This document shows, piece by piece, positions 1-64,000 of a stretch of 64,000 nt of DNA; position 1 is the first letter of the stretch; every line of letters begins with the position of its first letter. A model generated the notes under the pieces. That model made no database searches and had not been told where the DNA came from. It saw only the letters and a program-made list of their open reading frames with translations. Origin of the DNA: Maridesulfovibrio salexigens DSM 2638 (GTDB lineage: Bacteria > Desulfobacterota > Desulfovibrionia > Desulfovibrionales > Desulfovibrionaceae); contig NC_012881.1 in NCBI RefSeq assembly GCF_000023445.1, positions 3,277,501 through 3,341,500 on the forward strand, read 5' to 3'. The position numbers and the translations under genes are program-made.

Positions 1-732
1 CCGGTCAATAGGCAGCAGATGTGTGTTGAAAGAAACGGTCATATCTTCACCGGAAGCAACAGCAAGTTCCTGCTCAATTTCCGGGGTGTGGCGGTGGGTG
101 GTCAGACCGTAAGCACGGAAGGAATCCGCAACTTCACAGAAAAGGGTTCCTACAGCAGCCTTGCGCCCTGCTCCACTGGTACCGGATTTAGAATCAATGA
201 CAATATCGGAAGTCTCAACCAGACCTTCACGCAAGGCAGGGGTCAAACCGACAATGACGGAAGTAGGATAGCAGCCGGGGTTGGCAACCAGCTTGGCGCC
301 TTTAACCTGATCACGATAAAATTCAGGGAGACCATAGACTGCTTCGGGAAGCAGGTCTTCGCGGGTGTGGTCCACCTTATACCATGCTTCGTAGGTCTCA
401 CGATCACGAATCCTGAAATCGGCACTAAGGTCCACAACCTTGATGCCTTTATCGTAAAGCTGACCACCGATATTCATGGCGGTCTTATGCGGAACAGCAA
501 GGAAAACAAGATCACAGGCTTCAGCAAGGTCCTCAACCTCCGGGGCGGTGATTTCAAGCCCGCCAAGCTCCATGCCGTTAAGGAAAGGATAAATATCAGC
601 CAGTTTTTTACCGGCCTCAGCACGGGAAGTCACCCGGACAAGCTTCATCCCGTCATGATTACTCAGAATACGGGTAAGTTCCATTCCGGTGTATCCGGTT
701 ACTCCTACAAGTCCTACAGGTACAGCACTCAT
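1..732 (-). CDS. argC: N-acetyl-gamma-glutamyl-phosphate reductase, 3' end cut by window edge
   Basis: The enzyme performs the NADPH-dependent reduction of N-acetylglutamyl phosphate to the semialdehyde, the third step of arginine synthesis in the cytoplasm. The first 244 codons are visible; a full ArgC is about 350 residues, so roughly 100 C-terminal residues lie left of base 1. The N-terminus carries the Rossmann motif GVTGYTG, and the active-site cysteine sits in ANPGCYPTS. The segment GTSGAGRKA is also typical of the family. The start is the ATG at 732. It follows the DUF1844 gene on the same strand after about 115 bases. Identification is secure from these motifs. Confidence 0.95.
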   Translation of the reverse strand, partial: MSAVPVGLVGVTGYTGMELTRILSNHDGMKLVRVTSRAEAGKKLADIYPFLNGMELGGLEITAPEVEDLAEACDLVFLAVPHKTAMNIGGQLYDKGIKVVDLSADFRIRDRETYEAWYKVDHTREDLLPEAVYGLPEFYRDQVKGAKLVANPGCYPTSVIVGLTPALREGLVETSDIVIDSKSGTSGAGRKAAVGTLFCEVADSFRAYGLTTHRHTPEIEQELAVASGEDMTVSFNTHLLPIDR

Positions 733-847
733 AATTATCCATCCTTGCGATAAATATTTTAGAAAAGGGCGCGACTGAGCACGCCCGGAATGATCGGTAT
801 ATAAAGACAGCCCGTTCGGGGCACAAAGGAAATGTCGAAAAGGTCGG

Positions 848-1150
848 CTATTTCTTGGTTTTCTGCACGTACTTCATGCGCAGATTGTAAAGCATCTCAC
901 AGAGGAGTCGTTCTTCATCGGCGGTCATGCCGTTCTTGATCTTATCTTCAAGCACTGCAAGTACATCAATGGACTGCTTGGCAAGCACCGGAGAGAACTC
1001 AACCTTACCGGTTGAAGGATCAGGAACTTCGCCCAGATGAACCATAGCGGAAGAACTCATGGACATGACAAATGTTGAGAAATTAACCTCGGGAATGGGC
1101 ATATCCTTAGCGTATTCGCTACCGCAACCGCACTTTTTATCATCAGACAT
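848..1150 (-). CDS. DUF1844 family protein
   Basis: A 100-residue acidic cytoplasmic protein matching the DUF1844 family by memory of its pattern: a conserved FVMSMSSSAMVHLGEVPDP stretch in the middle, then a helical C-terminal half ending in a lysine-rich tail. A short N-terminal KKCGCGS segment contains two cysteines in a CxC arrangement. No enzymatic function is known to me for the family. It lies downstream of polA on the same strand, beyond a terminator-like hairpin, and upstream of argC, so it is probably transcribed separately from polA. Confidence 0.8.
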   Translation of the reverse strand: MSDDKKCGCGSEYAKDMPIPEVNFSTFVMSMSSSAMVHLGEVPDPSTGKVEFSPVLAKQSIDVLAVLEDKIKNGMTADEERLLCEMLYNLRMKYVQKTKK

Positions 1151-1212
1151 AATTGAACTCCTTAAGTAATCTGGCGGATTCTAAAAATATTCACCGTAAG
1201 ATTCAAGCATTT

Positions 1213-1246
1213 TAAAAAATAAACCTCTCAAAGCTGAGAGGTTTAT
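1213..1246 (-). terminator. Rho-independent terminator of polA
   Basis: A perfect 12-bp stem (1219-1230 with 1235-1246) with loop AAGC is followed, read on the minus strand, by a run of six T. It sits about 45 bases past the polA stop codon. Confidence 0.85.
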
Positions 1247-1289
1247 CAAAAAAACAAAGATCCATATGCGGGCTAAACCGCCGGAGATA

Positions 1290-4004
1290 TTAATGTGCTT
1301 GCGCCCAGTTACGCCCCAGACCCAGATCTACTTTGAGCGGCACGGCGAGAGTTGCCACAGTCTGCATATCTTTTTGCAGGAGCTTGCCGATTTCCTCGAT
1401 ATTCTCTTCAGGCCCTTCAACTAAAAGTTCGTCATGAATCTGCAGGATCAACCTGCCGCCAAGATGCTTAATTTCAGCATTATCAGCCACCTTGATCATG
1501 GCCATCTTGATAATATCAGCTGCACTTCCCTGAATAACGGTGTTGATAGCCTGCCTGCGTGCCTGAGACAGAATCTGAGGACTGGTGGAATGGAGCTCCG
1601 GCAACAGACGGCGGCGACCTGACAGAGTGGTTACGTAACCTTTTTCGCGTCCCTGCTCCACCACGGAATCGTAAAATTCTTTAAGCACATCAAGCTTTTC
1701 AAAATACTTGGCGATAAACTCTTTCGCCTCGTTAATTTTGATACCCAGTTCACGGGAAAGCTTCTGCGGTCCCATGCCGTAAATCAGACCGAAGTTGATG
1801 GTCTTGGCATTACGACGCTCATCGGAAGTAACGTCTGCCGGATCACGGTCAAAAAGGAGCGCAGCTGTGCGAGAGTGAATGTCCTCATCATGCTCAAAAG
1901 CGGAAACAAGAGCCGGATCACCGGAGAAATGAGCCAGTACGCGCAGCTCAACCTGCGAATAGTCCGCAGCCGCTAAACGCAAGCCTTCCCCGGCAGTAAA
2001 ACAGGCCCGCATACGCTTGCCCTGATCCCCGCGAATGGGAATATTCTGCAAGTTGGGACCGGAACTGGAAAGACGTCCGGTAGCTGTTGCCAGCTGATTG
2101 AAATTTGTATGGATACGCCCATTGGCATTAACCAGCTTGGGCAAAGGTTCGAGATAAGTGGACCGCAGCTTCTCCATCTTCCTGTATTCAAGAATATCGG
2201 TGATGATTTCATGCTGTCCGCTCAGTTTTTCCAATACGGAGTTGGCTGTAGAGAGTGCCCCTTTAGGGGTCTTGCCACCCGGCTTAAGGCCGAGGGAGTC
2301 AAATAGAACAGTAGCCATCTGCTGGCTGGAGCGGATGTTAAACGGTTCACCTGCACGCTCGTGGATAACGCGGGTAAGTTCGTTAATACGTTCATTTACC
2401 TCGGTCAGGAAATCAGCAAACGCATCCAGATCAATGGTGATCCCGGCTTTTTCCATATCAGCCAGAACAGGAATAAGCGGGATTTCAAGATTTGCTGTCA
2501 GCTCATCAAGACCTGCGGATTTAATGCGGGGTCCAAGCACATGCATAAGAGCCAGCGCAGCCATCCCCTGAGCGTCGGGATGAACCTCATCCACCGCATC
2601 AGGCAGCTCTTCCCCGGCAAAAAGCATAGCCCGCAAGCGATCCCAGGCATAGTTGCGTTCTTCAGGATTGAGCAGATATGCGGCGAGGCTTAAATCAAAC
2701 CAGCGGAAAAGCTGAATCTGCCCCCACGCGTCATCAGCACGCAGAAATGATTTCACATCAGCCACAACAATTGTCTTCGCTGATTGCAATCCGGCGGCAA
2801 GCTCAGCGGCAGTGACCTTACACATCAACTCATCGCCATCAACGCCGATGAAAAAGATATTGCCCTCGCGGACGAGACCGACTTCTTTGTCTGTGAAGTC
2901 TGGAAGTTCAGATGCGGAAGAAATTTTCTTGAGCTCAAGACGATTTTCAGGTGCAGCAGGAGCCGGAGTAGCTTCCCCGAACAAGGAAAACTGTCCGCCA
3001 CCGGAGGCTGATTTCTTGGGCTTGGCAGCCGAAGTCGTATCTTCTTCGCCAAACAGTGAAGCCTGACCGGAAGCCGATTTCTTGGAATTTCCAGCAGGAA
3101 CTCCAGAACCTGAAGTAGCGGAAAACAAAGATTTTACATCCCGCACAAGTGAACGGAATTCGTAGGTAGTCATAAATTCCGCAGCCCTGTCACCATCCAC
3201 AGAACGAAGTTCGCACTGCTTGAGGTCGCAATCGGAGCAGCTGCCCAGCCGCATGCGGGTCAGTTCACGATAAACAAAAATATTTTCCAGCTCGTCCTTC
3301 ATCTTCTTCTGGATGGCGGGCTTGAGCTTGTCGTAGTTGTCGCGGATATCTTCCAGAGTCGGGTATTCGGCCATTATCTTGGTGGCGGTAACCTTTCCCA
3401 CTCCCGGCACACCGGGGATATTATCAGCGGAGTCACCTACCAGAGCCTGAAAATCAGCCCATTGTTCCGGCTCCAGCTTGGTATCTTCGCGGAAATCAGC
3501 CAAAGAGGTGATCTTTTCCTTCTTTCCTGCGGGGTCCCACATGAAGACATTTTCATCAAGACACTGCTTGAGATCCTTATCCGCTCCGAGGATAACCACC
3601 GGACGTTCAGACTTATAACGGGCAGCAAGGGAAGCAATGCAATCGTCAGCTTCTTCACCTTCGGAGACAATAAGCGGCACACCTATAACATTGAGAGCTT
3701 CCTTGAGCGGCTCAATCTGGGAGCGCAAGTCATCAGGCATGGGTGGACGCTGAGCCTTGTACTGGTCGTAAAGCTCATGACGGAAGTTCTTGCCCTTACC
3801 GTCAAGAATGAAAACCAGATATTTCGGTTTCTCTTCTTTGATGACCTTGAGCAGGGTCCGCAACACAAAAAACATGGCATTGGTGGGCACACCGTCGGAA
3901 CGCTTGAGGTCCGGGTAGGCATGGAAGCCGCGGTAAAAAAATGCTGAACCGTCAATCAGGTACAGGGGGTCGCCATCAAAATTCAATTTATCTCTGAGTG
4001 CCAT
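1290..4004 (-). CDS. polA: DNA polymerase I with apparently inactive 3'-5' exonuclease domain
   Basis: This 904-residue repair and Okazaki-processing polymerase has an intact 5'-3' exonuclease (residues 1 to about 300; YLIDGSAFFYRGF, GADKDLKQ, GDSADNIPGVPGVGKVTA). A low-complexity S/G/K linker follows, containing two copies of SLFGE (about 310-350). The C-terminal polymerase has motif A DYSQVELR, motif B RRNAKTINFGLIYG and motif C IHDELLVE (HDE at 857-859). In the middle domain the first exonuclease motif, normally DTE, reads as GLVREGNIFFIGVDG with no acidic pair, so proofreading is probably lost. The start ATG has GAAGG six bases upstream. It lies 47 bases after the DHH gene, probably in one transcript with cobU. 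Confidence 0.97.
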   Translation of the reverse strand: MALRDKLNFDGDPLYLIDGSAFFYRGFHAYPDLKRSDGVPTNAMFFVLRTLLKVIKEEKPKYLVFILDGKGKNFRHELYDQYKAQRPPMPDDLRSQIEPLKEALNVIGVPLIVSEGEEADDCIASLAARYKSERPVVILGADKDLKQCLDENVFMWDPAGKKEKITSLADFREDTKLEPEQWADFQALVGDSADNIPGVPGVGKVTATKIMAEYPTLEDIRDNYDKLKPAIQKKMKDELENIFVYRELTRMRLGSCSDCDLKQCELRSVDGDRAAEFMTTYEFRSLVRDVKSLFSATSGSGVPAGNSKKSASGQASLFGEEDTTSAAKPKKSASGGGQFSLFGEATPAPAAPENRLELKKISSASELPDFTDKEVGLVREGNIFFIGVDGDELMCKVTAAELAAGLQSAKTIVVADVKSFLRADDAWGQIQLFRWFDLSLAAYLLNPEERNYAWDRLRAMLFAGEELPDAVDEVHPDAQGMAALALMHVLGPRIKSAGLDELTANLEIPLIPVLADMEKAGITIDLDAFADFLTEVNERINELTRVIHERAGEPFNIRSSQQMATVLFDSLGLKPGGKTPKGALSTANSVLEKLSGQHEIITDILEYRKMEKLRSTYLEPLPKLVNANGRIHTNFNQLATATGRLSSSGPNLQNIPIRGDQGKRMRACFTAGEGLRLAAADYSQVELRVLAHFSGDPALVSAFEHDEDIHSRTAALLFDRDPADVTSDERRNAKTINFGLIYGMGPQKLSRELGIKINEAKEFIAKYFEKLDVLKEFYDSVVEQGREKGYVTTLSGRRRLLPELHSTSPQILSQARRQAINTVIQGSAADIIKMAMIKVADNAEIKHLGGRLILQIHDELLVEGPEENIEEIGKLLQKDMQTVATLAVPLKVDLGLGRNWAQAH

Positions 4005-4051
4005 TATATGCCTTCGGGTTCAAACCCTGCAATTGTGTGATTGAGAAAGGA

Positions 4052-5044
4052 TCAGATGCGCTTTACGGACTTTTTGCCCTTGGTCAATTTTTTGAGCACA
4101 AAGGATTCAGGGTCGGCTCCTTCCAGTGCTTCCAGCTTGATTTCAGCTCGCGCAGCAGCTTTGTGACCACCTGCGGAACCTATGTCATTGAAAAGCTTGG
4201 ATGCCATTTTGCCCATATCCTTGCGCATGCCGTCACCACGAAAAATTACCACAAGGGTATCCTCGTAAATGCCGGAAACAACGTCCCACGAAACACCGTG
4301 AACACGCATAAGAAAGTCAGCAAGTATAACCAGTGTATCCGGGTTTTCCACCTTGCCGATATGAGAAAAAAGGCCGGGACCGATGCGGCGCAGATTGTAA
4401 AAAGCGCGCGAAAAGTAACGCAGCCAGTCAGGGTGGATTTCACTGCGTGTGATACGCTTGATGAGATCCATATCCGCATATTTTGTCAGATATCTGAAAG
4501 CCTTGACGTCATCATCAATAAAGGGGCGTTCAAAGCTCTGGGTATCGGTTTTGATACCGTAAAGAAGTGCGGTAGCCAGCAATTTTGCCGGGCGGATATT
4601 CAAGTTGTAGAGATATTCGGTCATCATGGTGCAGTTGGCTGCATACTTGGGCCGGATATCGACATACTCCGCATGGGGGTATGGCTCTTCCGGCAGGGGA
4701 TGATGGTCGATTATCACAGAAAATTTCAAATCCTCGAAATCGGGATGATGATGCGGCTGCGAATCGAGAATCGCAAACCTGTCGTACTGAGCCACAAGGG
4801 TAGGAATCATCCGTTGGGCCGGAATACGCAGGTAATGAATCATAGCAAGGTTATCAAGACGCTTAACCTCGTTGATATGGGCAATACCCACTTCAGCAAC
4901 CCTGCGTCCGATTATGCGTTTAAAAGCCATTGCCGAAGCCAGAGAATCCGGGTCGGCATTGACCACTACCAGCCAACGCTCATCCTTATTGCAAAGGGCA
5001 AGCAAATCCTGAAGCTGATCTTCAAGCTGTTTAAAATAAGCCAT
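4052..5044 (-). CDS. DHH/DHHA1 family phosphoesterase (NrnA-like)
   Basis: A 330-residue cytoplasmic phosphoesterase of the DHH superfamily. Members cleave short oligonucleotides (nanoRNase), pAp or cyclic dinucleotides; which substrate applies here cannot be read from sequence. Visible motifs are NADPDSLASA near residue 29 (motif I), FAILDSQPH, IIDHHPL (the DHH signature) and SAGGHKAAARA near the C-terminus (DHHA1 nucleotide-binding GGH). Its start codon lies two bases after the cobU stop, implying translational coupling, and polA follows, so a nucleic-acid turnover role is plausible. The final KKLTKGKKSVKRI tail is basic. Confidence 0.85.
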   Translation of the reverse strand: MAYFKQLEDQLQDLLALCNKDERWLVVVNADPDSLASAMAFKRIIGRRVAEVGIAHINEVKRLDNLAMIHYLRIPAQRMIPTLVAQYDRFAILDSQPHHHPDFEDLKFSVIIDHHPLPEEPYPHAEYVDIRPKYAANCTMMTEYLYNLNIRPAKLLATALLYGIKTDTQSFERPFIDDDVKAFRYLTKYADMDLIKRITRSEIHPDWLRYFSRAFYNLRRIGPGLFSHIGKVENPDTLVILADFLMRVHGVSWDVVSGIYEDTLVVIFRGDGMRKDMGKMASKLFNDIGSAGGHKAAARAEIKLEALEGADPESFVLKKLTKGKKSVKRI

Positions 5045-5046
5045 AG

Positions 5047-5553
5047 CTACTTCTTCAGGGTCAGGGGCAACCCTGCGGCCACAAGATAAACTTCATCTGC
5101 GATTGCGGCCATTGTACGGTTGAGTGATCCGAGCCTGCGAACAAAACTGCGGACTTCGCGTGTCATTGCCACCGGGCCGAGCCCCACCTCACATGACACC
5201 AAAACAACATCCGGCCCTTTCCATTCAGATAAAAGCCGGACAACCTCCCCGATCTGCTGCTCACCGTCCGCAACTTCGGAACAGGAAAACAGCCAAAAAT
5301 CCAAACTGTCCACCAACAGGTGGTCGTACCCTTCTCTAGCCTTAAGCAGAACCTGACGCAAGTCCGCACCGGCTTCAAGAACCGGAATAGACGGATCGCG
5401 CTCCAGCCGATGATCCATAATCTGCTGACGGAAAGCCATATCACGGGCTTTTCCAGTAGCAATGAAGCATTTCCGGCCGGAATATTCTGCAAACAGGTCG
5501 AGGGCGTAGTCTGATTTTCCCGACTTATTGCCCCCCAGCACAAATGTAATCAA
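5047..5553 (-). CDS. cobU: Adenosylcobinamide kinase / adenosylcobinamide-phosphate guanylyltransferase
   Basis: A bifunctional enzyme that phosphorylates adenosylcobinamide and then forms adenosyl-GDP-cobinamide for nucleotide-loop assembly of vitamin B12. The P-loop is LGGNKSGKS at the N-terminus. RQQIMDHRLER follows, and later the SCEVGLGPV segment and the C-terminal LNRTMAAIADEVYLVAAG are characteristic of CobU. The longest frame starts at an ATG at 5571, but a Shine-Dalgarno AGGAG (5559-5563) lies five bases before a TTG at 5553-5551. That would otherwise fall inside the coding region, so TTG is taken as the start (168 residues). It is coupled to the DHH gene downstream; the CbiR-like gene upstream supports the cobamide assignment. 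Confidence 0.9.
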   Translation of the reverse strand: MITFVLGGNKSGKSDYALDLFAEYSGRKCFIATGKARDMAFRQQIMDHRLERDPSIPVLEAGADLRQVLLKAREGYDHLLVDSLDFWLFSCSEVADGEQQIGEVVRLLSEWKGPDVVLVSCEVGLGPVAMTREVRSFVRRLGSLNRTMAAIADEVYLVAAGLPLTLKK

Positions 5554-5653
5554 GATTTCTCCTAGGTACATGAGTACAAAAGAACGGGAAAACTATCTTT
5601 ACGTACTCTATTTCCAGCAAAGACTGCAACCACAAGAAAAATTTCACAAGGTT

Positions 5654-6415
5654 TTACTTTATTCTTCTTGCTGTACAATAATCACTCAATAATTGCAGAG
5701 AGTTAAAAAAGGATTTCTCCTCAAAAACCTCTATAGTGACCGTAGCGCCCTTGCTTAGCATTTTAAATAAAACATAAATGGTTTCAAACCCATCACTATT
5801 AAGATGCTCCAATCCCAGATGACGGCCTTTCGGTCCCGGAGCATTAAGGTGCAGCATGGAAACCTGCCCCTCAAGACGGGAATCGCGCAGAAGGTCATGT
5901 TGTGCGTAAGCCAGTATGTGACCTAGATCAAGGCATATTTTCATCCCGCAATCAGCAATAACCCCGGTAAGACCAAGCAAAGAATTCTCTTTAATGTTCT
6001 CAAAAAGAACCGTCTCAGGGCATATTCCGCTGCGGGAAACACCGGCCGCAAATTCCCGTATTAAATCTGCTGCTTCAGGACCGGCAGGGGGAGGATGGAC
6101 AACATGCCCCCTAGGATTCAAATGCACAGCTTTTTCATTGAGAGCCAGAACTATTTCAGCGACCCTGCTTCCACCTTCTTTCCAAGGCAGGTCAAGAGGA
6201 TGGTGAATATGGAATGCCAGTTCGGTATCAATTAATTCCTTTGGAAGATCAGCTTTTGTGTAAGCCAGGCAGGATTCAGTTTCAAAAAACAGCAATGCTA
6301 TCTCGTCCACTTTACCAGTCAGAAAACGGCAGTTCTCCAAAATGGTACCGGGAATAACCCAGGAAGGTGCAGATAGTTGAAAATGAAAATCAGTATTATT
6401 CAAAAAAATGGACAT
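5654..6415 (-). CDS. Putative CbiR-type cobamide-remodelling phosphodiesterase (AP-endonuclease-2-like TIM barrel)
   Basis: A 253-residue protein with the pattern of the xylose-isomerase/AP-endonuclease-2 TIM-barrel fold: FHIHHPLDLPW, HVVHPPP, VLFENIKENS, KICLDLGHILAY, VSMLHLNAPGP and TIEVFEE place the usual His/Glu/Asp ligands at strand ends. CbiR enzymes, which remove the lower ligand from cobamides so that cobinamide can be re-used, belong to this fold and are found near cobU, cobS or cobT. Here cobU starts 100 bases downstream on the same strand, which is the main reason for the call. A generic sugar isomerase or endonuclease cannot be excluded. The Shine-Dalgarno sequence before its ATG is weak. 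Confidence 0.6.
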   Translation of the reverse strand: MSIFLNNTDFHFQLSAPSWVIPGTILENCRFLTGKVDEIALLFFETESCLAYTKADLPKELIDTELAFHIHHPLDLPWKEGGSRVAEIVLALNEKAVHLNPRGHVVHPPPAGPEAADLIREFAAGVSRSGICPETVLFENIKENSLLGLTGVIADCGMKICLDLGHILAYAQHDLLRDSRLEGQVSMLHLNAPGPKGRHLGLEHLNSDGFETIYVLFKMLSKGATVTIEVFEEKSFFNSLQLLSDYCTARRIK

Positions 6416-6554
6416 TTTTGCCGGAACTCATTCATTAAATCTATAATACATACTTCACTAATTAACCCAACACACCGGACCACAAATTGTTTTTATATAC
6501 GGCATAAGTATTGCTTAAAACAAAGTAGATTCAATTATGTCAGGAGAAACAAAA

Positions 6555-6701
6555 ATGAAACGGGTCAGAAACTTTTTTCAACATCACTTCAACCCGTTGC
6601 ACATCTTCTGTAGGCTCAGGGGAGCAGGGTTGAGCGCTATGGCCGCACGAAGAATGTCAATGGTTTATGAAAAGGTGGTTTACAAGGTTTTTCTGCTGTA
6701 A
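6555..6701 (+). CDS. Small basic protein, 48 aa, unknown function
   Basis: A short frame with an excellent Shine-Dalgarno sequence (AGGAG at 6542-6546, eight bases before the ATG). It encodes 48 residues beginning MKRVRNFFQHHFNPLHIFC and ending YEKVVYKVFLL. The product is strongly basic, with an aromatic/His-rich N-terminal half and an amphipathic C-terminal half; there is no signal peptide and no clear membrane span. It lies alone between the CbiR-like gene and the helicase, both on the opposite strand, in an otherwise AT-rich gap. I have an impression of similar small proteins in other Desulfovibrio genomes but cannot verify it. The strong ribosome-binding site and sequence bias argue for real expression. 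Confidence 0.6.
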   Translation: MKRVRNFFQHHFNPLHIFCRLRGAGLSAMAARRMSMVYEKVVYKVFLL

Positions 6702-6750
6702 TCAGAAAACTTGCTTGTCCTTTTCACCAGCACGGAATGAAAAGAAACGC

Positions 6751-9700
6751 CTACATATCAAGCAGGCTGATCTTCTTCTCCTTCTGAACCTTTCGTGCAA
6801 CCATTGCCGACCTCTTCACCGCTTCGGGAAGACTCTTTAAAAAACGTGACACAGGCAACATCAGGGTACGTCCGTACAAAGGTCTCTTGACCGCATGCGA
6901 CATATAAAGATTTTTCTTGGCCCGCGTCATACCTACATATAGAAGTCTACGCTCCTCTTCGGTATTTTCCTGCACCAACGGAGCGTCGCCGGAAATTTTT
7001 CCGGTCAGGATATCCGGCCCTGCAAAGGGCACAATCCCGTCATCAAGACCTGCCAGAAATACAGCTTCAAATTCCAATCCCTTTGCGGCATGCATGGACA
7101 TAATGCGCACCTTCTCTGCTTTATTGCGCACTTGATCCAAGTCATTCTGCATATGTATCCAGTTCAACAAACCGGACCACCCGCCATGCTCCTTGTAACC
7201 TTTAACCATATCCCGGAAAGGTTTGCTCTCCCAGAAAAGCTGATCAAAAGGAGGCATATCACTCAGGTATGCGGAAAGTCCCAAAGGTCCCCGGGCAATC
7301 ACTTTCTCCGGAACCTCGGGAACCTCATCATCAGCGTCCTCGGCAAAACCGAGCATCCGACGCGCAGCCGCAAGCAGTACTTCCACCCGCGGATCATGCC
7401 AGAAACTTTCAGTTTCAGGGACACTGCAAGGGATTCCCTGACGTTTGAGCATGGCCTCAATAGGACCGATCAATGCTTTAAAGCGGACCAGTACAGCAAT
7501 ATCACCGGGACTTAAGGTTCCGTGTTCCCCCGCATCCACAAGACTATGACTGGTGGCTCCGATGAGTTGCTTTATGCGCTCCCCGATCCATGAAGCTTCG
7601 CGTCCGCTATCAGGAGCGGAAAAAAGATGGATATCAGCTTCATAATTTTTATGGGCTTTAAGCTGCGGAGGATTCTCCAATACTGATGCCGATGCATCCA
7701 GCACCCCTTGAGCCGAGCGATAGTTATCCTCAAGTGTTATTTTAATCAAATTTTCCCAGAAAGCGCGAAATCTGTTCGCCACATTTCCGGCAGCACCACG
7801 AAAACCGTAAATAGACTGATCAGGATCACCAATGGCAAAAAGCCCTTCCCCGTCATCCCCGACCAAACGCTGGACAATTGCCAGTTGCAAGGGCGAAAGG
7901 TCCTGCACTTCATCAACCAGCACATGAGTGAAGGTACGCACATACTTGTCCGACTTCAGCTCAGAAAGCCAGAATTCCAGCAGGTCTGTGTAATCAACCA
8001 GATTATACTGATCTTTCTGACGGGTATAGTTAGCCAAAATTTCAGCGGGCCCTTCACTCAAAGTTTCCAGAGTCTCACGAGCAAGACTGATCGAATCCCA
8101 TGCCGACTTAAGCTTTGCACTGTTCAGCTCAGGATTGGCTCGTCCAAATACCCGACGTGCAGTCTCTTCATTTAATATGATCGGATCATGGTCAAAAGCC
8201 GAAGCCCAGTATTCAAGAGCCAAAGCATGCAGAGTATCGGCACGGGGCAGAACTTCGTCATCTCCAAGCATACTGCGCATACGGTCATTCATTTCCTCGG
8301 CAGCCTTACGGGTAAAGGTCAAGGCAAGAATACGCCGTGCCCGGGTTCCCCTTTCAAGCAGATGCTTGATGCGGCCCATTAGAGTCTGCGTTTTACCTGT
8401 GCCCGGTCCGGCAATAACCAGCACCGGATCAGGTCCGGCTTCAACGGCTTTATTCTGGGCCTCATTAAAACGGACCACCCCGCTTTCCTGTTCCGGTTCA
8501 GAAGTTTTACGCACCTCTGCCTCAGGCTTGGGAGCATCAAGATCACCTTTGGGTTTGCGAACCACAACAAGTTTCACGCCGTTGACGATCTCATCCCTTT
8601 CCTGCGCAGAAAAGACGGAAATAGTTCCATACTGCCCGTCAAAACCGGGGTTACGGATGACCTGTCCCTCACGCATGCGGCGGATGCCCTCGGCAAGATG
8701 CACGTTGTGACGCTTAAGGTCTTCAACTGGGACCTGCTGCAGAATAGAAAATTCTGAACCGAACTCTTTGATCAGCGGAGCGTAAACACCGAGCACTTTT
8801 TTAGTCTTGGGACCGGTACCCACAACCTCGGAGATAAGTTCCTTGAGTGGCACCAGCGAGTCAAATCCGGGTTGTCCCTTGGGCTGCTGAGCTTCCTCGC
8901 GGTCAGCCAATTCCATAACCCTTGAATAAACCCCCATAGTCAGAGGCTTGCCGCAGACCGGACAAAGACCGCCGCGCATCTTTGATTCATGAGGATCAAG
9001 CATAATCCCGCACTTGCGGTGTCCGTCCATGTGGTATTTGCCCTCTTCCGGAAAGAATTCAATTGTACCCATGAACTTATGGCCCAGTCCTTCACCGCGC
9101 AGGGCGCGGTAGATGCCCTCATAGGACATATCACCGCTGAAAATATTTGCCTCGCGCCCTAAGTTTTCACCGGAATGTGCATCGGAGTTGGAAACCATGC
9201 GGTATTTATCCAGCGCGGAAATAAACCAGTTCATTTCCGGGTCTGAGGAAAGTCCGGTTTCCATAGCGAAAATTTCTGAAGCAAGATCACCGTAGCATTC
9301 TTCCACAGTATCGAAGCCGGATTTGGCACCGAAGAGCGAGAACCACGGTGTCCAGATATGAGCGGGAATTAGAAAAGCTTTATCGTGAGTTTCGAGGACG
9401 ATTTCAAGGAGGTCTTTGCTGTCCAGACCGAGGATTGGCCTGCCGTCCGAATTGAGGTTTCCGATGGTATCGAGCTTGGCGTTGAATTTCTTAACCGATT
9501 CCAGATCGGGCATGTAGACGAGATTGTGAACTTTGCGGGTTTTGCCGTATTTTTTGTAGATGGAACTTATTTCGGTCTGAAGCATGAAGCGGGTCTGTCC
9601 GGCAAATGGACCATCCACCCAGTCTATGGATTCCTCAAGCCCCTTAGGTTCTCGCAAAGAAAGCAGCCCGGAGCCGTCCTCCACCAGTTGCTCTTCAATT

Positions 9701-9855
9701 TCGGCCACCCATTCGGGATGAGTAAAGTCTCCCGTACCGATGACGTCAATACCTTTCACCCTTGCCCATGCAGCCAGAAGGCGCGGGTTCAAGGCTTTGC
9801 TGGTGGCACGTGAAAATCTGGAGTGGATATGCAGGTCGGCTATAAATCTTTCCAT
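6751..9855 (-). CDS. PHP-domain nuclease/phosphoesterase fused to UvrD-family helicase
   Basis: A 1034-residue fusion. Residues 1-270 form a PHP-type metal site: HxH at 9/11, GTGDFTH (Asp43, His46), Glu95, His166 and SNSDAHS (Asp225, His227). A probable zinc ribbon follows, with Cys282, Cys298 and Cys301, and then a helix-hairpin-helix-like VVGTGPKTKK near 344-353. From about 460 a superfamily-1A helicase begins: Walker A AGPGTGKT (482-489), LTFTRKAAEEM, DEVQDLSPLQ, GDPDQSIYGFRGA, DNYRSA, MSMHAAKGLEFE and LLYVGMTRAKK. All helicase motifs look intact. The likely role is DNA unwinding with an attached hydrolase for repair; the substrate is not known. A TTGAT/ATCAA dyad lies about 25 bases upstream. 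Confidence 0.9.
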   Translation of the reverse strand: MERFIADLHIHSRFSRATSKALNPRLLAAWARVKGIDVIGTGDFTHPEWVAEIEEQLVEDGSGLLSLREPKGLEESIDWVDGPFAGQTRFMLQTEISSIYKKYGKTRKVHNLVYMPDLESVKKFNAKLDTIGNLNSDGRPILGLDSKDLLEIVLETHDKAFLIPAHIWTPWFSLFGAKSGFDTVEECYGDLASEIFAMETGLSSDPEMNWFISALDKYRMVSNSDAHSGENLGREANIFSGDMSYEGIYRALRGEGLGHKFMGTIEFFPEEGKYHMDGHRKCGIMLDPHESKMRGGLCPVCGKPLTMGVYSRVMELADREEAQQPKGQPGFDSLVPLKELISEVVGTGPKTKKVLGVYAPLIKEFGSEFSILQQVPVEDLKRHNVHLAEGIRRMREGQVIRNPGFDGQYGTISVFSAQERDEIVNGVKLVVVRKPKGDLDAPKPEAEVRKTSEPEQESGVVRFNEAQNKAVEAGPDPVLVIAGPGTGKTQTLMGRIKHLLERGTRARRILALTFTRKAAEEMNDRMRSMLGDDEVLPRADTLHALALEYWASAFDHDPIILNEETARRVFGRANPELNSAKLKSAWDSISLARETLETLSEGPAEILANYTRQKDQYNLVDYTDLLEFWLSELKSDKYVRTFTHVLVDEVQDLSPLQLAIVQRLVGDDGEGLFAIGDPDQSIYGFRGAAGNVANRFRAFWENLIKITLEDNYRSAQGVLDASASVLENPPQLKAHKNYEADIHLFSAPDSGREASWIGERIKQLIGATSHSLVDAGEHGTLSPGDIAVLVRFKALIGPIEAMLKRQGIPCSVPETESFWHDPRVEVLLAAARRMLGFAEDADDEVPEVPEKVIARGPLGLSAYLSDMPPFDQLFWESKPFRDMVKGYKEHGGWSGLLNWIHMQNDLDQVRNKAEKVRIMSMHAAKGLEFEAVFLAGLDDGIVPFAGPDILTGKISGDAPLVQENTEEERRLLYVGMTRAKKNLYMSHAVKRPLYGRTLMLPVSRFLKSLPEAVKRSAMVARKVQKEKKISLLDM

Positions 9856-10050
9856 GGTCTACCGTTCTTCCCCGTCTTGATCATTTATTGATCAACTTAT
9901 CTATAAGAGCATCACAACTTCCTGTCATAACTGCACTTTATCATATCATCATCTAATCATCACAACCCTTTCAAGGCTTAAAAGGGACACTACATGCAGC
10001 CTCAAAAGATTGCAAGGCACCCCCCACTTTGATAGGGAAATTTTAAAAGA
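9856..10050. other. Intergenic region between divergent genes
   Basis: This stretch separates the helicase gene from the repeat that precedes the 603-aa gene. It contains a small inverted repeat TTGAT-N9-ATCAA (9878-9895, with an 8-base palindrome TTGATCAA inside it) that could be an operator. The rest is AT-rich, with no convincing ORF. Promoters for both flanking genes should lie here, but I cannot assign -35 and -10 boxes with confidence. Confidence 0.4.
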
Positions 10051-10143
10051 ATGCCTCCGGCGGCCCTTCGGGGACCAGAGAAACTTTTTGGGAAAAGTTT
10101 CTCTGGACTCTTCAAAAACTTTTATTGGGCTTCGCCGCTTCGT
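10051..10143 (+). repeat. Intergenic hairpin repeat, family R2, copy A
   Basis: The element opens with GCCTCCGGCGGCCCTTCGG and ends with GGGCTTCGCCGCTT. Inside it is a near-perfect hairpin: a 14-bp arm at 10077-10090 pairs with 10095-10108 around loop TGGG. The same boundary sequences recur at 23368 and 61955, and partly at 48012 and 62139 in longer versions. It lies just before the ribosome-binding site of the 603-aa gene, so it may be transcribed in its leader. Confidence 0.8.
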
Positions 10144-10162
10144 AAAAATTAATGGAGCCAAA

Positions 10163-11974
10163 TTGAGAAACGCTACAATTTACGATATTTGTGATGACCC
10201 GATTTTAAGATGTGAAAACCCCACAGTTCCGGGCGAAAACCTGCGCAAACTCTACAAGAAACTTTTCGGCAATCCGCTTTTCAAACATTTTATCCTGCGC
10301 TGGTGCTCGCATCCGGCTATTTTTCAGAGCAAAATCGGCCCTTATCAGGAGATGATGAAAGCCGCTATGCAGGCCAGCTATGAAAACTGGCAGGATAAAC
10401 AATGGATTGAAACAACCTTTGCTCCGCTGGCTAAACTGCTCGATCGTGTTCAAGATCCTCAGTGGCGTATTCGTGAAAAGGCAGACACCCGCCCCCCGCA
10501 CATACGTGAAAAAGAAGTAAATGAAGTGCTGGACGCGGTTCTTTCTGACATTATCAGGGTTTGGAACAAAAACCCCAAAGACCCGTATTTCCCGGTATCT
10601 GCTCAGGTAGTCATGCCCGGTGATTCCATCTGCGATGGAGAAAACTTCATGAACATCATGACCGGGCTGGGATCATACGAATTCCAGAACATCAACCTGC
10701 TCTTCGGGTTGATGCGCTGCTTCCTGCACTCCAACCCGCTGGCCCTGAAAATATTCCGCCGCCCATGGAAAGGAATCGCCGAACCGCTCTCCATGCGTGT
10801 TTCGTGGATCACCCACCGCACCGGATTTTATGACGATATTTTCTGGGAGCAGATATATAACCTTTATATATTGGAAGAACTCCCGCAGGCAGAGCAGGAC
10901 AAGCTCAAGGAAATGCTGGAATCCCTGCTTCATTTCCTTATTATTACCAGCATGGAATGGCTACAGGCTCCCAGTTCAGGTATCAAGCATCCGGCTATCA
11001 CCTGTCTGCCCAAAGATGGAAACGGACAGCCGCTTTGCAACCTCAAACCCCGCGACTGGAAAGCTAAAAAAGAACTTGGGTTTGACGATTACGTACCCGA
11101 TGTAGATACAACATTCCTCGCACTGGCAATGTCCCGCAAGTGGCTGGATCTGGTGGAAGAAAAAAATCTGAACGCAAATCAGGAACTTCTGCGTGCAGCG
11201 GAAGTATTCCTTGATTTTCCGTGGGTGGAAATCATCAATGAATACCAGATCGGCGGTGGTAACAAGACCAACCCTCCGACCATCACCATGACCCGTCCGC
11301 TGGATTACTTCGGCTGCGTACCGCTCTGGTTCGACAAGCCCTTCAAAAGAGACAAAGAAGACGGACGCATTGTGCGAGAAACTCTAGGCAATGAAATCTG
11401 CCCCGGTCACAACATGGACATTCTTGAATCCATCCTCGCCAACCGCTACCAGTGGAAAGCGCTTGAGGGAGAAAATCTCGAAACCGTAAAACGATTCCTG
11501 ACCTTCCATCACAATGCATTCATCAGCGGCAACTTCAAGGAAGACAGCGCAGTACGATTCTACCTGCCGGAAATCTACGTCAGTTATGCCGGACGCCTTT
11601 ACGATACTTGGCTGACCATCCCTGAAGATGAACGTCAACTTATCGATCCTGACGGTAAAGTCGAACAAATCCGGGCCGCAGCAATGGATTACTGCAAATA
11701 CGATATGCTCGGCGCAACGCTCAACCCCTTTGACGCATCACTGGCAGTGGCAACGCTCTGCCTGCTGCGCTACCCCAACCGCGGTGACGGACTCATCGAA
11801 AGGGGCATAAAAGTTTTACACGACCACCTCGGCGAGGGCTGCTTCAGACATCCTTTCAAAGCCTACGAATGGACAATGGTTCGTCATCCGACACGTATTA
11901 TCGTCGGCAGCGAAGTCACAACATCGCTCTTCGCCATGAATGCCATAGCCTGCTACAAACATTACATGAAATAA
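10163..11974 (+). CDS. Conserved hypothetical protein, 603 aa, possible alpha/alpha-toroid fold
   Basis: I do not recognise a named family. The frame is open from 10010, but that upstream part is intergenic repeat. A TTG at 10163 with GGAG five bases upstream is the likely start, giving 603 residues beginning LRNATIYDICDDP (first residue read as Met). The protein is soluble with no signal peptide or membrane segment, and rich in Trp and Pro. Its C-terminal third has paired helices with repeat-like phrases such as SLAVATLCLLRYPNRGDG and GSEVTTSLFAMNAIACYK. These recall terpenoid-cyclase/prenyltransferase-type helical barrels, but the QxDGSW motif is absent. It appears monocistronic: a hairpin repeat follows at once and the next gene is convergent. 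Confidence 0.7.
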   Translation: MRNATIYDICDDPILRCENPTVPGENLRKLYKKLFGNPLFKHFILRWCSHPAIFQSKIGPYQEMMKAAMQASYENWQDKQWIETTFAPLAKLLDRVQDPQWRIREKADTRPPHIREKEVNEVLDAVLSDIIRVWNKNPKDPYFPVSAQVVMPGDSICDGENFMNIMTGLGSYEFQNINLLFGLMRCFLHSNPLALKIFRRPWKGIAEPLSMRVSWITHRTGFYDDIFWEQIYNLYILEELPQAEQDKLKEMLESLLHFLIITSMEWLQAPSSGIKHPAITCLPKDGNGQPLCNLKPRDWKAKKELGFDDYVPDVDTTFLALAMSRKWLDLVEEKNLNANQELLRAAEVFLDFPWVEIINEYQIGGGNKTNPPTITMTRPLDYFGCVPLWFDKPFKRDKEDGRIVRETLGNEICPGHNMDILESILANRYQWKALEGENLETVKRFLTFHHNAFISGNFKEDSAVRFYLPEIYVSYAGRLYDTWLTIPEDERQLIDPDGKVEQIRAAAMDYCKYDMLGATLNPFDASLAVATLCLLRYPNRGDGLIERGIKVLHDHLGEGCFRHPFKAYEWTMVRHPTRIIVGSEVTTSLFAMNAIACYKHYMK

Positions 11975-12014
11975 AAGAAAGAGGGAGGGCTAAGCACCTC
12001 TCTCATTTAATTCA

Positions 12015-12139
12015 CCAGACGGCTTAGAAAGTGCCAGATGCAAGGCGCAAAAAAAGGCAGAAACGAAGCGTATTACACATACGTGAGTTTCTGCCTTTTT
12101 TGCAGCAACAATGCAGATGGTGCTTTATAAACCGCCTGG
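12015..12139 (+). repeat. Long hairpin repeat, family R1, copy 1
   Basis: A roughly 125-base imperfect palindrome between two convergent genes. The left arm contains AGATGCAAGGCGCAA and the right arm GCAGCAACAATGCAGATGG; the apex contains CACATACGTGAG. The inner stem here is GGCAGAAAC with GTTTCTGCC, and other copies (26387, 52196) use different but still complementary bases. Its position suggests it doubles as a bidirectional terminator. Confidence 0.8.
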
Positions 12140-12583
12140 TTACCATTTAAAGAATGGCGGCCCGTCCTTGGTTATATCCATGTTGATAACCTTATAGGCA
12201 TCTCGGGTATCATCCCCGGGTCTCTTAATATTAATGATAACCGGAGCAGCCCCCAGCCCCACGGTGGTAAATTCAAACCGCCAACGCCCGAAATCACCCA
12301 TCAATCCGGAATCAGCTTTGATTATCTTAAACTTGTCCAGACTGACCAGCTCGGGATCAAAAGAAACACCGTCAAATTGATACCCCCCGGAACCGGGATT
12401 ACGCATTTCGAAAGCAAGCTGCTCTCCGGGCATGAGTCCGAGGCTTATCTCATGCTTACCGTCCATGTCATATTCGGCAATCGAGTCCGCAAAAGGGTTC
12501 AGCGAAGAACAGCCGCTAGACATAAACGTTAATAAAAGCAGACATAACACCCAGCCAAACGAATTATATTTTTTTATTTTCAT
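12140..12583 (-). CDS. Lipoprotein with chagasin-like (protease inhibitor I42) domain
   Basis: A 147-residue lipoprotein. A hydrophobic signal (WVLCLLLLTFM) ends in the lipobox MSSGC, so lipidation at the cysteine near residue 25 is expected. The mature part resembles the small beta-sandwich of chagasin-type cysteine-peptidase inhibitors. Three loop motifs appear in the right order: NPGSGGYQF (compare NPTTGY), GDFGRWRFEF, and INIKRPGDD (compare RPW). It may protect envelope proteins from cysteine peptidases, but inhibition is inferred and the third loop lacks the usual aromatic residue after RP. It is divergent from the ABC importer operon and ends beside repeat R1. Confidence 0.6.
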   Translation of the reverse strand: MKIKKYNSFGWVLCLLLLTFMSSGCSSLNPFADSIAEYDMDGKHEISLGLMPGEQLAFEMRNPGSGGYQFDGVSFDPELVSLDKFKIIKADSGLMGDFGRWRFEFTTVGLGAAPVIINIKRPGDDTRDAYKVINMDITKDGPPFFKW

Positions 12584-12773
12584 AAATTCTGCATTTTTAT
12601 GTGCCTATTTTGACACCTGTGTTAATAAAATATTTTTTACAAAGCATTTCAACAAGTTAAGAATTTGAGAAAAAACCAATTCAAGTGTAATAATATTAAC
12701 CGCATACGGCAAGGGGAAGCCGTAAGCTATGGCTGTTTTATCAGTTATAATACTCATTTCGATGTGCGTCTTC

Positions 12774-12791
12774 TTCAGGAATGTTCCTGAA
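12774..12791. promoter_or_regulatory. Palindromic operator-like dyad upstream of ABC importer operon
   Basis: A perfect 8-bp inverted repeat, TTCAGGAA-TG-TTCCTGAA, lies 56 bases before the start codon of the binding-protein gene and 22 bases after a TATAAT at 12746-12751. Its shape fits a dimeric repressor or activator site. It could also form an mRNA hairpin in the leader. The regulator is unknown. Confidence 0.5.
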
Positions 12792-12847
12792 TTCCCGGGC
12801 GCTTGGTGCTTTTATTATTGTTTTTACCTTTTTTAAGGAGTGTGAGG

Positions 12848-14461
12848 ATGAAACGTTCATTACTGTTTCTTGCGCTAGTTGCTATTCTGACTCTCGGCCT
12901 CGCCGGATGCAGCGCAGAAAAAAAAGAAGAGGCCCCAGCCAAAAAGGAAACCACTGAAGCAGCTCCTGCTGCCGCAGCCGGTAAAACCCTGAAACTGGCC
13001 ATGGATGCCGACCCTGTCTCCCTTGACCCTCATGTACAGCTTTCCGGTGGTATGCTTCAGTACTCCCACATGGTTTTCGATCCCCTCGTTCGCTGGGCTC
13101 AAGACGGTTCCTTTGAACCCCGTCTTGCTGAGTCCTGGGAACGTATCGATGACAAAACCATGCGCTTTCACCTGCGCAAAGGTGTAAAATTTCACTCCGG
13201 CAACCCCTTCACCGCTGAAGATGTTGTCTGGACCATTGAGCGCCTCAAAAAGAGCGCGGACTTTAAAGGTCTGTTCGAGCCTTTCTCTCCCGCAAAAGTT
13301 GTTGATGCCAACACTGTTGATATCATTACTAAAGAGCCTTACGGCCTGCTCCTGAACATGGCGACCTACATTTTTCCCATGGACAAGAAGTTCTACTCCG
13401 GCAATGACGAATCCGGTCAGGCTAAAGACGCTATCGTTAAAACCGGCCCCTCTTTTGCCAACGTAAACGAATCCGGTACCGGTAAATACACTGTTGCCGA
13501 ACGTGAACAGGGCGTACGCGTTGTTTTCAAATCCTTCCCCGAATACTGGGACAAAGCAGGTAACGTTGATACCATCATCCTGACTCCCATTAAAAACGAC
13601 GCTACCCGCGTAGCAGCACTGCTTTCCGGCGATGTTGATTTCATCATGCCCGTTCCCCCGCAGGACCTGAAGCGCGTTGAGTCCACTGAAGGCCTGCAGC
13701 TGGTAACCATGTCCGGTTCCCGCATCATCACTTTCCAGCTGAACCAGAAACGCCAGAAGCCTTTCCAGAACCCCAAAGTTCGTCAGGCTATTGTATATGC
13801 TACCGACAACACCGGTATCGTAAACAAAGTAATGAAAGGCTTCGCTACTGTTGCCTGTCAGCAGGGCCCCGAAGGTTTTGCAGGTTACAATGCAGAACTC
13901 AAGCCCCGCTATGACCTTGAAAAAGCCAAGCAGCTCATGAAAGAAGCCGGCTACGAAAACGGTTTTGAGTGCACCATGATCGCACCTAACAACCGTTACG
14001 TTAACGATGAAAAAATAGCTGAAGCATTCGTTTCCATGCTTGGCAAAATCGGCATCAAGGTTAACCTGAAAACCATGCCTAAAGCTCAGTACTGGGATCA
14101 GTTCGATGCACAGGTTGCCGACATCCAGATGATCGGCTGGCACTCTGATACCGAAGACTCCGCTAACTACACTGAATTCCTGCTTATGTGCATCAACAAG
14201 GAAACCGGTTACGGCCAGTACAACAGCGGTAACTACTGCAACCCCGAAGTAGATTCCCTGATTATGCAGTCCCAGACCGAAACCGACCTTGCCAAGCGTA
14301 GTGCAATGCTCCAGAAAGTAGAAAAAATCCTCTACGACGAAGCAGCATTCGTACCCCTGCACTGGCAGAACCTGTCCTGGGCTTCCAAGGACGGTATGAA
14401 CACCAAAGAAATCGTAAACGTACAGAACTTCCCCTACTTCGGCGACCTCGTCATCAAGTAG
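12848..14461 (+). CDS. ABC transporter substrate-binding lipoprotein, peptide/nickel (SBP_bac_5) family
   Basis: A 537-residue periplasmic binding protein that captures oligopeptides, dipeptides or a related ligand for the importer encoded next. It is a lipoprotein: MKRSLLFLALVAIL followed by LGLAGC. An acidic/Lys/Ala linker comes next, then the family signature around DPVSLDPHVQLSGG and LAESWERIDD. The frame extends upstream to 12803, but AAGGAG (12835-12840) is seven bases before the ATG at 12848 and the lipoprotein signal starts exactly there. It is the first gene of a five-gene operon and is separated from the permease by 200 bases holding two hairpins, as is common where the binding protein is made in excess. 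Confidence 0.93.
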   Translation: MKRSLLFLALVAILTLGLAGCSAEKKEEAPAKKETTEAAPAAAAGKTLKLAMDADPVSLDPHVQLSGGMLQYSHMVFDPLVRWAQDGSFEPRLAESWERIDDKTMRFHLRKGVKFHSGNPFTAEDVVWTIERLKKSADFKGLFEPFSPAKVVDANTVDIITKEPYGLLLNMATYIFPMDKKFYSGNDESGQAKDAIVKTGPSFANVNESGTGKYTVAEREQGVRVVFKSFPEYWDKAGNVDTIILTPIKNDATRVAALLSGDVDFIMPVPPQDLKRVESTEGLQLVTMSGSRIITFQLNQKRQKPFQNPKVRQAIVYATDNTGIVNKVMKGFATVACQQGPEGFAGYNAELKPRYDLEKAKQLMKEAGYENGFECTMIAPNNRYVNDEKIAEAFVSMLGKIGIKVNLKTMPKAQYWDQFDAQVADIQMIGWHSDTEDSANYTEFLLMCINKETGYGQYNSGNYCNPEVDSLIMQSQTETDLAKRSAMLQKVEKILYDEAAFVPLHWQNLSWASKDGMNTKEIVNVQNFPYFGDLVIK

Positions 14462-14487
14462 TGGAGATAACTGCATAAAATCACACT

Positions 14488-14518
14488 CAAAGGGAACTCC
14501 AATACGGGGTTCCCTTTG
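14488..14518 (+). terminator. Intercistronic hairpin after the binding-protein gene (attenuating or mRNA-protecting)
   Basis: A 13-bp stem (14488-14500 with 14506-14518, one T-G wobble) with a 5-base loop. No T-run follows, so partial termination or 3' end protection of the upstream message is more likely than full termination. A second, 9-bp hairpin CAATCCCGC/GCGGGATTG lies at 14551-14570. Confidence 0.6.
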
Positions 14519-14664
14519 ATGCGTCTGAAACTCAATTAATTTTCAAAAATCAATCCCGCAAGCGGGATTGCAAAGGTAAATGTTCCTTTGTCCGCCGGAG
14601 GCGAAATCACTCGCCCCAAAGCGTGAAGCGCCTCAACTGTTTTCCGTCTGGAGTTAAATAAAAA

Positions 14665-15639
14665 ATGTTTGCTTTTATAGTCCGAAGGATCGCGCAGGCG
14701 ATCATTGTAATGCTGATCATCAGCTTCATCGGCTTTGCCATCAAGCAAAGCTTCGGTGACCCGGTCAGGGAGATTACGGGGGTTTCCGTATCTGCTGCTG
14801 AAAGGGAAAAAATCAGAGACGAACTTGGCCTAAACGATCCGTTCATGGTCCAGTTCGGCCGTTTCATGCAGGGAGCGGTCAAGGGTGATATCGGTAGATC
14901 TTTCTTCTACAAAAAGTCCGCTCTGGATGTAATTCTGAGCAAAGCTCCCGCGACTCTGGAACTGGTTATCTGTGCCGCCCTGATCATTGTAATATTTTCT
15001 GTACCGCTGGGTATTTATTCGGCCATTCGACCAAAGGCCATATTCGCGCGGTTCGTCATGGGAGGATCGATTGTCGGGGTATCAATACCGGTATTTCTTA
15101 CCGCGATTCTCATGATCTATGTTTTCTCAGTAGAGCTGCACTGGCTGCCATCATACGGACGTGGTGAGACAGTCGACTTAGGCGGCTGGCGCACCGGATT
15201 TCTGACAGCTGACGGCTGGCTGCATCTTATCATGCCTTCCATCGCCTTATCTTCCATCATGCTCCCACTCTTCATTCGACTCATTCGTTCCGAAATGATG
15301 GAAGTTCTTGAAAACGACTACATCAAGTATGCATGGGCCAAAGGCTTGATGCCCAAGAGGGTCTGGATTGTTCACGCTTTCAAAAACACTCTGCTCCCGG
15401 TAATTACTGTTGGCGGTGTACAACTAGGAACAATGATCGCCTTCACCATCCTCACTGAGACTGTATTCCAGTGGCAGGGCATGGGCTTCATGTTCATTGA
15501 GGCAGTGGAACGCGGCGATGCTCCGCTGATGGTAGCCTACCTCATGGTGGTCGGGATGATATTTGTAGTTGTTAACACCGTGGTTGACGTCATTTACGGA
15601 CTGGTCAACCCTCAGGTCAGAATCGCGGGGCAAAAATAA
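14665..15639 (+). CDS. ABC transporter permease, DppB/OppB type
   Basis: A 324-residue inner-membrane permease, the B-type subunit of a peptide/nickel-class importer. About six hydrophobic segments are visible, starting with AIIVMLIISFIGFAI near residue 12. The cytoplasmic EAA loop that contacts the ATPases reads YIKYAWAKGLMPKRVWIVHA. The N-terminal VRRIAQA start is typical of this subunit. Its stop codon directly abuts the ATG of the next permease gene, so the two are translationally coupled. Substrate cannot be deduced from the permease. Confidence 0.93.
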   Translation: MFAFIVRRIAQAIIVMLIISFIGFAIKQSFGDPVREITGVSVSAAEREKIRDELGLNDPFMVQFGRFMQGAVKGDIGRSFFYKKSALDVILSKAPATLELVICAALIIVIFSVPLGIYSAIRPKAIFARFVMGGSIVGVSIPVFLTAILMIYVFSVELHWLPSYGRGETVDLGGWRTGFLTADGWLHLIMPSIALSSIMLPLFIRLIRSEMMEVLENDYIKYAWAKGLMPKRVWIVHAFKNTLLPVITVGGVQLGTMIAFTILTETVFQWQGMGFMFIEAVERGDAPLMVAYLMVVGMIFVVVNTVVDVIYGLVNPQVRIAGQK

Positions 15640-16566
15640 ATGAAAACCAGATCACGCTGGCAGAGATTCAAAGAATCATACTTTCTGCACGACTTTCTGC
15701 ACGACAAAGTTGCCCTCACAAGTTTCGGTATTCTGGTCGTGCTGCTGTTCATGGGCTTTGCGGCCCCCCTTGTCGCACCTTTTAATCCCTACGATGCCCA
15801 CAACATCGACATCATGAACGCGGAAATTCCGCCTTCCTGGCTTCCCGGCGGGGACAGCAACTTCCTGCTCGGAACAGATGCACAGGGCCGCGACCTATAC
15901 TCCACCATGCTTTACGGCATGCGCGTATCGCTGATCATCGGTATCGGCGCTGTTGCTCTTCAGGCTTTCCTCGGCATTATGGTCGGGCTGGTAGCCGGTT
16001 TTATGGGTAAAAGGGTGGAATCCATCCTTATGCGCGTTGCTGATGTACAGCTCTCCTTCTCCACCTACATGGTTGCTATCTTTATTTCAGCCATCTTTCA
16101 GGCTGTATTCGGGGTCGCCAAATACGAAGAAATCGCTGTACCGTTGCTGATTCTGGTCATCGGCTTTGCTGAATGGCCGCAATATGCACGTACTGTACGT
16201 GCTTCCGTACTGGCGGAAAAAAAGAAGGAATACGTGGAAGCGGCTAAGGTTATCGGCCTTTCCCAGAAAAGGATTATGTGGCGACACGTTCTGCCCAACA
16301 CCCTTTCTCCGGTCTTCGTTATCTCCACCATTCAGGTTGCAAACGCCATCATGAGTGAGGCAGCCCTCTCCTTTGTAGGTCTGGGTATGCCTGTAACCCA
16401 GCCTTCGCTGGGCTCACTGATCAACGTTGGCTTTGAGTACATCTTCAGTGGATCATGGTGGATTACCATGTTCCCCGGTATTGTACTCGTTGTGCTCATT
16501 CTGGTCATCAACCTGCTTGGTGACTGGCTGCGCGACTTCCTCAACCCGAAACTGTACAAGGGGTAA
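15640..16566 (+). CDS. ABC transporter permease, DppC/OppC type
   Basis: A 308-residue inner-membrane permease pairing with the preceding DppB-type subunit. A cytoplasmic N-terminus is followed by a first membrane span (TSFGILVVLLFMGFAAPLVA). Then comes the periplasmic LGTDAQGRDLYSTMLYG motif characteristic of the C-type subunit, further spans, and the EAA loop EYVEAAKVIGLSQKRIMWRH. It begins at the base after the upstream stop codon. The ATPase gene starts three bases after its end, so all belong to one operon. Confidence 0.93.
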   Translation: MKTRSRWQRFKESYFLHDFLHDKVALTSFGILVVLLFMGFAAPLVAPFNPYDAHNIDIMNAEIPPSWLPGGDSNFLLGTDAQGRDLYSTMLYGMRVSLIIGIGAVALQAFLGIMVGLVAGFMGKRVESILMRVADVQLSFSTYMVAIFISAIFQAVFGVAKYEEIAVPLLILVIGFAEWPQYARTVRASVLAEKKKEYVEAAKVIGLSQKRIMWRHVLPNTLSPVFVISTIQVANAIMSEAALSFVGLGMPVTQPSLGSLINVGFEYIFSGSWWITMFPGIVLVVLILVINLLGDWLRDFLNPKLYKG

Positions 16567-16569
16567 CCA

Positions 16570-17538
16570 ATGCAACCGCTTCTTGATGTTAAGAACTTAA
16601 GTGTTGAGTTCGCATTGCGCCAAGGCCCCCTTGAGGCAGTACGCAATGTAAGCTTCACCCTGAACAGGGGCGAAAGGCTCGGTCTGGTTGGTGAATCCGG
16701 AGCCGGTAAATCTGTAACCGGTTTCTCCATTATCAACCTTATCTCCAAACCCGGATATATCTCCAACGGGTCAATCATGTTTGAAGGGCAGGATCTTGCG
16801 AAAATGCCTTTTGATAAAATGCGCGGCGTTCGCGGAAACCGCATTTCCATGATCTTTCAGGACCCCATGATGACCCTGAACCCGGTCTTGACCATCGGTA
16901 CCCAGATGATTGAGACCGTGCTGGCTCACATGGACGTTACCCGCAAGGAAGCTGAAGAAATTGCGCTGGAAAAACTGCGCAAGGTTTACATTCCTTCCCC
17001 GCGCAAACGTCTGGACCAGTACCCGCATGAATTCTCGGGAGGTATGCGCCAGCGTATCGTCATCGCCATTTCCCTTTTGACAGATCCCTCGCTGATCATC
17101 GCCGATGAACCGACCACCGCGCTTGACGTGACCATTCAGGCTGAGATCATGGATCTGCTGCTGGAACTCTGTGAGAGCGATAACATGGGCCTGATTCTGA
17201 TCACCCATGACCTCGCTGTTGTATCGGAAGTTACCCAGCGCATCGCGGTTATGTATGCGGGTGGAATTGTGGAGACAGGTTCAACCCGTCAGGTAACCGA
17301 AACCCCGGGCCATCCTTACACCCAGGGACTCATCGCCGCACTGCCCCAGTCAGGTGCAGCAGGCGACCGCCTGACCCAGATCCCCGGTGCCATGCCTTCA
17401 CTCATGAATATGCCTGAAGGCTGTCCCTTCAACCCCAGATGCCAGCACTGTACTGATATCTGTAAGCAGGAACGGCCTGAACTTAAAGAAAATAAATCCG
17501 GTATTCTGGTGGCCTGCCACCATGCCGACAAAGTATAG
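16570..17538 (+). CDS. ABC transporter ATP-binding protein, DppD/OppD type
   Basis: A 322-residue cytoplasmic ATPase energising the importer. Walker A is GESGAGKS (residues 41-48), the Q-loop IFQDPMMTLNP, the signature FSGGMRQR, Walker B LIIADEPTTALD, and the switch histidine is in LILITHDLAVV. The C-terminal oligopeptide-transporter extension has the cysteine cluster CPFNPRCQHCTDICKQE; in some relatives this binds an iron-sulfur cluster. It works as a heterodimer with the next ATPase. Confidence 0.94.
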   Translation: MQPLLDVKNLSVEFALRQGPLEAVRNVSFTLNRGERLGLVGESGAGKSVTGFSIINLISKPGYISNGSIMFEGQDLAKMPFDKMRGVRGNRISMIFQDPMMTLNPVLTIGTQMIETVLAHMDVTRKEAEEIALEKLRKVYIPSPRKRLDQYPHEFSGGMRQRIVIAISLLTDPSLIIADEPTTALDVTIQAEIMDLLLELCESDNMGLILITHDLAVVSEVTQRIAVMYAGGIVETGSTRQVTETPGHPYTQGLIAALPQSGAAGDRLTQIPGAMPSLMNMPEGCPFNPRCQHCTDICKQERPELKENKSGILVACHHADKV

Positions 17539-17547
17539 AGATTCGTC

Positions 17548-18561
17548 ATGCCAACCGATTCCCTCGTAAAAATTAAAAATCTGGTCAAGCACTTCGACAT
17601 TTCCGGCGGACTGCTAGACCAGCTGCAAATGGAAAACGGACGCATCACACGCAACCGCACCATCGTCAAAGCGGTCAACAATGTCAGCTTTGAAATCAAA
17701 AAAGGTGAAACATTAAGCGTGGTCGGCGAATCCGGATGTGGTAAATCAACCCTTGCAAGAACCGTAATGGGCCTTTACCCGCCCAACTCCGGTGAAGTGC
17801 TCTACGGTGGAGAACGCATCGACAACCTGCCGCACTCAAAGATGCTGCCTTACCGTACAAAAATGCAAATGGTCTTTCAGGACCCCTATGCCTCGCTGAA
17901 CCCGCGCATGACCGTGCGCCAGATCATTGAGGAGCCCATCTATTTCCACAACAAGGGCATTTCAAGGGGTGAGGCTAAAGACAAGCTGCATAAAGTAATG
18001 CGCAGCGTCGGTATGGACCCGGAATGGGCCGGAAACTACCCCCATGAATTCTCAGGTGGACAGCGTCAGCGCATCAGCATTGCCCGCGCTCTGGCTGTTG
18101 AACCTCAATTTATTGTGGCCGATGAACCCATTGCCGCACTGGATGTTTCCATTCAGGCCCAAATTCTGAACCTGCTCATGGATGCGCAGGAAGAACGCAA
18201 CCTGACCTATCTGTTCATCAGCCATGACCTCTCCGTTGTTGAACACATTTCCACCCGCGTGGCGGTTATGTATCTGGGTAGTCTTTGCGAACTGGGCACA
18301 GCCAAGGAAATCTTTGCCAATCCGCAGCACCCTTACACAAGAGCACTGCTCTCGGCTATTCCGACACTTGGCGGGGAAAAGAAAAAACACATCCACCTTT
18401 CCGGTGATGTGCCCACTCCCATCAACCTGCCCACAGGCTGTGTTTTCCATGGTCGCTGCACATTTGCAAATGACCGCTGCCGTGAAGAGGTTCCCATTGC
18501 TCGTAATCTGGAAAACGGCACCCTCTGTGCCTGCCACGCTGTGGAAGAAGGAAGGCTTTAG
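17548..18561 (+). CDS. ABC transporter ATP-binding protein, DppF/OppF type
   Basis: A 337-residue partner ATPase. Walker A is GESGCGKS (residues 60-67), preceded by an insertion (LLDQLQMENGRITRNR) in the loop that normally touches the base of ATP. The signature is FSGGQRQR, Walker B FIVADEPIAALD and the H-loop LFISHDLSVV. The C-terminal extension has GCVFHGRCTFANDRCREE. It is the last gene of the importer operon and is followed 40 bases later by a strong terminator. Confidence 0.94.
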   Translation: MPTDSLVKIKNLVKHFDISGGLLDQLQMENGRITRNRTIVKAVNNVSFEIKKGETLSVVGESGCGKSTLARTVMGLYPPNSGEVLYGGERIDNLPHSKMLPYRTKMQMVFQDPYASLNPRMTVRQIIEEPIYFHNKGISRGEAKDKLHKVMRSVGMDPEWAGNYPHEFSGGQRQRISIARALAVEPQFIVADEPIAALDVSIQAQILNLLMDAQEERNLTYLFISHDLSVVEHISTRVAVMYLGSLCELGTAKEIFANPQHPYTRALLSAIPTLGGEKKKHIHLSGDVPTPINLPTGCVFHGRCTFANDRCREEVPIARNLENGTLCACHAVEEGRL

Positions 18562-18600
18562 CCAACAATACCGATTCACAGCAAATCGACTTACAAAAGA

Positions 18601-18630
18601 AAAGCCCGTTAATAAGAGACGGGCTTTTTT
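18601..18630 (+). terminator. Rho-independent terminator of ABC importer operon
   Basis: A 9-bp stem (18601-18609 with 18619-18627) is followed by a T-run, 40 bases after the last ATPase gene. Confidence 0.9.
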
Positions 18631-18685
18631 ATTATGTGCTATACTCTTGCAATAACATTGATTCAAATTCTTGCAGGATGACAGT

Positions 18686-19480
18686 ATGAGCCAAGAAATG
18701 AAAGTGCTGGGGGTCTATTCCCAAAACATCAAGACCAGAATCGGAGCAGGCACAACCTCACAAAAATCCGATCATAAAACCTACCATTACGTCATCCGCG
18801 TAGGCTACAGTAAATACCATGTACAACCATTGAACGAGCAGGACATTCCTTCCGGAATGATTACCGTTATTTCTGAAAAAGATTTCATCGCTCAGTTCAG
18901 CCCTGAATTATACTACTACCAACGAAAAACCCTGCCCGCCCTGAAAACCCTGCAAGCCAAAATATCCAAAGGGGAAGAAGCTTTTGAAAAAGGTAAGCTG
19001 GATGATGCTGAGCATGCCTTTGCAGGAGCCCTGCTTCTCGACCCGGATAACCCCAAAGCGAATCTAGGCATGGGTACCGTCCAGTGCACAAAAGAAAATT
19101 TCGACAAACTCACTGAGATCATCCAAGTTCTGCTGAATCTGGATGCCGTATTTCTTGAAGAACAACGTCAGGAGTTCAACCTCTTTGCCATAGTGCTGCG
19201 CAAGAGCAAGCGATACAATGAAGCCCTGACTTTTTATAAGAAAGCACTTGAAATTTATCCGAATGACGAAAACCTGCATTTCAATATTGCCCGGGCTTAT
19301 TTTGATACTGACAACAGCGAGGAAGCTCTTTCACATATAAATAAAGCTCTTGATATCAATCCAGAGCTGGAATCAGCTACTCTTTTTCAAAAATATCTGC
19401 TTAAAAAAAAGAAAAAGAAACCCGCTACGGCAGTTAAAAATAAAAAACAAAGTATCCAGACTCCGCAAAAGCGGAAATAA
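18686..19480 (+). CDS. Tetratricopeptide-repeat protein with lineage-specific N-terminal domain (paralog 1)
   Basis: A 264-residue soluble protein. Residues 1 to about 90 form a domain I cannot name, containing VLGVYSQNIK, IGAGTTSQKS, KTYHYVIRVG and VQPLNEQDIPSGM. From about 95 onward come TPR units, for example AFEKGKLDDAEHAFAGALLLDP, YNEALTFYKKALEIYPND and SEEALSHINKALDINP. The C-terminus is very lysine-rich (LLKKKKKKPATAVK). The frame opens at a TTG five codons earlier, but the ATG at 18686 is preferred, with AGGA seven bases upstream. It is the first of two tandem paralogs followed by a PilZ gene. TPR and PilZ partners suggest a scaffold in c-di-GMP-controlled behaviour; that is inference. 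Confidence 0.8.
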   Translation: MSQEMKVLGVYSQNIKTRIGAGTTSQKSDHKTYHYVIRVGYSKYHVQPLNEQDIPSGMITVISEKDFIAQFSPELYYYQRKTLPALKTLQAKISKGEEAFEKGKLDDAEHAFAGALLLDPDNPKANLGMGTVQCTKENFDKLTEIIQVLLNLDAVFLEEQRQEFNLFAIVLRKSKRYNEALTFYKKALEIYPNDENLHFNIARAYFDTDNSEEALSHINKALDINPELESATLFQKYLLKKKKKKPATAVKNKKQSIQTPQKRK

Positions 19481-19538
19481 ATCAGGCACTCCTGAATATA
19501 AACTCCAGATTGAAACAAGTTCTAATCGACATTTTTTA

Positions 19539-19565
19539 AAAGCCTGCTTATAAACAGCAGGCTTT
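19539..19565 (+). terminator. Hairpin between the TPR paralogs, possible weak terminator
   Basis: A 10-bp stem AAAGCCTGCT/AGCAGGCTTT with a 7-base loop. The following T-run is short, so termination may be partial and read-through into the second paralog is possible. Confidence 0.5.
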
Positions 19566-19642
19566 ACGTTGAACAACAAGAAAAATATATTTTAGTAAAG
19601 CAGACAGCTTACTTGATATGTGTCTATGTGGGGAGACAGTTG

Positions 19643-20377
19643 ATGGGAGATATTTTTCAAGTACTTGGTGTTTATTCCAAAAACATCAAAGATCATACCG
19701 GAGCCGGGACAACAATGCAGCGTTCCGAGAGCAAGACATACTACTATGTCACACGGTCCGGTGTGGACAATTTTCAAGTTCAACCCCTCAATAACCAGAA
19801 CGTCCCCTCAGGCATGGTGATAACTTTAAACAAAAAAGAATTTATCACCCAGTACGCTCCCGAAATAAAATACTATGAAAAAAAGACCCTTCCGGCTCTG
19901 AAATCACTTCAAAACAAAATTGAAAAAGGGGAACAGAACTTTCTGAACGGAAACCTTGATGAAGCAGAACAATCCTTTGCCAAAGCCCTTTTTCTGGACC
20001 CGGAACACCCCAAAGCCAATTTGGGAATGGGGTCTGTGCAATGCACTAAGAAAAATTTCAAAAAGCTTTCCAAGATAATAGACAGGCTTTTAAATAAAGA
20101 CGAAATTTTCATGGAAAGCCAGAGGCAGGAGTTCAACCTCTTTGCTATCAGCTTACGCAAACAATCTCTTTTTGATGAAGCCATCACATTTTATGACCGG
20201 GCTATTCAGATCAATCCTAATGACGAAAATTTGCATTTCAATACAGCCAGAGCTTATTTCGATGCCGGTAATAATGACATGGCGTTAAAACATCTGGATA
20301 AAGCACTTGAAATTGCACCTACACTTGAAGTAGCTTCCATGTTCAAGAAGTACATCGTCAAACGGAAAAAGAAATGA
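19643..20377 (+). CDS. Tetratricopeptide-repeat protein with lineage-specific N-terminal domain (paralog 2)
   Basis: A 244-residue paralog of the preceding TPR protein, similar along its whole length: FQVLGVYSKNIKDHTGAGTT, VQPLNNQNVPSGM, KKTLPALKSLQNKIEKGEQ, DPEHPKANLGMGSVQCTKK. Three TPR units follow and a basic tail (VKRKKK) ends the protein. The longest frame begins at a TTG at 19613, but GGGGAG (19629-19634) points to the ATG at 19643. Its last four bases overlap the ATG of the PilZ gene (ATGA junction), so the two are translationally coupled. A local tandem duplication created the pair; paralog 2 kept the tight link to PilZ. Confidence 0.82.
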   Translation: MGDIFQVLGVYSKNIKDHTGAGTTMQRSESKTYYYVTRSGVDNFQVQPLNNQNVPSGMVITLNKKEFITQYAPEIKYYEKKTLPALKSLQNKIEKGEQNFLNGNLDEAEQSFAKALFLDPEHPKANLGMGSVQCTKKNFKKLSKIIDRLLNKDEIFMESQRQEFNLFAISLRKQSLFDEAITFYDRAIQINPNDENLHFNTARAYFDAGNNDMALKHLDKALEIAPTLEVASMFKKYIVKRKKK

Positions 20378-21027
20378 TCTCGCAAAAGGAAAAACTCAAG
20401 GCAGCCTGCACTCCCGGACTCAAAATTACCATTGAGTTAGGTGGACTGAATGATAAAGCCCCGACCATCGTAGTTGGAGGGGACTTCATAAAATCACTCA
20501 TTGTCAAAGAACCCATGGTTCACCATGCAGATAAATCCCTCTGGTCCGAATACATGTATCCCGGCAATGAGGCCACTATCCGCTATATTTATGAAGGAAT
20601 CGCTTCTGGATATAAAACCGAAGTGATCAGAATGATCAGCTCGCCCGACAGACTTCTTTTCCTAAAATACCCAAAACGAATAGAATCATATAATCTCAGA
20701 AGGCATAAAAGGGTTTCCTGCTTCATGGAAGCACAAATAGAACTTGGCGAGAGAAAGAATACTGCAGTTCTGGAAGACCTGAGCACCAGCGGCTGCTGTG
20801 TGAGCTACATTACAGATAAAAATTACCCGGACCCCGAAATTGGGGACAAAATGAATATTTACTGTCCCTACTTTGCAGAGAACGGCACCAACTTCATCCC
20901 CTGCAAAGTGCAGCGCTGCACCAAGGATTCACGAAAAACCATTCTGGGTATGACCTTTGAAAAGCCATCCCCGGAAATCCTGATTAAGATACAGGATTAC
21001 GTAGCCACCATACTTTACCATTCCTAA
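20374..21027 (+). CDS. PilZ-domain protein (c-di-GMP receptor, YcgR-like)
   Basis: A 217-residue cytoplasmic protein. An N-terminal YcgR-N-like beta domain (about 10-100, KITIELGGLND to RLLFLKYPK) leads into the PilZ domain. Both c-di-GMP-binding motifs are intact: RxxxR as R109-RHK-R113 and DxSxxG as DLSTSG (135-140). Proteins of this architecture adjust flagellar motors or surface behaviours when c-di-GMP binds. The start overlaps the end of the second TPR gene by four bases, implying a shared pathway. A long bidirectional hairpin terminator follows. Confidence 0.9.
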   Translation: MISQKEKLKAACTPGLKITIELGGLNDKAPTIVVGGDFIKSLIVKEPMVHHADKSLWSEYMYPGNEATIRYIYEGIASGYKTEVIRMISSPDRLLFLKYPKRIESYNLRRHKRVSCFMEAQIELGERKNTAVLEDLSTSGCCVSYITDKNYPDPEIGDKMNIYCPYFAENGTNFIPCKVQRCTKDSRKTILGMTFEKPSPEILIKIQDYVATILYHS

Positions 21028-21034
21028 AAATTTC

Positions 21035-21080
21035 AAAGAAGAAGGCCCTGCTGAATAATTCCAGCAGGGCCTTCTTCTTT
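21035..21080. terminator. Bidirectional terminator between PilZ gene and bioB
   Basis: A 19-bp perfect stem (21035-21053 with 21062-21080) lies between convergent genes. T-rich and A-rich flanks allow it to act on both strands. Confidence 0.9.
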
Positions 21081-21098
21081 TATCGTAAAAAGAACTGA

Positions 21099-22103
21099 CT
21101 ATTTTTTAGTGCGGACAGTAAGTCCCAAATCCTCAAGCATGGTCAGATCGTGATCTATACCCTGCCCTGATACGGTGAGAAAATCGCCTACCATCAGGCC
21201 GTTACAGCCGGCATGGAAAATAAATGATTGCAGGGAACGCAGTGCGGCACGTCCCGCGGCCATGCGCACTTCCGCATGAGGATTGACCAAACGGAACATC
21301 GCGATAGTCAGCAGAATTTCCAGAGGCTGTAATGGTTCAACATTCTCCAGAGGAGTTCCCGGAATGGGAATCAGGAAATTAAGGGGAATGGAATCAACTT
21401 CCAGCTCCGCAAGTGCAAGAGCCAGTTCAACCCGCTGTTGATGACTTTCACCTAGGCCCAGCAGCCCGCCGCAACAGACTTCTAGTCCGGCTTTTTTGGC
21501 ATCACGCACCGTACGTACCCGCTCTTCATAGCTGTGGGTGGTGCAGACATTCGGGAAATAGCTTTCCGCAGCCTCAAGGTTATGGTGATAACGAACTACG
21601 CCGGATTCGTGCAGCTTCTTCAATGACTCAAAATCAAGGCAGCCAAGTGATGCACAATGGTTAAAACTCCTCTCGCGCATACCGTCCACAGCTTCACAGA
21701 CATGATCAAGAGATTTACCCTTTAGCGCCCTGCCGCTGGTCACATAACTGAAGAATTCAAGGGGTGACTGCCCTGCTTTCTCAGCACAGTCCCGGATTTC
21801 CTCCACCGACATGAGCGGGTAAGCCGGAGCCGGTGTGCCTTTAAAATGGCTGGACTGAGCACAGAAAGTACAATCTTCCGAACAGTTCCCGCTACGTACG
21901 TTAGCGATGGAACAAAGACTGACCTCGCGCCCGAAACGCCGCATGGTCATGGTATGTGCAGCATGCAAAATTTCTGCAAGCTCTCCGTGGGAAGCACCGA
22001 GTACTGAAACCGCAGTGTGTTCATCAATGGCCCCGCCACCGTGAACGGCATTCCACAAAGCCTGTTTCTCGTTTCTATCCAAAATATTACCCCTGAAGGC
22101 CAA
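21099..22103 (-). CDS. bioB: Biotin synthase
   Basis: A 334-residue radical-SAM enzyme that inserts sulfur into dethiobiotin, the last step of biotin synthesis. The radical-SAM cluster is CSEDCTFC (CxxxCxxC). [22 protein letters not shown] and AAGRAALRS are conserved BioB segments; the last includes the arginine near the [2Fe-2S] site. The gene overlaps the end of bioA by 17 bases, so it is translated within the same biotin operon. It is the terminal gene before a strong bidirectional terminator. Confidence 0.97.
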
Positions 22104-23358
22104 TCACTTCACATATAGCGGAAGTCAAAGCCTCAAGCTCAAGATTTGAAATTATATATGGCGGCATCACATAAACAAGTTTTCCAAAAGGACGAACCCA
22201 AACGCCGCGTTTTACAAATTCCTGCTGGATGGATTCCATATCCACGGGTTCCTTCAGCTCGACAACCCCGATAGCACCAAGGCAGCGAACATCAGCCACC
22301 GCACTTGATTTCGCACACGGTGCAAGTCCGGAACAAAGAAGCTCGGAAATCTCCGCTACCCGTTCTTTCCAGTTACTTTTCAATAAAAGATCTATGGAAG
22401 CATTGGCAACAGCGCAGGCCAGAGGGTTGCCCATAAAAGTCGGGCCGTGCATAAACACCCCGCCCTTGGAAGATATACCCTCGGCAACTTCCTTTGTAGC
22501 AAGGGTTGCAGCCAGAGTCATCATACCTCCGGTAATGGACTTGCCAACACACATGATATCCGGACAAATTCCGGCCTTTTCGCTGGCAAACATGGTCCCG
22601 GTACGTCCGAATCCAGTAGCAATTTCATCACAAATAAGCAGAACATTATGCTCATCGCATGCCTCGCGGACCCGTTTCAGATATTCAGGAGAATAAAAAC
22701 GCATACCGCCTGTTCCTTGCACCACTGGTTCAAGGATTACTGCCGCCAGCTCATGGGCGTGTTCTTCAATCTTGGACTTGAAATCGGCGAAATGTTCATC
22801 ACTGCAACCTTCTTCAAATCCGCACTCTGGAGATTCGGCAAAAATATGCTTCGGCAATATAGAGGTAAACATGGAATGCATACCGTTAACAGGATCGCAA
22901 ACCGACATGCAGCCGATGGTATCACCGTGGTAGCCATTACGAACAGTCATCAAACGATTCTTTTTGGGTTTGCCTATTACATACCAATACTGAATGGCCA
23001 TCTTGATCGCCACTTCCACTGACACCGAACCCGAGTCAGCCAAAAAAACGTGCTGCAACGGCTCCGGAGAAATATCAACCAACTTACGAGCCAGTTCAAC
23101 CGCGGGTTCATGGGTCAGTCCGCCAAACATGACATGTGGCATGACTTCAGCCTGATCACACAAAGCCTTTCGCAATACAGGATGGTTATAACCATGAACG
23201 GCACACCACCACGAGGCCATCCCGTCGATAAGCTCAGTACCGTCTTCAAGGATAATTTTCACACCCTCAGTACGCTTCACCGGAAAGACTTTAAGGGGAT
23301 TTGTGGCAGAAGTATAAGGATGCCAGATATGTTCCCTGTCGAAATCTAGTATAGACAT
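22087..23358 (-). CDS. bioA: Adenosylmethionine-8-amino-7-oxononanoate aminotransferase
   Basis: A 423-residue PLP-dependent transaminase making 7,8-diaminopelargonate, with S-adenosylmethionine as the usual amino donor. Visible family features are IWHPYTS at the N-terminus, [41 protein letters not shown] and the PLP-lysine segment [12 protein letters not shown]. The longest frame begins with a GTG inside GGAGGTGAAT. The ATG at 23358 is correctly spaced from that Shine-Dalgarno sequence and is chosen. It lies 200 bases downstream of bioD, across an R2 repeat, and overlaps bioB. Confidence 0.96.
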
Positions 23359-23367
23359 ATTCACCTC

Positions 23368-23441
23368 CAGCGGCCCTTCGGAGCCCCCCCTTTGAGAAAG
23401 GGTGCTCTGAACTCTCCTAAAACTTTTGTTAGGGGCTCACC
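23368..23441 (+). repeat. Intergenic hairpin repeat, family R2, copy B
   Basis: A shorter relative of the element at 10051: CGGCCCTTCGGAGC, then an internal hairpin around CCCTTTGAGAAAGGG, then CTGAACTC and AAAACTTTTGTTAGGGGCTC. The hairpin stem differs in sequence from copy A but keeps base pairing. It lies between bioD and bioA on the transcribed strand, so the biotin mRNA would carry its complement. Confidence 0.7.
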
Positions 23442-23557
23442 GTGTTGTAGCTGAAATTTTTTTTTTAATGAGCGAACACATTTGTTCGTGGGAAAAAGAA
23501 TGCTGTGATTATTTTTTATCAATCATCCTATGCGGCATAGCCCTACTCGTTAGACAG

Positions 23558-24250
23558 CTATGAATCTAAAGCTTCGTCGATTTGCTCCCAGCATTTGGGA
23601 TCATTGTAGTCCCAATTTTCGATATATGGAATGGAAGCTATCACTTTTACTTCGGAGATTTTTTCGATGAAACGAATATTCTCTTCAGCCATACCGAATT
23701 CTTCTGGAGCGGGCTGGTTGGGGGAAGTCATGACCAGCCCGGAGATTTCCAAACCGGACTGTTGCAAGGCCGCGATGGAAAGCAATGCTTCGTTAATACA
23801 GCCAAGCTTGTTTTCAACAACCAGAATAACCGGATAACCAAGCTCTTTCATAAGATTGAGCATGGAAGATTCATCACTCAGAGGAACCATTATTCCCCCG
23901 GCACCTTCTACCAGAAGGAAATCGTCTCCTTCAAGTTCACGGACTTTCCGGGCAATCTCGACATAATCGAGTTCTACCCCGGCCAGCCTTGCGGCAAGAT
24001 GAGGGGAGGTCGGGGGCTCAAAAATATAAGGACATTGTCTGTTGATGTCCCAGACAGCCCCAGCTGCACGATAGACATCGCCGTCCGGGGAATCGAATGA
24101 ACCGTCAGGCAGGACAATGGCCCCTGACTGAACAGGTTTCACCGGAAGTATGCTCCGTCCTGATTTCATAAAGAAACGGGCAAGACCTGCGGTAACCACA
24201 GTCTTTCCTACGTCCGTACCAGTCCCGGTAATGAAAAATCCGGCAGACAT
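23558..24250 (-). CDS. bioD: Dethiobiotin synthetase
   Basis: A 230-residue ATP-dependent carboxylase that closes the ureido ring of dethiobiotin. The N-terminal P-loop GTGTDVGKT and the KPVQSG segment that follows are diagnostic, as is LLVEGAGGIMVPL in the middle. It begins one base after the stop codon of the upstream 118-aa gene, so coupled translation is likely. bioA lies downstream, beyond an intergenic repeat. Confidence 0.96.
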   Translation of the reverse strand: MSAGFFITGTGTDVGKTVVTAGLARFFMKSGRSILPVKPVQSGAIVLPDGSFDSPDGDVYRAAGAVWDINRQCPYIFEPPTSPHLAARLAGVELDYVEIARKVRELEGDDFLLVEGAGGIMVPLSDESSMLNLMKELGYPVILVVENKLGCINEALLSIAALQQSGLEISGLVMTSPNQPAPEEFGMAEENIRFIEKISEVKVIASIPYIENWDYNDPKCWEQIDEALDS

Positions 24251-24251
24251 T

Positions 24252-24608
24252 TTAACTGGCCTCGCCTGATTTGATTACTTCCAGCGGATCACGGTCGCTT
24301 GTTTCGGCAAAGAAAAGTTCCTTGTCATAAGGACCAAAATGTCCTTCGTCACCAACGAGGGTGAAAAATTCAATGCGGGAATAGCGGCGACAGCGGTCCT
24401 CGCTGACGCGATTGGTGATGTAATAATTGAATTTGTCCATAGAATGGGTGGACTGTCCCAGATCGATTACCCGGTCAGCAAACTCGCACCACGCATGGGC
24501 TACCCACTTATCATCTTTAAAAATCCAACCATGAACAACTTCGACTTCAGTATTCTCACTGGCAGGTTCAAGGCAATATTCGTATGCGGAAGGTTGATTT
24601 CTACTCAT
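24252..24608 (-). CDS. Conserved hypothetical protein in biotin operon, 118 aa
   Basis: A 118-residue cytoplasmic protein I do not recognise by name. The central stretch VVHGWIFKDDKWVAHAWCEF followed by RVIDLGQS recalls the HAW...D pattern of transglutaminase-like and McjB-like folds, where a His and a downstream Asp are catalytic. The usual nucleophilic cysteine upstream is not evident, so activity is doubtful. The C-terminal half (GDEGHFGPYDKELFFAET) is aromatic and acidic. The ATG at 24608 (AAGGA eight bases upstream) overlaps the end of the hydantoinase gene by eight bases, and bioD starts one base after the stop. This tight packing suggests a role tied to biotin or the hydantoinase-like enzyme. 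Confidence 0.7.
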   Translation of the reverse strand: MSRNQPSAYEYCLEPASENTEVEVVHGWIFKDDKWVAHAWCEFADRVIDLGQSTHSMDKFNYYITNRVSEDRCRRYSRIEFFTLVGDEGHFGPYDKELFFAETSDRDPLEVIKSGEAS

Positions 24609-26262
24609 TACAGCTATCCTTTTTCTTGGCATCAAGAGCCATTTTGATCGCACCCAATGCGTTACCTACTTCATGATGAGAGGGGAAAACAGCTTCAGTA
24701 TGCAGTTTTTCAGCAACTTCAGGCAGCAGCTTCTGAGCGGCAGCACCGATCCCCACGATGGGCAGGTTAAGTGAAGCATCAAAGCTTACCAGCGAACTTG
24801 CCGCACGCCCGGAGATAAATCCGGCCATGTTGCCGCCGATTTCCTTGCGCACAATATGTTCGAGCATGGCATTTTCAATCTTGACCCTTGTTTCAGAAAG
24901 GACCATGTCCGCAAAACCAGCTCCATCAAGATCAAATTCCTTACCCAGAATATCAGCCGCAGCTTCAGAAACAGACTTGTCGCCGATAGCAAGCAGCCCC
25001 TGCACATGCAGTGCATCAGTGGAGGTGAAACCGACTTCCTCCACCAGCTGTTCGCGCACAAGCTTCTGGACCTTTCCGCCAAGTCCGATCTCACCGAGTC
25101 CGGTTCCTTCCATGATCTGTCCGAAGGTGGCGGGACCGTTTTCAAAAAGATATTTCAGGACTGCGTCATCGGAGCTTTTTTCTGCGGATGGACCGACCTT
25201 AAGCAGATGAGACTCGTGCCCTTTGCCGATCCATTTTTCAGGAGCGGGAATGTCTCCAGCCATACACAGGGGCACAACCCTGCCCGGACCTACTTCAAAA
25301 TTTCCTGATCTGTTGATACGCGCAAAGCTGTCACCACCGACACCTACGGTAAACATTTCCACCGCTTCAACATGGGTTTCCCAATCGCCGATAATGGAAC
25401 CGCTTTCCTGAATAGTAGGCTGGGAATTGCGGATCAAAGTAACGTCAGTGGTTGTACCACCCACATCCACGATGAGTGCATCTTTTTCCGGGGAATAAAT
25501 GGAGCCGTAATAAGCGGTTGAGGCAGGGCCGCTGGCAAAGGTTTCAGCCGCACGCTGTACTGCATCTTCCATGCTCATGGGAGTTGCATTACCGCGAACA
25601 ACAACCACGGAAGAACCGAGTCCGCGTTCATCAAGGGCCTTGCCTACACCGGACAGAAATTCTTTCATTACCGGCATAAGACGGGCATTCAGTACAGCTG
25701 TTGCTGCACGTTCAGCCTGCCCTGCACGGGTACTGATTGTGTGGGAGCAGAATACGGGCTGGGGATCGGTAAGAGAAATAGCTTTTGCTGCAATAAGTTC
25801 ATGAGCCGGATTCTTGATACTCATGGCTGAGCAGACAGCATATGCATCGACATGTCCGGCCATATCCTGAATACCGTCCACAAGGGATTCAATATCCAGC
25901 GGATCTTCTTCCATTCCGGTTATCTTGTGTCCGCCCTTAACGTAACGCAAAGTCACAACAGGCAGCTTCAGCGCCTTGGTGGTACCGATCATAAATAGAC
26001 CGACCCGTGCGCCTTTATTCTCAACAACTGCGTTGGTCGCCAGAGTGGTGGAAACAGAAACAAGCTTGACCTCATCCGGGCTGATTCCGCTTTCCTTCAT
26101 GGCTTTATCCAAGGAAGAAGCCAGACCGAGGCTCAGATCATGATGAGTGGTGGGAGATTTGGCTGTAGCCACCACGCTTGAGTCTTCGCATTTTACAACA
26201 ACAGTGTCTGTGTAGGTTCCACCTGTATCAATACCGATCGCATAACCGCTCTCAAAACTCAT
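24601..26262 (-). CDS. Hydantoinase/oxoprolinase family protein (HyuA-like)
   Basis: A 553-residue ATP-dependent amidohydrolase-family protein with the actin-like ATPase fold. The N-terminal phosphate motif is GIDTGGTYTDTVVV, the second VDVGGTTTDVTLI, and VSVSTTLATNAVVENKGARV is the family signature. Relatives hydrolyse hydantoins or 5-oxoproline, often with a separate B subunit, which is absent here. A frame extends to 26379, but the ATG at 26262 (AAGGA upstream) directly precedes the conserved domain and is chosen. It is the first gene of the run leading into bioD, bioA and bioB. A link to biotin precursor metabolism is possible but unproven. Confidence 0.85.
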   Translation of the reverse strand: MSFESGYAIGIDTGGTYTDTVVVKCEDSSVVATAKSPTTHHDLSLGLASSLDKAMKESGISPDEVKLVSVSTTLATNAVVENKGARVGLFMIGTTKALKLPVVTLRYVKGGHKITGMEEDPLDIESLVDGIQDMAGHVDAYAVCSAMSIKNPAHELIAAKAISLTDPQPVFCSHTISTRAGQAERAATAVLNARLMPVMKEFLSGVGKALDERGLGSSVVVVRGNATPMSMEDAVQRAAETFASGPASTAYYGSIYSPEKDALIVDVGGTTTDVTLIRNSQPTIQESGSIIGDWETHVEAVEMFTVGVGGDSFARINRSGNFEVGPGRVVPLCMAGDIPAPEKWIGKGHESHLLKVGPSAEKSSDDAVLKYLFENGPATFGQIMEGTGLGEIGLGGKVQKLVREQLVEEVGFTSTDALHVQGLLAIGDKSVSEAAADILGKEFDLDGAGFADMVLSETRVKIENAMLEHIVRKEIGGNMAGFISGRAASSLVSFDASLNLPIVGIGAAAQKLLPEVAEKLHTEAVFPSHHEVGNALGAIKMALDAKKKDSCNE

Positions 26263-26386
26263 TGCACATATATCCTTCGCCCGCAGGAGGCATTTTTGTT
26301 CAATATCCGACCGCACCATAGCAGGTCTGACCAGTACAAATAATGCCGCTTTTCCCAATTGGCAAGGGCTGAACTTCATTTACGAA

Positions 26387-26516
26387 CCAGAGGGTTCAGA
26401 AAGTACCAGATGCAAGGCGCAAGAAAAGACACTGGAACGAAGCGTATTCAGACATACGTGAAGTTTTCAGTGTTTTTCGCAGCAACGCCGCAGATGGTGC
26501 TTTATCAGCCTTCTGG
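26387..26516 (+). repeat. Long hairpin repeat, family R1, copy 2
   Basis: A 130-base imperfect palindrome with the same arms as the copy at 12015 (CAGATGCAAGGCGCAA; CGCAGCAACGCCGCAGATGG) and the same apex GACATACGTGA. The inner stem here is ACACTGGAAC with GTTTTCAGTGT, different from copy 1 but still complementary. It separates amrB (ending 26525) from the hydantoinase gene. Confidence 0.8.
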
Positions 26517-26524
26517 CAAGGGCT

Positions 26525-27337
26525 CTATGTAATGATAACCCCGGCGTAGGCCACTACCCGTTCGTAGTCACCAGTCGCCTGACCTGAGTTGGTATACTGC
26601 ACAAGCTTGCCGGAAGTGGCACCGAGCTTTTTGGCGGCGAACATTGCCATAGTCATGGGCAGGACACCGCACATGCTGATCTGATTGGATGAAACAATGG
26701 AGTAAAGGTCGGACGGGTCCATACGGATGATCGCCTCAAGAGCCATAGAATCGAGTTTCTTGGCCTGATCAGCAGAAACGAAATGACTCATGTCGGAGCT
26801 GACAACCATAGAGATGGGCTGTGAAGAATCTTTCATTATTTCCGCTATGGCCTCACCTGCCTTGCGCAGATTGGACGGAGAAGCCTCTGAAACACAAACC
26901 GGGACTATCTTCATTGCCGGATTAAGGTAATGCAAAAAAGGCACTATAACTTCAAGGGAGTGCTCCCGCGAATGGGCCTTTTCATTTGAAACAAAACCGG
27001 TTCTACTTTCAATGAGCTTTGCGGCCAGTTCCTCATCTACATCCAGCTTGCCGCCGGGAAATTCCCAGCTTCCTTTATCCCAGACAGACAGAGGGGACCC
27101 GAGTCCGGTATGATTGGGGCCAAGCAGAAACACAGTGTCAGACAGCTTGCTCTGGGCAAGAGTTTTACCGCAGGGTTCACCGGAAAACATATATCCTGCA
27201 TGTGGAACCATAATCAGGCGGTCAACCGGACGGTCGCCACCCGCATTCTGCGTTCCTGAATACATTTGAAGCTCCTTGCGAAGCTGATCAGGACTGTCCG
27301 GATAAAAACGTCCGGCTACTACGGGCTGTCTGTTCAT
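26525..27337 (-). CDS. amrB: AmmeMemoRadiSam system protein B (Memo family)
   Basis: A 270-residue Memo-family protein, structurally related to extradiol dioxygenases. In bacteria it usually travels with an AMMECR1 protein and a radical-SAM protein; neither is in this window. The family metal-site residues are visible as His46 (VPHAGYMFSG), His76 (GPNHTGLG) and Cys223 (MCGVLPM); SSDMSHF (His185) is also conserved. Biochemical function is unsettled. It starts 19 bases after the large exported TPR gene, so the two are likely co-transcribed from the sigma-54-like promoter at 30764-30780. Confidence 0.88.
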   Translation of the reverse strand: MNRQPVVAGRFYPDSPDQLRKELQMYSGTQNAGGDRPVDRLIMVPHAGYMFSGEPCGKTLAQSKLSDTVFLLGPNHTGLGSPLSVWDKGSWEFPGGKLDVDEELAAKLIESRTGFVSNEKAHSREHSLEVIVPFLHYLNPAMKIVPVCVSEASPSNLRKAGEAIAEIMKDSSQPISMVVSSDMSHFVSADQAKKLDSMALEAIIRMDPSDLYSIVSSNQISMCGVLPMTMAMFAAKKLGATSGKLVQYTNSGQATGDYERVVAYAGVIIT

Positions 27338-27355
27338 ATTTACCTGCCTTAAAAA

Positions 27356-30300
27356 TTATTGAAATACCGGGTCCGGCTGAAACTTGGAAGCATCCTGCTC
27401 AATCTTGTGGGTTGCCAGCGCGGAAGTTGCAAGACGTCCGTAAAGATCGCCCGGTTTTTGCTTGGCAACTTCTTCCATCAGTTTCTTCCACTCGGAAACA
27501 GCCCCGGCCTTTTCGTAAAGCTGGGCCAGACGGAAGCGGGATGAAGCCCATTCAGGATCAGAAAGCGGGATATACTTATCGTATTCCGCAGCCCACTTAA
27601 GAGCTTCACGGTAACGCCCGGAACTTTCCGCCGCGAAGATTGTCATCAGGATGCAATCCTTGATCTTTTCACGGTCTCCCCCGGTCTCAAGGAGCATGGC
27701 TAACGCTTCCTGCGCATATACGAAAACCTTCTTCAGCTCTTTCTTCTTCATGGAAGACTTGGCCATGTAATACATGGCATAAGCGCGCGAAGACTGGGGC
27801 AAAAGCAGATTTGAAGCCAAGCCAGCCCAAAGAGGAGTACTACGCTCAGTCTCTCCGAGATTTTCGTAAGCCATAGCCTGTGCGTATTCTATATGAACCT
27901 TCTGCTTCGGATCAAGTTTCCACTTATCCTTAGCAAGGTTGACCAGTGCGGTTACCTTACTCCAAGCCTGTTCATCCACGTAGATACCAAGGGCCATATC
28001 AAGAGCCATTGCTGAGTACTTAGGAATTTCCTCACCCTGCAAATAGCGTTCAATCAATTCCAAGGCCCTTGTCGGCTGCTCTTTCTTCCAGAAGCTGAGC
28101 GCTACACCAAGCCTTGTCTCATCATTAACATCTTTGCCTTCATTATTCTTTTGAGCATACTTGTTCCAGTAATCGACAACACGGCCGTAGTTCTCATCCC
28201 GAACCAGTTCCGGTACAGCCTTATCAAAAACTCTTGTACCAAGTTCACTGGCCCGATCTCTCAACCCGCTACGCGGATATTTATCAAGAAAACCCTGAAC
28301 CGCACCAAGGCAGTCTCCGTATTTTTTGTTCCAGTAATACCACATACCGAGCTTTAGTTGAGCAAGCGGAGCAAGCGGGCTATCCGGGAATTTCTCAATA
28401 ATATGAGTATAAATTTTCTGCGGCCTGAGGTTGTAAGGACGGTCAAAGACCTTGTCCATCTGGCTCATGCTTGGATCATCATAAATGCCTTCTTCAGCAA
28501 GACGCATCATGGAAACAAGCCCACCCTCTTTGTCGGGAAAATCTTTGGCCGCTTTTTCGTAAATTTCCTTGGCTGCGGTTTTCTGGCCGGTCTTAAGATA
28601 AATATCGCCGATGCGCGCCAAAACAATATCCGCTTCAGGAGCTTCCGGGGCAAGGTTGTAGTAAGCCCAATAGTTTTCACGGGCCTGCTCTATCTTGCCC
28701 AGCCTGTTCTGGGTATTGGCCGACATAAGGAGGAAATTCAGATCTTCAATGTAGAAACGAGGCCAGCGTTTATCAATATAGTCAATAATTTGGAAAGCCT
28801 GTTCATCATAACCAAGAGCATCCAGAGACTTGGCAAGGCCGAGTGCGGCATCACGGACAATCTTACTGTCCGGATACATCTGAACCAGATACTGGAACTG
28901 GTCCGCAGCCTTTTCGTATTCCTTCATACCGAGATAGTACTCACCCCAATAGTAACTGATATAAGGAATGTTGGGATCGTTGGGATACTGGGATTTAAGA
29001 AGATTAAAATAAGCCTTGGCCTCAGGCATGTTGCCTACTTTAAGGTTAAGCAACCCCAGATTAAGTAAGGCCATAGGGACATTCGGAGACTTGGTGTCCG
29101 CATTCATTGCTTCCATCCACGCACTGGCAATTTCACCGAAATTATCAGCCATGGCTTCACGATGCAGCTCGGTAAGGCCCTCAGCTTTACCGTAAAGAGC
29201 GCGCAAACGCATATCCAGCGGCAACTCTTTCATTAAGGAGACTTCTGTAAAGCCGTCTATTGCAACTTGAATCTCCCCTTCATCCAGAGCTCCTTCCGCA
29301 GCAAGCAGAACGCCCTTGGCGACCTTTATCCGGTCCTCAGGGGTCATTTCTTTCTCGCCCTCGACACCATCACCGCCTTCTACTCCATCATCAAGCTGCT
29401 CGGAATCTTCCACTGGATAGGCATCAGAAGCTGATGAATCCTGTTCACCTTCTACGGCTTCATCCCGAACATCAGTCCCATTGTCAGCCTCACGGGTAGA
29501 CTCAACAGCTCCTTCATCTTCAAGAGCGGGGTAATCAGCAGCCTCAAAGGAATCTTCATTACTCGGTGGAGGTGTTACCTGCCCAGATGCGGAGGATTCA
29601 GGCGGGGCTATTTTGCCGGAAACCTGACCGGAAACACTGCCGGTTGCCTGTCCTCCGGACTGGGAAGGAGGCGGAGCAATCCTGCCGGAGACACTGCCGG
29701 ACGCACTGCCTTCGGATTGCTGCGGCGGGGCGACTGAACCGGATGCACCTTCGCCTTCGGGAAATTCTTCTTCATAAGCAGCTTCATCAACACTTTCGTC
29801 GACACCTTCATCAATAATCTCATCTGAGGGAGGAGGTGCAATGCTTCCGCCAGCTGATCCACCGGAACTGTCCGTTTCTATGCGGGCGACAACCTGTCCA
29901 CCAGAATCGCCGTTATCAACAACACGGCGGGCAATGCCACCAGCCCGTGCCGGAGGTACCGAAGTATCAACAGGCTTAGCCTGCCCCGGACCGACGTTAG
30001 CCACAGGAGCACGATAAGTATAAGGAACAGAATAAAATGGACGTTTTACAGGCTGAGGAGGGACCTGTTCAACCGGAGTCTCTTCTGAAACCTGCTCCAA
30101 CTCCTCTTTGAGTTGTGCTGACTCTTGGTCTTCAGGCAGATCGACTTCTTCAATTACCGGAGGTTGCGGAGGCTTAGCCTCAGCCTTCAGAGCTGTTTTT
30201 TTTGCGGCTGCAACACGAGCCGCTTCAGCTTTTTCTTTTGCTTTCTTATCAGCTGCGCGTTTTGCCTCAGCCTTTTTCTGAGCTGCGATTTTCTTTTGAG

Positions 30301-30751
30301 CAGCTTTTTTACGATCAGCTTCACGGCGGGCTTTCTCTTCAGGCGAACGCCATTTGGAGCCAATGGGATCACGGAAAAACTGAATCGTCATTTGCCCGTT
30401 ACCAGCAGGCATGCGGATAAAGCCAAAAGCACTGGTCCGGGTTCCGATGGTGATGGAACTCGGGCCCATTTGCAGGGAATTGACCAAACGTAAAGAGGAT
30501 AAAGGAGCCGGGGTTGGCTGCTTTTCCCCCTTGAGAGCATTTTTGGGAAAAGAAATGGTTATCTGCTGCCGTCCGGTACGGGCAACTTTCCCAGAAAGAT
30601 TTTTCTGGTCAAAGACAAGACGTATGGAATCCATGTCAGCCTTGGTCTCAATAAAGTACTCCAAGGCATGACCAGGATTAGGGCAGGCGAGCCAAAAAAC
30701 GACCGCCATAAAAAGGGTCCGGACAACTCCGGTAAGTCGGCTAAGCGTCAC
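27356..30751 (-). CDS. Large exported TPR protein with AMIN-like N-terminus and repetitive linker
   Basis: An 1131-residue protein with a signal peptide ending in GHA (about residue 29). A beta-rich domain follows (about 30-125; YFIETKADMDSIRLVFDQKN) that resembles AMIN-type cell-wall-binding domains. Next come a Lys/Ala-rich coiled coil (about 130-200), a Pro/Glu-rich segment, and a Ser/Gly/Pro linker with recurring SGRIAPPPS / SGKIAPPES units (about 300-440). From about 480 many TPR-like units continue to the C-terminus. It should be a periplasmic scaffold. The start is a GTG at 30751; an internal ATG at 30709 is possible but would remove the charged part of the signal. amrB follows. Confidence 0.8.
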   Translation of the reverse strand: MTLSRLTGVVRTLFMAVVFWLACPNPGHALEYFIETKADMDSIRLVFDQKNLSGKVARTGRQQITISFPKNALKGEKQPTPAPLSSLRLVNSLQMGPSSITIGTRTSAFGFIRMPAGNGQMTIQFFRDPIGSKWRSPEEKARREADRKKAAQKKIAAQKKAEAKRAADKKAKEKAEAARVAAAKKTALKAEAKPPQPPVIEEVDLPEDQESAQLKEELEQVSEETPVEQVPPQPVKRPFYSVPYTYRAPVANVGPGQAKPVDTSVPPARAGGIARRVVDNGDSGGQVVARIETDSSGGSAGGSIAPPPSDEIIDEGVDESVDEAAYEEEFPEGEGASGSVAPPQQSEGSASGSVSGRIAPPPSQSGGQATGSVSGQVSGKIAPPESSASGQVTPPPSNEDSFEAADYPALEDEGAVESTREADNGTDVRDEAVEGEQDSSASDAYPVEDSEQLDDGVEGGDGVEGEKEMTPEDRIKVAKGVLLAAEGALDEGEIQVAIDGFTEVSLMKELPLDMRLRALYGKAEGLTELHREAMADNFGEIASAWMEAMNADTKSPNVPMALLNLGLLNLKVGNMPEAKAYFNLLKSQYPNDPNIPYISYYWGEYYLGMKEYEKAADQFQYLVQMYPDSKIVRDAALGLAKSLDALGYDEQAFQIIDYIDKRWPRFYIEDLNFLLMSANTQNRLGKIEQARENYWAYYNLAPEAPEADIVLARIGDIYLKTGQKTAAKEIYEKAAKDFPDKEGGLVSMMRLAEEGIYDDPSMSQMDKVFDRPYNLRPQKIYTHIIEKFPDSPLAPLAQLKLGMWYYWNKKYGDCLGAVQGFLDKYPRSGLRDRASELGTRVFDKAVPELVRDENYGRVVDYWNKYAQKNNEGKDVNDETRLGVALSFWKKEQPTRALELIERYLQGEEIPKYSAMALDMALGIYVDEQAWSKVTALVNLAKDKWKLDPKQKVHIEYAQAMAYENLGETERSTPLWAGLASNLLLPQSSRAYAMYYMAKSSMKKKELKKVFVYAQEALAMLLETGGDREKIKDCILMTIFAAESSGRYREALKWAAEYDKYIPLSDPEWASSRFRLAQLYEKAGAVSEWKKLMEEVAKQKPGDLYGRLATSALATHKIEQDASKFQPDPVFQ

Positions 30752-30763
30752 AATTAACTATCT

Positions 30764-30780
30764 TTGCAATATTCCTGCCT
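30764..30780 (-). promoter_or_regulatory. Sigma-54-type promoter before the exported TPR gene
   Basis: The minus strand reads AGGCAGGAATATTGCAA. The invariant GG and GC are separated by ten bases and the -12 half is a perfect TTGCA. It lies in the 62-base gap between a sigma-54 activator gene and the TPR gene. The predicted transcript would begin only about three bases before the GTG start. Confidence 0.6.
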
Positions 30781-30813
30781 ACCCCTCACAAAATCCACAC
30801 TTTTTGTAAAAAA

Positions 30814-31830
30814 TTAAACTTCCAAATTCCTTTTCTTGATCTTTTCAATCAGCGTCGTCCGCTTCACTCCGAGAAGTTCTGCGGCCTTGTTCTTAACGCC
30901 ACCGGCTTTTTCAAGGGCCTCGATCATGAGACGGTCTTCGACCTTCTCCAGAAAATCCTTGAGTCCGTTGGCTCCCTGCTCTTCCATATCTGAAAGGGTG
31001 GGCCAATTGAATCCAACAGGCTGCATAAGTTCGGCAACCTTTTTCTTGGGTTCCTTACCCACATCTTTCCAGATTTTTTCCGGCAGGTCATCGGGAACGA
31101 TTTCATCATCATCACAAAGGATGCACATACGTTCCATAAAATTTTCAAGCTCACGGACATTCCCCGGCCAAGTGTAGGAGACCAGCATATCAGCTGCATC
31201 GGACTGAATTCTAAGCTGTTCCATATCCTTATCTTCAGAAAAACGGCCAAGAAAATGCTTTGCCAGCAAAAGCACGTCCCCACCACGCTCACGAAGCGGA
31301 GGGAGATGCATGGGAATAACATTCAGGCGGTAAAAAAGGTCCTCGCGAAACCTTCCTGCGGCAACCTCCACTTCAAGATCCCGGTTGGTTGCAGCAACGA
31401 TACGTACATCCACCTTTTTGATGGAAGTTCCACCAACGCGTTCGATTTCTTTTTCCTGAAGGACTCTCAGAATTTTGACCTGCAGGCTCAGATCCATTTC
31501 ACCTATTTCATCAAGGAAAATGGTCCCGCCGTCAGCCAGTTCGAAACGTCCCGGACGGGAACGCACTGCATGGGTGAAAGCACCCTTCTCATGTCCAAAA
31601 AGTTCAGATTCCAGCAACTCCTTGGGGATGGCCCCGCAGTTTACCGGAACAAAAGGCTTTTCCTTTCGTTTGCTGTTGCGGTGCAAGGCACGCACAAGCA
31701 GCTCCTTACCCGTGCCGGATTCCCCGGTTACCAGCACGGTACTGTCTGTGGGCGCTACCTTTGCGAGAATCGCAAAGACCTCCTTAAGCGCAGGACTGTT
31801 TCCAATTATTCCACTTAAATTAAGAGCCAT
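30814..31830 (-). CDS. Sigma-54-dependent transcriptional activator without receiver domain, GAFTHA variant
   Basis: A 338-residue bacterial enhancer-binding protein. The AAA+ domain starts almost at the N-terminus ([14 protein letters not shown]); there is no phosphoreceiver, GAF or PAS domain. Walker A is GESGTGKE (36-43) and Walker [10 protein letters not shown] (103-111). The sigma-54-contacting loop is GAFTHA (83-88) instead of the nearly invariant GAFTGA. A Fis-type helix-turn-helix ([20 protein letters not shown]) closes the protein. The ATG at 31830 has GGGAGG just upstream; the frame's earlier TTG overlaps that site and is rejected. Without a sensory domain it is probably PspF-like, controlled by a partner protein or by its own level. 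The adjacent sigma-54-like promoter is the likely target. Confidence 0.9.
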
Positions 31831-32033
31831 TCGGCCTCCCAAATTATTCTAGTCCGGGGAACTTTTTTAGTTCTGTTCCGCCTTGTACGGATTACTCCAT
31901 CATATAAAATGGATAACCCTACACATTCACTGTCAATGAAATGACGCAAAGTCAATATGCAATTGAATTTTTCTTGCAAAAATCAAATAAAAAACAGTCG
32001 AATATCCTAATTTAGGCCACAGGAAATGAAAAA

Positions 32034-33446
32034 TCACTCCATATCTTCCAATTCCCTGCCCTTGGTCTCCCGAACCATAAAGAGAACAAAGAAAAATGAG
32101 AGCGCCGCAAAAAAGGCATAAATGGAGTAAGTAATGCCCAATCCGACCCGGCTTACAAGTGAGGGAAAGGAAGCGGAAACCATGAAATTTGCCACCCACT
32201 GTGCCCCGGCACCAAGAGCAAGAGCGGAGGCACGAATACGGTTGTTGAACATCTCACCGAGCAGCACCCAGACCACAGGTCCCCACGAGAATCCGAAACA
32301 GAAAACATAAAGGTTGGCGGAATATAGTGCGGTTGTGGCAGATGCTCCCTGCAAAACAGGATGTCCGGTCGCATCAAGGGGGGCATTGCCGAACAAGTAG
32401 GCCAAAACGCCAAGAGTAACCAACATTCCAGCCGATCCCGCCAAAAGCAAAGGTTTTCGGCCTACCCGATCAATAAGTACAATCGCAACCAGTGTAGTCA
32501 CAATATTTACGACCCCGGTGATCACGGTAATCCACAAAGAATTTTCCTCGGAAAACCCGACACTGCGCCAAAGCATGGAGCCGTAATAAAAAATAACATT
32601 AATACCTACAAATTGTTGCAAGACAGAAAGCCCCAGCCCGATCCAGACGACAGGATGCAGTCCCCCTTCACATCTCAAGGCTGCAAATGAAGGAGTACAC
32701 TCTATCTTAAGACTGCCCTTGATTTCTTCAATTTTATCAAGAGTCTTCTCACCAAGAACTTTTGCAAGGATGCCCTCTGCCTCTTTCTCTCTTCTGGAAG
32801 CAATAAGATATCGGGGGGATTCCGGGATCATCAGAGCTGCAAATCCGTACAGAAGAGCAGGCGGGACCTCAGCCCAGAACATCCAGCGCCAAGTTTCAAA
32901 CCCGAGCCAGAGCACATTATCCGCCGATCCCCCTGCAATGCCCACCAACATGTAGTTGCTGAGCATAGCAACGAAAATCCCGACCACAATGGCCAGCTGT
33001 TGCAATGAACCGAAACTTCCGCGCAGGCTGGCCGGGGAAATCTCCGCAATGTAGGCTGGAGTAATGGCACTGGCAAGGCCGATCCCCACGCCACCAAGAA
33101 AACGCCAGAAAATAAAATCCCAGACAGTGATTGGCAGCCCGGAACCAACTCCACTGATGGTAAATAAAAACGCCGAAAGCAACATGGGCTTGATGCGTCC
33201 GTAACGGTCCGAAACCGATCCCGAAAGCAAAGCACCTACAGCGGAACCTATCAACGCGAGAGAAACAGACATTCCCACCAACACCGGACCGACCTTGAAA
33301 TAATCACCCAGCGCAACCACAGCGCCATTAATGACCGCAGTATCAAAGCCGAAAAGAAAGCCGCCGAGTGCTGCGGCAGCTGAAATAAGGAGGACAAAAA
33401 TTACCGATGCTGATTGCTTGGGATCGTGGGGGGGACTTGCAGACAT
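32034..33446 (-). CDS. MFS sugar porter family transporter
   Basis: A 470-residue, 12-span major facilitator of the sugar porter family (relatives are XylE, GalP and inositol carriers), probably a sugar:proton symporter. Signatures seen: GGFLFGFDTAVINGA in span 1, SDRYGRIKP between spans 2 and 3, PESPRYLIASRREKEAE in the central loop, DRVGRKPLL in the repeat of that loop, and a C-terminal RETKGRELE corresponding to PETKG. The substrate cannot be assigned. The ATG at 33446 is preferred over an overlapping GTG because AAGG lies five bases upstream. It is monocistronic. Confidence 0.88.
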   Translation of the reverse strand: MSASPPHDPKQSASVIFVLLISAAAALGGFLFGFDTAVINGAVVALGDYFKVGPVLVGMSVSLALIGSAVGALLSGSVSDRYGRIKPMLLSAFLFTISGVGSGLPITVWDFIFWRFLGGVGIGLASAITPAYIAEISPASLRGSFGSLQQLAIVVGIFVAMLSNYMLVGIAGGSADNVLWLGFETWRWMFWAEVPPALLYGFAALMIPESPRYLIASRREKEAEGILAKVLGEKTLDKIEEIKGSLKIECTPSFAALRCEGGLHPVVWIGLGLSVLQQFVGINVIFYYGSMLWRSVGFSEENSLWITVITGVVNIVTTLVAIVLIDRVGRKPLLLAGSAGMLVTLGVLAYLFGNAPLDATGHPVLQGASATTALYSANLYVFCFGFSWGPVVWVLLGEMFNNRIRASALALGAGAQWVANFMVSASFPSLVSRVGLGITYSIYAFFAALSFFFVLFMVRETKGRELEDME

Positions 33447-33562
33447 ACTCACCTTCTTATGGTTGGGTAATTACAGCTGAGCAACAGTAACAAACAATAC
33501 AAGCTGTTACCATACTCTCCGTATCAATGTCACCACAACTTCAAGGCAACCACCGTAAAAAC

Positions 33563-33598
33563 AAAAAAAAGGAGATACCGACCAAAGTCAGTATCTCC
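33563..33598 (-). terminator. Terminator of the FAD-dependent dehydrogenase gene
   Basis: Stem GGAGATAC/GTATCTCC with an inner GAC/GTC extension, followed on the minus strand by eight T (plus-strand A-run 33563-33570). It is placed directly after the gene. Confidence 0.88.
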
Positions 33599-33628
33599 CA
33601 TTCTTTCATAAAACCGCGAAGCGAATCT

Positions 33629-35035
33629 TTATTTCTTAGCTCTTCTGGCAATCTCTTTTGCCGGGATGATTCCGGTAGCGGAAGCGGAAACAATGTTCCC
33701 TGCTACACCCGGACCGTCACCTGCTACAAAAAGGCCTTCCAGCGCAGTTTCAAGCTGGTCGCTGGTTTCCACCTGAGTGGAAAAGAACTTGATTTCAGGT
33801 GCGTAAAGCAGAGTTTCCTCGTTGGCAACACCGGGAACTACATCGTTAAGCTTCTCGAGACCTTCAATGAGGTTACGCACGATACGCTCAGGCAGGGCCA
33901 TAGCTATATCACCGCAGGTAACGTTCTTCATAGTCGGCTCAACAAAGCTGTTACGAACACGGTTCCATGTGGAACGGCGTCCGCGCTTAAGATCACCAAA
34001 ACGCTGAAGAATGGGCTTGCCGCCGCCGATGATGGTGGCGAGCTTACCGATGGATTCACCATAAGCCTGGTTATCGGTAACAGGCTCTTCAAGCACAACC
34101 TTGGACAGGAAGGCGAAGTTGGTGTTCTCGGATTTTTTATCCATGTAGGCATGTCCGTTTACGCAGACAAAATCCTGATAGTTTTCAAGAGCTACAAATC
34201 CACCCTGGTTGGTACAGAAAGTACGGACCTGATCATCGTAAGTATTAGTGCGGATAAAGAAGGTGGGGTCATAGATCACGGAACAGAGATCGCGCATGAT
34301 ATCGCCGTGCACTTCCACACGAACACCGACCTCGATACCACGCTGGGTAATGGCAAGGTCGTGCTTCTTGGCGACACTACCCATCCACTCGGAACCGACA
34401 CGGCCCGGAGCGAGAATAACGTTCTTGGCTCTATATTCGCCTTTCTTGGTAACAACCCCGGCAAGTTCGCCGTTTTCAATGAGAATGTCATCTACATGCT
34501 CACCGGTACGAAAAGTTACACCCTTGCTCATACAGTAATCAGCCATTCCGGCAATATGTCCGGGAAGGTTGTCACTCCCAAGGTGCTTCTGCTTGATCAG
34601 CAGCAAATCGATGCCATGTTTGAGGGCATCTTTGCGGATATTCTTGGCTTCTTCCATGTTGGTGGGGTAAACCTGACCGTCCATGTTGAAGCGGTTGAAA
34701 ATTTCTTCGGTTTCATCAATGAGGGCTTTCGCCGCGGAAACCGACATAAACTGGGTAAGGTCGGTTTTGCCGAGCTTGTGAATATAGTTGAGCTTGCCGT
34801 CGGAAAAAAGGCCAGCCCCGCCCACACCGGAAAGGATGTTGCAGGGTTTGCATTTAATGCATTCCTGATCCCCGGTTATGGGACAATGTCGTTTAAGGGA
34901 CGCCTTTCCCTTTTCGATGACCAGAACATCAAGGTCGGTATTCTCGCCAAGGTAATAGGCTGCGAAAAGTCCCGCAGGACCACCGCCGACAATAATTACA
35001 TCAAACTCTTTCTTCCCGTTATCTTTCGGGCTCAT
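33629..35035 (-). CDS. NAD(P)/FAD-dependent dehydrogenase (COG2509-like)
   Basis: A 468-residue flavoprotein. The FAD-binding dinucleotide fold DVIIVGGGPAGLFAAYYL is near the N-terminus. It is followed by a cysteine-containing segment (ECIKCKPCNILSGVGGAGLF), GKLNYIHKLGKT in the middle, and the C-terminal FAD-contact LFVAGDGPGVAGNI. This matches the uncharacterised 'FAD-dependent dehydrogenase' family. The open frame reaches 35155, but TGGAGAA sits before the ATG at 35035 and the conserved fold begins there. It is divergent from the Rrf2-type regulator, which might control it. Confidence 0.85.
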   Translation of the reverse strand: MSPKDNGKKEFDVIIVGGGPAGLFAAYYLGENTDLDVLVIEKGKASLKRHCPITGDQECIKCKPCNILSGVGGAGLFSDGKLNYIHKLGKTDLTQFMSVSAAKALIDETEEIFNRFNMDGQVYPTNMEEAKNIRKDALKHGIDLLLIKQKHLGSDNLPGHIAGMADYCMSKGVTFRTGEHVDDILIENGELAGVVTKKGEYRAKNVILAPGRVGSEWMGSVAKKHDLAITQRGIEVGVRVEVHGDIMRDLCSVIYDPTFFIRTNTYDDQVRTFCTNQGGFVALENYQDFVCVNGHAYMDKKSENTNFAFLSKVVLEEPVTDNQAYGESIGKLATIIGGGKPILQRFGDLKRGRRSTWNRVRNSFVEPTMKNVTCGDIAMALPERIVRNLIEGLEKLNDVVPGVANEETLLYAPEIKFFSTQVETSDQLETALEGLFVAGDGPGVAGNIVSASATGIIPAKEIARRAKK

Positions 35036-35280
35036 AATATTCTCCAGTATTGGTCTTTTTCGCCTGCTTTGCGCAACCCGCGCAGGCATGCCAATATACG
35101 CTTTTATCCATAGAATTTCAAAATTGCAACCTTTTATTATTTTTTTCAAATTCAATAAAAAACATATATAATCAACAACTTAAAACACACAAAACAAATT
35201 ATCAGTTACACTTAAAGCGATCCCTCTTGACCCAGAGCAATTACTTTTCTACATGGATTAGTAAACCAAAAGGAAATTTC

Positions 35281-35712
35281 ATGAGACTGACAACTAGAAG
35301 CAGATACGGAACCCGAATGATACTGGACATTGCCACGCACTGCACCGCAGGCCCGGTCCGTATCAGTGACATTGCCAGCCGTCAGGGACTTTCAACAAAA
35401 TACCTTGAAAAGCTCATCCGCGAATTAAAAAAAGCCGGATTTATTGCCAGCAAACGCGGCCCCGGCGGTGGACATTCATTGGCAATGGCCCCGGAAGATA
35501 TAACAGTAGGCGCGGTGGTTAGAAGCCTTGAGGGGGATGCCGGACTGGTTGAATGTCTGGATAACGACGACCTCTGTAAGCGCATTGACAACTGCCCCAC
35601 TCGCGAGGTCTGGATCAAAGCCAGCAAAGCCATGTACGCAGCCTTGGATGAAATATCCATTGCCGACCTGCTCAAGGAAGGCTCTTTCTGCGTCAAGACC
35701 AACCCTTTTTAA
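35281..35712 (+). CDS. Rrf2-family transcriptional regulator with three-cysteine cluster motif
   Basis: A 143-residue regulator. The winged helix occupies residues 1-70 (RLTTRSRYGTRMILDIA, SDIASRQGLSTKYLEKLI, GPGGGHSLA). Three cysteines, Cys92, Cys99 and Cys105, have the spacing of [2Fe-2S]-binding IscR/NsrR-type members, so it probably senses iron-sulfur status, redox or nitric oxide. The frame is open far upstream, but AAGGAAATTTC precedes the ATG at 35281, where homology begins. No iron-sulfur assembly genes are adjacent; the divergent FAD dehydrogenase may be a target. A terminator follows. Confidence 0.9.
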   Translation: MRLTTRSRYGTRMILDIATHCTAGPVRISDIASRQGLSTKYLEKLIRELKKAGFIASKRGPGGGHSLAMAPEDITVGAVVRSLEGDAGLVECLDNDDLCKRIDNCPTREVWIKASKAMYAALDEISIADLLKEGSFCVKTNPF

Positions 35713-35735
35713 ATAATACTCAAATTGATTTTGCA

Positions 35736-35772
35736 CCCCTGCCCCGTGTCCTCGGGTCAGGGGCTTTTTTTT
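35736..35772 (+). terminator. Terminator of the Rrf2-family gene
   Basis: A GC-rich stem (CCCCTG with CAGGGG, plus an inner CCCG/CGGG-type stem) is followed by eight T. Confidence 0.88.
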
Positions 35773-35850
35773 GTAAGAACATCTTTCTTTGCGAATATTT
35801 CGCTTAATTTATCTTGCGAATGAGCCAAAGATTATTCTACATTCACACAC

Positions 35851-36300
35851 ATGATTTACAAACTAACAACTCTCATTGTCATTATCTGCGCTGCAGCCCT
35901 ATTCACTGCTGCCCATTTTTCTTCACCTCCAAAGAATCTGGGGATTACTGGCGGCAACCTTTCCCCATGCCCGAACAGCCCGAACTGCGTTTCCTCACAG
36001 GAAACCGACAAAGAGCATTCCACCCAGGCATTCAAAGCCAGCGGCAGCAATAAACAAGTCATGAAAAAACTAAGGTCCTGCATTAAAAAAATGGGTGGAA
36101 AGATCACTTCCCGCAGCGGCCCTTACCTGCATGCTGAATTCAGGAGCAAATGGTTCCGTTTTGTAGACGACCTTGAATGCATTTATGATGAAGCGGAAGG
36201 AAAAATTGATGTCCGATCCGCAGCACGACTCGGCTATTCCGATTTCGGAGTGAACAAAAAAAGGGTTGATGAATTGCGCAGACTTTTTGAGGAAGAATAA
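35851..36300 (+). CDS. DUF1499 family protein, membrane-anchored or exported
   Basis: A 149-residue protein with an N-terminal hydrophobic segment (LTTLIVIICAAALFTAA) that is either a signal peptide or an anchor. The DUF1499 signature is clear: CPNSPNCVSSQ after the hydrophobic part, a central LHAEFRSKWFRFVDDLE and the C-terminal VRSAARLGYSDFGVNKKR. The two cysteines in CPNSPNC may pair or bind a ligand. Function is unknown for the family. It is apparently monocistronic. Confidence 0.85.
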   Translation: MIYKLTTLIVIICAAALFTAAHFSSPPKNLGITGGNLSPCPNSPNCVSSQETDKEHSTQAFKASGSNKQVMKKLRSCIKKMGGKITSRSGPYLHAEFRSKWFRFVDDLECIYDEAEGKIDVRSAARLGYSDFGVNKKRVDELRRLFEEE

Positions 36301-36433
36301 AATTCTGGTCATAGCAACTTCCTATAGAGAAGAAAAATACCACTCCGTCTTAACTATCAGTTTTAAATATTCGACTGATCCTCCCACCTGAGCTTAAGGA
36401 TTTACTCTAAATCACAATCAGGAGGAGAAACAA

Positions 36434-36868
36434 ATGACTTTTAGCAAAAAAATGATGGTAATGCTCGGATTGGCAGCACTGCTTCTTTGCGTTGCAGGAA
36501 ATGCTTTCGCCATGAAAGACAGCTACAATTACATGAGCCCCGCAGCCCTGCAGAATGCTATCGACACTAAGGCAGATGTTGCCATTGTTGACATTCAGGT
36601 AGCTGAAGAATTTAAGTCTCACCACATCAAGGGCGCAATTGAGACCTGCGCTTACCCGGTTAAGACAGTTGCCGACACTGAGAAACTCAATACAACCCTG
36701 AACAGCCTCAAGAGCTCAACACAGCCTGTTGTTGTCATCTGCCCGCGCGGGAAAGGCGGCGCGGAAAGAACAGTAGACTACCTCGCCAAACAGGGAATCT
36801 CTCCTTACCGCTTATTCATTCTCACCAATGGTCAGGACGGCTGGCCCTATGCCGTTGAATCAAACTAA
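36434..36868 (+). CDS. Exported rhodanese-like protein
   Basis: A 144-residue periplasmic protein with a clear signal peptide (hydrophobic MMVMLGLAALLLCVA, cleavage after AFA). The single rhodanese domain shows VAIVDIQVAEEFKSHHIKGA, and the active-site loop CPRGKGG carries the catalytic cysteine. It may transfer sulfur or act in sulfide handling in the periplasm; the substrate is unknown. A good ribosome-binding site (AGGAGGAG) lies just upstream and a strong terminator follows, so it is monocistronic. Confidence 0.9.
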   Translation: MTFSKKMMVMLGLAALLLCVAGNAFAMKDSYNYMSPAALQNAIDTKADVAIVDIQVAEEFKSHHIKGAIETCAYPVKTVADTEKLNTTLNSLKSSTQPVVVICPRGKGGAERTVDYLAKQGISPYRLFILTNGQDGWPYAVESN

Positions 36869-36888
36869 GATAACAACATAGATTCCTT

Positions 36889-36932
36889 AAAAATCCCCTT
36901 CTGTCGCAACTTCGGCTGAAGGGGATTTTTTA
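36889..36932 (+). terminator. Terminator of the rhodanese gene
   Basis: A 13-bp stem AAAAATCCCCTTC/GAAGGGGATTTTT ends in a T-run. Confidence 0.92.
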
Positions 36933-37037
36933 TTGTCCCATTGCTTTCCTGCCTTCCGGGTAAACAGTTGACGACACCGAAGAACTATTGTGTATTGATA
37001 TAAGTATAACAAGAATCAGATTAACAAGGAAAGCAGC

Positions 37038-38321
37038 ATGACAAAACTAGGTAGAGCTTATCTTCTGGCAATTGCATTTCTCCTTGCGGCGACAGTTACT
37101 GCCGCTGCCGCCGAATGGAGATTTCCCGGGGAGTTTGAAAAGCAGGAAAGGGTTTACCTTGGCTGGCTAAGTAAAGAATATGTAAAAGGGTACCAAACCG
37201 ACACTGTTCTTCTGGAAATTGCTAAAAACCTTGCCCCCTATACTAAAATCACAGTCTGCGTCCCCGAAGAGCGCCACCTCAAGCACGTGCAGTCTTTATT
37301 AAAAAAGAACAAACTTCCCATGGACAAAATTTCATTCCAGACCATCCCCTTCACCATGCTCTACTGGCGAGATTTCGGCCCTATTTTCACTACAGACAAA
37401 CAAGGAAACAAAAGCATTGCCGATTTCAGCTTCAATTGCTGGGGCTACTTTCCGCAATCAGATACTCAATCCCGAATTATGGAACGAGTCGACCGCGACA
37501 TTGCCAAAGTACGTAACATTCCTTCAAGGATGACCCGTCTAGTAAGCGAGGGAGGCGATCGAGAACTGAATGGTAAAGGAACACTATTGGTCACTGAAGC
37601 CTGCGAATTCCAACGCAACCCCAACCTTTCACGCGCTGACATTGAAGTAGAACTAAAAGAAATGCTGGGCGTAACAAATATTATCTGGCTGAAAAAAGGA
37701 ACAGTGGATGACGATGCCTACAATGTAAGCACTCTGCCCGGACCGGACGGCAAGGGAGTGGCCTACCGCAGCGCTGCCGCCAATAACCACATTGATGAAT
37801 ACTGCCGCTTTGTATCTCCGGATACCATCCTGCTGGCGGAAGTAAGTGAAGAGGAAGCGGCGCAAGGTCCGGTGGAAGCTGAAAACCGCCGGCGTATGGA
37901 AGAAAACTACCGTATCCTGAAAAAAGCAGTTGATCAGGACGGCAAGCCATTCAAGATCATTCGCATCCCCATGCCGGAAACATTGTACTTTGAAGTCACT
38001 CCGCAGGATGAAGCATACTACGGGTTGGTCTCATTCCCCCGTTTTTCGGACGGAACAGCTTTCCCAGTAGGACAGTCGGTACAGGTGGTTCCGGCGCAGA
38101 GCTATTGCAACTTCCTGATCTCCAACGGCGTGGTACTGGCTCAGAAATACTGGCATGAAGGTCTGCCTGAAAAAGTAAAAGAACGCGATGCTGAAGCGCT
38201 GGAAGTACTAAAAAAAGCATTCCCGAACCGTAAAGTTGTTACCATCAACACCCTCGGAATAAACTTCGGTGGAGGTGGGATTCACTGCTCTACCCAACAG
38301 GAACCGTATACTGGTAAGTAA
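37038..38321 (+). CDS. Exported agmatine deiminase / peptidylarginine deiminase family protein
   Basis: A 427-residue enzyme of the guanidino-group-modifying superfamily that hydrolyses agmatine or arginine side chains to carbamoyl derivatives and ammonia. Active-site segments are YWRDFGPIF, SEGGDRELN, NNHIDEYCRF (His and Asp) and GGGGIHCSTQQEP with the nucleophile Cys417. Unlike typical cytoplasmic AguA it begins with a signal peptide (AYLLAIAFLLAATVTAAAA), so it should act in the periplasm or outside the cell. No carbamoylputrescine hydrolase gene is nearby, so the polyamine route is not supported by context. A terminator follows. Confidence 0.85.
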   Translation: MTKLGRAYLLAIAFLLAATVTAAAAEWRFPGEFEKQERVYLGWLSKEYVKGYQTDTVLLEIAKNLAPYTKITVCVPEERHLKHVQSLLKKNKLPMDKISFQTIPFTMLYWRDFGPIFTTDKQGNKSIADFSFNCWGYFPQSDTQSRIMERVDRDIAKVRNIPSRMTRLVSEGGDRELNGKGTLLVTEACEFQRNPNLSRADIEVELKEMLGVTNIIWLKKGTVDDDAYNVSTLPGPDGKGVAYRSAAANNHIDEYCRFVSPDTILLAEVSEEEAAQGPVEAENRRRMEENYRILKKAVDQDGKPFKIIRIPMPETLYFEVTPQDEAYYGLVSFPRFSDGTAFPVGQSVQVVPAQSYCNFLISNGVVLAQKYWHEGLPEKVKERDAEALEVLKKAFPNRKVVTINTLGINFGGGGIHCSTQQEPYTGK

Positions 38322-38328
38322 CACCAAC

Positions 38329-38367
38329 AAAAAAACTCCCGCCGGAAAAATCCAGCGGGAGTTTTTT
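38329..38367 (+). terminator. Terminator of the agmatine-deiminase-like gene
   Basis: Stem AAAAACTCCCGC with GCGGGAGTTTTT, then further T, just after the stop codon. Confidence 0.92.
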
Positions 38368-38480
38368 ATTCCCAAAGTGTCGCCGCAATCGCTCTATCCT
38401 TTCGGTAAGCAACTGCGGCTGTCGGCGGAGATCAGGTGGGGATTAATCCCCTCTGCCTCCTTAATTATAATAGTAAGCAC

Positions 38481-39251
38481 TTATTTAGGTTTGGCAATAC
38501 TTGCAAAGGCACAATGATTGTGAATTGATTCAAAACTTTCCACATCAACTTGGTACCACAAGATTTTAGAGTGTTTTTCCAGCCCCATAGCGGCATTGCG
38601 AACTACATCTTCAACGAAGGTGGGATTTGAAAAACTTTTTTCAGTTACATGTTTTTCGTCCTCACGCTTAAGCAAAGAGAACACTTCACACGAACCGGAA
38701 GCTTCGGCAATCTCCACAAGATCCTCAATCCAGACAAAGCCCTTTGACTTGGTCCTGATGTGAACCACTGCCCGCTGACTATGTGCGCCTTCATCGCTGA
38801 TCGCCTTGGAACAAGGACATACAGTCATAACCGGAACTTTTACACCGAGGGTGAATTCCAGATTATCACCGACCATTTCGCCTTCCACTGTACACTCATA
38901 GCTCATGATCCCCTTACGTCCGCTGACCGGGGATTTTTTTTGCAGGCAGTAGGGAAAGCTGAGTTCTGCGTGAGCACGTTCAGCTTCAAGGCGGCGCAGG
39001 ATGTCACTGAGCAGATTGTAAAAACTCTGATAGTCCAACTCTTCGGACCAATCTTCAAGAGCTTCTACAAAACGGCTCATGTGGGTGCCTTTGAAATGTG
39101 CAGGCAGATCAACAGATAAAGCTACTTTAGCCATGGTGCTCTGACTGCCGGATTCCCGGTCGCGCACCACAAGGGGGAGAGTCAAATCCCGCACACCGAC
39201 CCTGTCGATGGACATTGCCACTTTTGCGGGACTGTTCTGTACGTCTTCCAT
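38481..39251 (-). CDS. folE2: GTP cyclohydrolase IB (FolE2)
   Basis: A 256-residue enzyme producing dihydroneopterin triphosphate for folate (and queuosine-type) pathways. It is the FolE2 isoform, which does not strictly need zinc. Conserved features include the N-terminal [12 protein letters not shown], the [10 protein letters not shown] segment and the active-site [17 protein letters not shown] with its cysteine. A GTG at 39269 is also in frame, but the ATG at 39251, one base after the nikR stop, is used. It is the last gene of a methyltransferase-nikR-folE2 set, a notable link between a metal-sensing repressor and a metal-flexible enzyme. Confidence 0.93.
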
Positions 39252-39252
39252 T

Positions 39253-39672
39253 TTAAACGAGTTCCTCACCAGTGGTGGTCAAGCCGAGCTTGCCGTGCTT
39301 TACGCCTTTTGTAGAAATCAGGCGGTGGGCCAGTTCCTTGATTTGCTTGCCGTCACCTTTAAGGACCATGACTTCAAGACAATTGTCGTGGTCAAGATGC
39401 ACATGCAGGGTGGACATGATCAGATCATGACTGTCGTGCTGCAACTCGGTGAGTCGCTGGGAAAGTCCACTCTGGTGATGATCGTAAACGAGAGAAAGGG
39501 TCCCGGCCATTTGACCGTCAGCCTCATCCCATTCCTTTTCCACCAGCATGTTGCGAATCAGATCGCGAATAGCCTCGGAACGGGTCTGGTAACTCTTCTC
39601 GTCACAAAGCTTGTCAAATTTCTCAAGAAGATCGGAATCAAGGGAAACCCCGAAACGTATAGTTTTACCCAT
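39253..39672 (-). CDS. nikR: Nickel-responsive transcriptional regulator NikR
   Basis: A 139-residue repressor with an N-terminal ribbon-helix-helix ([29 protein letters not shown]) and a C-terminal ACT-like nickel-binding domain. The four nickel ligands are present: His79, His90, His92 and Cys98, with the same spacing as the Escherichia coli protein. It normally represses nickel uptake when nickel is plentiful. No nickel transporter named as such is adjacent; the importer at 12848-18561 belongs to the peptide/nickel class but is distant. It is transcribed between the methyltransferase and folE2. Confidence 0.95.
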
Positions 39673-39690
39673 TTCAAACCTCCGTAAAAA

Positions 39691-40362
39691 TCATATGGAT
39701 TTGCCGGGAACAACTTCCCGGATATTAACAGTCATTTCCGCATTGCAGCAGGCTGCCTTTTCGGTCAGAGGCAGTGCTGTTTTCCAGCCTAAAGCTTCAA
39801 GCTTTTCCCAGACCGGAACTGAAACATCACGTACCGGCTCGGCCATCCAGATGGTACCGCCCGGCTTAAGAACCCGCCGGAAGAGCTTTTCCAGCGGATC
39901 AAAAAATCTTTTTTCGTAGAGGATATCCCCGCCCCAGATAAAATCAAAGGAATTCTCTGCAAGGGACGGCTCGCGCCAGTCCATCTGCAACCAGAGCGGC
40001 TGGGAAGTGCTATTTGAGAAGGCATTGTCTTTTGCAAAATAGAGCGGCGGCAATTCATAATCAAAAGCCACAACTTCAGCCCCAAGAGACTGCCCTATAA
40101 CGGCTGTCAGCCCCAGTCCGCAACCAAGATCAAGACATTTGCGTCCTTTGATTAGATCCGCATTGCGGTAAAGCCATTCACCAAGTAAAACACTGGCCGG
40201 CCAAAGTTCCGCCCAATATGGAAGACGTTCGTCATCTCCGAACTCATCTTCTCCTATTTCATCCCAGAGGGTTTCAAGATCAGCTGTGCGCTCAATCTTC
40301 CAGACCCGTCCGGCGGTCTCTACTTCTATCAATTCCCGTTCACCGGAAACATAATCTTTCAA
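39691..40362 (-). CDS. Class I SAM-dependent methyltransferase (protein lysine methyltransferase-like)
   Basis: A 223-residue methyltransferase. Motif I is LDLGCGLGLTAV, motif II VVAFDYELPP, and the catalytic-loop-like segment IWGGDILYEKRFFDPL resembles the DxxY signature of METTL20/METTL21-type protein lysine methyltransferases. LKPGGTIWMAEP closes the fold. The likely target is a protein, but it is not identifiable here. The start is a TTG at 40362, with AGGAG nine bases upstream. It is the first gene of the set continuing with nikR 18 bases later. Confidence 0.8.
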   Translation of the reverse strand: MKDYVSGERELIEVETAGRVWKIERTADLETLWDEIGEDEFGDDERLPYWAELWPASVLLGEWLYRNADLIKGRKCLDLGCGLGLTAVIGQSLGAEVVAFDYELPPLYFAKDNAFSNSTSQPLWLQMDWREPSLAENSFDFIWGGDILYEKRFFDPLEKLFRRVLKPGGTIWMAEPVRDVSVPVWEKLEALGWKTALPLTEKAACCNAEMTVNIREVVPGKSI

Positions 40363-40471
40363 TGAAAAGCACTCCTATTTGGTCTTCTGCGTATGCTTTT
40401 TTTCGCCAAAACACAAGAGACAGTAACACGAACTATTCAAATGCAAAATTATTAAATCATTCATTTTTAAG

Positions 40472-40609
40472 TTATGGATAATTTTACAGAATATTTTTCT
40501 GCAAATTAGCCTTGCAGAAGCCTTTTATTTCTTAAGCAGGAATGCTATCAGGAGCGAGTTATCCATAAAGACACGGTCAAACAACAAAACAACTCAGTCT
40601 ATCCATAAG
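40472..40609 (+). promoter_or_regulatory. Inverted and direct repeats plus hairpin upstream of gcvH
   Basis: TTATGGATAA (40472-40481) has an exact inverted partner TTATCCATAA (40559-40568), and TATCCATAAG recurs directly at 40600-40609 beside the gcvH ribosome-binding site. Between them lies a hairpin TTCTGCAA/TTGCAGAA (40497-40504 with 40512-40519). The arrangement suggests a regulator-binding region or structured leader. Glycine-riboswitch consensus sequences were looked for and not found. Confidence 0.45.
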
Positions 40610-40620
40610 AAGGAGGCCCC

Positions 40621-41001
40621 ATGATTCCGCAGGAACTTCTTTACGCCAAATCTCACGAATGGCTCAAGGTTGATGGTGAAAACGGTGTTATCGGTATCAC
40701 CCATTTTGCTCAGGAACAGCTCGGCGACCTTACTTTCGTCGAACTCCCGCAGGAAGGCGACACTTTCGCAGCAGGCGACGAATTCGGTTCTATTGAATCC
40801 GTAAAAGCAGCCAGCGAAATGTACGCTCCGGTTGATTGTGAAGTAGTTGCAGTTAACGAAGCTCTGGAAGACGCACCCGAAAAAGTCAACGAAGACCCTT
40901 ACGGTGACGGCTGGCTCATCAAAGTCAAAATCACCGGCCCCACTGACGCTCTTCTTGATGCCGCAGCTTATGAAAAGGTAACTGAAGAAGAAGCTCACTA
41001 A
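40621..41001 (+). CDS. gcvH: Glycine cleavage system H protein
   Basis: A 126-residue lipoyl carrier that shuttles the aminomethyl group in glycine cleavage (or reductive glycine synthesis). The lipoylated lysine is Lys62 in [14 protein letters not shown]; the surrounding hairpin [17 protein letters not shown] is typical. A strong GGAGG ribosome-binding site lies just upstream. It is separated from gcvPA by 89 bases containing a terminator-like hairpin, which would let H protein be made in excess of the P subunits. Confidence 0.96.
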
Positions 41002-41038
41002 TCAGGAGCCGTTCTTTTATATAATAGTACACAATATT

Positions 41039-41070
41039 CCCCGCCGACCGCTTAAGTCAGCGGGGATTTA
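41039..41070 (+). terminator. Intraoperon terminator-like hairpin between gcvH and gcvPA
   Basis: Stem CCCCGC-c-GAC / GTC-a-GCGGGG (one mismatch) with a 7-base loop, followed by ATTTATTTTT. It probably causes partial termination after gcvH. Confidence 0.7.
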
Positions 41071-41090
41071 TTTTTATACCGGAGGACATA

Positions 41091-42422
41091 ATGCCTTACG
41101 TACCCCATTCCCCGGAAGAAATCCGGGAAATGCTTGATGTTATCGGCGTGAACTCCGTGGAAGACCTCTTTGCCGAAATCCCGGCCGAACTGCGCCCCAA
41201 AAGCTTTAACCTGCCCAAAGGTAAAAGCGAAATGGCAGTTCTGCAGCAGCTGGATAAAATGGCAGCAAAGAACACCACGGACCTGACCAGCTTCCTCGGA
41301 GCAGGCTTCTACGACCATTTCATTCCCACAGCGGTTGATGCTCTTTCCTCCCGCAGTGAATTCTACACCGCCTACACCCCCTATCAGCCCGAATCTTCTC
41401 AGGGAACCCTGCAGGCAATCTTCGAATATCAGACTGCCATGGCCAGACTCATGGACATGGACTACGCCAACGCCTCAGTTTACGATGGCGGCTCCGCACT
41501 CTACGAAGCTACCCTCATGGCTGTGCGCAAGACCAGACGCAGGAAAATAATCGTAAGTGAAGCATTAAACCCGATTTACCGGGTTATGCTCGACTCATAC
41601 ACCACCAACCTGAACCTTGAACTTGTCACCGTGCCCCACAACCATGGCCGCACTAACGTCAAGTCCATCACCGCAGCAGTAGATAAAGACACCGCAGCGG
41701 TTATCGTTCAGAACCCCAACTTTTTCGGCTCAGTAAACGATTTCACTGAAATGTTTGCAGCCGTGCACGAGCACAAAGCATTGGCAATCATGTCCACCTA
41801 CCCGGTTATGCAGTCCGTGCTGAAGACTCCCGGTCAGATGGGTGCTGACATTGCTGTTGCAGACGGACAGTCAATCGGACAGCCACTTTCCTTCGGCGGT
41901 CCCTACCTCGGCATTATGACCTGCTCCAAAGCGCTGGTCCGCCAGATGCCCGGACGTATTGCGGGCCGCACCGAAGACGAAGACGGCAAGACCGGCTACG
42001 TTCTGACCATTCAGGCACGCGAGCAGCACATCCGCCGCCAGAAAGCGACATCCAACATCTGCTCCAACCAGGCTCTCTGCGCCCTGCGTACCCTGATCCA
42101 CCTCTGCCTGCTGGGTGAGGAAGGTCTGAACCGCACAGCTGTTCTTTCAGTTGAGCGCGCCCACTACGCAGCCGAACGCCTCACCGCCATTGACGGTGTT
42201 GAAATGTTCACCAAAGGTCCCTTCGGCAACGAATTCGCAGTAACTCTTCCGGTCAACGCTTTCGAAGTAATCGACAAGCTCACCGAACGCGGTATCATCC
42301 CCGGTTTCCCTGTGGGACGTTACTACGAAGGACTGGAAAACGTACTGCTGGTGGCCTGCACAGAAAAGACCACTGAAGAACAGATCGGCATCTTTGCTGA
42401 AATTCTGCGGGGGACAATCTAA
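41091..42422 (+). CDS. gcvPA: Glycine dehydrogenase (decarboxylating) subunit 1
   Basis: A 443-residue N-terminal half of the split P protein, which decarboxylates glycine together with GcvPB. It begins with PYVPHSPEEIREMLDVIG and contains FLGAGFYDHFIPTAVD, YTPYQPESSQGTLQ, FGGPYLGIMTC and a C-terminal GFPVGRYYEGLENVLLV, all typical of the alpha subunit. It has no PLP lysine, as expected. Its last base overlaps the ATG of gcvPB. Confidence 0.96.
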   Translation: MPYVPHSPEEIREMLDVIGVNSVEDLFAEIPAELRPKSFNLPKGKSEMAVLQQLDKMAAKNTTDLTSFLGAGFYDHFIPTAVDALSSRSEFYTAYTPYQPESSQGTLQAIFEYQTAMARLMDMDYANASVYDGGSALYEATLMAVRKTRRRKIIVSEALNPIYRVMLDSYTTNLNLELVTVPHNHGRTNVKSITAAVDKDTAAVIVQNPNFFGSVNDFTEMFAAVHEHKALAIMSTYPVMQSVLKTPGQMGADIAVADGQSIGQPLSFGGPYLGIMTCSKALVRQMPGRIAGRTEDEDGKTGYVLTIQAREQHIRRQKATSNICSNQALCALRTLIHLCLLGEEGLNRTAVLSVERAHYAAERLTAIDGVEMFTKGPFGNEFAVTLPVNAFEVIDKLTERGIIPGFPVGRYYEGLENVLLVACTEKTTEEQIGIFAEILRGTI

Positions 42423-43867
42423 TGAAGACAGTATTTGAAAAATCCGTTCCCGGTCGTGAAGGCTGCTGGCCTGAAGAGCCCAAATCCAAAATCGAGGATT
42501 TCATTCCCGCTGACCTCCTTCGCGAGGGAGCAGGCATGCCCTCTCTTTCCGAATTGGACGTGGTTCGCCACTTCACTCAGCTTTCCCAGAAAAACTTCGG
42601 TGTAGATTCCAACTTTTATCCGCTTGGTTCCTGCACCATGAAATACAACCCCAAGTTCACCGAGCAGGTGGCAGCAATGCCCGGATTCGCAAAACTGCAT
42701 CCGGTCATTCCCCAGCTCAAGGGAGCAGGCCACCATTGTCAGGGTGCACTTGAGGTTATCCACGAAACCGAATCCCTGCTCAGCGAACTTACCGGTATGG
42801 CTGCATTTACCATGCACCCCATGGCCGGTGCGCACGGCGAGCTGACCGGGGTTATGCTTATGGCTGCCTACCACCGCGACAAGGGCAACAAGAAAACCAA
42901 GATAGTCTGCCCCGACTCTGCGCACGGCACCAACCCCGCATCCGCAGCTGTAGCCGGATACGATGTTGTTTCCGTTGAATCCAAAGACGGCATCATCACA
43001 CCTGAAGCTCTTGCCGAAGTACTTGATGATGAAGTTGCAGGCGTAATGATGACCTGCCCCAACACTCTCGGCCTTTTCGAGACCCATCTGCCCGAACTGG
43101 TTAAGATGATTCACGAGAAAGATGCCCTGCTCTACTATGACGGCGCAAACATGAACGCCATCATGGGTAAGCTGCGTGTCGGCGATGCCGGATTCGACAT
43201 CGTGCACCTCAACCTGCACAAGACCCTCGGCACCCCGCACGGCGGCGGTGGCCCCGGTTCCGGTCCTGTAGGCGTAAGCGAAAGGGTTAAACCCTTCCTG
43301 CCTGTTTCCCGCGTGGAAAAGCTGGAAGACGGCCAGTACTACCTTTCCTACGACGAGCCCAAGTCCATCGGATACGTTGCTCCTTTCTACGGCAACTTCG
43401 GTGTTTACCTGAAGGCATACGCATACATGCTTCGCCTCGGCCGCGAAGGTCTGACCCGCGCCACCGAAGGTGCGGTCCTCAGCGCAAACTACATGCGTAA
43501 ACGTCTCGAAAACCATTACGAGATTCCCTACAACCGCATCTGCATGCACGAATTCGTTGCATCTGCAGTGGAGCAGGCCAAGAACGGCGTACGCGCTCTC
43601 GACGTAGCCAAGGCCCTGCTGGATAAGGGACATCATGCTCCGACCATCTACTTCCCGCTCATCGTGAAGGAATGCCTGATGATTGAGCCCACTGAGACTG
43701 AAAACAAAGAAACCATCGACCGCTTCATTGACGATCTTATCGAGATCGCTGAAATGGCGGAAAAGAACCCCGAAGTGTTGCAGGCTGCTCCGGTCACCAC
43801 CTCTGTAAAGAGACTGGACGAGACCAAAGCTGCACGCTCCATGGTGATTACTGATGACGTCAAATAG
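42422..43867 (+). CDS. gcvPB: Glycine dehydrogenase (decarboxylating) subunit 2
   Basis: A 481-residue C-terminal half of the P protein carrying PLP. The Schiff-base lysine is in VHLNLHKTLGTPHGGGGPG. MHPMAGAHGELTG and DSAHGTNPASAAVAGY are further signatures. It overlaps gcvPA by one base and lpdA by fourteen, so the three are translationally linked. gcvT (aminomethyltransferase) is not present in this cluster and must be encoded elsewhere. Confidence 0.96.
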   Translation: MKTVFEKSVPGREGCWPEEPKSKIEDFIPADLLREGAGMPSLSELDVVRHFTQLSQKNFGVDSNFYPLGSCTMKYNPKFTEQVAAMPGFAKLHPVIPQLKGAGHHCQGALEVIHETESLLSELTGMAAFTMHPMAGAHGELTGVMLMAAYHRDKGNKKTKIVCPDSAHGTNPASAAVAGYDVVSVESKDGIITPEALAEVLDDEVAGVMMTCPNTLGLFETHLPELVKMIHEKDALLYYDGANMNAIMGKLRVGDAGFDIVHLNLHKTLGTPHGGGGPGSGPVGVSERVKPFLPVSRVEKLEDGQYYLSYDEPKSIGYVAPFYGNFGVYLKAYAYMLRLGREGLTRATEGAVLSANYMRKRLENHYEIPYNRICMHEFVASAVEQAKNGVRALDVAKALLDKGHHAPTIYFPLIVKECLMIEPTETENKETIDRFIDDLIEIAEMAEKNPEVLQAAPVTTSVKRLDETKAARSMVITDDVK

Positions 43868-45245
43868 TTTCCCGACAGAAACACGCTCCTACGACCTCGT
43901 GGTCGTAGGAGCCGGTCCGGGCGGTTTTGACGCGGCTCTTGAAGCTGCGGAAGAAGGTATTAAAGTTGCGCTGGTAGAAAAAGAACTGCTCGGCGGAACC
44001 TGCCTCAATGTGGGCTGCATTCCCACCAAAATGTACCTCGGTGCAACTTCCCCGGTGGAAGAACTTGCTGCCCAGTCCAAGGCGCGCGTTGCCAAAGGCG
44101 AAATCGAGATTGATTTCAAGGCCCTGTGCACCAAGAAGGACCGTTTTATTGCTGCTACCCGCAAGGCTATGGCCCAAAAAGCCAAAAAGCTCGGTATTGA
44201 CATTTACCCCGCGGTAGCCAAAGTGATTGAGCCGGGTAAAGTGGAAGTTTCCCACCCCGAAGAACAGGCTGTTCTTGAATACAAGAACCTTGTTCTCGCA
44301 ACCGGTTCCCACCCAACTGTTTTCCCGGGACTGGAACCGGATAACGAAACCATTCTCGATAACACCGGATTCCTCGCGCTGGAAGAAATGCCCACCTCGC
44401 TGCTGGTCATCGGCGCGGGCTTCATCGGTCTTGAAATGGCTCAGATTGCACACCGCACAGGATGTAAAATCACTGTTGTGGATGCCCTTGACCGTATTGC
44501 AGTTTATGAAGACCCGGAAGTTTCCAAAGCTTTGCAGGGTGTATTCAAACGTCACAAGTGGCAGTTCAATCTCGGTGTGAAGGTTAAATCCGTCACTGCC
44601 GAGAACGGACAGGCCGTGCTGCGCACTGAAGACGGGCAGGAATTCACCGCAGAAAAGGCTCTCATTGCCATCGGACGCCGCCCCAATTCTGCGGACATAG
44701 GTCTGGAAACACTTGGTGTGGAAACCGCAGGTCCCGGTTTCGTCAAGGTTAACGAAAATCTTGAAGCCGCAGACAATGTCTACGCCATTGGTGACCTGAA
44801 CGGTAAAATCCTGCTCGCCCACGCCGCCAGCCATCAGGCCGGGTATGTGGTGCGCCGCCTTGCCGGGAAGACAGACGGACCCTACGAACACGGACCGGTC
44901 CCGTCCATACTCTACGGTTCCCCGGAAACAATGCGTGTGGGACTCATGCCCGCCGATCTCGAAGGTCAGGGTGAAGTTAAAGTATCCTCCTTCCCACTGG
45001 TGGCCAACCCCATTGCACAGGCTTATGCTTCTACGCAGGGCTTTGTAAAAGTGGTATGGCTTGACGGCAAAGTAGCCGGAATCACCGCTGTGGGACACCA
45101 TGTCTCCGGTTTTACCACCGCTGCTGCCATGATCGTGCAGGAAGCATGGACCAAGGATGACATCCACAAAGTAGTCTTTCCCCACCCCTCTCTGGATGAG
45201 GCACTGCTCGGAGCTCTTAAAGCTGAACAGCTCGATCCCAAGTAA
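43854..45245 (+). CDS. lpdA: Dihydrolipoyl dehydrogenase (L protein)
   Basis: A 463-residue flavoprotein that reoxidises the dihydrolipoyl arm of GcvH with NAD. The FAD-binding fold is DLVVVGAGPGGFDAALEA, the redox disulfide GGTCLNVGCIPTK (Cys50, Cys55), the NAD-binding fold LLVIGAGFIGLEMAQ and the second FAD contact VYAIGDLNG. The C-terminal catalytic histidine is in FPHPSLDEAL. The ATG lies inside the end of gcvPB. A very strong terminator follows. Confidence 0.95.
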   Translation: MTSNSFPTETRSYDLVVVGAGPGGFDAALEAAEEGIKVALVEKELLGGTCLNVGCIPTKMYLGATSPVEELAAQSKARVAKGEIEIDFKALCTKKDRFIAATRKAMAQKAKKLGIDIYPAVAKVIEPGKVEVSHPEEQAVLEYKNLVLATGSHPTVFPGLEPDNETILDNTGFLALEEMPTSLLVIGAGFIGLEMAQIAHRTGCKITVVDALDRIAVYEDPEVSKALQGVFKRHKWQFNLGVKVKSVTAENGQAVLRTEDGQEFTAEKALIAIGRRPNSADIGLETLGVETAGPGFVKVNENLEAADNVYAIGDLNGKILLAHAASHQAGYVVRRLAGKTDGPYEHGPVPSILYGSPETMRVGLMPADLEGQGEVKVSSFPLVANPIAQAYASTQGFVKVVWLDGKVAGITAVGHHVSGFTTAAAMIVQEAWTKDDIHKVVFPHPSLDEALLGALKAEQLDPK

Positions 45246-45260
45246 GAAGACTGCATACGC

Positions 45261-45306
45261 ATAAGAAAAGGTCCCCTGTTCACCTGAACAGGGGACCTTT
45301 TCTTAT
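45261..45306 (+). terminator. Terminator of the glycine cleavage operon
   Basis: A perfect 22-bp inverted repeat (45261-45282 with 45285-45306) ending in CCTTTTCTTAT; the loop is only two bases by full pairing. It is one of the strongest hairpins in the window. Confidence 0.93.
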
Positions 45307-45380
45307 GCTCTATTTGCTAGGGCTATCTACTCATGCTAGTATACTTATAAATTATCTTTTTCCTGAAACACGGGGGAATA

Positions 45381-46136
45381 ATGTCCAAATTGGCATCCAT
45401 TTTAATCTTGCTGATTCTTGTTATGTTTCCAAGTTATTCTGTTGCACGCATGGAAATTTCCTTCGCCACTCAAGACTTCTTTCCCTTTTCATATCTGGAA
45501 AACGACAAAGTAGCTGGGCCGGGAGCAGAAATTATCCGGGAAGTATGCAAAGAAATAAATGTAAAATGTGATATCAAACTTTATCCGTGGCGCAGATCAC
45601 TTGCGATGTGCGACAAAGGGCAGGTCCAAGCGCTTTTTATGGTAGGAAAAAATAAAGAGCGAGAGCAGAAATTTTATTTCAGCCCACCTTTGATTGCAAC
45701 CGAATACGGTTTTTTCGAATGCATGGATAAACCGGTAAACTATAATGGAATTGAAAGCCTTCGCAATATGACAATCGGGACTTATGGCCCATCAAACACA
45801 TCATATAATCTTGAAAAATTAACCATCGATTTCAAAAGCAATATAAATATCGATATAACCCCTGATGACCTTACGCAATTCAGAAAGTTGGCTCGATGCA
45901 GGGTTGACGCGGTTTACTCGAACAGGGATGTCGGGCTTGCGGCAATTAAAAGGTTAAATCTAAACAACATAGCCTACGCAGGAACTGAAAAAAGCCTTAA
46001 TTATTACATAGTATTTTCCAAAACACACACACCTTCCGTGCTTGTAAGAAAATTCAATCTCAGCCTGTCCCTAATGAAAGAATCAGGAAGGTTACAGCAG
46101 ATTCTGCTCAAGTATAACCTTAAAGCAGCCTATTGA
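45381..46136 (+). CDS. Periplasmic solute-binding protein, family 3 (amino-acid type)
   Basis: A 251-residue exported protein with a signal peptide (LASILILLILVMFPSYSVA). The mature part follows the family-3 plan: ISFATQDFFPFSYLENDKVA, GPGAEIIREVC, YPWRRSLAMCDKGQVQALF, ESLRNMTIGTYG, and a C-terminal LMKESGRLQQIL. Several aromatic and Arg residues that contact amino-acid ligands in relatives are present. No permease or ATPase gene adjoins it, so it may be an orphan receptor or sensor subunit. Its 3' end overlaps the convergent WcbI-like gene by seven bases. Confidence 0.85.
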   Translation: MSKLASILILLILVMFPSYSVARMEISFATQDFFPFSYLENDKVAGPGAEIIREVCKEINVKCDIKLYPWRRSLAMCDKGQVQALFMVGKNKEREQKFYFSPPLIATEYGFFECMDKPVNYNGIESLRNMTIGTYGPSNTSYNLEKLTIDFKSNINIDITPDDLTQFRKLARCRVDAVYSNRDVGLAAIKRLNLNNIAYAGTEKSLNYYIVFSKTHTPSVLVRKFNLSLSLMKESGRLQQILLKYNLKAAY

Positions 46137-47311
46137 TGCCCCAGCACAAAGCGCTCAATTTCATCAATACGCTTTATATAATCTTTTGTGTAAAGCGGTC
46201 CGTTAGCTGTAAACGAAACAGCAGCATTACGATGAACCTGACACCAGTGGGCCAAAACCGGATTGGGCCAGATACGGGAATATGTTTTGATCATATGCAA
46301 TGTATTGTGGCAGACCGGGGTAAATTCTGCGGTACGGGACAATAGCTCTGTGTAATCTTTTCCAAGATCTAGAAAAAAAGATCCAACTGCTCGTGCACAC
46401 TGATAATTTGCCCCGGAAGATAGCATCTCGATAAGTTTGTCCTCAGGAAACTTTTCCGGCTGCCACGGACGCAGCCATTCATCAGGAACAACCTCTTCTT
46501 CGGAGTATTCTATACGCCCTTCTTTCAGGAATTGTTCTACCTTGCCTGCCAACACGGGCCACATGGAACCGATATGTTCAACATCACGGCTGGCGTGCAG
46601 CCCTGTAATAGAATTATTTTCCTCGGTAATCTTGAACTTGAGGAATGGACAGTGGGCTTCGATCTTTTTCTCTGACCCAGCCCATATTCCTGCAAAAATA
46701 CGATCCAACTCAATAATATTAAGATTATCAATCTCACTTTCCCAGCTCTTAAGAACTGGTCTGGCTGTCCGCCAAAGGTCAGTCCATCCATCAAGATAGG
46801 AATAAGGATCGGGACCGAAAGCCGGATAATGGGAAAGACGTGAAACGACAATAATAGGAACCTTAGGAAAACGATCACGAAGATTGCCGAGCATCTCCCG
46901 GTAACGATTCAGGTAACTGCCCGGTCTTGCCTGCACCATACCGCAACTGCCTTTCATCCATGCTTCGAATTCAGGGTGCTCATTCCACGCCTCAGGGTTA
47001 ACGAAAAAAATGTATTTAGATTCTCCATGCACAAAGAGCGGGCTGTTTTCATGAAATAAATTCATCACGATAAGTTGCGGCTGCGGATCGTCAGGTGCAA
47101 TCATCTGGAACTGGTGAACCAGCTTCCGGTCGTGGTAATATTTTTCCAACCCGAATTTAGCGTCCATGGCCGCCAGTTCCTCTGGGATAATTCCCGGCGA
47201 ACTGTTATATGTAAATGGGGAAGCCAGAACCCGGTAGGTGCAGGGATAACCAGATTTTTCTACTGCCCTGCCGAGGAAATCCATTTGACAGTTTCCTAAA
47301 AAGTAAAGCAT
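46130..47311 (-). CDS. WcbI-like polysaccharide biosynthesis / putative acetyltransferase protein
   Basis: A 393-residue protein beginning LYFLGNCQMDFLGRAV. The GNCQ motif at the extreme N-terminus is the hallmark of the WcbI family, implicated in capsule polysaccharide modification and acetyl-CoA/CoA binding. A SGNH-like alpha/beta segment follows (IVVSRLSHYPAFGPDPYSYLDG), and HASRDVEHIGSMW in the second half could supply a His. The C-terminal 120 residues are helical and unassigned. It overlaps the 3' end of the binding-protein gene on the other strand. Function here is inferred only from the GNCQ family. Confidence 0.65.
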   Translation of the reverse strand: MLYFLGNCQMDFLGRAVEKSGYPCTYRVLASPFTYNSSPGIIPEELAAMDAKFGLEKYYHDRKLVHQFQMIAPDDPQPQLIVMNLFHENSPLFVHGESKYIFFVNPEAWNEHPEFEAWMKGSCGMVQARPGSYLNRYREMLGNLRDRFPKVPIIVVSRLSHYPAFGPDPYSYLDGWTDLWRTARPVLKSWESEIDNLNIIELDRIFAGIWAGSEKKIEAHCPFLKFKITEENNSITGLHASRDVEHIGSMWPVLAGKVEQFLKEGRIEYSEEEVVPDEWLRPWQPEKFPEDKLIEMLSSGANYQCARAVGSFFLDLGKDYTELLSRTAEFTPVCHNTLHMIKTYSRIWPNPVLAHWCQVHRNAAVSFTANGPLYTKDYIKRIDEIERFVLGHQ

Positions 47312-47385
47312 TCTGACTCCTTGATGATTGTTGTTTAACTATCAAGATTTCACTCTATTGCAGACTTACAGTCAACCCTAGAAGA

Positions 47386-48009
47386 ATGAAAGAAATAAAG
47401 GTTGAAACATTTGTGCTTGGTCCACTTGAGACCAATTCCTACCTGCTCTCCAGCGGTTCTGAGGCAGTGGTCATTGACTGTGGAATGGAACCGGCCCCCA
47501 TGCTGCAGGCCATTCGTGAGAGGGAACTGAATGTTCATTCCATCTACCTGACCCATATGCACCTTGATCATGTCGGCGGCGTAAGTGCACTGCAAAAACA
47601 GACCGGCGCCACGGTCTACGGCAACCACAACGATTTATATCTCAATGATATTCCTGTCAAAAACGGCGGTTCACTTGAATTCAAGAAACTGCTTGATTTT
47701 GAAATCACTGACTTGAAGCAGGGACGCAAAAATATCCTCGATAATCCGGTAATGATCATTGAAACTCCGGGACACACCCCCGGAAGCCTGTCCTACTTCT
47801 TTCCTGCTATGGGCTGCATCTTTGTCGGCGACCTGCTGTTCATGATTTCAGTCGGACGGACCGATCTGCCCGGAGGCAACAGCGATGAACTGCTCAGCTC
47901 CATCAGAAATAGAATTTTCATCCTTCCCGGCGAGACCCAAATATTTTCCGGACACGGGCCAATGACCACCATCAAACACGAAATGCGCAATAACCCGTTG
48001 TTTGTTTAG
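47386..48009 (+). CDS. MBL-fold metallo-hydrolase (glyoxalase II-like)
   Basis: A 207-residue metallo-beta-lactamase-fold hydrolase. Metal ligands are in THMHLDHVGG (HxHxDH), ETPGHTPGSL, FVGDLLF and the final SGHGPMTT. The short length and lack of a C-terminal substrate domain fit the YcbL-type single-domain group rather than classical GloB. Substrate unknown; thioester hydrolysis is a guess from relatives. It is monocistronic, ending beside an R2-type repeat. Confidence 0.88.
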   Translation: MKEIKVETFVLGPLETNSYLLSSGSEAVVIDCGMEPAPMLQAIRERELNVHSIYLTHMHLDHVGGVSALQKQTGATVYGNHNDLYLNDIPVKNGGSLEFKKLLDFEITDLKQGRKNILDNPVMIIETPGHTPGSLSYFFPAMGCIFVGDLLFMISVGRTDLPGGNSDELLSSIRNRIFILPGETQIFSGHGPMTTIKHEMRNNPLFV

Positions 48010-48011
48010 AG

Positions 48012-48138
48012 ATGCCTCCGGCGCCTTAACCCCTTTTGCAAAAGAATTTGTTACACTGTCGTTATCCCTAAGACTCGAAGCAAAGCTTCTCGCCTAAGGG
48101 CTAATGCAAGAATCCCAAAACTTTTAATAAGCTTCGCT
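48012..48138 (+). repeat. Intergenic repeat, long form of family R2, copy D
   Basis: It begins GATGCCTCCGGCGCC and ends CTTTTAATAAGCTTCGC, the same ends as R2, with the CTTTTGCAAAAG hairpin. Inside is an additional segment with ATCCCTAAGACTCGAAGC and AAGCTTCTCGCCTAAGGGC. The copy at 62139-62270 is its inverted near-duplicate. Confidence 0.8.
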
Positions 48139-48170
48139 TTCTTAGTGATCCAAAATTGTCCACTACAAAA

Positions 48171-48208
48171 AAAGGAGAAACAACCTTCAGGTCGTTTCTC
48201 CTTTTATT
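48171..48208. terminator. Bidirectional terminator between MBL-fold gene and DRTGG gene
   Basis: Stem AAAGGAGAAAC/GTTTCTCCTTT with an inner ACC/GGT pair, flanked by A-run and T-run, between convergent genes. Confidence 0.88.
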
Positions 48209-48232
48209 TTGAATTCTTTTTATCTAGCGAAT

Positions 48233-49300
48233 CTAATATTTAAGACCCAGCTGCTTTTTCAGGTAGGTAAAATCGATGTGTTTTTCTACCAGATCAACAC
48301 CGTGCTTGATCTTGGCAGACTCACGCAGCTTGTGGCGGGAAAGAATATCTTCCATTTTCTTCGCAACGGTAAAAGTATCGTCACGAACCACGATAATGGG
48401 TGTTTCCAGCACTTCTGAGCGAGTCAGGATAATATCATTCGGGTAAAGGTTACCAGTCAGCACCAGACAAGGACATTCCCCTTCAAGGGCCACCAGCTGA
48501 ACATCTGAACGGTCACCACCGACGATAACCGCGGAGTTTCGATGCCTGCGGAAATGAGTCATAAAGTTTTCCACCTGCATGGTACCGATGAGAAAACTTT
48601 CCACGGGCTGGTCAGTGCGATTATGAGCAGTAATGATCTTTCCGCCGAGACGATCGGCAAGGTCACCAACTTTGATTGTACCCATGAGCGGATCCTTAGG
48701 AATCACGCCAAGAACTTTAACACCCTTGCGCTCAAGAAACGGTTTAATGAGGGTTGTAATCTCATCCATGAAGGTCGGCGGGATGTCGTTAAGCACAACG
48801 CCCGCAAGATTATCGCCCAGAGCTTCCTTAAGCACCACCAGATAGTCGTAATTAAGTTCCTTCTGAAAACGGTCGATAACCACGCATTTGATGCCCAGCT
48901 TCTTAACCAGATGAATACCATCAACTCCGCAATATTTACCGGAGTACATGGAACCGGAACCTGCAACCAGAGTCAGGTCTTTACCTGCGCTGATCTTAGC
49001 GTAACCATCAACAATAGGCTGAACATGGTCCTCAACCTTACCGTTAAAGGCCTGAACCTTAAAATCGTGGGTAACAACCACCGGGGTAACAACATTCGGA
49101 GGATTGGAAACGCCGAGCACATCCTGAATAAAGAATGCATCTTCATCCCCCAGCCGTCCATCAACCTCAGCAGGAATTGCGCCCACAGGTTTCATATACC
49201 CAAGGCTGACGCCCTGTTTCTGAAAATGCAGCCCCAACCCCATAACAATCATGTTCTTACCGGAATATCCGCTAGTAGAACCAATATATAAACCGGACAT
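48233..49300 (-). CDS. BioD-like/DRTGG-domain protein (phosphotransacetylase N-terminal-like)
   Basis: A 355-residue cytoplasmic protein. The N-terminal half is a BioD-like P-loop fold with a degenerate nucleotide motif (GSTSGYSGKNM), then MKPVGAIPAEVDG and a VAGSGSMYSGKY loop. The C-terminal half is a DRTGG domain (VIVGGDRSDVQLVALEG). Together they match the regulatory N-terminal part of long phosphotransacetylases, here a free-standing protein. It is encoded 16 bases after the acyl-CoA synthetase gene, so it likely regulates acetyl-CoA/acetate interconversion. Confidence 0.85.
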   Translation of the reverse strand: MSGLYIGSTSGYSGKNMIVMGLGLHFQKQGVSLGYMKPVGAIPAEVDGRLGDEDAFFIQDVLGVSNPPNVVTPVVVTHDFKVQAFNGKVEDHVQPIVDGYAKISAGKDLTLVAGSGSMYSGKYCGVDGIHLVKKLGIKCVVIDRFQKELNYDYLVVLKEALGDNLAGVVLNDIPPTFMDEITTLIKPFLERKGVKVLGVIPKDPLMGTIKVGDLADRLGGKIITAHNRTDQPVESFLIGTMQVENFMTHFRRHRNSAVIVGGDRSDVQLVALEGECPCLVLTGNLYPNDIILTRSEVLETPIIVVRDDTFTVAKKMEDILSRHKLRESAKIKHGVDLVEKHIDFTYLKKQLGLKY

Positions 49301-49316
49301 AATGTCCTCCTTGTAA

Positions 49317-51425
49317 CTAACTTACTGTCATCCTCATATTAGCAACAACAGCACCATCCGGGCCGGCGATAACCGGATCAAACTCAGCTTCCTGAATCTC
49401 CGGAAGGTCAGAGGCCATCTGGGAAACCATGAGCAGCACATCTTCCAAAGCGCCGAGATTTACCGCCGTGCCGGAACGTACCCCCCGTAAAATAGGATAC
49501 GCTTTGATCTCACGGATCATTTCCTGAGCATCATTTAGTGCCAGAGGAGCCAGCCGTGATGATACATCACCAAGCAGGTCCACGTGAAGTCCCGCAAGGG
49601 AGAAATTTATAAGCGGCCCGAACTGGGGGTCACGCTTGAAAGTTACCACAATTTCATGGGAATCCTTCGGTCCCATAGCTTGAACCAAACACCCGGTAAT
49701 GTATGCATCTTTGCACCTTCTGGTCGCCCGTGTGGTAATTTCCAGAAAAGCCTTACGCAGAGCCTGCGGAGTCTGGATATCGGTGATAACCAACCCGAGC
49801 TCCTGCTTACGTGAAATCTGGGGAGAAGCCACCTTAAGCGCTACAGGATACCCGATCCTTTTGGCGGCCTTGGCTGCCTGATTTGAAGTTCGGGCCAAAA
49901 CGGTTTCCGGCACAGGAAGTTCGTAGGCAGAAGCCAATTGCTGGGCGTCCAATTCCACGAGTTCGGTCAATCCGGTCTTGCGGCAGTTCTCTACAATGGA
50001 CTTGGCCTTGGAATAGTCGCGCCTGAAACAGACATCAATGGGCCAATCTTTTTTCTGCCAGCGGTAACAACGGGTCATGGCATCAAGGGAACGGACTGCA
50101 GCTTCAGGAAATTCGTAGCACGGAATTCCTGCTGCACGAAGCATCCTGCGTGCTTTTCTGGTCGAATGGTCACCCATAAAACAAGTGATGATGGGCTTAT
50201 CACATTCTTTTTCCAATTCGATAATATCTGCGGCAGCTTTTTCCACATCTTCAAGAATATTGGCCGCCGGAGTCAGAATAATCAGAATGGAATGAAATAC
50301 ATCATCCTCTGCAACAGCCCTAAGTACTTTGTGATAGGTATCAGCATTTGCATCCCCAAGCATATCAATGGGGTTGTATAAAGAAGCGTAGCGAGGAAGA
50401 ACTTCCTTCATCTTTTCGAGAGTTGACGATGAGGGACGTGAAATATTCAGGGTACCTTTCTCGGCCATGTCGGTGGCGAGAATTCCGGGACCGCCGGAGT
50501 TGGTGATAATGGCGACATTGGAGCCGCTGGGTAAAGGCTGGCAGGAAAATGCATGGGCAAGGTTGAACATATCTTCTATGTCCACAGCCTGCATTACCCC
50601 GGTTTGATTGAATGCAGCATTGTAAGCAGTGGTAGCCCCGGTCAAATGTCCGGCATGGGCTGAAGCAGCCCTTGCACCGGAAGGAGTTTCCCCGGCCCGC
50701 AATAAAATGAGAGGCTTTTTAAAAGTTGTATCGTAGGCTGTACGGAGGAAATCCTGTCCGTCCTTTAGTGTTTCGCAATAGCCGACAATAACTTTAGTAT
50801 CTTCGTCGTTGGCAAGATAATTAAGCATGGTGGCTTCACCGAGAACAGCCTTATTGCCGAGACTGATAAATTTTGAAAAACCGACACCTTCGCTATTGGC
50901 CCAGTCAAGAGCGGTGCTGCACATGGCCCCGGACTGTGAGAGAAAAGCAATATTACCCTTAAGCGTAAAATCAGGATCAAGGCTGGCGTTCATGCCCAGA
51001 GCCGTATTCATGAGTCCCATACAATTTGGACCGAGAATAATCATATCATGATTCTTAGCTGTCCTTGCCAATTCCCTTTCCAGACGATAACCTTCCCGTC
51101 CGGTCTCGCCGAAACCGCCACTGGTAACAACGGCAGCTCGGACCAGAATTTCTGAAAGATCGTCTATCGCTTGAATAGCTTCATCTGGCGGAAGACATAT
51201 CAAGGCCAAATCAATCCCACGGGGTAATTGGGAAACCGAAGAAAATGCGCCAAGTCCGTGAACTTCGGCTCCTTCCCCATTGACGGGGAATATTTTTCCC
51301 TTATATCCAGAGGCAAGGAGGTTGGCAGTAATTATGCTGGCCTTATCCTGAGGATCGGCAGAAATTCCGATTACGGCAATCGCTTTGGGCTCAAACAAGG
51401 CCTTTAAACATGAATATGAGTACAT
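49317..51425 (-). CDS. ADP-forming acetyl-CoA/acyl-CoA synthetase, fused alpha-beta
   Basis: A 702-residue NDP-forming acyl-CoA synthetase interconverting acetyl-CoA (or another acyl-CoA) plus ADP and phosphate with the free acid plus ATP. The CoA-binding domain opens the protein (LFEPKAIAVIGISADP), followed by the ligase domain (GPNCMGLMNTALG, FLSQSGAMCSTALDW). The phosphohistidine loop is SAHAGHLTGA, and an ATP-grasp domain fills the C-terminal 230 residues (AAKAAKRIGYPVALKVASP). The fused order alpha-beta is as in bacterial and some archaeal enzymes. The divergent rnc start is only 28 bases away. Confidence 0.9.
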   Translation of the reverse strand: MYSYSCLKALFEPKAIAVIGISADPQDKASIITANLLASGYKGKIFPVNGEGAEVHGLGAFSSVSQLPRGIDLALICLPPDEAIQAIDDLSEILVRAAVVTSGGFGETGREGYRLERELARTAKNHDMIILGPNCMGLMNTALGMNASLDPDFTLKGNIAFLSQSGAMCSTALDWANSEGVGFSKFISLGNKAVLGEATMLNYLANDEDTKVIVGYCETLKDGQDFLRTAYDTTFKKPLILLRAGETPSGARAASAHAGHLTGATTAYNAAFNQTGVMQAVDIEDMFNLAHAFSCQPLPSGSNVAIITNSGGPGILATDMAEKGTLNISRPSSSTLEKMKEVLPRYASLYNPIDMLGDANADTYHKVLRAVAEDDVFHSILIILTPAANILEDVEKAAADIIELEKECDKPIITCFMGDHSTRKARRMLRAAGIPCYEFPEAAVRSLDAMTRCYRWQKKDWPIDVCFRRDYSKAKSIVENCRKTGLTELVELDAQQLASAYELPVPETVLARTSNQAAKAAKRIGYPVALKVASPQISRKQELGLVITDIQTPQALRKAFLEITTRATRRCKDAYITGCLVQAMGPKDSHEIVVTFKRDPQFGPLINFSLAGLHVDLLGDVSSRLAPLALNDAQEMIREIKAYPILRGVRSGTAVNLGALEDVLLMVSQMASDLPEIQEAEFDPVIAGPDGAVVANMRMTVS

Positions 51426-51453
51426 TCGTTAATATAAATTCAAGCAGGTTTGT

Positions 51454-52158
51454 ATGGTAGAAGATTTTTCTCGCCTCCAGCAAGGTATCCACTATCGATT
51501 TTCTCAAGTCAAGCATTTAGCCACCGCACTGACCCACAGTTCTTGGGCAAATGAACAACCTGAGCCTGTTGAAGACAACGAAAGACTGGAGTTTTTGGGT
51601 GACGCAGTGTTGGAACTATGCGTTACAGAAGAGCTGTTTAAAAGGTTTAAGGGAGCTCATGAAGGCCAGCTGACCAAGATCAGATCAAAGCTGGTCAAAG
51701 AAAAAAGCCTTGCCACAATTGCGCGGGAACTGGATATAAACGATTTTTTGAAACTGGGACGCGGAGAAGAAGCACAAGGCGGCCGCAACCGTTCCTCCCT
51801 GCTGGCTGATGCCATGGAAGCAGTCATCGGGGCTGTATTTCTTGACGGGGGCTATGCCGAAGCACAAAAATTTATCATGCGGATATTTGCCAATAAATGG
51901 CCTGCAACTTTCAAGATAGAAAGTTCCAAGGACTTCAAAAGCAAATTACAGGAAGTGACTCAGGCCAGATTCAAAGAACGTCCGACCTACGTGCTTACCG
52001 GAACCAAAGGCCCGGAGCATGAAAAAATATTTATGGTAAATCTGAATCTCCCGGATGGGAAATCTTTTGATTCGGAAGGTTCCAGCCTTAAAAAAGCCGA
52101 ACAGACAGCTGCGGCCAAGGCTCTTGATTATCTCACAGAAGACGAAGGTCTATCTTAA
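51454..52158 (+). CDS. rnc: Ribonuclease III
   Basis: A 234-residue double-strand-specific endoribonuclease for rRNA and mRNA processing. The catalytic signature is [17 protein letters not shown] (Glu and Asp metal ligands), with the second acidic cluster in [18 protein letters not shown]. The C-terminal dsRNA-binding domain runs from [14 protein letters not shown] to [15 protein letters not shown]. It is divergent from the acyl-CoA synthetase gene. The usual companion era is not adjacent. Confidence 0.96.
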
Positions 52159-52195
52159 AATAACCGCATCCAACTTTTTCCTACGCTCCGGGATT

Positions 52196-52303
52196 TAAAA
52201 ACACCCAGATGCGAGGAGTAAAAAAAGGCTGAAATGATACGTATACACCATACGTGAGTTTCAGCTTTTTTTTTGCAATGCGCTGAAAGTTAGTTAGAGC
52301 TTT
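52196..52303 (+). repeat. Long hairpin repeat, family R1, copy 3
   Basis: A shorter, more diverged copy. The left arm has CAGATGCGAGGAG, the apex CCATACGTGAG, and the inner stem GGCTGAAAT with GTTTCAGC, flanked by poly-A and poly-T. It lies between convergent rnc and flagellin genes. Confidence 0.7.
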
Positions 52304-52327
52304 ATTGACTGCCCCAAAATAGTTCAA

Positions 52328-52363
52328 GGACTGGGAGGCGGTGATCAATCGCCTCCACAGTCC
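52328..52363 (-). terminator. Hairpin downstream of flagellin gene
   Basis: Stem GGACTGGGAGGCG with CGCCTCCACAGTCC (one bulge and one mismatch) 31 bases past the flagellin stop. There is no strong T-run, so it may protect the abundant flagellin mRNA's 3' end as much as terminate it. Confidence 0.55.
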
Positions 52364-52393
52364 TTAATCTTCACCCGATTATCTCAAGCGGTT

Positions 52394-53266
52394 TTAGCCG
52401 CCAATGAGCTGCATTGCCATCTTCGGCAGTGAGTTAGCCTGCGAGAGCATCGCTACCGCGGACTGAGTGAGAATCTGGTTACGTACGAATTCGGTCATTT
52501 CAGTTGCTACGTCCACGTCTGAGATACGGGATTCAGCAGCCTGAACGTTTTCTGCCTGAATGGAGAGGTTGGTAATGGTATTCTCCAACCTGTTCTGCAT
52601 GGCACCAAGGTTCGCACGAATCTTATCTTTTGAAATAATTGCCTGCTGGAGCTTATCCAGAGCCTGCTGTGCCAGAGCCTGAGTAGAGATGGAAGTCTGT
52701 ACACCAAGGGCTGAAGCTGTAGATTCACCGATTGCGATGTAATAGTAGTCTTCTGCGGAATCGTTACCGGTTCCGAAGTGAACCTTCAGCGGGCCGGTGG
52801 AATGGAGTCCGTTACCGTTATGGGCACCGGTGCCACCTGAAAGGTTACCGTTCAGCAGGTGGATACCGTTAAAGTCGGTAGCATTTGCGATACGGGTAAT
52901 TTCCGAGGCCATTGCCTGGAATTCAGAATCGATGATAAGACGCTGGTCGGAGTTGTAGGTACCGGTGGATGCCTGGGTTGCCAGCTCTTTCATGCGGATG
53001 AGCTTTTCATCGATTACCTGCAGTGCGCCGTCTGCGGTCTGAATCATGGAGATAGCATCGTTGGCGTTTCTCATACCCTGGTTAAGGGATTTAACGTCAG
53101 CGCGCATAAGTTCACGAATTGCGAGACCGGCAGCATCGTCAGCTGCGGTGCCGACTCTCAAACCTGATGAGAGGCGACGAGTTGAAGTGCCGAGGTTGCC
53201 GTACGCTTCCTGCAGGTTGCGCGAGGCGTGCATTGCCATAAGGTTGTGGTTAATGACTAAGGACAT
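52394..53266 (-). CDS. Flagellin
   Basis: A 290-residue filament subunit exported by the flagellar secretion system. The conserved N-terminal helix region SLVINHNLMAMHASRNLQ continues through SSGLRVGTAADDAAGLAI. The C-terminal region ends with FVRNQILTQSAVAMLSQAN and LPKMAMQLIGG. The variable middle is short (about 145-190) with a Gly/Asn-rich stretch, so the D2/D3 outer domains are minimal. A GGAGG site precedes the ATG and a sigma-54 promoter lies 52 bases upstream. A glycosyltransferase and the hook operon lie nearby. Confidence 0.96.
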   Translation of the reverse strand: MSLVINHNLMAMHASRNLQEAYGNLGTSTRRLSSGLRVGTAADDAAGLAIRELMRADVKSLNQGMRNANDAISMIQTADGALQVIDEKLIRMKELATQASTGTYNSDQRLIIDSEFQAMASEITRIANATDFNGIHLLNGNLSGGTGAHNGNGLHSTGPLKVHFGTGNDSAEDYYYIAIGESTASALGVQTSISTQALAQQALDKLQQAIISKDKIRANLGAMQNRLENTITNLSIQAENVQAAESRISDVDVATEMTEFVRNQILTQSAVAMLSQANSLPKMAMQLIGG

Positions 53267-53317
53267 ATCTGAACCTCCTTGTAGTTCACAAAATTCCGTT
53301 TTTGTTAACCAACCTTA

Positions 53318-53333
53318 AGCAGAGCGTGTGCCA
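53318..53333 (-). promoter_or_regulatory. Sigma-54 promoter of flagellin gene
   Basis: The minus strand reads TGGCACACGCTCTGCT: a perfect TGGCAC -24 element and a TGC -12 element with the required ten bases between GG and GC. The predicted start point leaves a leader of about 40 bases with a GGAGG ribosome-binding site. A 12-base palindrome AAGTCTAGACTT at 53378-53389 lies upstream and could be the activator site. Confidence 0.8.
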
Positions 53334-53641
53334 AAACTATTTTTTCATTAAATTTCAATACATTATTCATATAAATAAAGTCTAGACTTCTTTATATTCA
53401 GCTAAAGAGTCAATTTTTTCCCGCCCTTTCGGCCTATTGACTGTCATTTTTCAGAACAACGGGAAAAGCCGTCCCACCACACAAGCAAACTACTATTATA
53501 CTTATCTTTTAAAGAACATATGACTGACAAACTAGGCATTAACTGCCGCTGCCCCCGCAAACCACGCCGGAAGCAAACATCAAGAAACACAATCATATTA
53601 ATATGGAATAAACATTCCTTAAGGTGAGAAGGTCCGAAAAC
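53334..53641. other. Flagellin upstream region without genes
   Basis: About 300 AT-rich bases upstream of the flagellin promoter. The only features I can point to are the AAGTCTAGACTT palindrome (53378-53389) and a short GC-rich patch near 53550. No credible ORF or structured RNA was recognised. It may hold enhancer sites for a flagellar sigma-54 activator. Confidence 0.4.
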
Positions 53642-53694
53642 AAAAAAAATGGAAACCCCGCTTCCGAAACGGCATATTCGGGAGCGGGGTTTCC
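53642..53694 (-). terminator. Terminator of the hook operon
   Basis: A long stem (GGAAACCCCGCTCCCGAA with TTCGGAAGCGGGGTTTCC, minus strand, one mismatch) followed by ATTTTTTTT on the minus strand, about 95 bases past flgE. Confidence 0.9.
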
Positions 53695-53789
53695 GGGTAC
53701 CTGTGCAGTCGGGGGAGTCAATCCCGTCTGCGGAGGTTGTAGAAGGAGTTTTCCTATATATTCAGCATCATCAGGATACTTTATTCACG

Positions 53790-55439
53790 TTAGCGCTTAA
53801 GCTGGATAAGCTCGCCCATCATGGAGTCAGTTGTTGTGATTACCTTGGAGTTCGCCTGGAAACCACGCTGGGTTGTGATCATGCTTACGAACTCAACCGC
53901 AAGGTCCACGTTAGACATTTCAAGAGAGTTTGAGGCGATGGAGCCCTTACCGCTGCTGTTTGGCAGGCCGGTCAAAGCATCTCCTGACTCCCTTGTCTGG
54001 GTGAAGAGGTTACCGCCTTCACGTCTCAGCCCCCAGTCATTATTGAATGAGGCAATGGTCAGTACGTAGAGTTCCTGAATCTGACCGTTTGAATAACGTC
54101 CGGTCAGAACACCGTCCCTGCTGACAGAAGTACTCTGCAGGAAACCTGCGGTGTAACCGTCCTGAGACTGGAACAGAGTGGTGGAGCCGGAGCTGTAACT
54201 GGTAGTAGCAAGTGCGCTCTTCTCGGCATCACCGAAGTTGGGGATATTACTGATGTCAGTAATGTTAGTACCGAGCAGGCTCGCGTTGGAGACAGTTGCC
54301 CCACCCCAGCCTTTAGTTGTTCCGGTTCCGGAGAGATCCTTGTTGTTTAATCCAAAATTCATCTCGATAGTTACCGGGTCATTGCTGGCATCGGTAAAAC
54401 TTGCATTGGACCGCGACAGGAAGTTTGCTGTCAGAACCGGCAGGCCGTCCTGTGAGAATTCAGCCAGAGACCATTCATCAGCATTCCTGAGGTCTGCCGC
54501 TGCGGTACCGCCGTTACTCTTAAGGGTAAAGGCTGATACACCGGTCAGGTCACCGGCTGCGTTGAAAGTCATAGTACCGGTCATGAGCAGTCCTGCTGCA
54601 GAAGTTCCGGCAAAGTTTACACCGTCATCGGAGATACGACCGTCTTCTTCGGGGTCGCAGGTTACGATAAATTCCCAGACCTTCTTACCGCCAGCGTTAC
54701 TGAGGGTAACCTGGTCAAAATAAGTGGTCACGTTATGAGCGGAACCGTTGGCGTCATAAACCTTGATAGTGGACTGGTAGCCGTACAGGGAATCGCCAAG
54801 AGGCGGCTCAGCTGCTCCATCCCATGAATTAAAGAGGGAGAGATAGGGAGCAGTGCTGTCAGTTGAGCGGCTGGCTTCCTGTGAATCAAGGTTGGTGATC
54901 ATATTGATAGTAGTGGTAGCCTTCGGTGCGGACTGGAAGTTCTCCAGCCTGATATCGGTAGGAACACCAACGGTACGTACAGCATTACTGGTACTTACAC
55001 TGGCGCCGGTGGCAACCTGTGAGTTACTTTCATCCTGTACCTGCCAACCCTGCAGCACATAACCGTGCGGGTCGGTAAGATAACCGTCTTTGTCAAAACG
55101 GAAGTTACCGGCGCGGGTGTAGTAGGAAGTCTCTTCATCTTTGGGAGAGACTATGAAAAATCCGTCACCACCGATTGCGAGGTCGGTGGACTCAGAGGTT
55201 GTTTCGAAGGACCCCTGAGCGAAGTCGGCATAAATTGCCCCAACCTGCACGCCTCGACCTACCTGTGCAACACCGGTAGCTGTGGACATGTCCTGACTGA
55301 TGGCGTCTTCAAAGTGCATTTTAGCACTTTTAAAACCGACTGTGTTTACGTTTGCGATGTTGTTACCAAGCACGGACATTTTGTCGCCGTGGGCCTGTAA
55401 ACCTGTGATTCCTGAGAATAATGATGCTGATAAACCCAT
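53790..55439 (-). CDS. flgE: Flagellar hook protein FlgE
   Basis: A 549-residue hook subunit. The axial-family N-terminus is SASLFSGITGLQAHGDKMSV followed by LGNNIANVNTVGFKSA. The C-terminus ends LAVEFVSMITTQRGFQAN and VITTTDSMMGELIQLKR. It is longer than the enterobacterial protein, with the extra length in the surface-exposed middle (about 150-440, Ser/Thr/Asn-rich). It is the last gene of fliK-flgD-flgE, with 73 bases after flgD, and is followed by a strong terminator. Confidence 0.96.
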   Translation of the reverse strand: MGLSASLFSGITGLQAHGDKMSVLGNNIANVNTVGFKSAKMHFEDAISQDMSTATGVAQVGRGVQVGAIYADFAQGSFETTSESTDLAIGGDGFFIVSPKDEETSYYTRAGNFRFDKDGYLTDPHGYVLQGWQVQDESNSQVATGASVSTSNAVRTVGVPTDIRLENFQSAPKATTTINMITNLDSQEASRSTDSTAPYLSLFNSWDGAAEPPLGDSLYGYQSTIKVYDANGSAHNVTTYFDQVTLSNAGGKKVWEFIVTCDPEEDGRISDDGVNFAGTSAAGLLMTGTMTFNAAGDLTGVSAFTLKSNGGTAAADLRNADEWSLAEFSQDGLPVLTANFLSRSNASFTDASNDPVTIEMNFGLNNKDLSGTGTTKGWGGATVSNASLLGTNITDISNIPNFGDAEKSALATTSYSSGSTTLFQSQDGYTAGFLQSTSVSRDGVLTGRYSNGQIQELYVLTIASFNNDWGLRREGGNLFTQTRESGDALTGLPNSSGKGSIASNSLEMSNVDLAVEFVSMITTQRGFQANSKVITTTDSMMGELIQLKR

Positions 55440-55512
55440 AAGAACCTCCTAAAGTCCTGTTGACTCGCGAATGTTTTCCTATCCCTTAAGCCGGGCCATG
55501 CCGTTGGCCTGA

Positions 55513-56241
55513 TTAGCTTGAAGCGGATTCGGATGATTCACTTGATGAATCAGAGACATCCGTCGGACTTACTACTTCTCTGATGTTGAGGAAGTTGATG
55601 TAGCGACCGTCTTTAAGGTGCAGGTATTGCTGCCCGCCCTCGGAAACAACTCCGGAGACTTCACCACTGACTTCCGTCTTAACCATTACCGGACTGCCTT
55701 CAGCGTCTTCCGCTGCCATGGCGATGGTGTAAACACCGTCCGGTACATCCTTGCCTGCCCAGTTCTTTCCATCCCATTCGAACTCGAAGGTCCCTTCAGC
55801 CTTTGAGCCGAGTTGAACAGTGCGGACAAGGTTTTTATTGTTATCGTAAATGTTGATGAACGCGTTTGCCACAGGCTCGCCGAGACCGTAGAAGACCTTA
55901 CTGATCTTTCCGTTATCGCGGCTGATGGAATAACCTTCCGCTTTTACTTCTTTGCCGATGAAGCCTACTGCGGAGACCATCTGGTCCTGAGCGTTGTTAT
56001 CGATCATAGTCTTGATGTTGCTGTTCACCTGAGTGAGCTGTTCAAGACTGGAGAACTGTGCCATCTGCGCCATGTACTCTTTATCTTCCATGGGGTTTGC
56101 AGGATCCTGGTTCTGCATCTGGGTAAGGAGAAGCTTCAGGAAGTCATCCTGTCCCAGCTGATTTTTATGCTTTGGCTGGTTGCTTGCTGCCATGTCGGCT
56201 TCTGCTCTGCCAAGTATGTTACTGAACCCTACGTATCCCAT
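55513..56241 (-). CDS. flgD: Flagellar hook-capping protein FlgD
   Basis: A 242-residue hook assembly scaffold, secreted and shed when the hook is complete. The N-terminal segment [19 protein letters not shown] with [20 protein letters not shown] is diagnostic. The C-terminal part contains the FlgD Ig-like/tudor region ([20 protein letters not shown]). The Ser/Glu-rich tail is low in complexity. An AGAGGTG site precedes the ATG. It lies between fliK and flgE. Confidence 0.95.
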
Positions 56242-56283
56242 GACTACACCTCTTAATTTTTGCTAAGCGGGGCTAAATTTATG

Positions 56284-58035
56284 TTAAGCCACTATGTAAA
56301 GCCCGCTCTGGGAAATTTGTGCCTTCTGCTGTACAGTTTGCATTTCCCGGGCCAAAGAGGATCCTTCTTGTCTTAAAGTCTGCCAGCGCTTGCGCATTTC
56401 AGACATCATTTCCTGATATTGCGCTGCGTTATGATCTTCAGCATTTTTCCATGAAGAGTCGGTCTGGCTATCTGAAATGCCGGTCTGGACTTCAAGTTTT
56501 TCCACTTTGAGGCCCTGCTCTTCCAATGCCTGCTTTACAACTTCAAGCTGCTCGGCAATAACTTTCGCCGTATCAGGATTTTCCGCTCTGATTGTAGCCT
56601 GAACGTCCTTGTTCTTGACCTGCAACATTACGTTTACTGTGCCAAGGTTATGAGGATTCAGCTGCAATGTAAGCTGCTTGCGACCCTGACCGAGATTCTT
56701 GAATACGCCTTCCTGAACCTGCTCCAGAATGTTGGATCGGGCAGTTTTTTCCCACATGAGATCAGTCTTACCGGCCTGAGCTGACTTGACTGCACTTTGC
56801 AGGGTACCGAATCCGTTGCCGAAGATATTGCCGTTAAGATTTCCTTCGCCCTTCACGAAGGATTCATCAGTAAGCTTGCCGAAGAAATCATTCCAGCTGT
56901 CCTGATCATCAGAATCGGAAAGAAGCTGTTCCAGCCAATGACGGTTGGAATTCTTATCTTCAGTCTGGCCGGCATTCTGTTTCCCGGCATTGGCATCGCC
57001 TTTTAAGTCGGCACCGTTCTTGGAAGGATTGTTGTCTTTCTGAGCAGGATTTTCTCCGTTCTGCCCATTCTGACCATCCTGCTTGACGCTCTCGCTGACT
57101 TCCTTAGCCGCTCCCATGGAGTTACTAATCACATCAGCCGAGGCCATTCTCATAGTGCTGGGAGACTGGTCGGAAGCTTTTTCCATTGCTGAATGCAAAG
57201 ACTCAGCGACAGTCTTAACCAACTTGAGATCCTTTCCATCCTGTTCGGCCTGCTGCTGGGCAAGAGCCGACTTAAGAACAGAAAATCCTTTCTTAAAGTC
57301 AGCGGCGGTAGCACCTTCAGCGGTAAGCAGCTGGGTAATCTTTTTACCGGTATCGCCCTTAAGCTTGAACAAATCGGTTAAGGTCTTGGTTTCATCTTCA
57401 GAAAGCTGAAGCTTTTCGGAGTCAGGCATCGATGCCAGCTTAGCCTGCATTTTCTCAACTACATCACCAAGCTTACCCTGACGGATAGATGCCAAGAGTC
57501 CCTTGGATTCATCCGGGGTAAAACCGAGCTGGGAAAATATGGAATTCAGATTCTGTTCTTGAATAGGGCTAAGCGTAATACCTTTCATGCCTTTCATCAT
57601 GCCTGAAAGCTCAGACACCAACTGGCCGTAGGTAATGCCGTTCTCGCTCATAACCTTCTCTTCAAGGTCGGCGATATCTTTTTTATCAAGACCGTACTCT
57701 TCAAGTTCTTCCTTGATTTCATTCCAGTCTTCGCGGCTTACCTTAAGATCCTGCGGCTGTTCTTCAACAGACTGCATGGCAACTTTTTCCGCAGCCTCAT
57801 CAAGATATTCAGCGGCTGCTTCAGGCTCGGAACGGGAAGTTACATCCTCATAAGCAGATGCAGCTTCATTCACGATATCCTGAACCGGCTGGTACGCTGC
57901 CTGTGCCTCGGACTGGCTGGAATAAAGGAAATTATCGAACATAGATGAGCGAAAAGTATCCTCAGACAGTGATGTTCTGTCCAAAAGATTGCTCAAGCCC
58001 TGATTAGTTTGTTCGTGATGTGGAAGTATTTTCAT
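56284..58035 (-). CDS. fliK: Flagellar hook-length control protein FliK
   Basis: A 583-residue molecular ruler for hook length. The long N-terminal part is low in complexity and rich in Gln, Glu, Asn and Lys, with a helical stretch (about 110-270). The conserved C-terminal domain (about 440-530) shows LTLQLNPHNLGTVNVMLQVK and VIAEQLEVVKQALEEQGLKV, the Flg_hook signature. The raw frame opens at a TTG inside a sigma-54-like promoter; the ATG at 58035 with GAGGAG seven bases upstream is the better start. It is the first gene of the hook operon. Confidence 0.92.
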   Translation of the reverse strand: MKILPHHEQTNQGLSNLLDRTSLSEDTFRSSMFDNFLYSSQSEAQAAYQPVQDIVNEAASAYEDVTSRSEPEAAAEYLDEAAEKVAMQSVEEQPQDLKVSREDWNEIKEELEEYGLDKKDIADLEEKVMSENGITYGQLVSELSGMMKGMKGITLSPIQEQNLNSIFSQLGFTPDESKGLLASIRQGKLGDVVEKMQAKLASMPDSEKLQLSEDETKTLTDLFKLKGDTGKKITQLLTAEGATAADFKKGFSVLKSALAQQQAEQDGKDLKLVKTVAESLHSAMEKASDQSPSTMRMASADVISNSMGAAKEVSESVKQDGQNGQNGENPAQKDNNPSKNGADLKGDANAGKQNAGQTEDKNSNRHWLEQLLSDSDDQDSWNDFFGKLTDESFVKGEGNLNGNIFGNGFGTLQSAVKSAQAGKTDLMWEKTARSNILEQVQEGVFKNLGQGRKQLTLQLNPHNLGTVNVMLQVKNKDVQATIRAENPDTAKVIAEQLEVVKQALEEQGLKVEKLEVQTGISDSQTDSSWKNAEDHNAAQYQEMMSEMRKRWQTLRQEGSSLAREMQTVQQKAQISQSGLYIVA

Positions 58036-58061
58036 ATTCTGACTCCTCGACATTTCTTTAT

Positions 58062-58076
58062 TCACGAGGCGTGCCA
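58062..58076 (-). promoter_or_regulatory. Sigma-54-like promoter of fliK-flgD-flgE
   Basis: The minus strand reads TGGCACGCCTCGTGA: a perfect TGGCACG -24 element, but a -12 element GTGA where GTGC/TTGC is expected. The predicted start leaves a short leader of about 15-20 bases that contains the fliK ribosome-binding site. This geometry supports the site despite the C-to-A change. Confidence 0.6.
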
Positions 58077-58171
58077 AAAATAAAAATACTTTATTTCAGA
58101 TAGTTATAAGAAAAACACTCTTCAATACGAAGGAATATTCTTCCCTTTTAAGGAAAATAATTCAGTGCAGG

Positions 58172-59584
58172 TCAGCTGCTGCTAAGAATCGCGGCAAGCT
58201 GTTCATAGTAAGATAGGACTCTGATCCACGATTCGCGGCTGTAATCATTATTTTGCAGAAAAAGTTGTATGAAACCTGTAAATTGCCGCAAAATTAAAGG
58301 ACATGAATTCCAAAAAGAATCATTCAACGGAGCACTGCGGGCCAACCCGCGGCTGAACTCTTTACCTAAAAGCGGTAGGTGTTTAGACATCTTTCCGGCA
58401 AGCTCCGTTTTTTGAGCAGCAAACTCTGCCCAAGCACGATTTGGACCATCGGTAGACCACAAACCGAAAACCGCTCCGAAATACTGCTGCCAGAACTTAC
58501 CCAATAAGTCCCCGGCCTGTGCCCTGCTACCGCTCAACTGGTTCAAATGATATAAACCATCAGCATTACGCGCAGTTAAAGACATACGTAATCCGGGCAT
58601 ATTGATCTTCTGTAAACTGGCCCGGTCTTCAACAATTATGCGTTTGGCTGCCACGGCGATACGAGAAGGAGTAAAAGGAGTATGGCAATACAATTGATCT
58701 CGGGTACAGGACCAACACCCAAGAGCGCAACTCATAGTGGAACGCAGAACAAAATGATCATTCTGATACGGTCCGGTTTCCCACGGGTTCACATTGCCCA
58801 TAGAAAGATTGAGTACTTTTAATCCCGACCATGCAGCCAGATGCATGGGGCCGGTATCCGGGGTAATAAAAAGCTGCAAAGACTGCCCAACAGCAATCAA
58901 TTCCCCTAGCTTGAGTTTACCGGACATATCAAGGACAGGACCTTTGCACATGCGGGCTACTTCCTGCCCAATTCCCCGCTCCATCGGCCCGCCGAACAAT
59001 ACCGGCCTAAGCCCCTTACCCAGCAGTTCCGTACACAAGTCAGCCCAGAACCGGACCGAAGGCCGCTTGGCCTCCTCGCTTGCTCCCAGAAAAATACCGA
59101 TCCGATTGGACTCCTTATGCAGAGTACGCGGCTGAGGCCATCTGGTACTGGCGAGATGACTTAAAGGGACACAATCCAAAGCATTCAAATCCGCCCAGTG
59201 AAAAAGATTATGGCGATTATTCTCGACTACGCTGGCCCGGTAAAGCTGCCAGTTACCCAGGATATGAGTTACCCCGTCCTTGGATGCCACAGGACCGAGC
59301 TTAGCTTCAGACTGTAACTCTCCGGCAAGGTTTGCAGCCTGACTGCGGATACTCAGGTTAACAATCAACTCATACTTATTCTGACGCAGAACCTGAACAC
59401 CTTCCCAAGGGAAGTAGGTGACTCTCGGACTGATCGGCATAAGAGGACGGAAAAATTTTTCCTCGGCCACCACCCAGATAGGATGGCCGGGATAGGTTCT
59501 TTCCAACCAGAGAAAAAGCGGAAAAGAGAGAATCAAATCCCCCATGCGCTGCATCTGAAGAACAAGTATCGGACGTTTAGACAT
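58172..59584 (-). CDS. Glycosyltransferase family 9 (heptosyltransferase-like)
   Basis: A 470-residue GT-B-fold glycosyltransferase. The N-terminal LQMQRMGDLILSFPLF is the family-9 start, and the donor-site segments GIFLGASEEAKRP and LFITPDTGPMHLAAWSGLKV are conserved. A cysteine cluster (CALGCWSCTRDQLYC) follows, and a roughly 130-residue helical extension at the C-terminus goes beyond usual heptosyltransferases. It could act in lipopolysaccharide core synthesis or, given the adjacent hook operon, flagellin glycosylation. Context alone cannot decide. Confidence 0.85.
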   Translation of the reverse strand: MSKRPILVLQMQRMGDLILSFPLFLWLERTYPGHPIWVVAEEKFFRPLMPISPRVTYFPWEGVQVLRQNKYELIVNLSIRSQAANLAGELQSEAKLGPVASKDGVTHILGNWQLYRASVVENNRHNLFHWADLNALDCVPLSHLASTRWPQPRTLHKESNRIGIFLGASEEAKRPSVRFWADLCTELLGKGLRPVLFGGPMERGIGQEVARMCKGPVLDMSGKLKLGELIAVGQSLQLFITPDTGPMHLAAWSGLKVLNLSMGNVNPWETGPYQNDHFVLRSTMSCALGCWSCTRDQLYCHTPFTPSRIAVAAKRIIVEDRASLQKINMPGLRMSLTARNADGLYHLNQLSGSRAQAGDLLGKFWQQYFGAVFGLWSTDGPNRAWAEFAAQKTELAGKMSKHLPLLGKEFSRGLARSAPLNDSFWNSCPLILRQFTGFIQLFLQNNDYSRESWIRVLSYYEQLAAILSSS

Positions 59585-59635
59585 GGACGCACTTTACAGT
59601 AATATTTTATAAAATTCTATGGGGAGACAAGTAGC

Positions 59636-59674
59636 AAAAACCCCGGTCCTCCATATAAAAGACCGGGGTTATAC
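59636..59674 (-). terminator. Terminator of the transaldolase-like gene
   Basis: A 10-bp stem AACCCCGGTC/GACCGGGGTT is followed on the minus strand by a T-run. It lies about 20 bases past the stop codon. Confidence 0.88.
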
Positions 59675-59693
59675 TCAAACATACAGACCAAAA

Positions 59694-60338
59694 TTACTTG
59701 GTAAGCTTCTCCCAATCGGCATTAAAAGCAGCCAGTCCCTTATCAGTCAGGGGGTGGGCGGCAAGCTGGCTAATTACACTGTACGGAATGGTAGCCACGT
59801 CCGCACCGATCAAAGCTGAATCCAGCACATGCATGGGATGACGAATCGAAGCCACAAGAATCTTGGTGGGGAAATCATAATTATCAAAGATAGTGCGTAT
59901 CTGACGGATAAGTTCCATACCATCATGAGCTATTCCATCCAGACGGCCAACAAAAGGACTAACATAAGTGGCCCCGGCCTTGGCAGCCAGCAAAGCCTGC
60001 AAAGGCGAGAAAACAAGGGTAACATTGGTCTTTACGCCTTTACGATAAAGGCTTTCTGTAGCTACCAGACCTTCGTTGGTCATGGGTACCTTGATAACCA
60101 CATTATCGCCAAATGAAGCAAGATCTTCGGCCTCGCGGATCATTTCCTCGGCACTCTCACCAACAACCTCAAGACTGACCGGACCTTCAACTTCCGCGCA
60201 GATTGCTTCGGCCTGCTTCCGCCAGTCTCCACCCTCACGGGAGAGCAGGGTCGGATTGGTTGTTACGCCATCCATCAAACCTTGCGCCTTAGCCTTCCTT
60301 ATCTCCTCAAGATTCGCAGTATCCAGAAAGAACTCCAT
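59694..60338 (-). CDS. Small transaldolase / fructose-6-phosphate aldolase family protein
   Basis: A 214-residue aldolase of the TalC/FSA group in the pentose phosphate pathway. It starts [20 protein letters not shown]; the Schiff-base lysine is Lys83 in [25 protein letters not shown] carries a Phe where true fructose-6-phosphate aldolases have Tyr, which favours transaldolase activity. The ATG at 60338, with GAGG five bases upstream, is used rather than the longer frame. It is divergent from the trp attenuator and trpB. Confidence 0.9.
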
Positions 60339-60514
60339 GCACACCTCACAATTAACTTCAATCATTACTAAAACTTACAAACAAAAAACATTTTTTTCAG
60401 GCACGTATTGTCTTCAACATAGCCCATTTCGCACTTTAGAAAAAGAGCTATATTTAAAAATAACCAAGACTTAACCGAGATAAATATAAAATAAGCTTCA
60501 CAAAATACTCTCTG

Positions 60515-60543
60515 TTGACAACTCTTATGATGCGGAGTAAACA
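60515..60543 (+). promoter_or_regulatory. Likely trpB promoter
   Basis: A perfect TTGACA -35 box (60515-60520) followed after 17 bases by TAAACA. The start point would fall very near the leader-peptide ATG at 60554, leaving little room for a ribosome-binding site, so the -10 assignment is tentative. Confidence 0.45.
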
Positions 60544-60553
60544 CTTCTTCATT

Positions 60554-60607
60554 ATGAACGTTTCTTACTCCAACTTTACCCTTTATTTTTGGTGGTGGCG
60601 CAGCTAA
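60554..60607 (+). CDS. trpL: trp leader peptide with three consecutive tryptophan codons
   Basis: A 17-codon frame, MNVSYSNFTLYFWWWRS, ending at TAA 60605-60607. Three adjacent TGG codons are hardly coincidental directly upstream of a tryptophan synthase gene and a terminator. Ribosome stalling at these codons when charged tRNA-Trp is scarce would allow the antiterminator to form. An in-frame ATG at 60530 would add eight residues. Neither start has a strong Shine-Dalgarno sequence. Confidence 0.85.
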   Translation: MNVSYSNFTLYFWWWRS

Positions 60608-60694
60608 TGCGTCGCGGTTGGTTACGTTCAAAAAACAGGTAACAAATATAAATTTCATAGAACCGCGACAGTGAGAACTGATCGCGGTTTTTTT
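60608..60694 (+). promoter_or_regulatory. trp transcription attenuator
   Basis: The terminator is AACCGCGACAGT (60661-60672) paired with ACTG-A-TCGCGGTT (60677-60689) around loop GAGA, then a seven-T run to 60694. The competing antiterminator segment GTCGCGGTT (60611-60619) is a perfect 9-base complement of AACCGCGAC (60661-60669). A short CGCA/TGCG pairing around the leader stop codon could release the terminator when translation completes. The whole is a classical ribosome-mediated attenuator. Confidence 0.88.
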
Positions 60695-60737
60695 ATGCCT
60701 GCACAGCACTGTCGTAGAAAAAATTCAGGAGAGAAAA

Positions 60738-61949
60738 ATGACTGACAACGCAACTATCAATGCAGACGGCTTTTTTGGTGAATACGGCGGACAGTATGTT
60801 CCCGAACAGCTTCTTCCTATCCTGAACGAGCTGGCGGAAACATATGAAAAATTTAGAAAAGATCCTGAATTCATCAGAGAATTTCAGTACTATCTGGCAA
60901 AATACTCCGGCCGCCCCACTCCCCTCTATCTCTGCTCCAACCTCACCGAAGAACTCGGCGGTGCTAAGATCTATCTCAAGCGCGAAGACCTCAACCATCT
61001 CGGCGCCCACAAAGTAAACAACACCATCGGCCAGATCCTGCTGGCAAAACGTATGGGTAAGAAAAAAATCATCGCTGAAACCGGAGCCGGACAGCACGGT
61101 GTAGCTACTGCCGCAACCTGCGCGCTCATGGGTATGAAATGTACCATCGTCATGGGCGAAGTGGACATGGAACGCCAGAAACTGAACGTTTTCCGTATGC
61201 GTATGATGGGTGCGGATGTTGTTGCTGCAAAATCCGGACAGAAGACTCTCAAAGAAGCAGTAGACGAAGCGCTTGCCGCATGGATCGGTGATGCTGAAAA
61301 CACTTTTTACCTGCTCGGTTCCGCGGTTGGACCCCACCCCTACCCGATGATGGTCCGCGACTTCCAGTCCGTGATCAGTAAAGAAGCCAAACAGCAGTGC
61401 CTTGAAGACGAAGGCCGTCTGCCTGATTACTGCATCGCCTGTGTGGGCGGCGGTTCCAACGCCATCGGCATGTTCGCAGAATTCATTGCAGATGAATCCG
61501 TCAAACTCATCGGTGTAGAACCTTCAGGACGCGGCCTTGAGCCGGGAGACCATGCAGCCACCCTTTGTCTTGGTGAACCTGGCGTAATGCACGGCTTCAA
61601 CTCCTACATGCTCAAGGATGAAAAAGGCGAACCTGCTCCGGTCTACTCCATCTCCGCAGGTCTCGACTACCCCAGCGTAGGACCCGAGCATTCCCATCTT
61701 AAGGACCTCGGCCGCGCTGAATACGTCCATGCATCCGACAAGGAAGCCACTGATGCATTCTTCAAGCTCTCCCAGACTGAAGGTATCATCCCCGCACTCG
61801 AGTCCTCTCACGCGCTGGCCTACGCTCTCAAGCTGGCACCGCAGCTCGACAAGGACAAAATCATCATCGTCAACCTTTCCGGTCGCGGTGACAAAGACGT
61901 TGCCCAGATCGAAGACATGATCAGCAATGGCGAACTTACTTTGCCTTAA
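60738..61949 (+). CDS. trpB: Tryptophan synthase beta chain
   Basis: A 403-residue PLP enzyme joining indole and serine into tryptophan. The N-terminal [11 protein letters not shown] marks the TrpB1 type that pairs with TrpA. The PLP lysine is Lys92 in [13 protein letters not shown] and the phosphate-binding loop is [10 protein letters not shown]. The length fits TrpB1. It stands alone: trpA does not follow, and a repeat and terminator come next. Expression is controlled by the leader peptide and attenuator just upstream. Confidence 0.96.
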
Positions 61950-61954
61950 AATGT

Positions 61955-62050
61955 ATGCCTCCGGCGGCCCTTCGTGGACCAAAGAAACTTTTTGAAAAAA
62001 GTTTTTCTGAACTCTTCAAAAACTTTCATTAGGGCTCCGCCGCTTTGCAT
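61955..62050 (+). repeat. Intergenic hairpin repeat, family R2, copy C
   Basis: It opens with ATGCCTCCGGCGGCCCTTCG and closes with GGGCTCCGCCGCTT. The inner hairpin is AAAGAAACTTTTTGAAAAAAGTTTTTCT-like, slightly diverged from the copy at 10051. It is located right after the trpB stop codon. Confidence 0.82.
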
Positions 62051-62069
62051 TTTAAATTTGCCATAGATA

Positions 62070-62106
62070 AAGGCCGTAATATCTTTTGAGATGTTACGGC
62101 CTTCTT
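62070..62106 (+). terminator. Terminator downstream of trpB
   Basis: Stem AAGGCCGTAA/TTACGGCCTT with an inner ATC/GAT extension, followed by CTTATTTT. It lies 120 bases past trpB, after repeat copy C. Confidence 0.8.
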
Positions 62107-62138
62107 ATTTTAAAATAATTTTAACGTATTACATGCGA

Positions 62139-62270
62139 AGCTTATTAAAAAAATTTTGAATTCTTGCACTAGCCCTTAGGCAAGAAGCTTTGCTTCGAGT
62201 CTTAGGGATAGCGACAGTGGAACAAACCCTTTTGGAAAAGGGTTTAAGACCCCCGGTAGGCTCCCCGAAG
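62139..62270 (-). repeat. Intergenic repeat, long form of family R2, copy E
   Basis: The inverted near-duplicate of the element at 48012. Read on the minus strand it shares CACTGTCG, ATCCCTAAGACTCGAAGC, AAGCTTCT, GCCTAAGGGCTA and TTAATAAGCTTCGC with that copy. Its AAACCCTTTT/AAAAGGGTTT hairpin differs in sequence but keeps pairing. It ends beside the YkgJ-type gene. Confidence 0.82.
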
Positions 62271-62273
62271 GGC

Positions 62274-63032
62274 TTACATTTGGCCATTCAACTTCTCACC
62301 TGAAAGCCATTTGGCGTAAGTTCCTTCAAAATCGGTAAGGATCTGAGACATCATAGGCATGAATGATCCAATGCCGCCCTCAATACCGAATCCTGCAAGG
62401 TAGGCTTGCTGCCCGGTAAAGACCAGATCCTTCTGGACCATGATCAACGCATTCTGCGAAACCGTGACTTTATTTTTCGTGTTGAAACTTTTTTTGCAGG
62501 CCTCAAGATCATTTGAAATCCAGTTACGGCAAAGGATGGGCCGCACTTCATAAATAGAGCATTGGTTGTCTTTTAAAAACGGACAGGGCTGAAAATAGTC
62601 TTGGGCAAATTCTTTAAGCTGACCGGGAACGAAATCACCGGCAGCGGCCAGACACCCCTCGCTCAACGTGACAAAATCATCTTCAGAACACTCAGCCGCC
62701 AGGTGGAGAGCGATACGAAACGCTTCTTGCGGGGTTACTGTGATGTGGGAGGAGCAACAGTAAGAACATCCGGCTGTACAGGCTACTTTGAATTCAGGGT
62801 CCAGACTCTGGACCTGCCCCAGCATGGCACTGAAATTTGCACCGAACAGGTTAAGCCCTTTTTCAGCCAGTAAAACAGGAAACTGCGGCATTTCGGGAGT
62901 AATACTTGCGCAATCAGCGCACACCGCCATGCTCATATCCCGCAACAACTTAATCATTTCCGGGTGATCTTCAAAAAAAGGATAAGTATGAGCAAGACCG
63001 CTATCGATGATTTCATCCAGACTGTTTTTCAT
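62274..63032 (-). CDS. YkgJ-family cysteine cluster protein
   Basis: A 252-residue cytoplasmic protein. Two cysteine-rich segments, CTAGCSYCCSSH in the middle and CPFLKDNQCSIYEVRPILCR after it, match the zinc/iron-chelating YkgJ (UPF0153) pattern. Another pair, CADC, lies nearer the N-terminus. Function is unknown; metal or Fe-S binding is inferred. The frame extends upstream into the transporter gene, but AGGAG before the ATG at 63032 sets the start, so it overlaps the BASS transporter gene by 20 bases and is translated with it. Confidence 0.83.
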   Translation of the reverse strand: MKNSLDEIIDSGLAHTYPFFEDHPEMIKLLRDMSMAVCADCASITPEMPQFPVLLAEKGLNLFGANFSAMLGQVQSLDPEFKVACTAGCSYCCSSHITVTPQEAFRIALHLAAECSEDDFVTLSEGCLAAAGDFVPGQLKEFAQDYFQPCPFLKDNQCSIYEVRPILCRNWISNDLEACKKSFNTKNKVTVSQNALIMVQKDLVFTGQQAYLAGFGIEGGIGSFMPMMSQILTDFEGTYAKWLSGEKLNGQM

Positions 63033-63960
63033 TCTTCTCTCCTGAAGAAAATACTCGGTTACGGCTCGCGAGCAATATCCCCGAAATATTGTGCCAGAGG
63101 CTGAACAAAGCCCCGGGCAAAGCACTCGCAATACCAAAATATTTAGTCGCCAAGGCTACTCCAAGACCGGAATTCTGCATCCCCACTTCAATAGCGATGG
63201 TAACGCTTTCGCGGTGACTGAATCCGGACAGCCTGCCGACACCGTACCCGGCCCCCAGTCCACCCGCATTGTGCAGGATAACCGCAACGAAAACAAGAAG
63301 CGGAAAAGAAGCCAGCATATCATGGTTTAAACCGATAATGCAGGCGATCAACATGGAGATTACAATGATTGAGATGGAAGGGAAAATATGCAGCAATGGA
63401 TCAAGTCTGCTGCGTAAAAATCTGCGTAAAATCAGACCATCCACAAGCGGAAAAATGACAATCCAAAATACGGATTTAACCATAGGCAGAAATGGAATTT
63501 CAATCTGCTGGTTAAGGATGACATAGATAATCAGCGGGGTCAGGAGCGGCGCTAGACAAGTGGAAACAAGAGTCATGGTAACCGAAAGAGCCACATTAGC
63601 CTTCGCCAGATGCGCAATTACATTTGATGCCGTACCGCCGGGACAGGCGCCGACCACTATCATTCCAATCAAAGCTTCCTGCGGCAATCCAAATTGAGCT
63701 GAAAGCCCCACCGCCAGAGCAGGCATGACCGTATACTGCAGCAGAACACCGAGGCCTACCGCTTTATAGTTTCTAATCGCCGCAGCAAAATCACTGAAGT
63801 CAAGAGTCAGTCCCATACCAAACATGATTATGCCCAGACTGAGGGCAATATGGGGCTTAAGCCATGTAAATAAAGCCGGCTCCAGAAAAGCAACACAGCT
63901 CAAAACAACTGCCAGCAAAAGAAAATGTCTTTCTATAGAGCGACATAAAATACCAATCAT
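63013..63960 (-). CDS. Bile acid:sodium symporter (BASS) family transporter
   Basis: A 315-residue inner-membrane protein with about ten hydrophobic segments. Family markers include LGIIMFGMGLTLDFSDF, the crossover-region GACPGGTASNVIAHLAKANVALS (sodium-binding region in relatives) and EVGMQNSGLGVALA (the second crossover helix). Bacterial members carry pyruvate, pantoate or other organic acids with sodium; a sodium-coupled carrier suits a marine organism. Substrate unknown. It overlaps the downstream YkgJ-type gene. Confidence 0.88.
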   Translation of the reverse strand: MIGILCRSIERHFLLLAVVLSCVAFLEPALFTWLKPHIALSLGIIMFGMGLTLDFSDFAAAIRNYKAVGLGVLLQYTVMPALAVGLSAQFGLPQEALIGMIVVGACPGGTASNVIAHLAKANVALSVTMTLVSTCLAPLLTPLIIYVILNQQIEIPFLPMVKSVFWIVIFPLVDGLILRRFLRSRLDPLLHIFPSISIIVISMLIACIIGLNHDMLASFPLLVFVAVILHNAGGLGAGYGVGRLSGFSHRESVTIAIEVGMQNSGLGVALATKYFGIASALPGALFSLWHNISGILLASRNRVFSSGEKNEKQSG

Positions 63961-64000
63961 CCTTACTCCTGCGAATGCCTAATTGAAAACTTTACGTTGC

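Follow-up and report, generated by a model that had tools for sequence, protein, structure and literature searches.

The 64,000-nt window analysed here (Maridesulfovibrio salexigens DSM 2638, NC_012881.1, positions 3,277,501-3,341,500 of the forward strand; coordinates are those of the window unless another frame is named) carries at 60515-60737 an element that is, with high confidence, a ribosome-mediated transcription attenuator by which the supply of charged tRNA-Trp governs a lone trpB gene. Beyond this element, the trp operon of the same genome appears to be under a second attenuator of the same logic, in which the coding 3' end of tyrA would act as the leader. The parts of the window element are as follows.

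60515-60543, + strand: promoter-like element TTGACA-N17-TAAACA, with a weak -10 match (pattern in 17/17 own-genus loci)
60554-60607, + strand: predicted leader peptide ORF MNVSYSNFTLYFWWWRS, 17 sense codons plus TAA, Trp codons at 60590-60598
60597-60602, + strand: region 1, by folding the partner of 60608-60613 in hairpin 1:2, whose loop contains the stop codon
60611-60619, + strand: region 2, GTCGCGGTT, which pairs with region 3 as the putative antiterminator (complementarity, covariation)
60661-60669, + strand: region 3, AACCGCGAC, common to antiterminator and terminator
60660-60694, + strand: terminator hairpin 3:4 (60660-60690) and U-run (folding, -18.5 kcal/mol)
60707-60714, + strand: region 5, CACTGTCG, complementary to 60666-60673 in the 5' half of the terminator
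60738-61949, + strand: trpB, the lone paralog and the gene controlled (TIGR00263, 612 bits against 392)

An earlier note on this DNA had proposed a classical trp attenuator, consisting of a 17-codon leader with three consecutive Trp codons, a segment perfectly complementary to the 5' arm of a strong intrinsic terminator, and trpB downstream, and the leader, competing stems and terminator, kept ahead of orthologous trpB genes, support that reading. Regions 2 and 3 are reverse complements at 9/9 positions, and the antiterminator and the intrinsic terminator are mutually exclusive in that 2:3 and 3:4 use the same region 3. Hairpin 2:3 alone comes to -16.5 kcal/mol and hairpin 1:2 to -9.1 kcal/mol (-13.0 with two extra pairs). 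When the leader was folded, as the note had advised, the segment 60530-60700 beat 200/200 dinucleotide shuffles (z -3.9), and the 2:3 duplex was equalled or bettered by 6/500 shuffles of the segment from the Trp codons to the terminator. Region 2 starts 15 nt past the last Trp codon and 6 nt past the first base of the stop codon, at which spacing a stalled ribosome would free region 2 and a ribosome at the stop codon would cover it, the ribosome footprint size used in this logic being a matter of general background. The ORF with consecutive Trp codons, a predicted translation, is conserved, and a trp gene, trpB, follows on the same strand.

An ungapped consensus scan of the trpB leader region returned neither promoter nor terminator (the -10 TAAACA is weak and the stem is bulged), and a finder requiring nearly ungapped stems misses the window's own terminator; terminators were called by a folding-based finder, which missed the weaker terminator of one locus (L219) that other passes detected. 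The bare count of TGGTGGTGG was discarded as evidence, the motif being not rare (53 in the genome versus 66 for the backward pattern), and it is the combination of features, not TGGTGGTGG alone, that is unusual in the window element. The TGGTGGTGG match at 3412358 lies opposite another ORF, which we take to be an ammonium transporter, and is unrelated. The best of three permissive Rfam matches to 60450-60800 was RF00513 (Trp_leader), aligned over 60587-60697 and model positions 1-100 of 100; its score of 18.1 bits (E 0.33) falls short of the gathering cut-off of 41. That a protein or tRNA attenuates transcription by acting directly on the RNA, in the manner of TRAP or a T-box and with no translating ribosome, is in our judgement hardly credible: no Rfam family, T-box included, reached its gathering score in the window, the best permissive match is to Trp_leader, and a WWW ORF with fixed spacing, if translated as predicted, is what a ribosome sensor requires.

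Under ribosome-mediated attenuation, transcription would begin a few bases upstream of the leader ATG. When Trp is scarce, the ribosome would stall at codons 13-15 and cover region 1, region 2 (60611-60619) would then pair with region 3 (60661-60669) before region 4 exists, and polymerase would enter trpB; when Trp is ample, a ribosome at the stop codon (60605-60607) would cover region 2, 3:4 would form and transcription would terminate near 60694. In the equilibrium fold (-23.5 kcal/mol) the terminator prevails although region 2 is left free, and antitermination must therefore be kinetic, as in known attenuators. The leader, alternative stems, spacing and conservation in this account are taken from the sequence; the start site, ribosome footprint, termination and Trp response we infer.

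The pattern TTGACA-N17-TAnnnn is present in 17/17 own-genus loci. Because the leader ATG lies 9-10 nt past this promoter-like element in the 16 leader-bearing loci of the genus, and no Shine-Dalgarno sequence before it was seen on reading the sequences, the trpB leader mRNA is probably leaderless. The trpL of Sinorhizobium meliloti is likewise leaderless, with its ATG at or beside the transcription start, and the window leader resembles it in having an ATG near the start that its promoter-like element predicts, although the two belong to different phyla and precede different genes. E. coli trpL has a run of Trp codons in a short leader peptide, three stems (1:2, 2:3 and 3:4) that form as alternatives, and an intrinsic terminator, all ahead of trpEDCBA. 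The window element shares with it (RF00513) the Trp-run leader, the three stems, the terminator and a trp gene downstream, but would control a lone trpB rather than trpEDCBA, has three Trp codons, is probably leaderless, shows an extra 3:5 complementarity past the U-run and scores below the Rfam cut-off.

Both types of trpB were found in all 17 genomes of the genus searched, and a WWW leader and terminator precede the orthologous trpB in 16 of them; the remaining one, G004 (L020), has neither before its lone trpB and keeps the promoter-like element. Among 44 genomes from 38 other genera, 16 (15 genera) encode a TrpB of the solitary type, a type set by similarity (62-81% identical, versus <=56% for other full-length TrpBs) and not by gene isolation. 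A WW or WWW leader with a terminator stands before 13 of these 16, twelve found via the folding-based finder and L219 by other passes; in L207 a WW ORF is present but no U-run terminator follows it, and L213 and L214 lack both leader and terminator. L124, the closest of 80 TrpB loci (74% identical), has a WW leader and terminator. The comparison of orthologs that the earlier note called for finds both the Trp codons and the stems kept in 16/17 genus loci and 13/16 other solitary-type loci, rather than the lack of both that it had named as contrary evidence.

The 2:3 stem was aligned for 23 of the 29 loci that passed the folding-based finder (L124, L209, L210, L211, L212 and L217 were left out). 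Of the 161 cells of this alignment 97.5% pair, whereas sliding the stem leaves at most 52.5% paired. A two-sided change is seen at only 1/7 pairs, where U-A becomes C-G in 8/23 sequences, and by counts of pairs or of pair types the alignment does not rise above shuffles. For own-genus loci, a 2:3 duplex as good arises in 4 to 48 of 500 shuffles; outside the genus, >50/500 reach it in 7/13 loci scored. Region 2 starts 14-16 nt past the last Trp codon in 20/29 loci measured. The thought that trpB merely has a constitutive, Trp-insensitive terminator in its 5' UTR and that the WWW ORF is incidental, which the commonness of TGGTGGTGG would suit, is very unlikely given that leader and terminator co-occur as they do (16/17 and 13/16), that they are jointly absent in L020, L213 and L214, with L207 as the exception, and that the competing 2:3 stem keeps pairing across loci.

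For region 5, after the U-run, <=5/500 shuffles pair as well in 16/16 own-genus leader-bearing loci, and the same holds for 4/13 loci outside the genus; 89% of its pairing cells pair, with two-sided changes at 3/8 pairs and slid controls at <=55.6%. A role in masking the trpB Shine-Dalgarno sequence was dropped because the two are not complementary in the window; by reading of the sequences only L208 looks that way.

The controlled gene is a trpB, as the earlier note had it, and is not, as might be supposed, the trpB of the trp operon. A second trpB, 54% identical to that of the window, sits in trpE-G-D-C-F-B-A behind tyrA (order read from translations), and the window trpB is therefore the lone paralog. 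It stands alone, the nearest recognised upstream gene being a divergent one for a fructose-6-phosphate aldolase-like protein and the next ORF downstream being convergent, and it perhaps serves indole salvage. A search for PF01371 (Pfam Trp_repressor) gave 0 matches in the own genome; among 14 controls, E. coli and B. subtilis match.

The operon that holds the second trpB is preceded by two further features of interest, both located on the locus sequence L004.

L004 8401-8481 (genome ~3405900-3405980), - strand: TyrA C-terminus SWWWRDNNT and stop, putative antiterminator segment and strong terminator before trpE
L004 13768 downward (genome ~3411267), - strand: leader ORF that contains the run YFFYFFYFW, followed by a terminator, in front of the aromatic supraoperon

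We consider it likely that in Desulfovibrio and its relatives a WWW tail acquired by prephenate dehydrogenase (TyrA) attenuates trpEGDCFBA, and that the own genome has a nested circuit of three attenuators without TrpR. In such a circuit a Phe/Tyr leader would stand at the head, the tyrA-trpE element would follow, with translation of the WWW tail of TyrA deciding the passage of polymerase from the Phe/Tyr genes into trpEGDCFBA, and the lone trpB would have its separate element. The own-genome TyrA ends in ADRASWWWRDNNT and a stop; directly after the stop comes GGAGAAG, next AAAGACCGCGTTCTCCCGGAACGCGGTC and its T-run, and trpE lies further on.

TyrA matches were found in 177/199 genomes of the family, from which 90 tyrA loci were examined (30 returned and 60 fetched to cover many genera), and in 54/61 genomes of a search across the order, 40 of them outside the family and 22 of these examined as loci, which gives a set of 112 loci from six families. 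A terminator of <=-15 kcal/mol whose start falls no more than 20 nt ahead of, or 60 nt past, the last base of the stop codon is present in 73/112. These 73 loci, from 21 genera and six families by our own count from the tables, are non-independent in that 16/73 are own-genus; their Trp runs are WWW in 68, WWWW in four and WW in one, i.e., at least WWW in 72/73. Pairing between the terminator's 5' arm and the stretch that follows the Trp codons beats >=175/200 shuffles in 73/73 loci (>=190 in 68), and the core of the putative antiterminator starts 16-26 nt past the first base of the last Trp codon in 73/73, versus 23.5% of 3650 shuffles. Relative to the tyrA stop codon, the core lies anywhere from about -18 to +5 among the loci listed. 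As the core is fixed with respect to the Trp codons and variable with respect to the stop, its spacing is kept to the Trp codons and not to the protein end, and a spacing tied to the Trp codons is a requirement of the stalled-ribosome model. In many species the residues after WWW, often Gly-Gly, would then be the coding shadow of the antiterminator.

The tyrA-trpE terminator might instead simply end the tyrA operon, with trpE under a promoter of its own and the WWW tail serving the TyrA protein. Such an arrangement is unlikely, if less so than the rival readings of the trpB leader, and the ~200 nt between terminator and trpE in the own genome are in its favour, as is the persistence of WWW, perhaps by inertia or through another use, in 18/39 loci without a terminator, including 9/18 with no trpE motif found nearby. 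This last class is soft, since some trpE genes escape the motif and in L067 the contig stops shortly past tyrA. The other terminator-less loci keep WWW in 5/9 cases where trpE lies further on and in only 4/12 where trpE follows tightly, against WWW or WWWW in 72/73 terminator-bearing loci (Fisher P 4e-11, kinship ignored), and this contrast, together with the pairing and the fixed core spacing in 73/73, speaks for attenuation. So does the distribution of the tail: WW occurs within the last 60 TyrA residues in 0/28 loci read outside the order, where the TyrA matches in 38 genomes of the phylum (from a drawn genome list) all stop at or before residue 241 of the 261-residue query; for solved structures found by sequence, the alignment reaches no further than residue 227. 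In L081, L090, L093, L102 and L107 the TyrA tail shows just one W, with F or L next to it on the C-terminal side, and no trpE motif was found nearby, which is consistent with decay of the Trp run where a sensor role is absent.

The genome that shows a natural loss of the element at the lone trpB (G004, L020) yet retains its tyrA-trpE element. In the genus g5, 9/14 loci (L051, L053, L054, L056, L058, L062, L113, L114 and L115) have between the tyrA terminator and trpE a 25-codon ORF reading MNGT, an in-frame TGA at codon 5, then KKSENRKKIKGWQVIPRPYH and a stop, with a Shine-Dalgarno sequence upstream of its ATG; the ORF is diverged in L052 and L055, and the pattern used finds none in L050, L061 and L063. 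With TGA read as U, it has no NCBIfam (L056, L115) or Pfam (L056) match; the TGA possibly encodes selenocysteine.

In 16/17 genomes of the genus, the first gene of the supraoperon is preceded by a leader with many Phe and Tyr codons, such as MQTFNTLGTGLSYFFYFFYFWC, and by a terminator (-24 to -30 kcal/mol); no Phe/Tyr leader was found in the 17th (L265), whose contig ends by our reckoning ~206 nt upstream, short of the site. The position fits that of a putative attenuator which PMC1173090 lists for the D. vulgaris supraoperon; Table 7 of that paper gives the same order (aroA', aroB', aroQ-pheA, aroF, tyrA, trp operon) and one attenuator, before aroA', the row as printed having none between tyrA and the trp operon. 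In open-licence PMC literature, as covered by titles and the starts of abstracts, we found no description of a Trp attenuator inside tyrA, and searches there for attenuation in Desulfovibrio or the deltaproteobacteria gave no papers. The tyrA element looks attenuator-like, but its leader would be the 3' end of a gene that encodes an enzyme, and in this it looks new.

Expression data for D. hydrothermalis, as listed in Table 1 of PMC4162548, can be set beside this scheme. By RNA-seq at 10 versus 0.1 MPa, trpE, trpG and trpD are lower and no gene from 21548 to tyrA is listed; trpC and trpF are also absent, the list being subject to a cut-off such that absence is not proof of no change. At 26 versus 0.1 MPa, the genes from 21548 to trpF are lower, together with a separate trpB (21414), which is listed apart from the aro/trp cluster 21548-21557; the lists in that table hold no operonic trpB or trpA. 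The break between tyrA and trpE and the co-regulated lone trpB match what the scheme predicts, the stimulus in that study being pressure, not Trp.

A sensor made of three Trp codons within a full-length protein has a counterpart in Chlamydia YtgCR, where, in the account given in PMC7755916, WWW codons alter trp gene expression, and Trp starvation lowers a trans-acting repressor and leads to a Rho-independent loss of downstream transcription. In contrast, the Trp codons of tyrA precede a putative cis attenuator, and starvation should raise downstream transcription. The window element would extend classical Trp attenuation to the Desulfovibrionales and to a lone trpB. If the tyrA element is what it appears to be, a leader can be something other than a dispensable peptide, with the closing codons of a complete enzyme serving as the sensor; the supraoperon would be divided into a Phe/Tyr part and a Trp part by an RNA switch placed where two genes meet; and a conserved protein tail, the WWW of TyrA, may owe its conservation to reasons that lie in the RNA.
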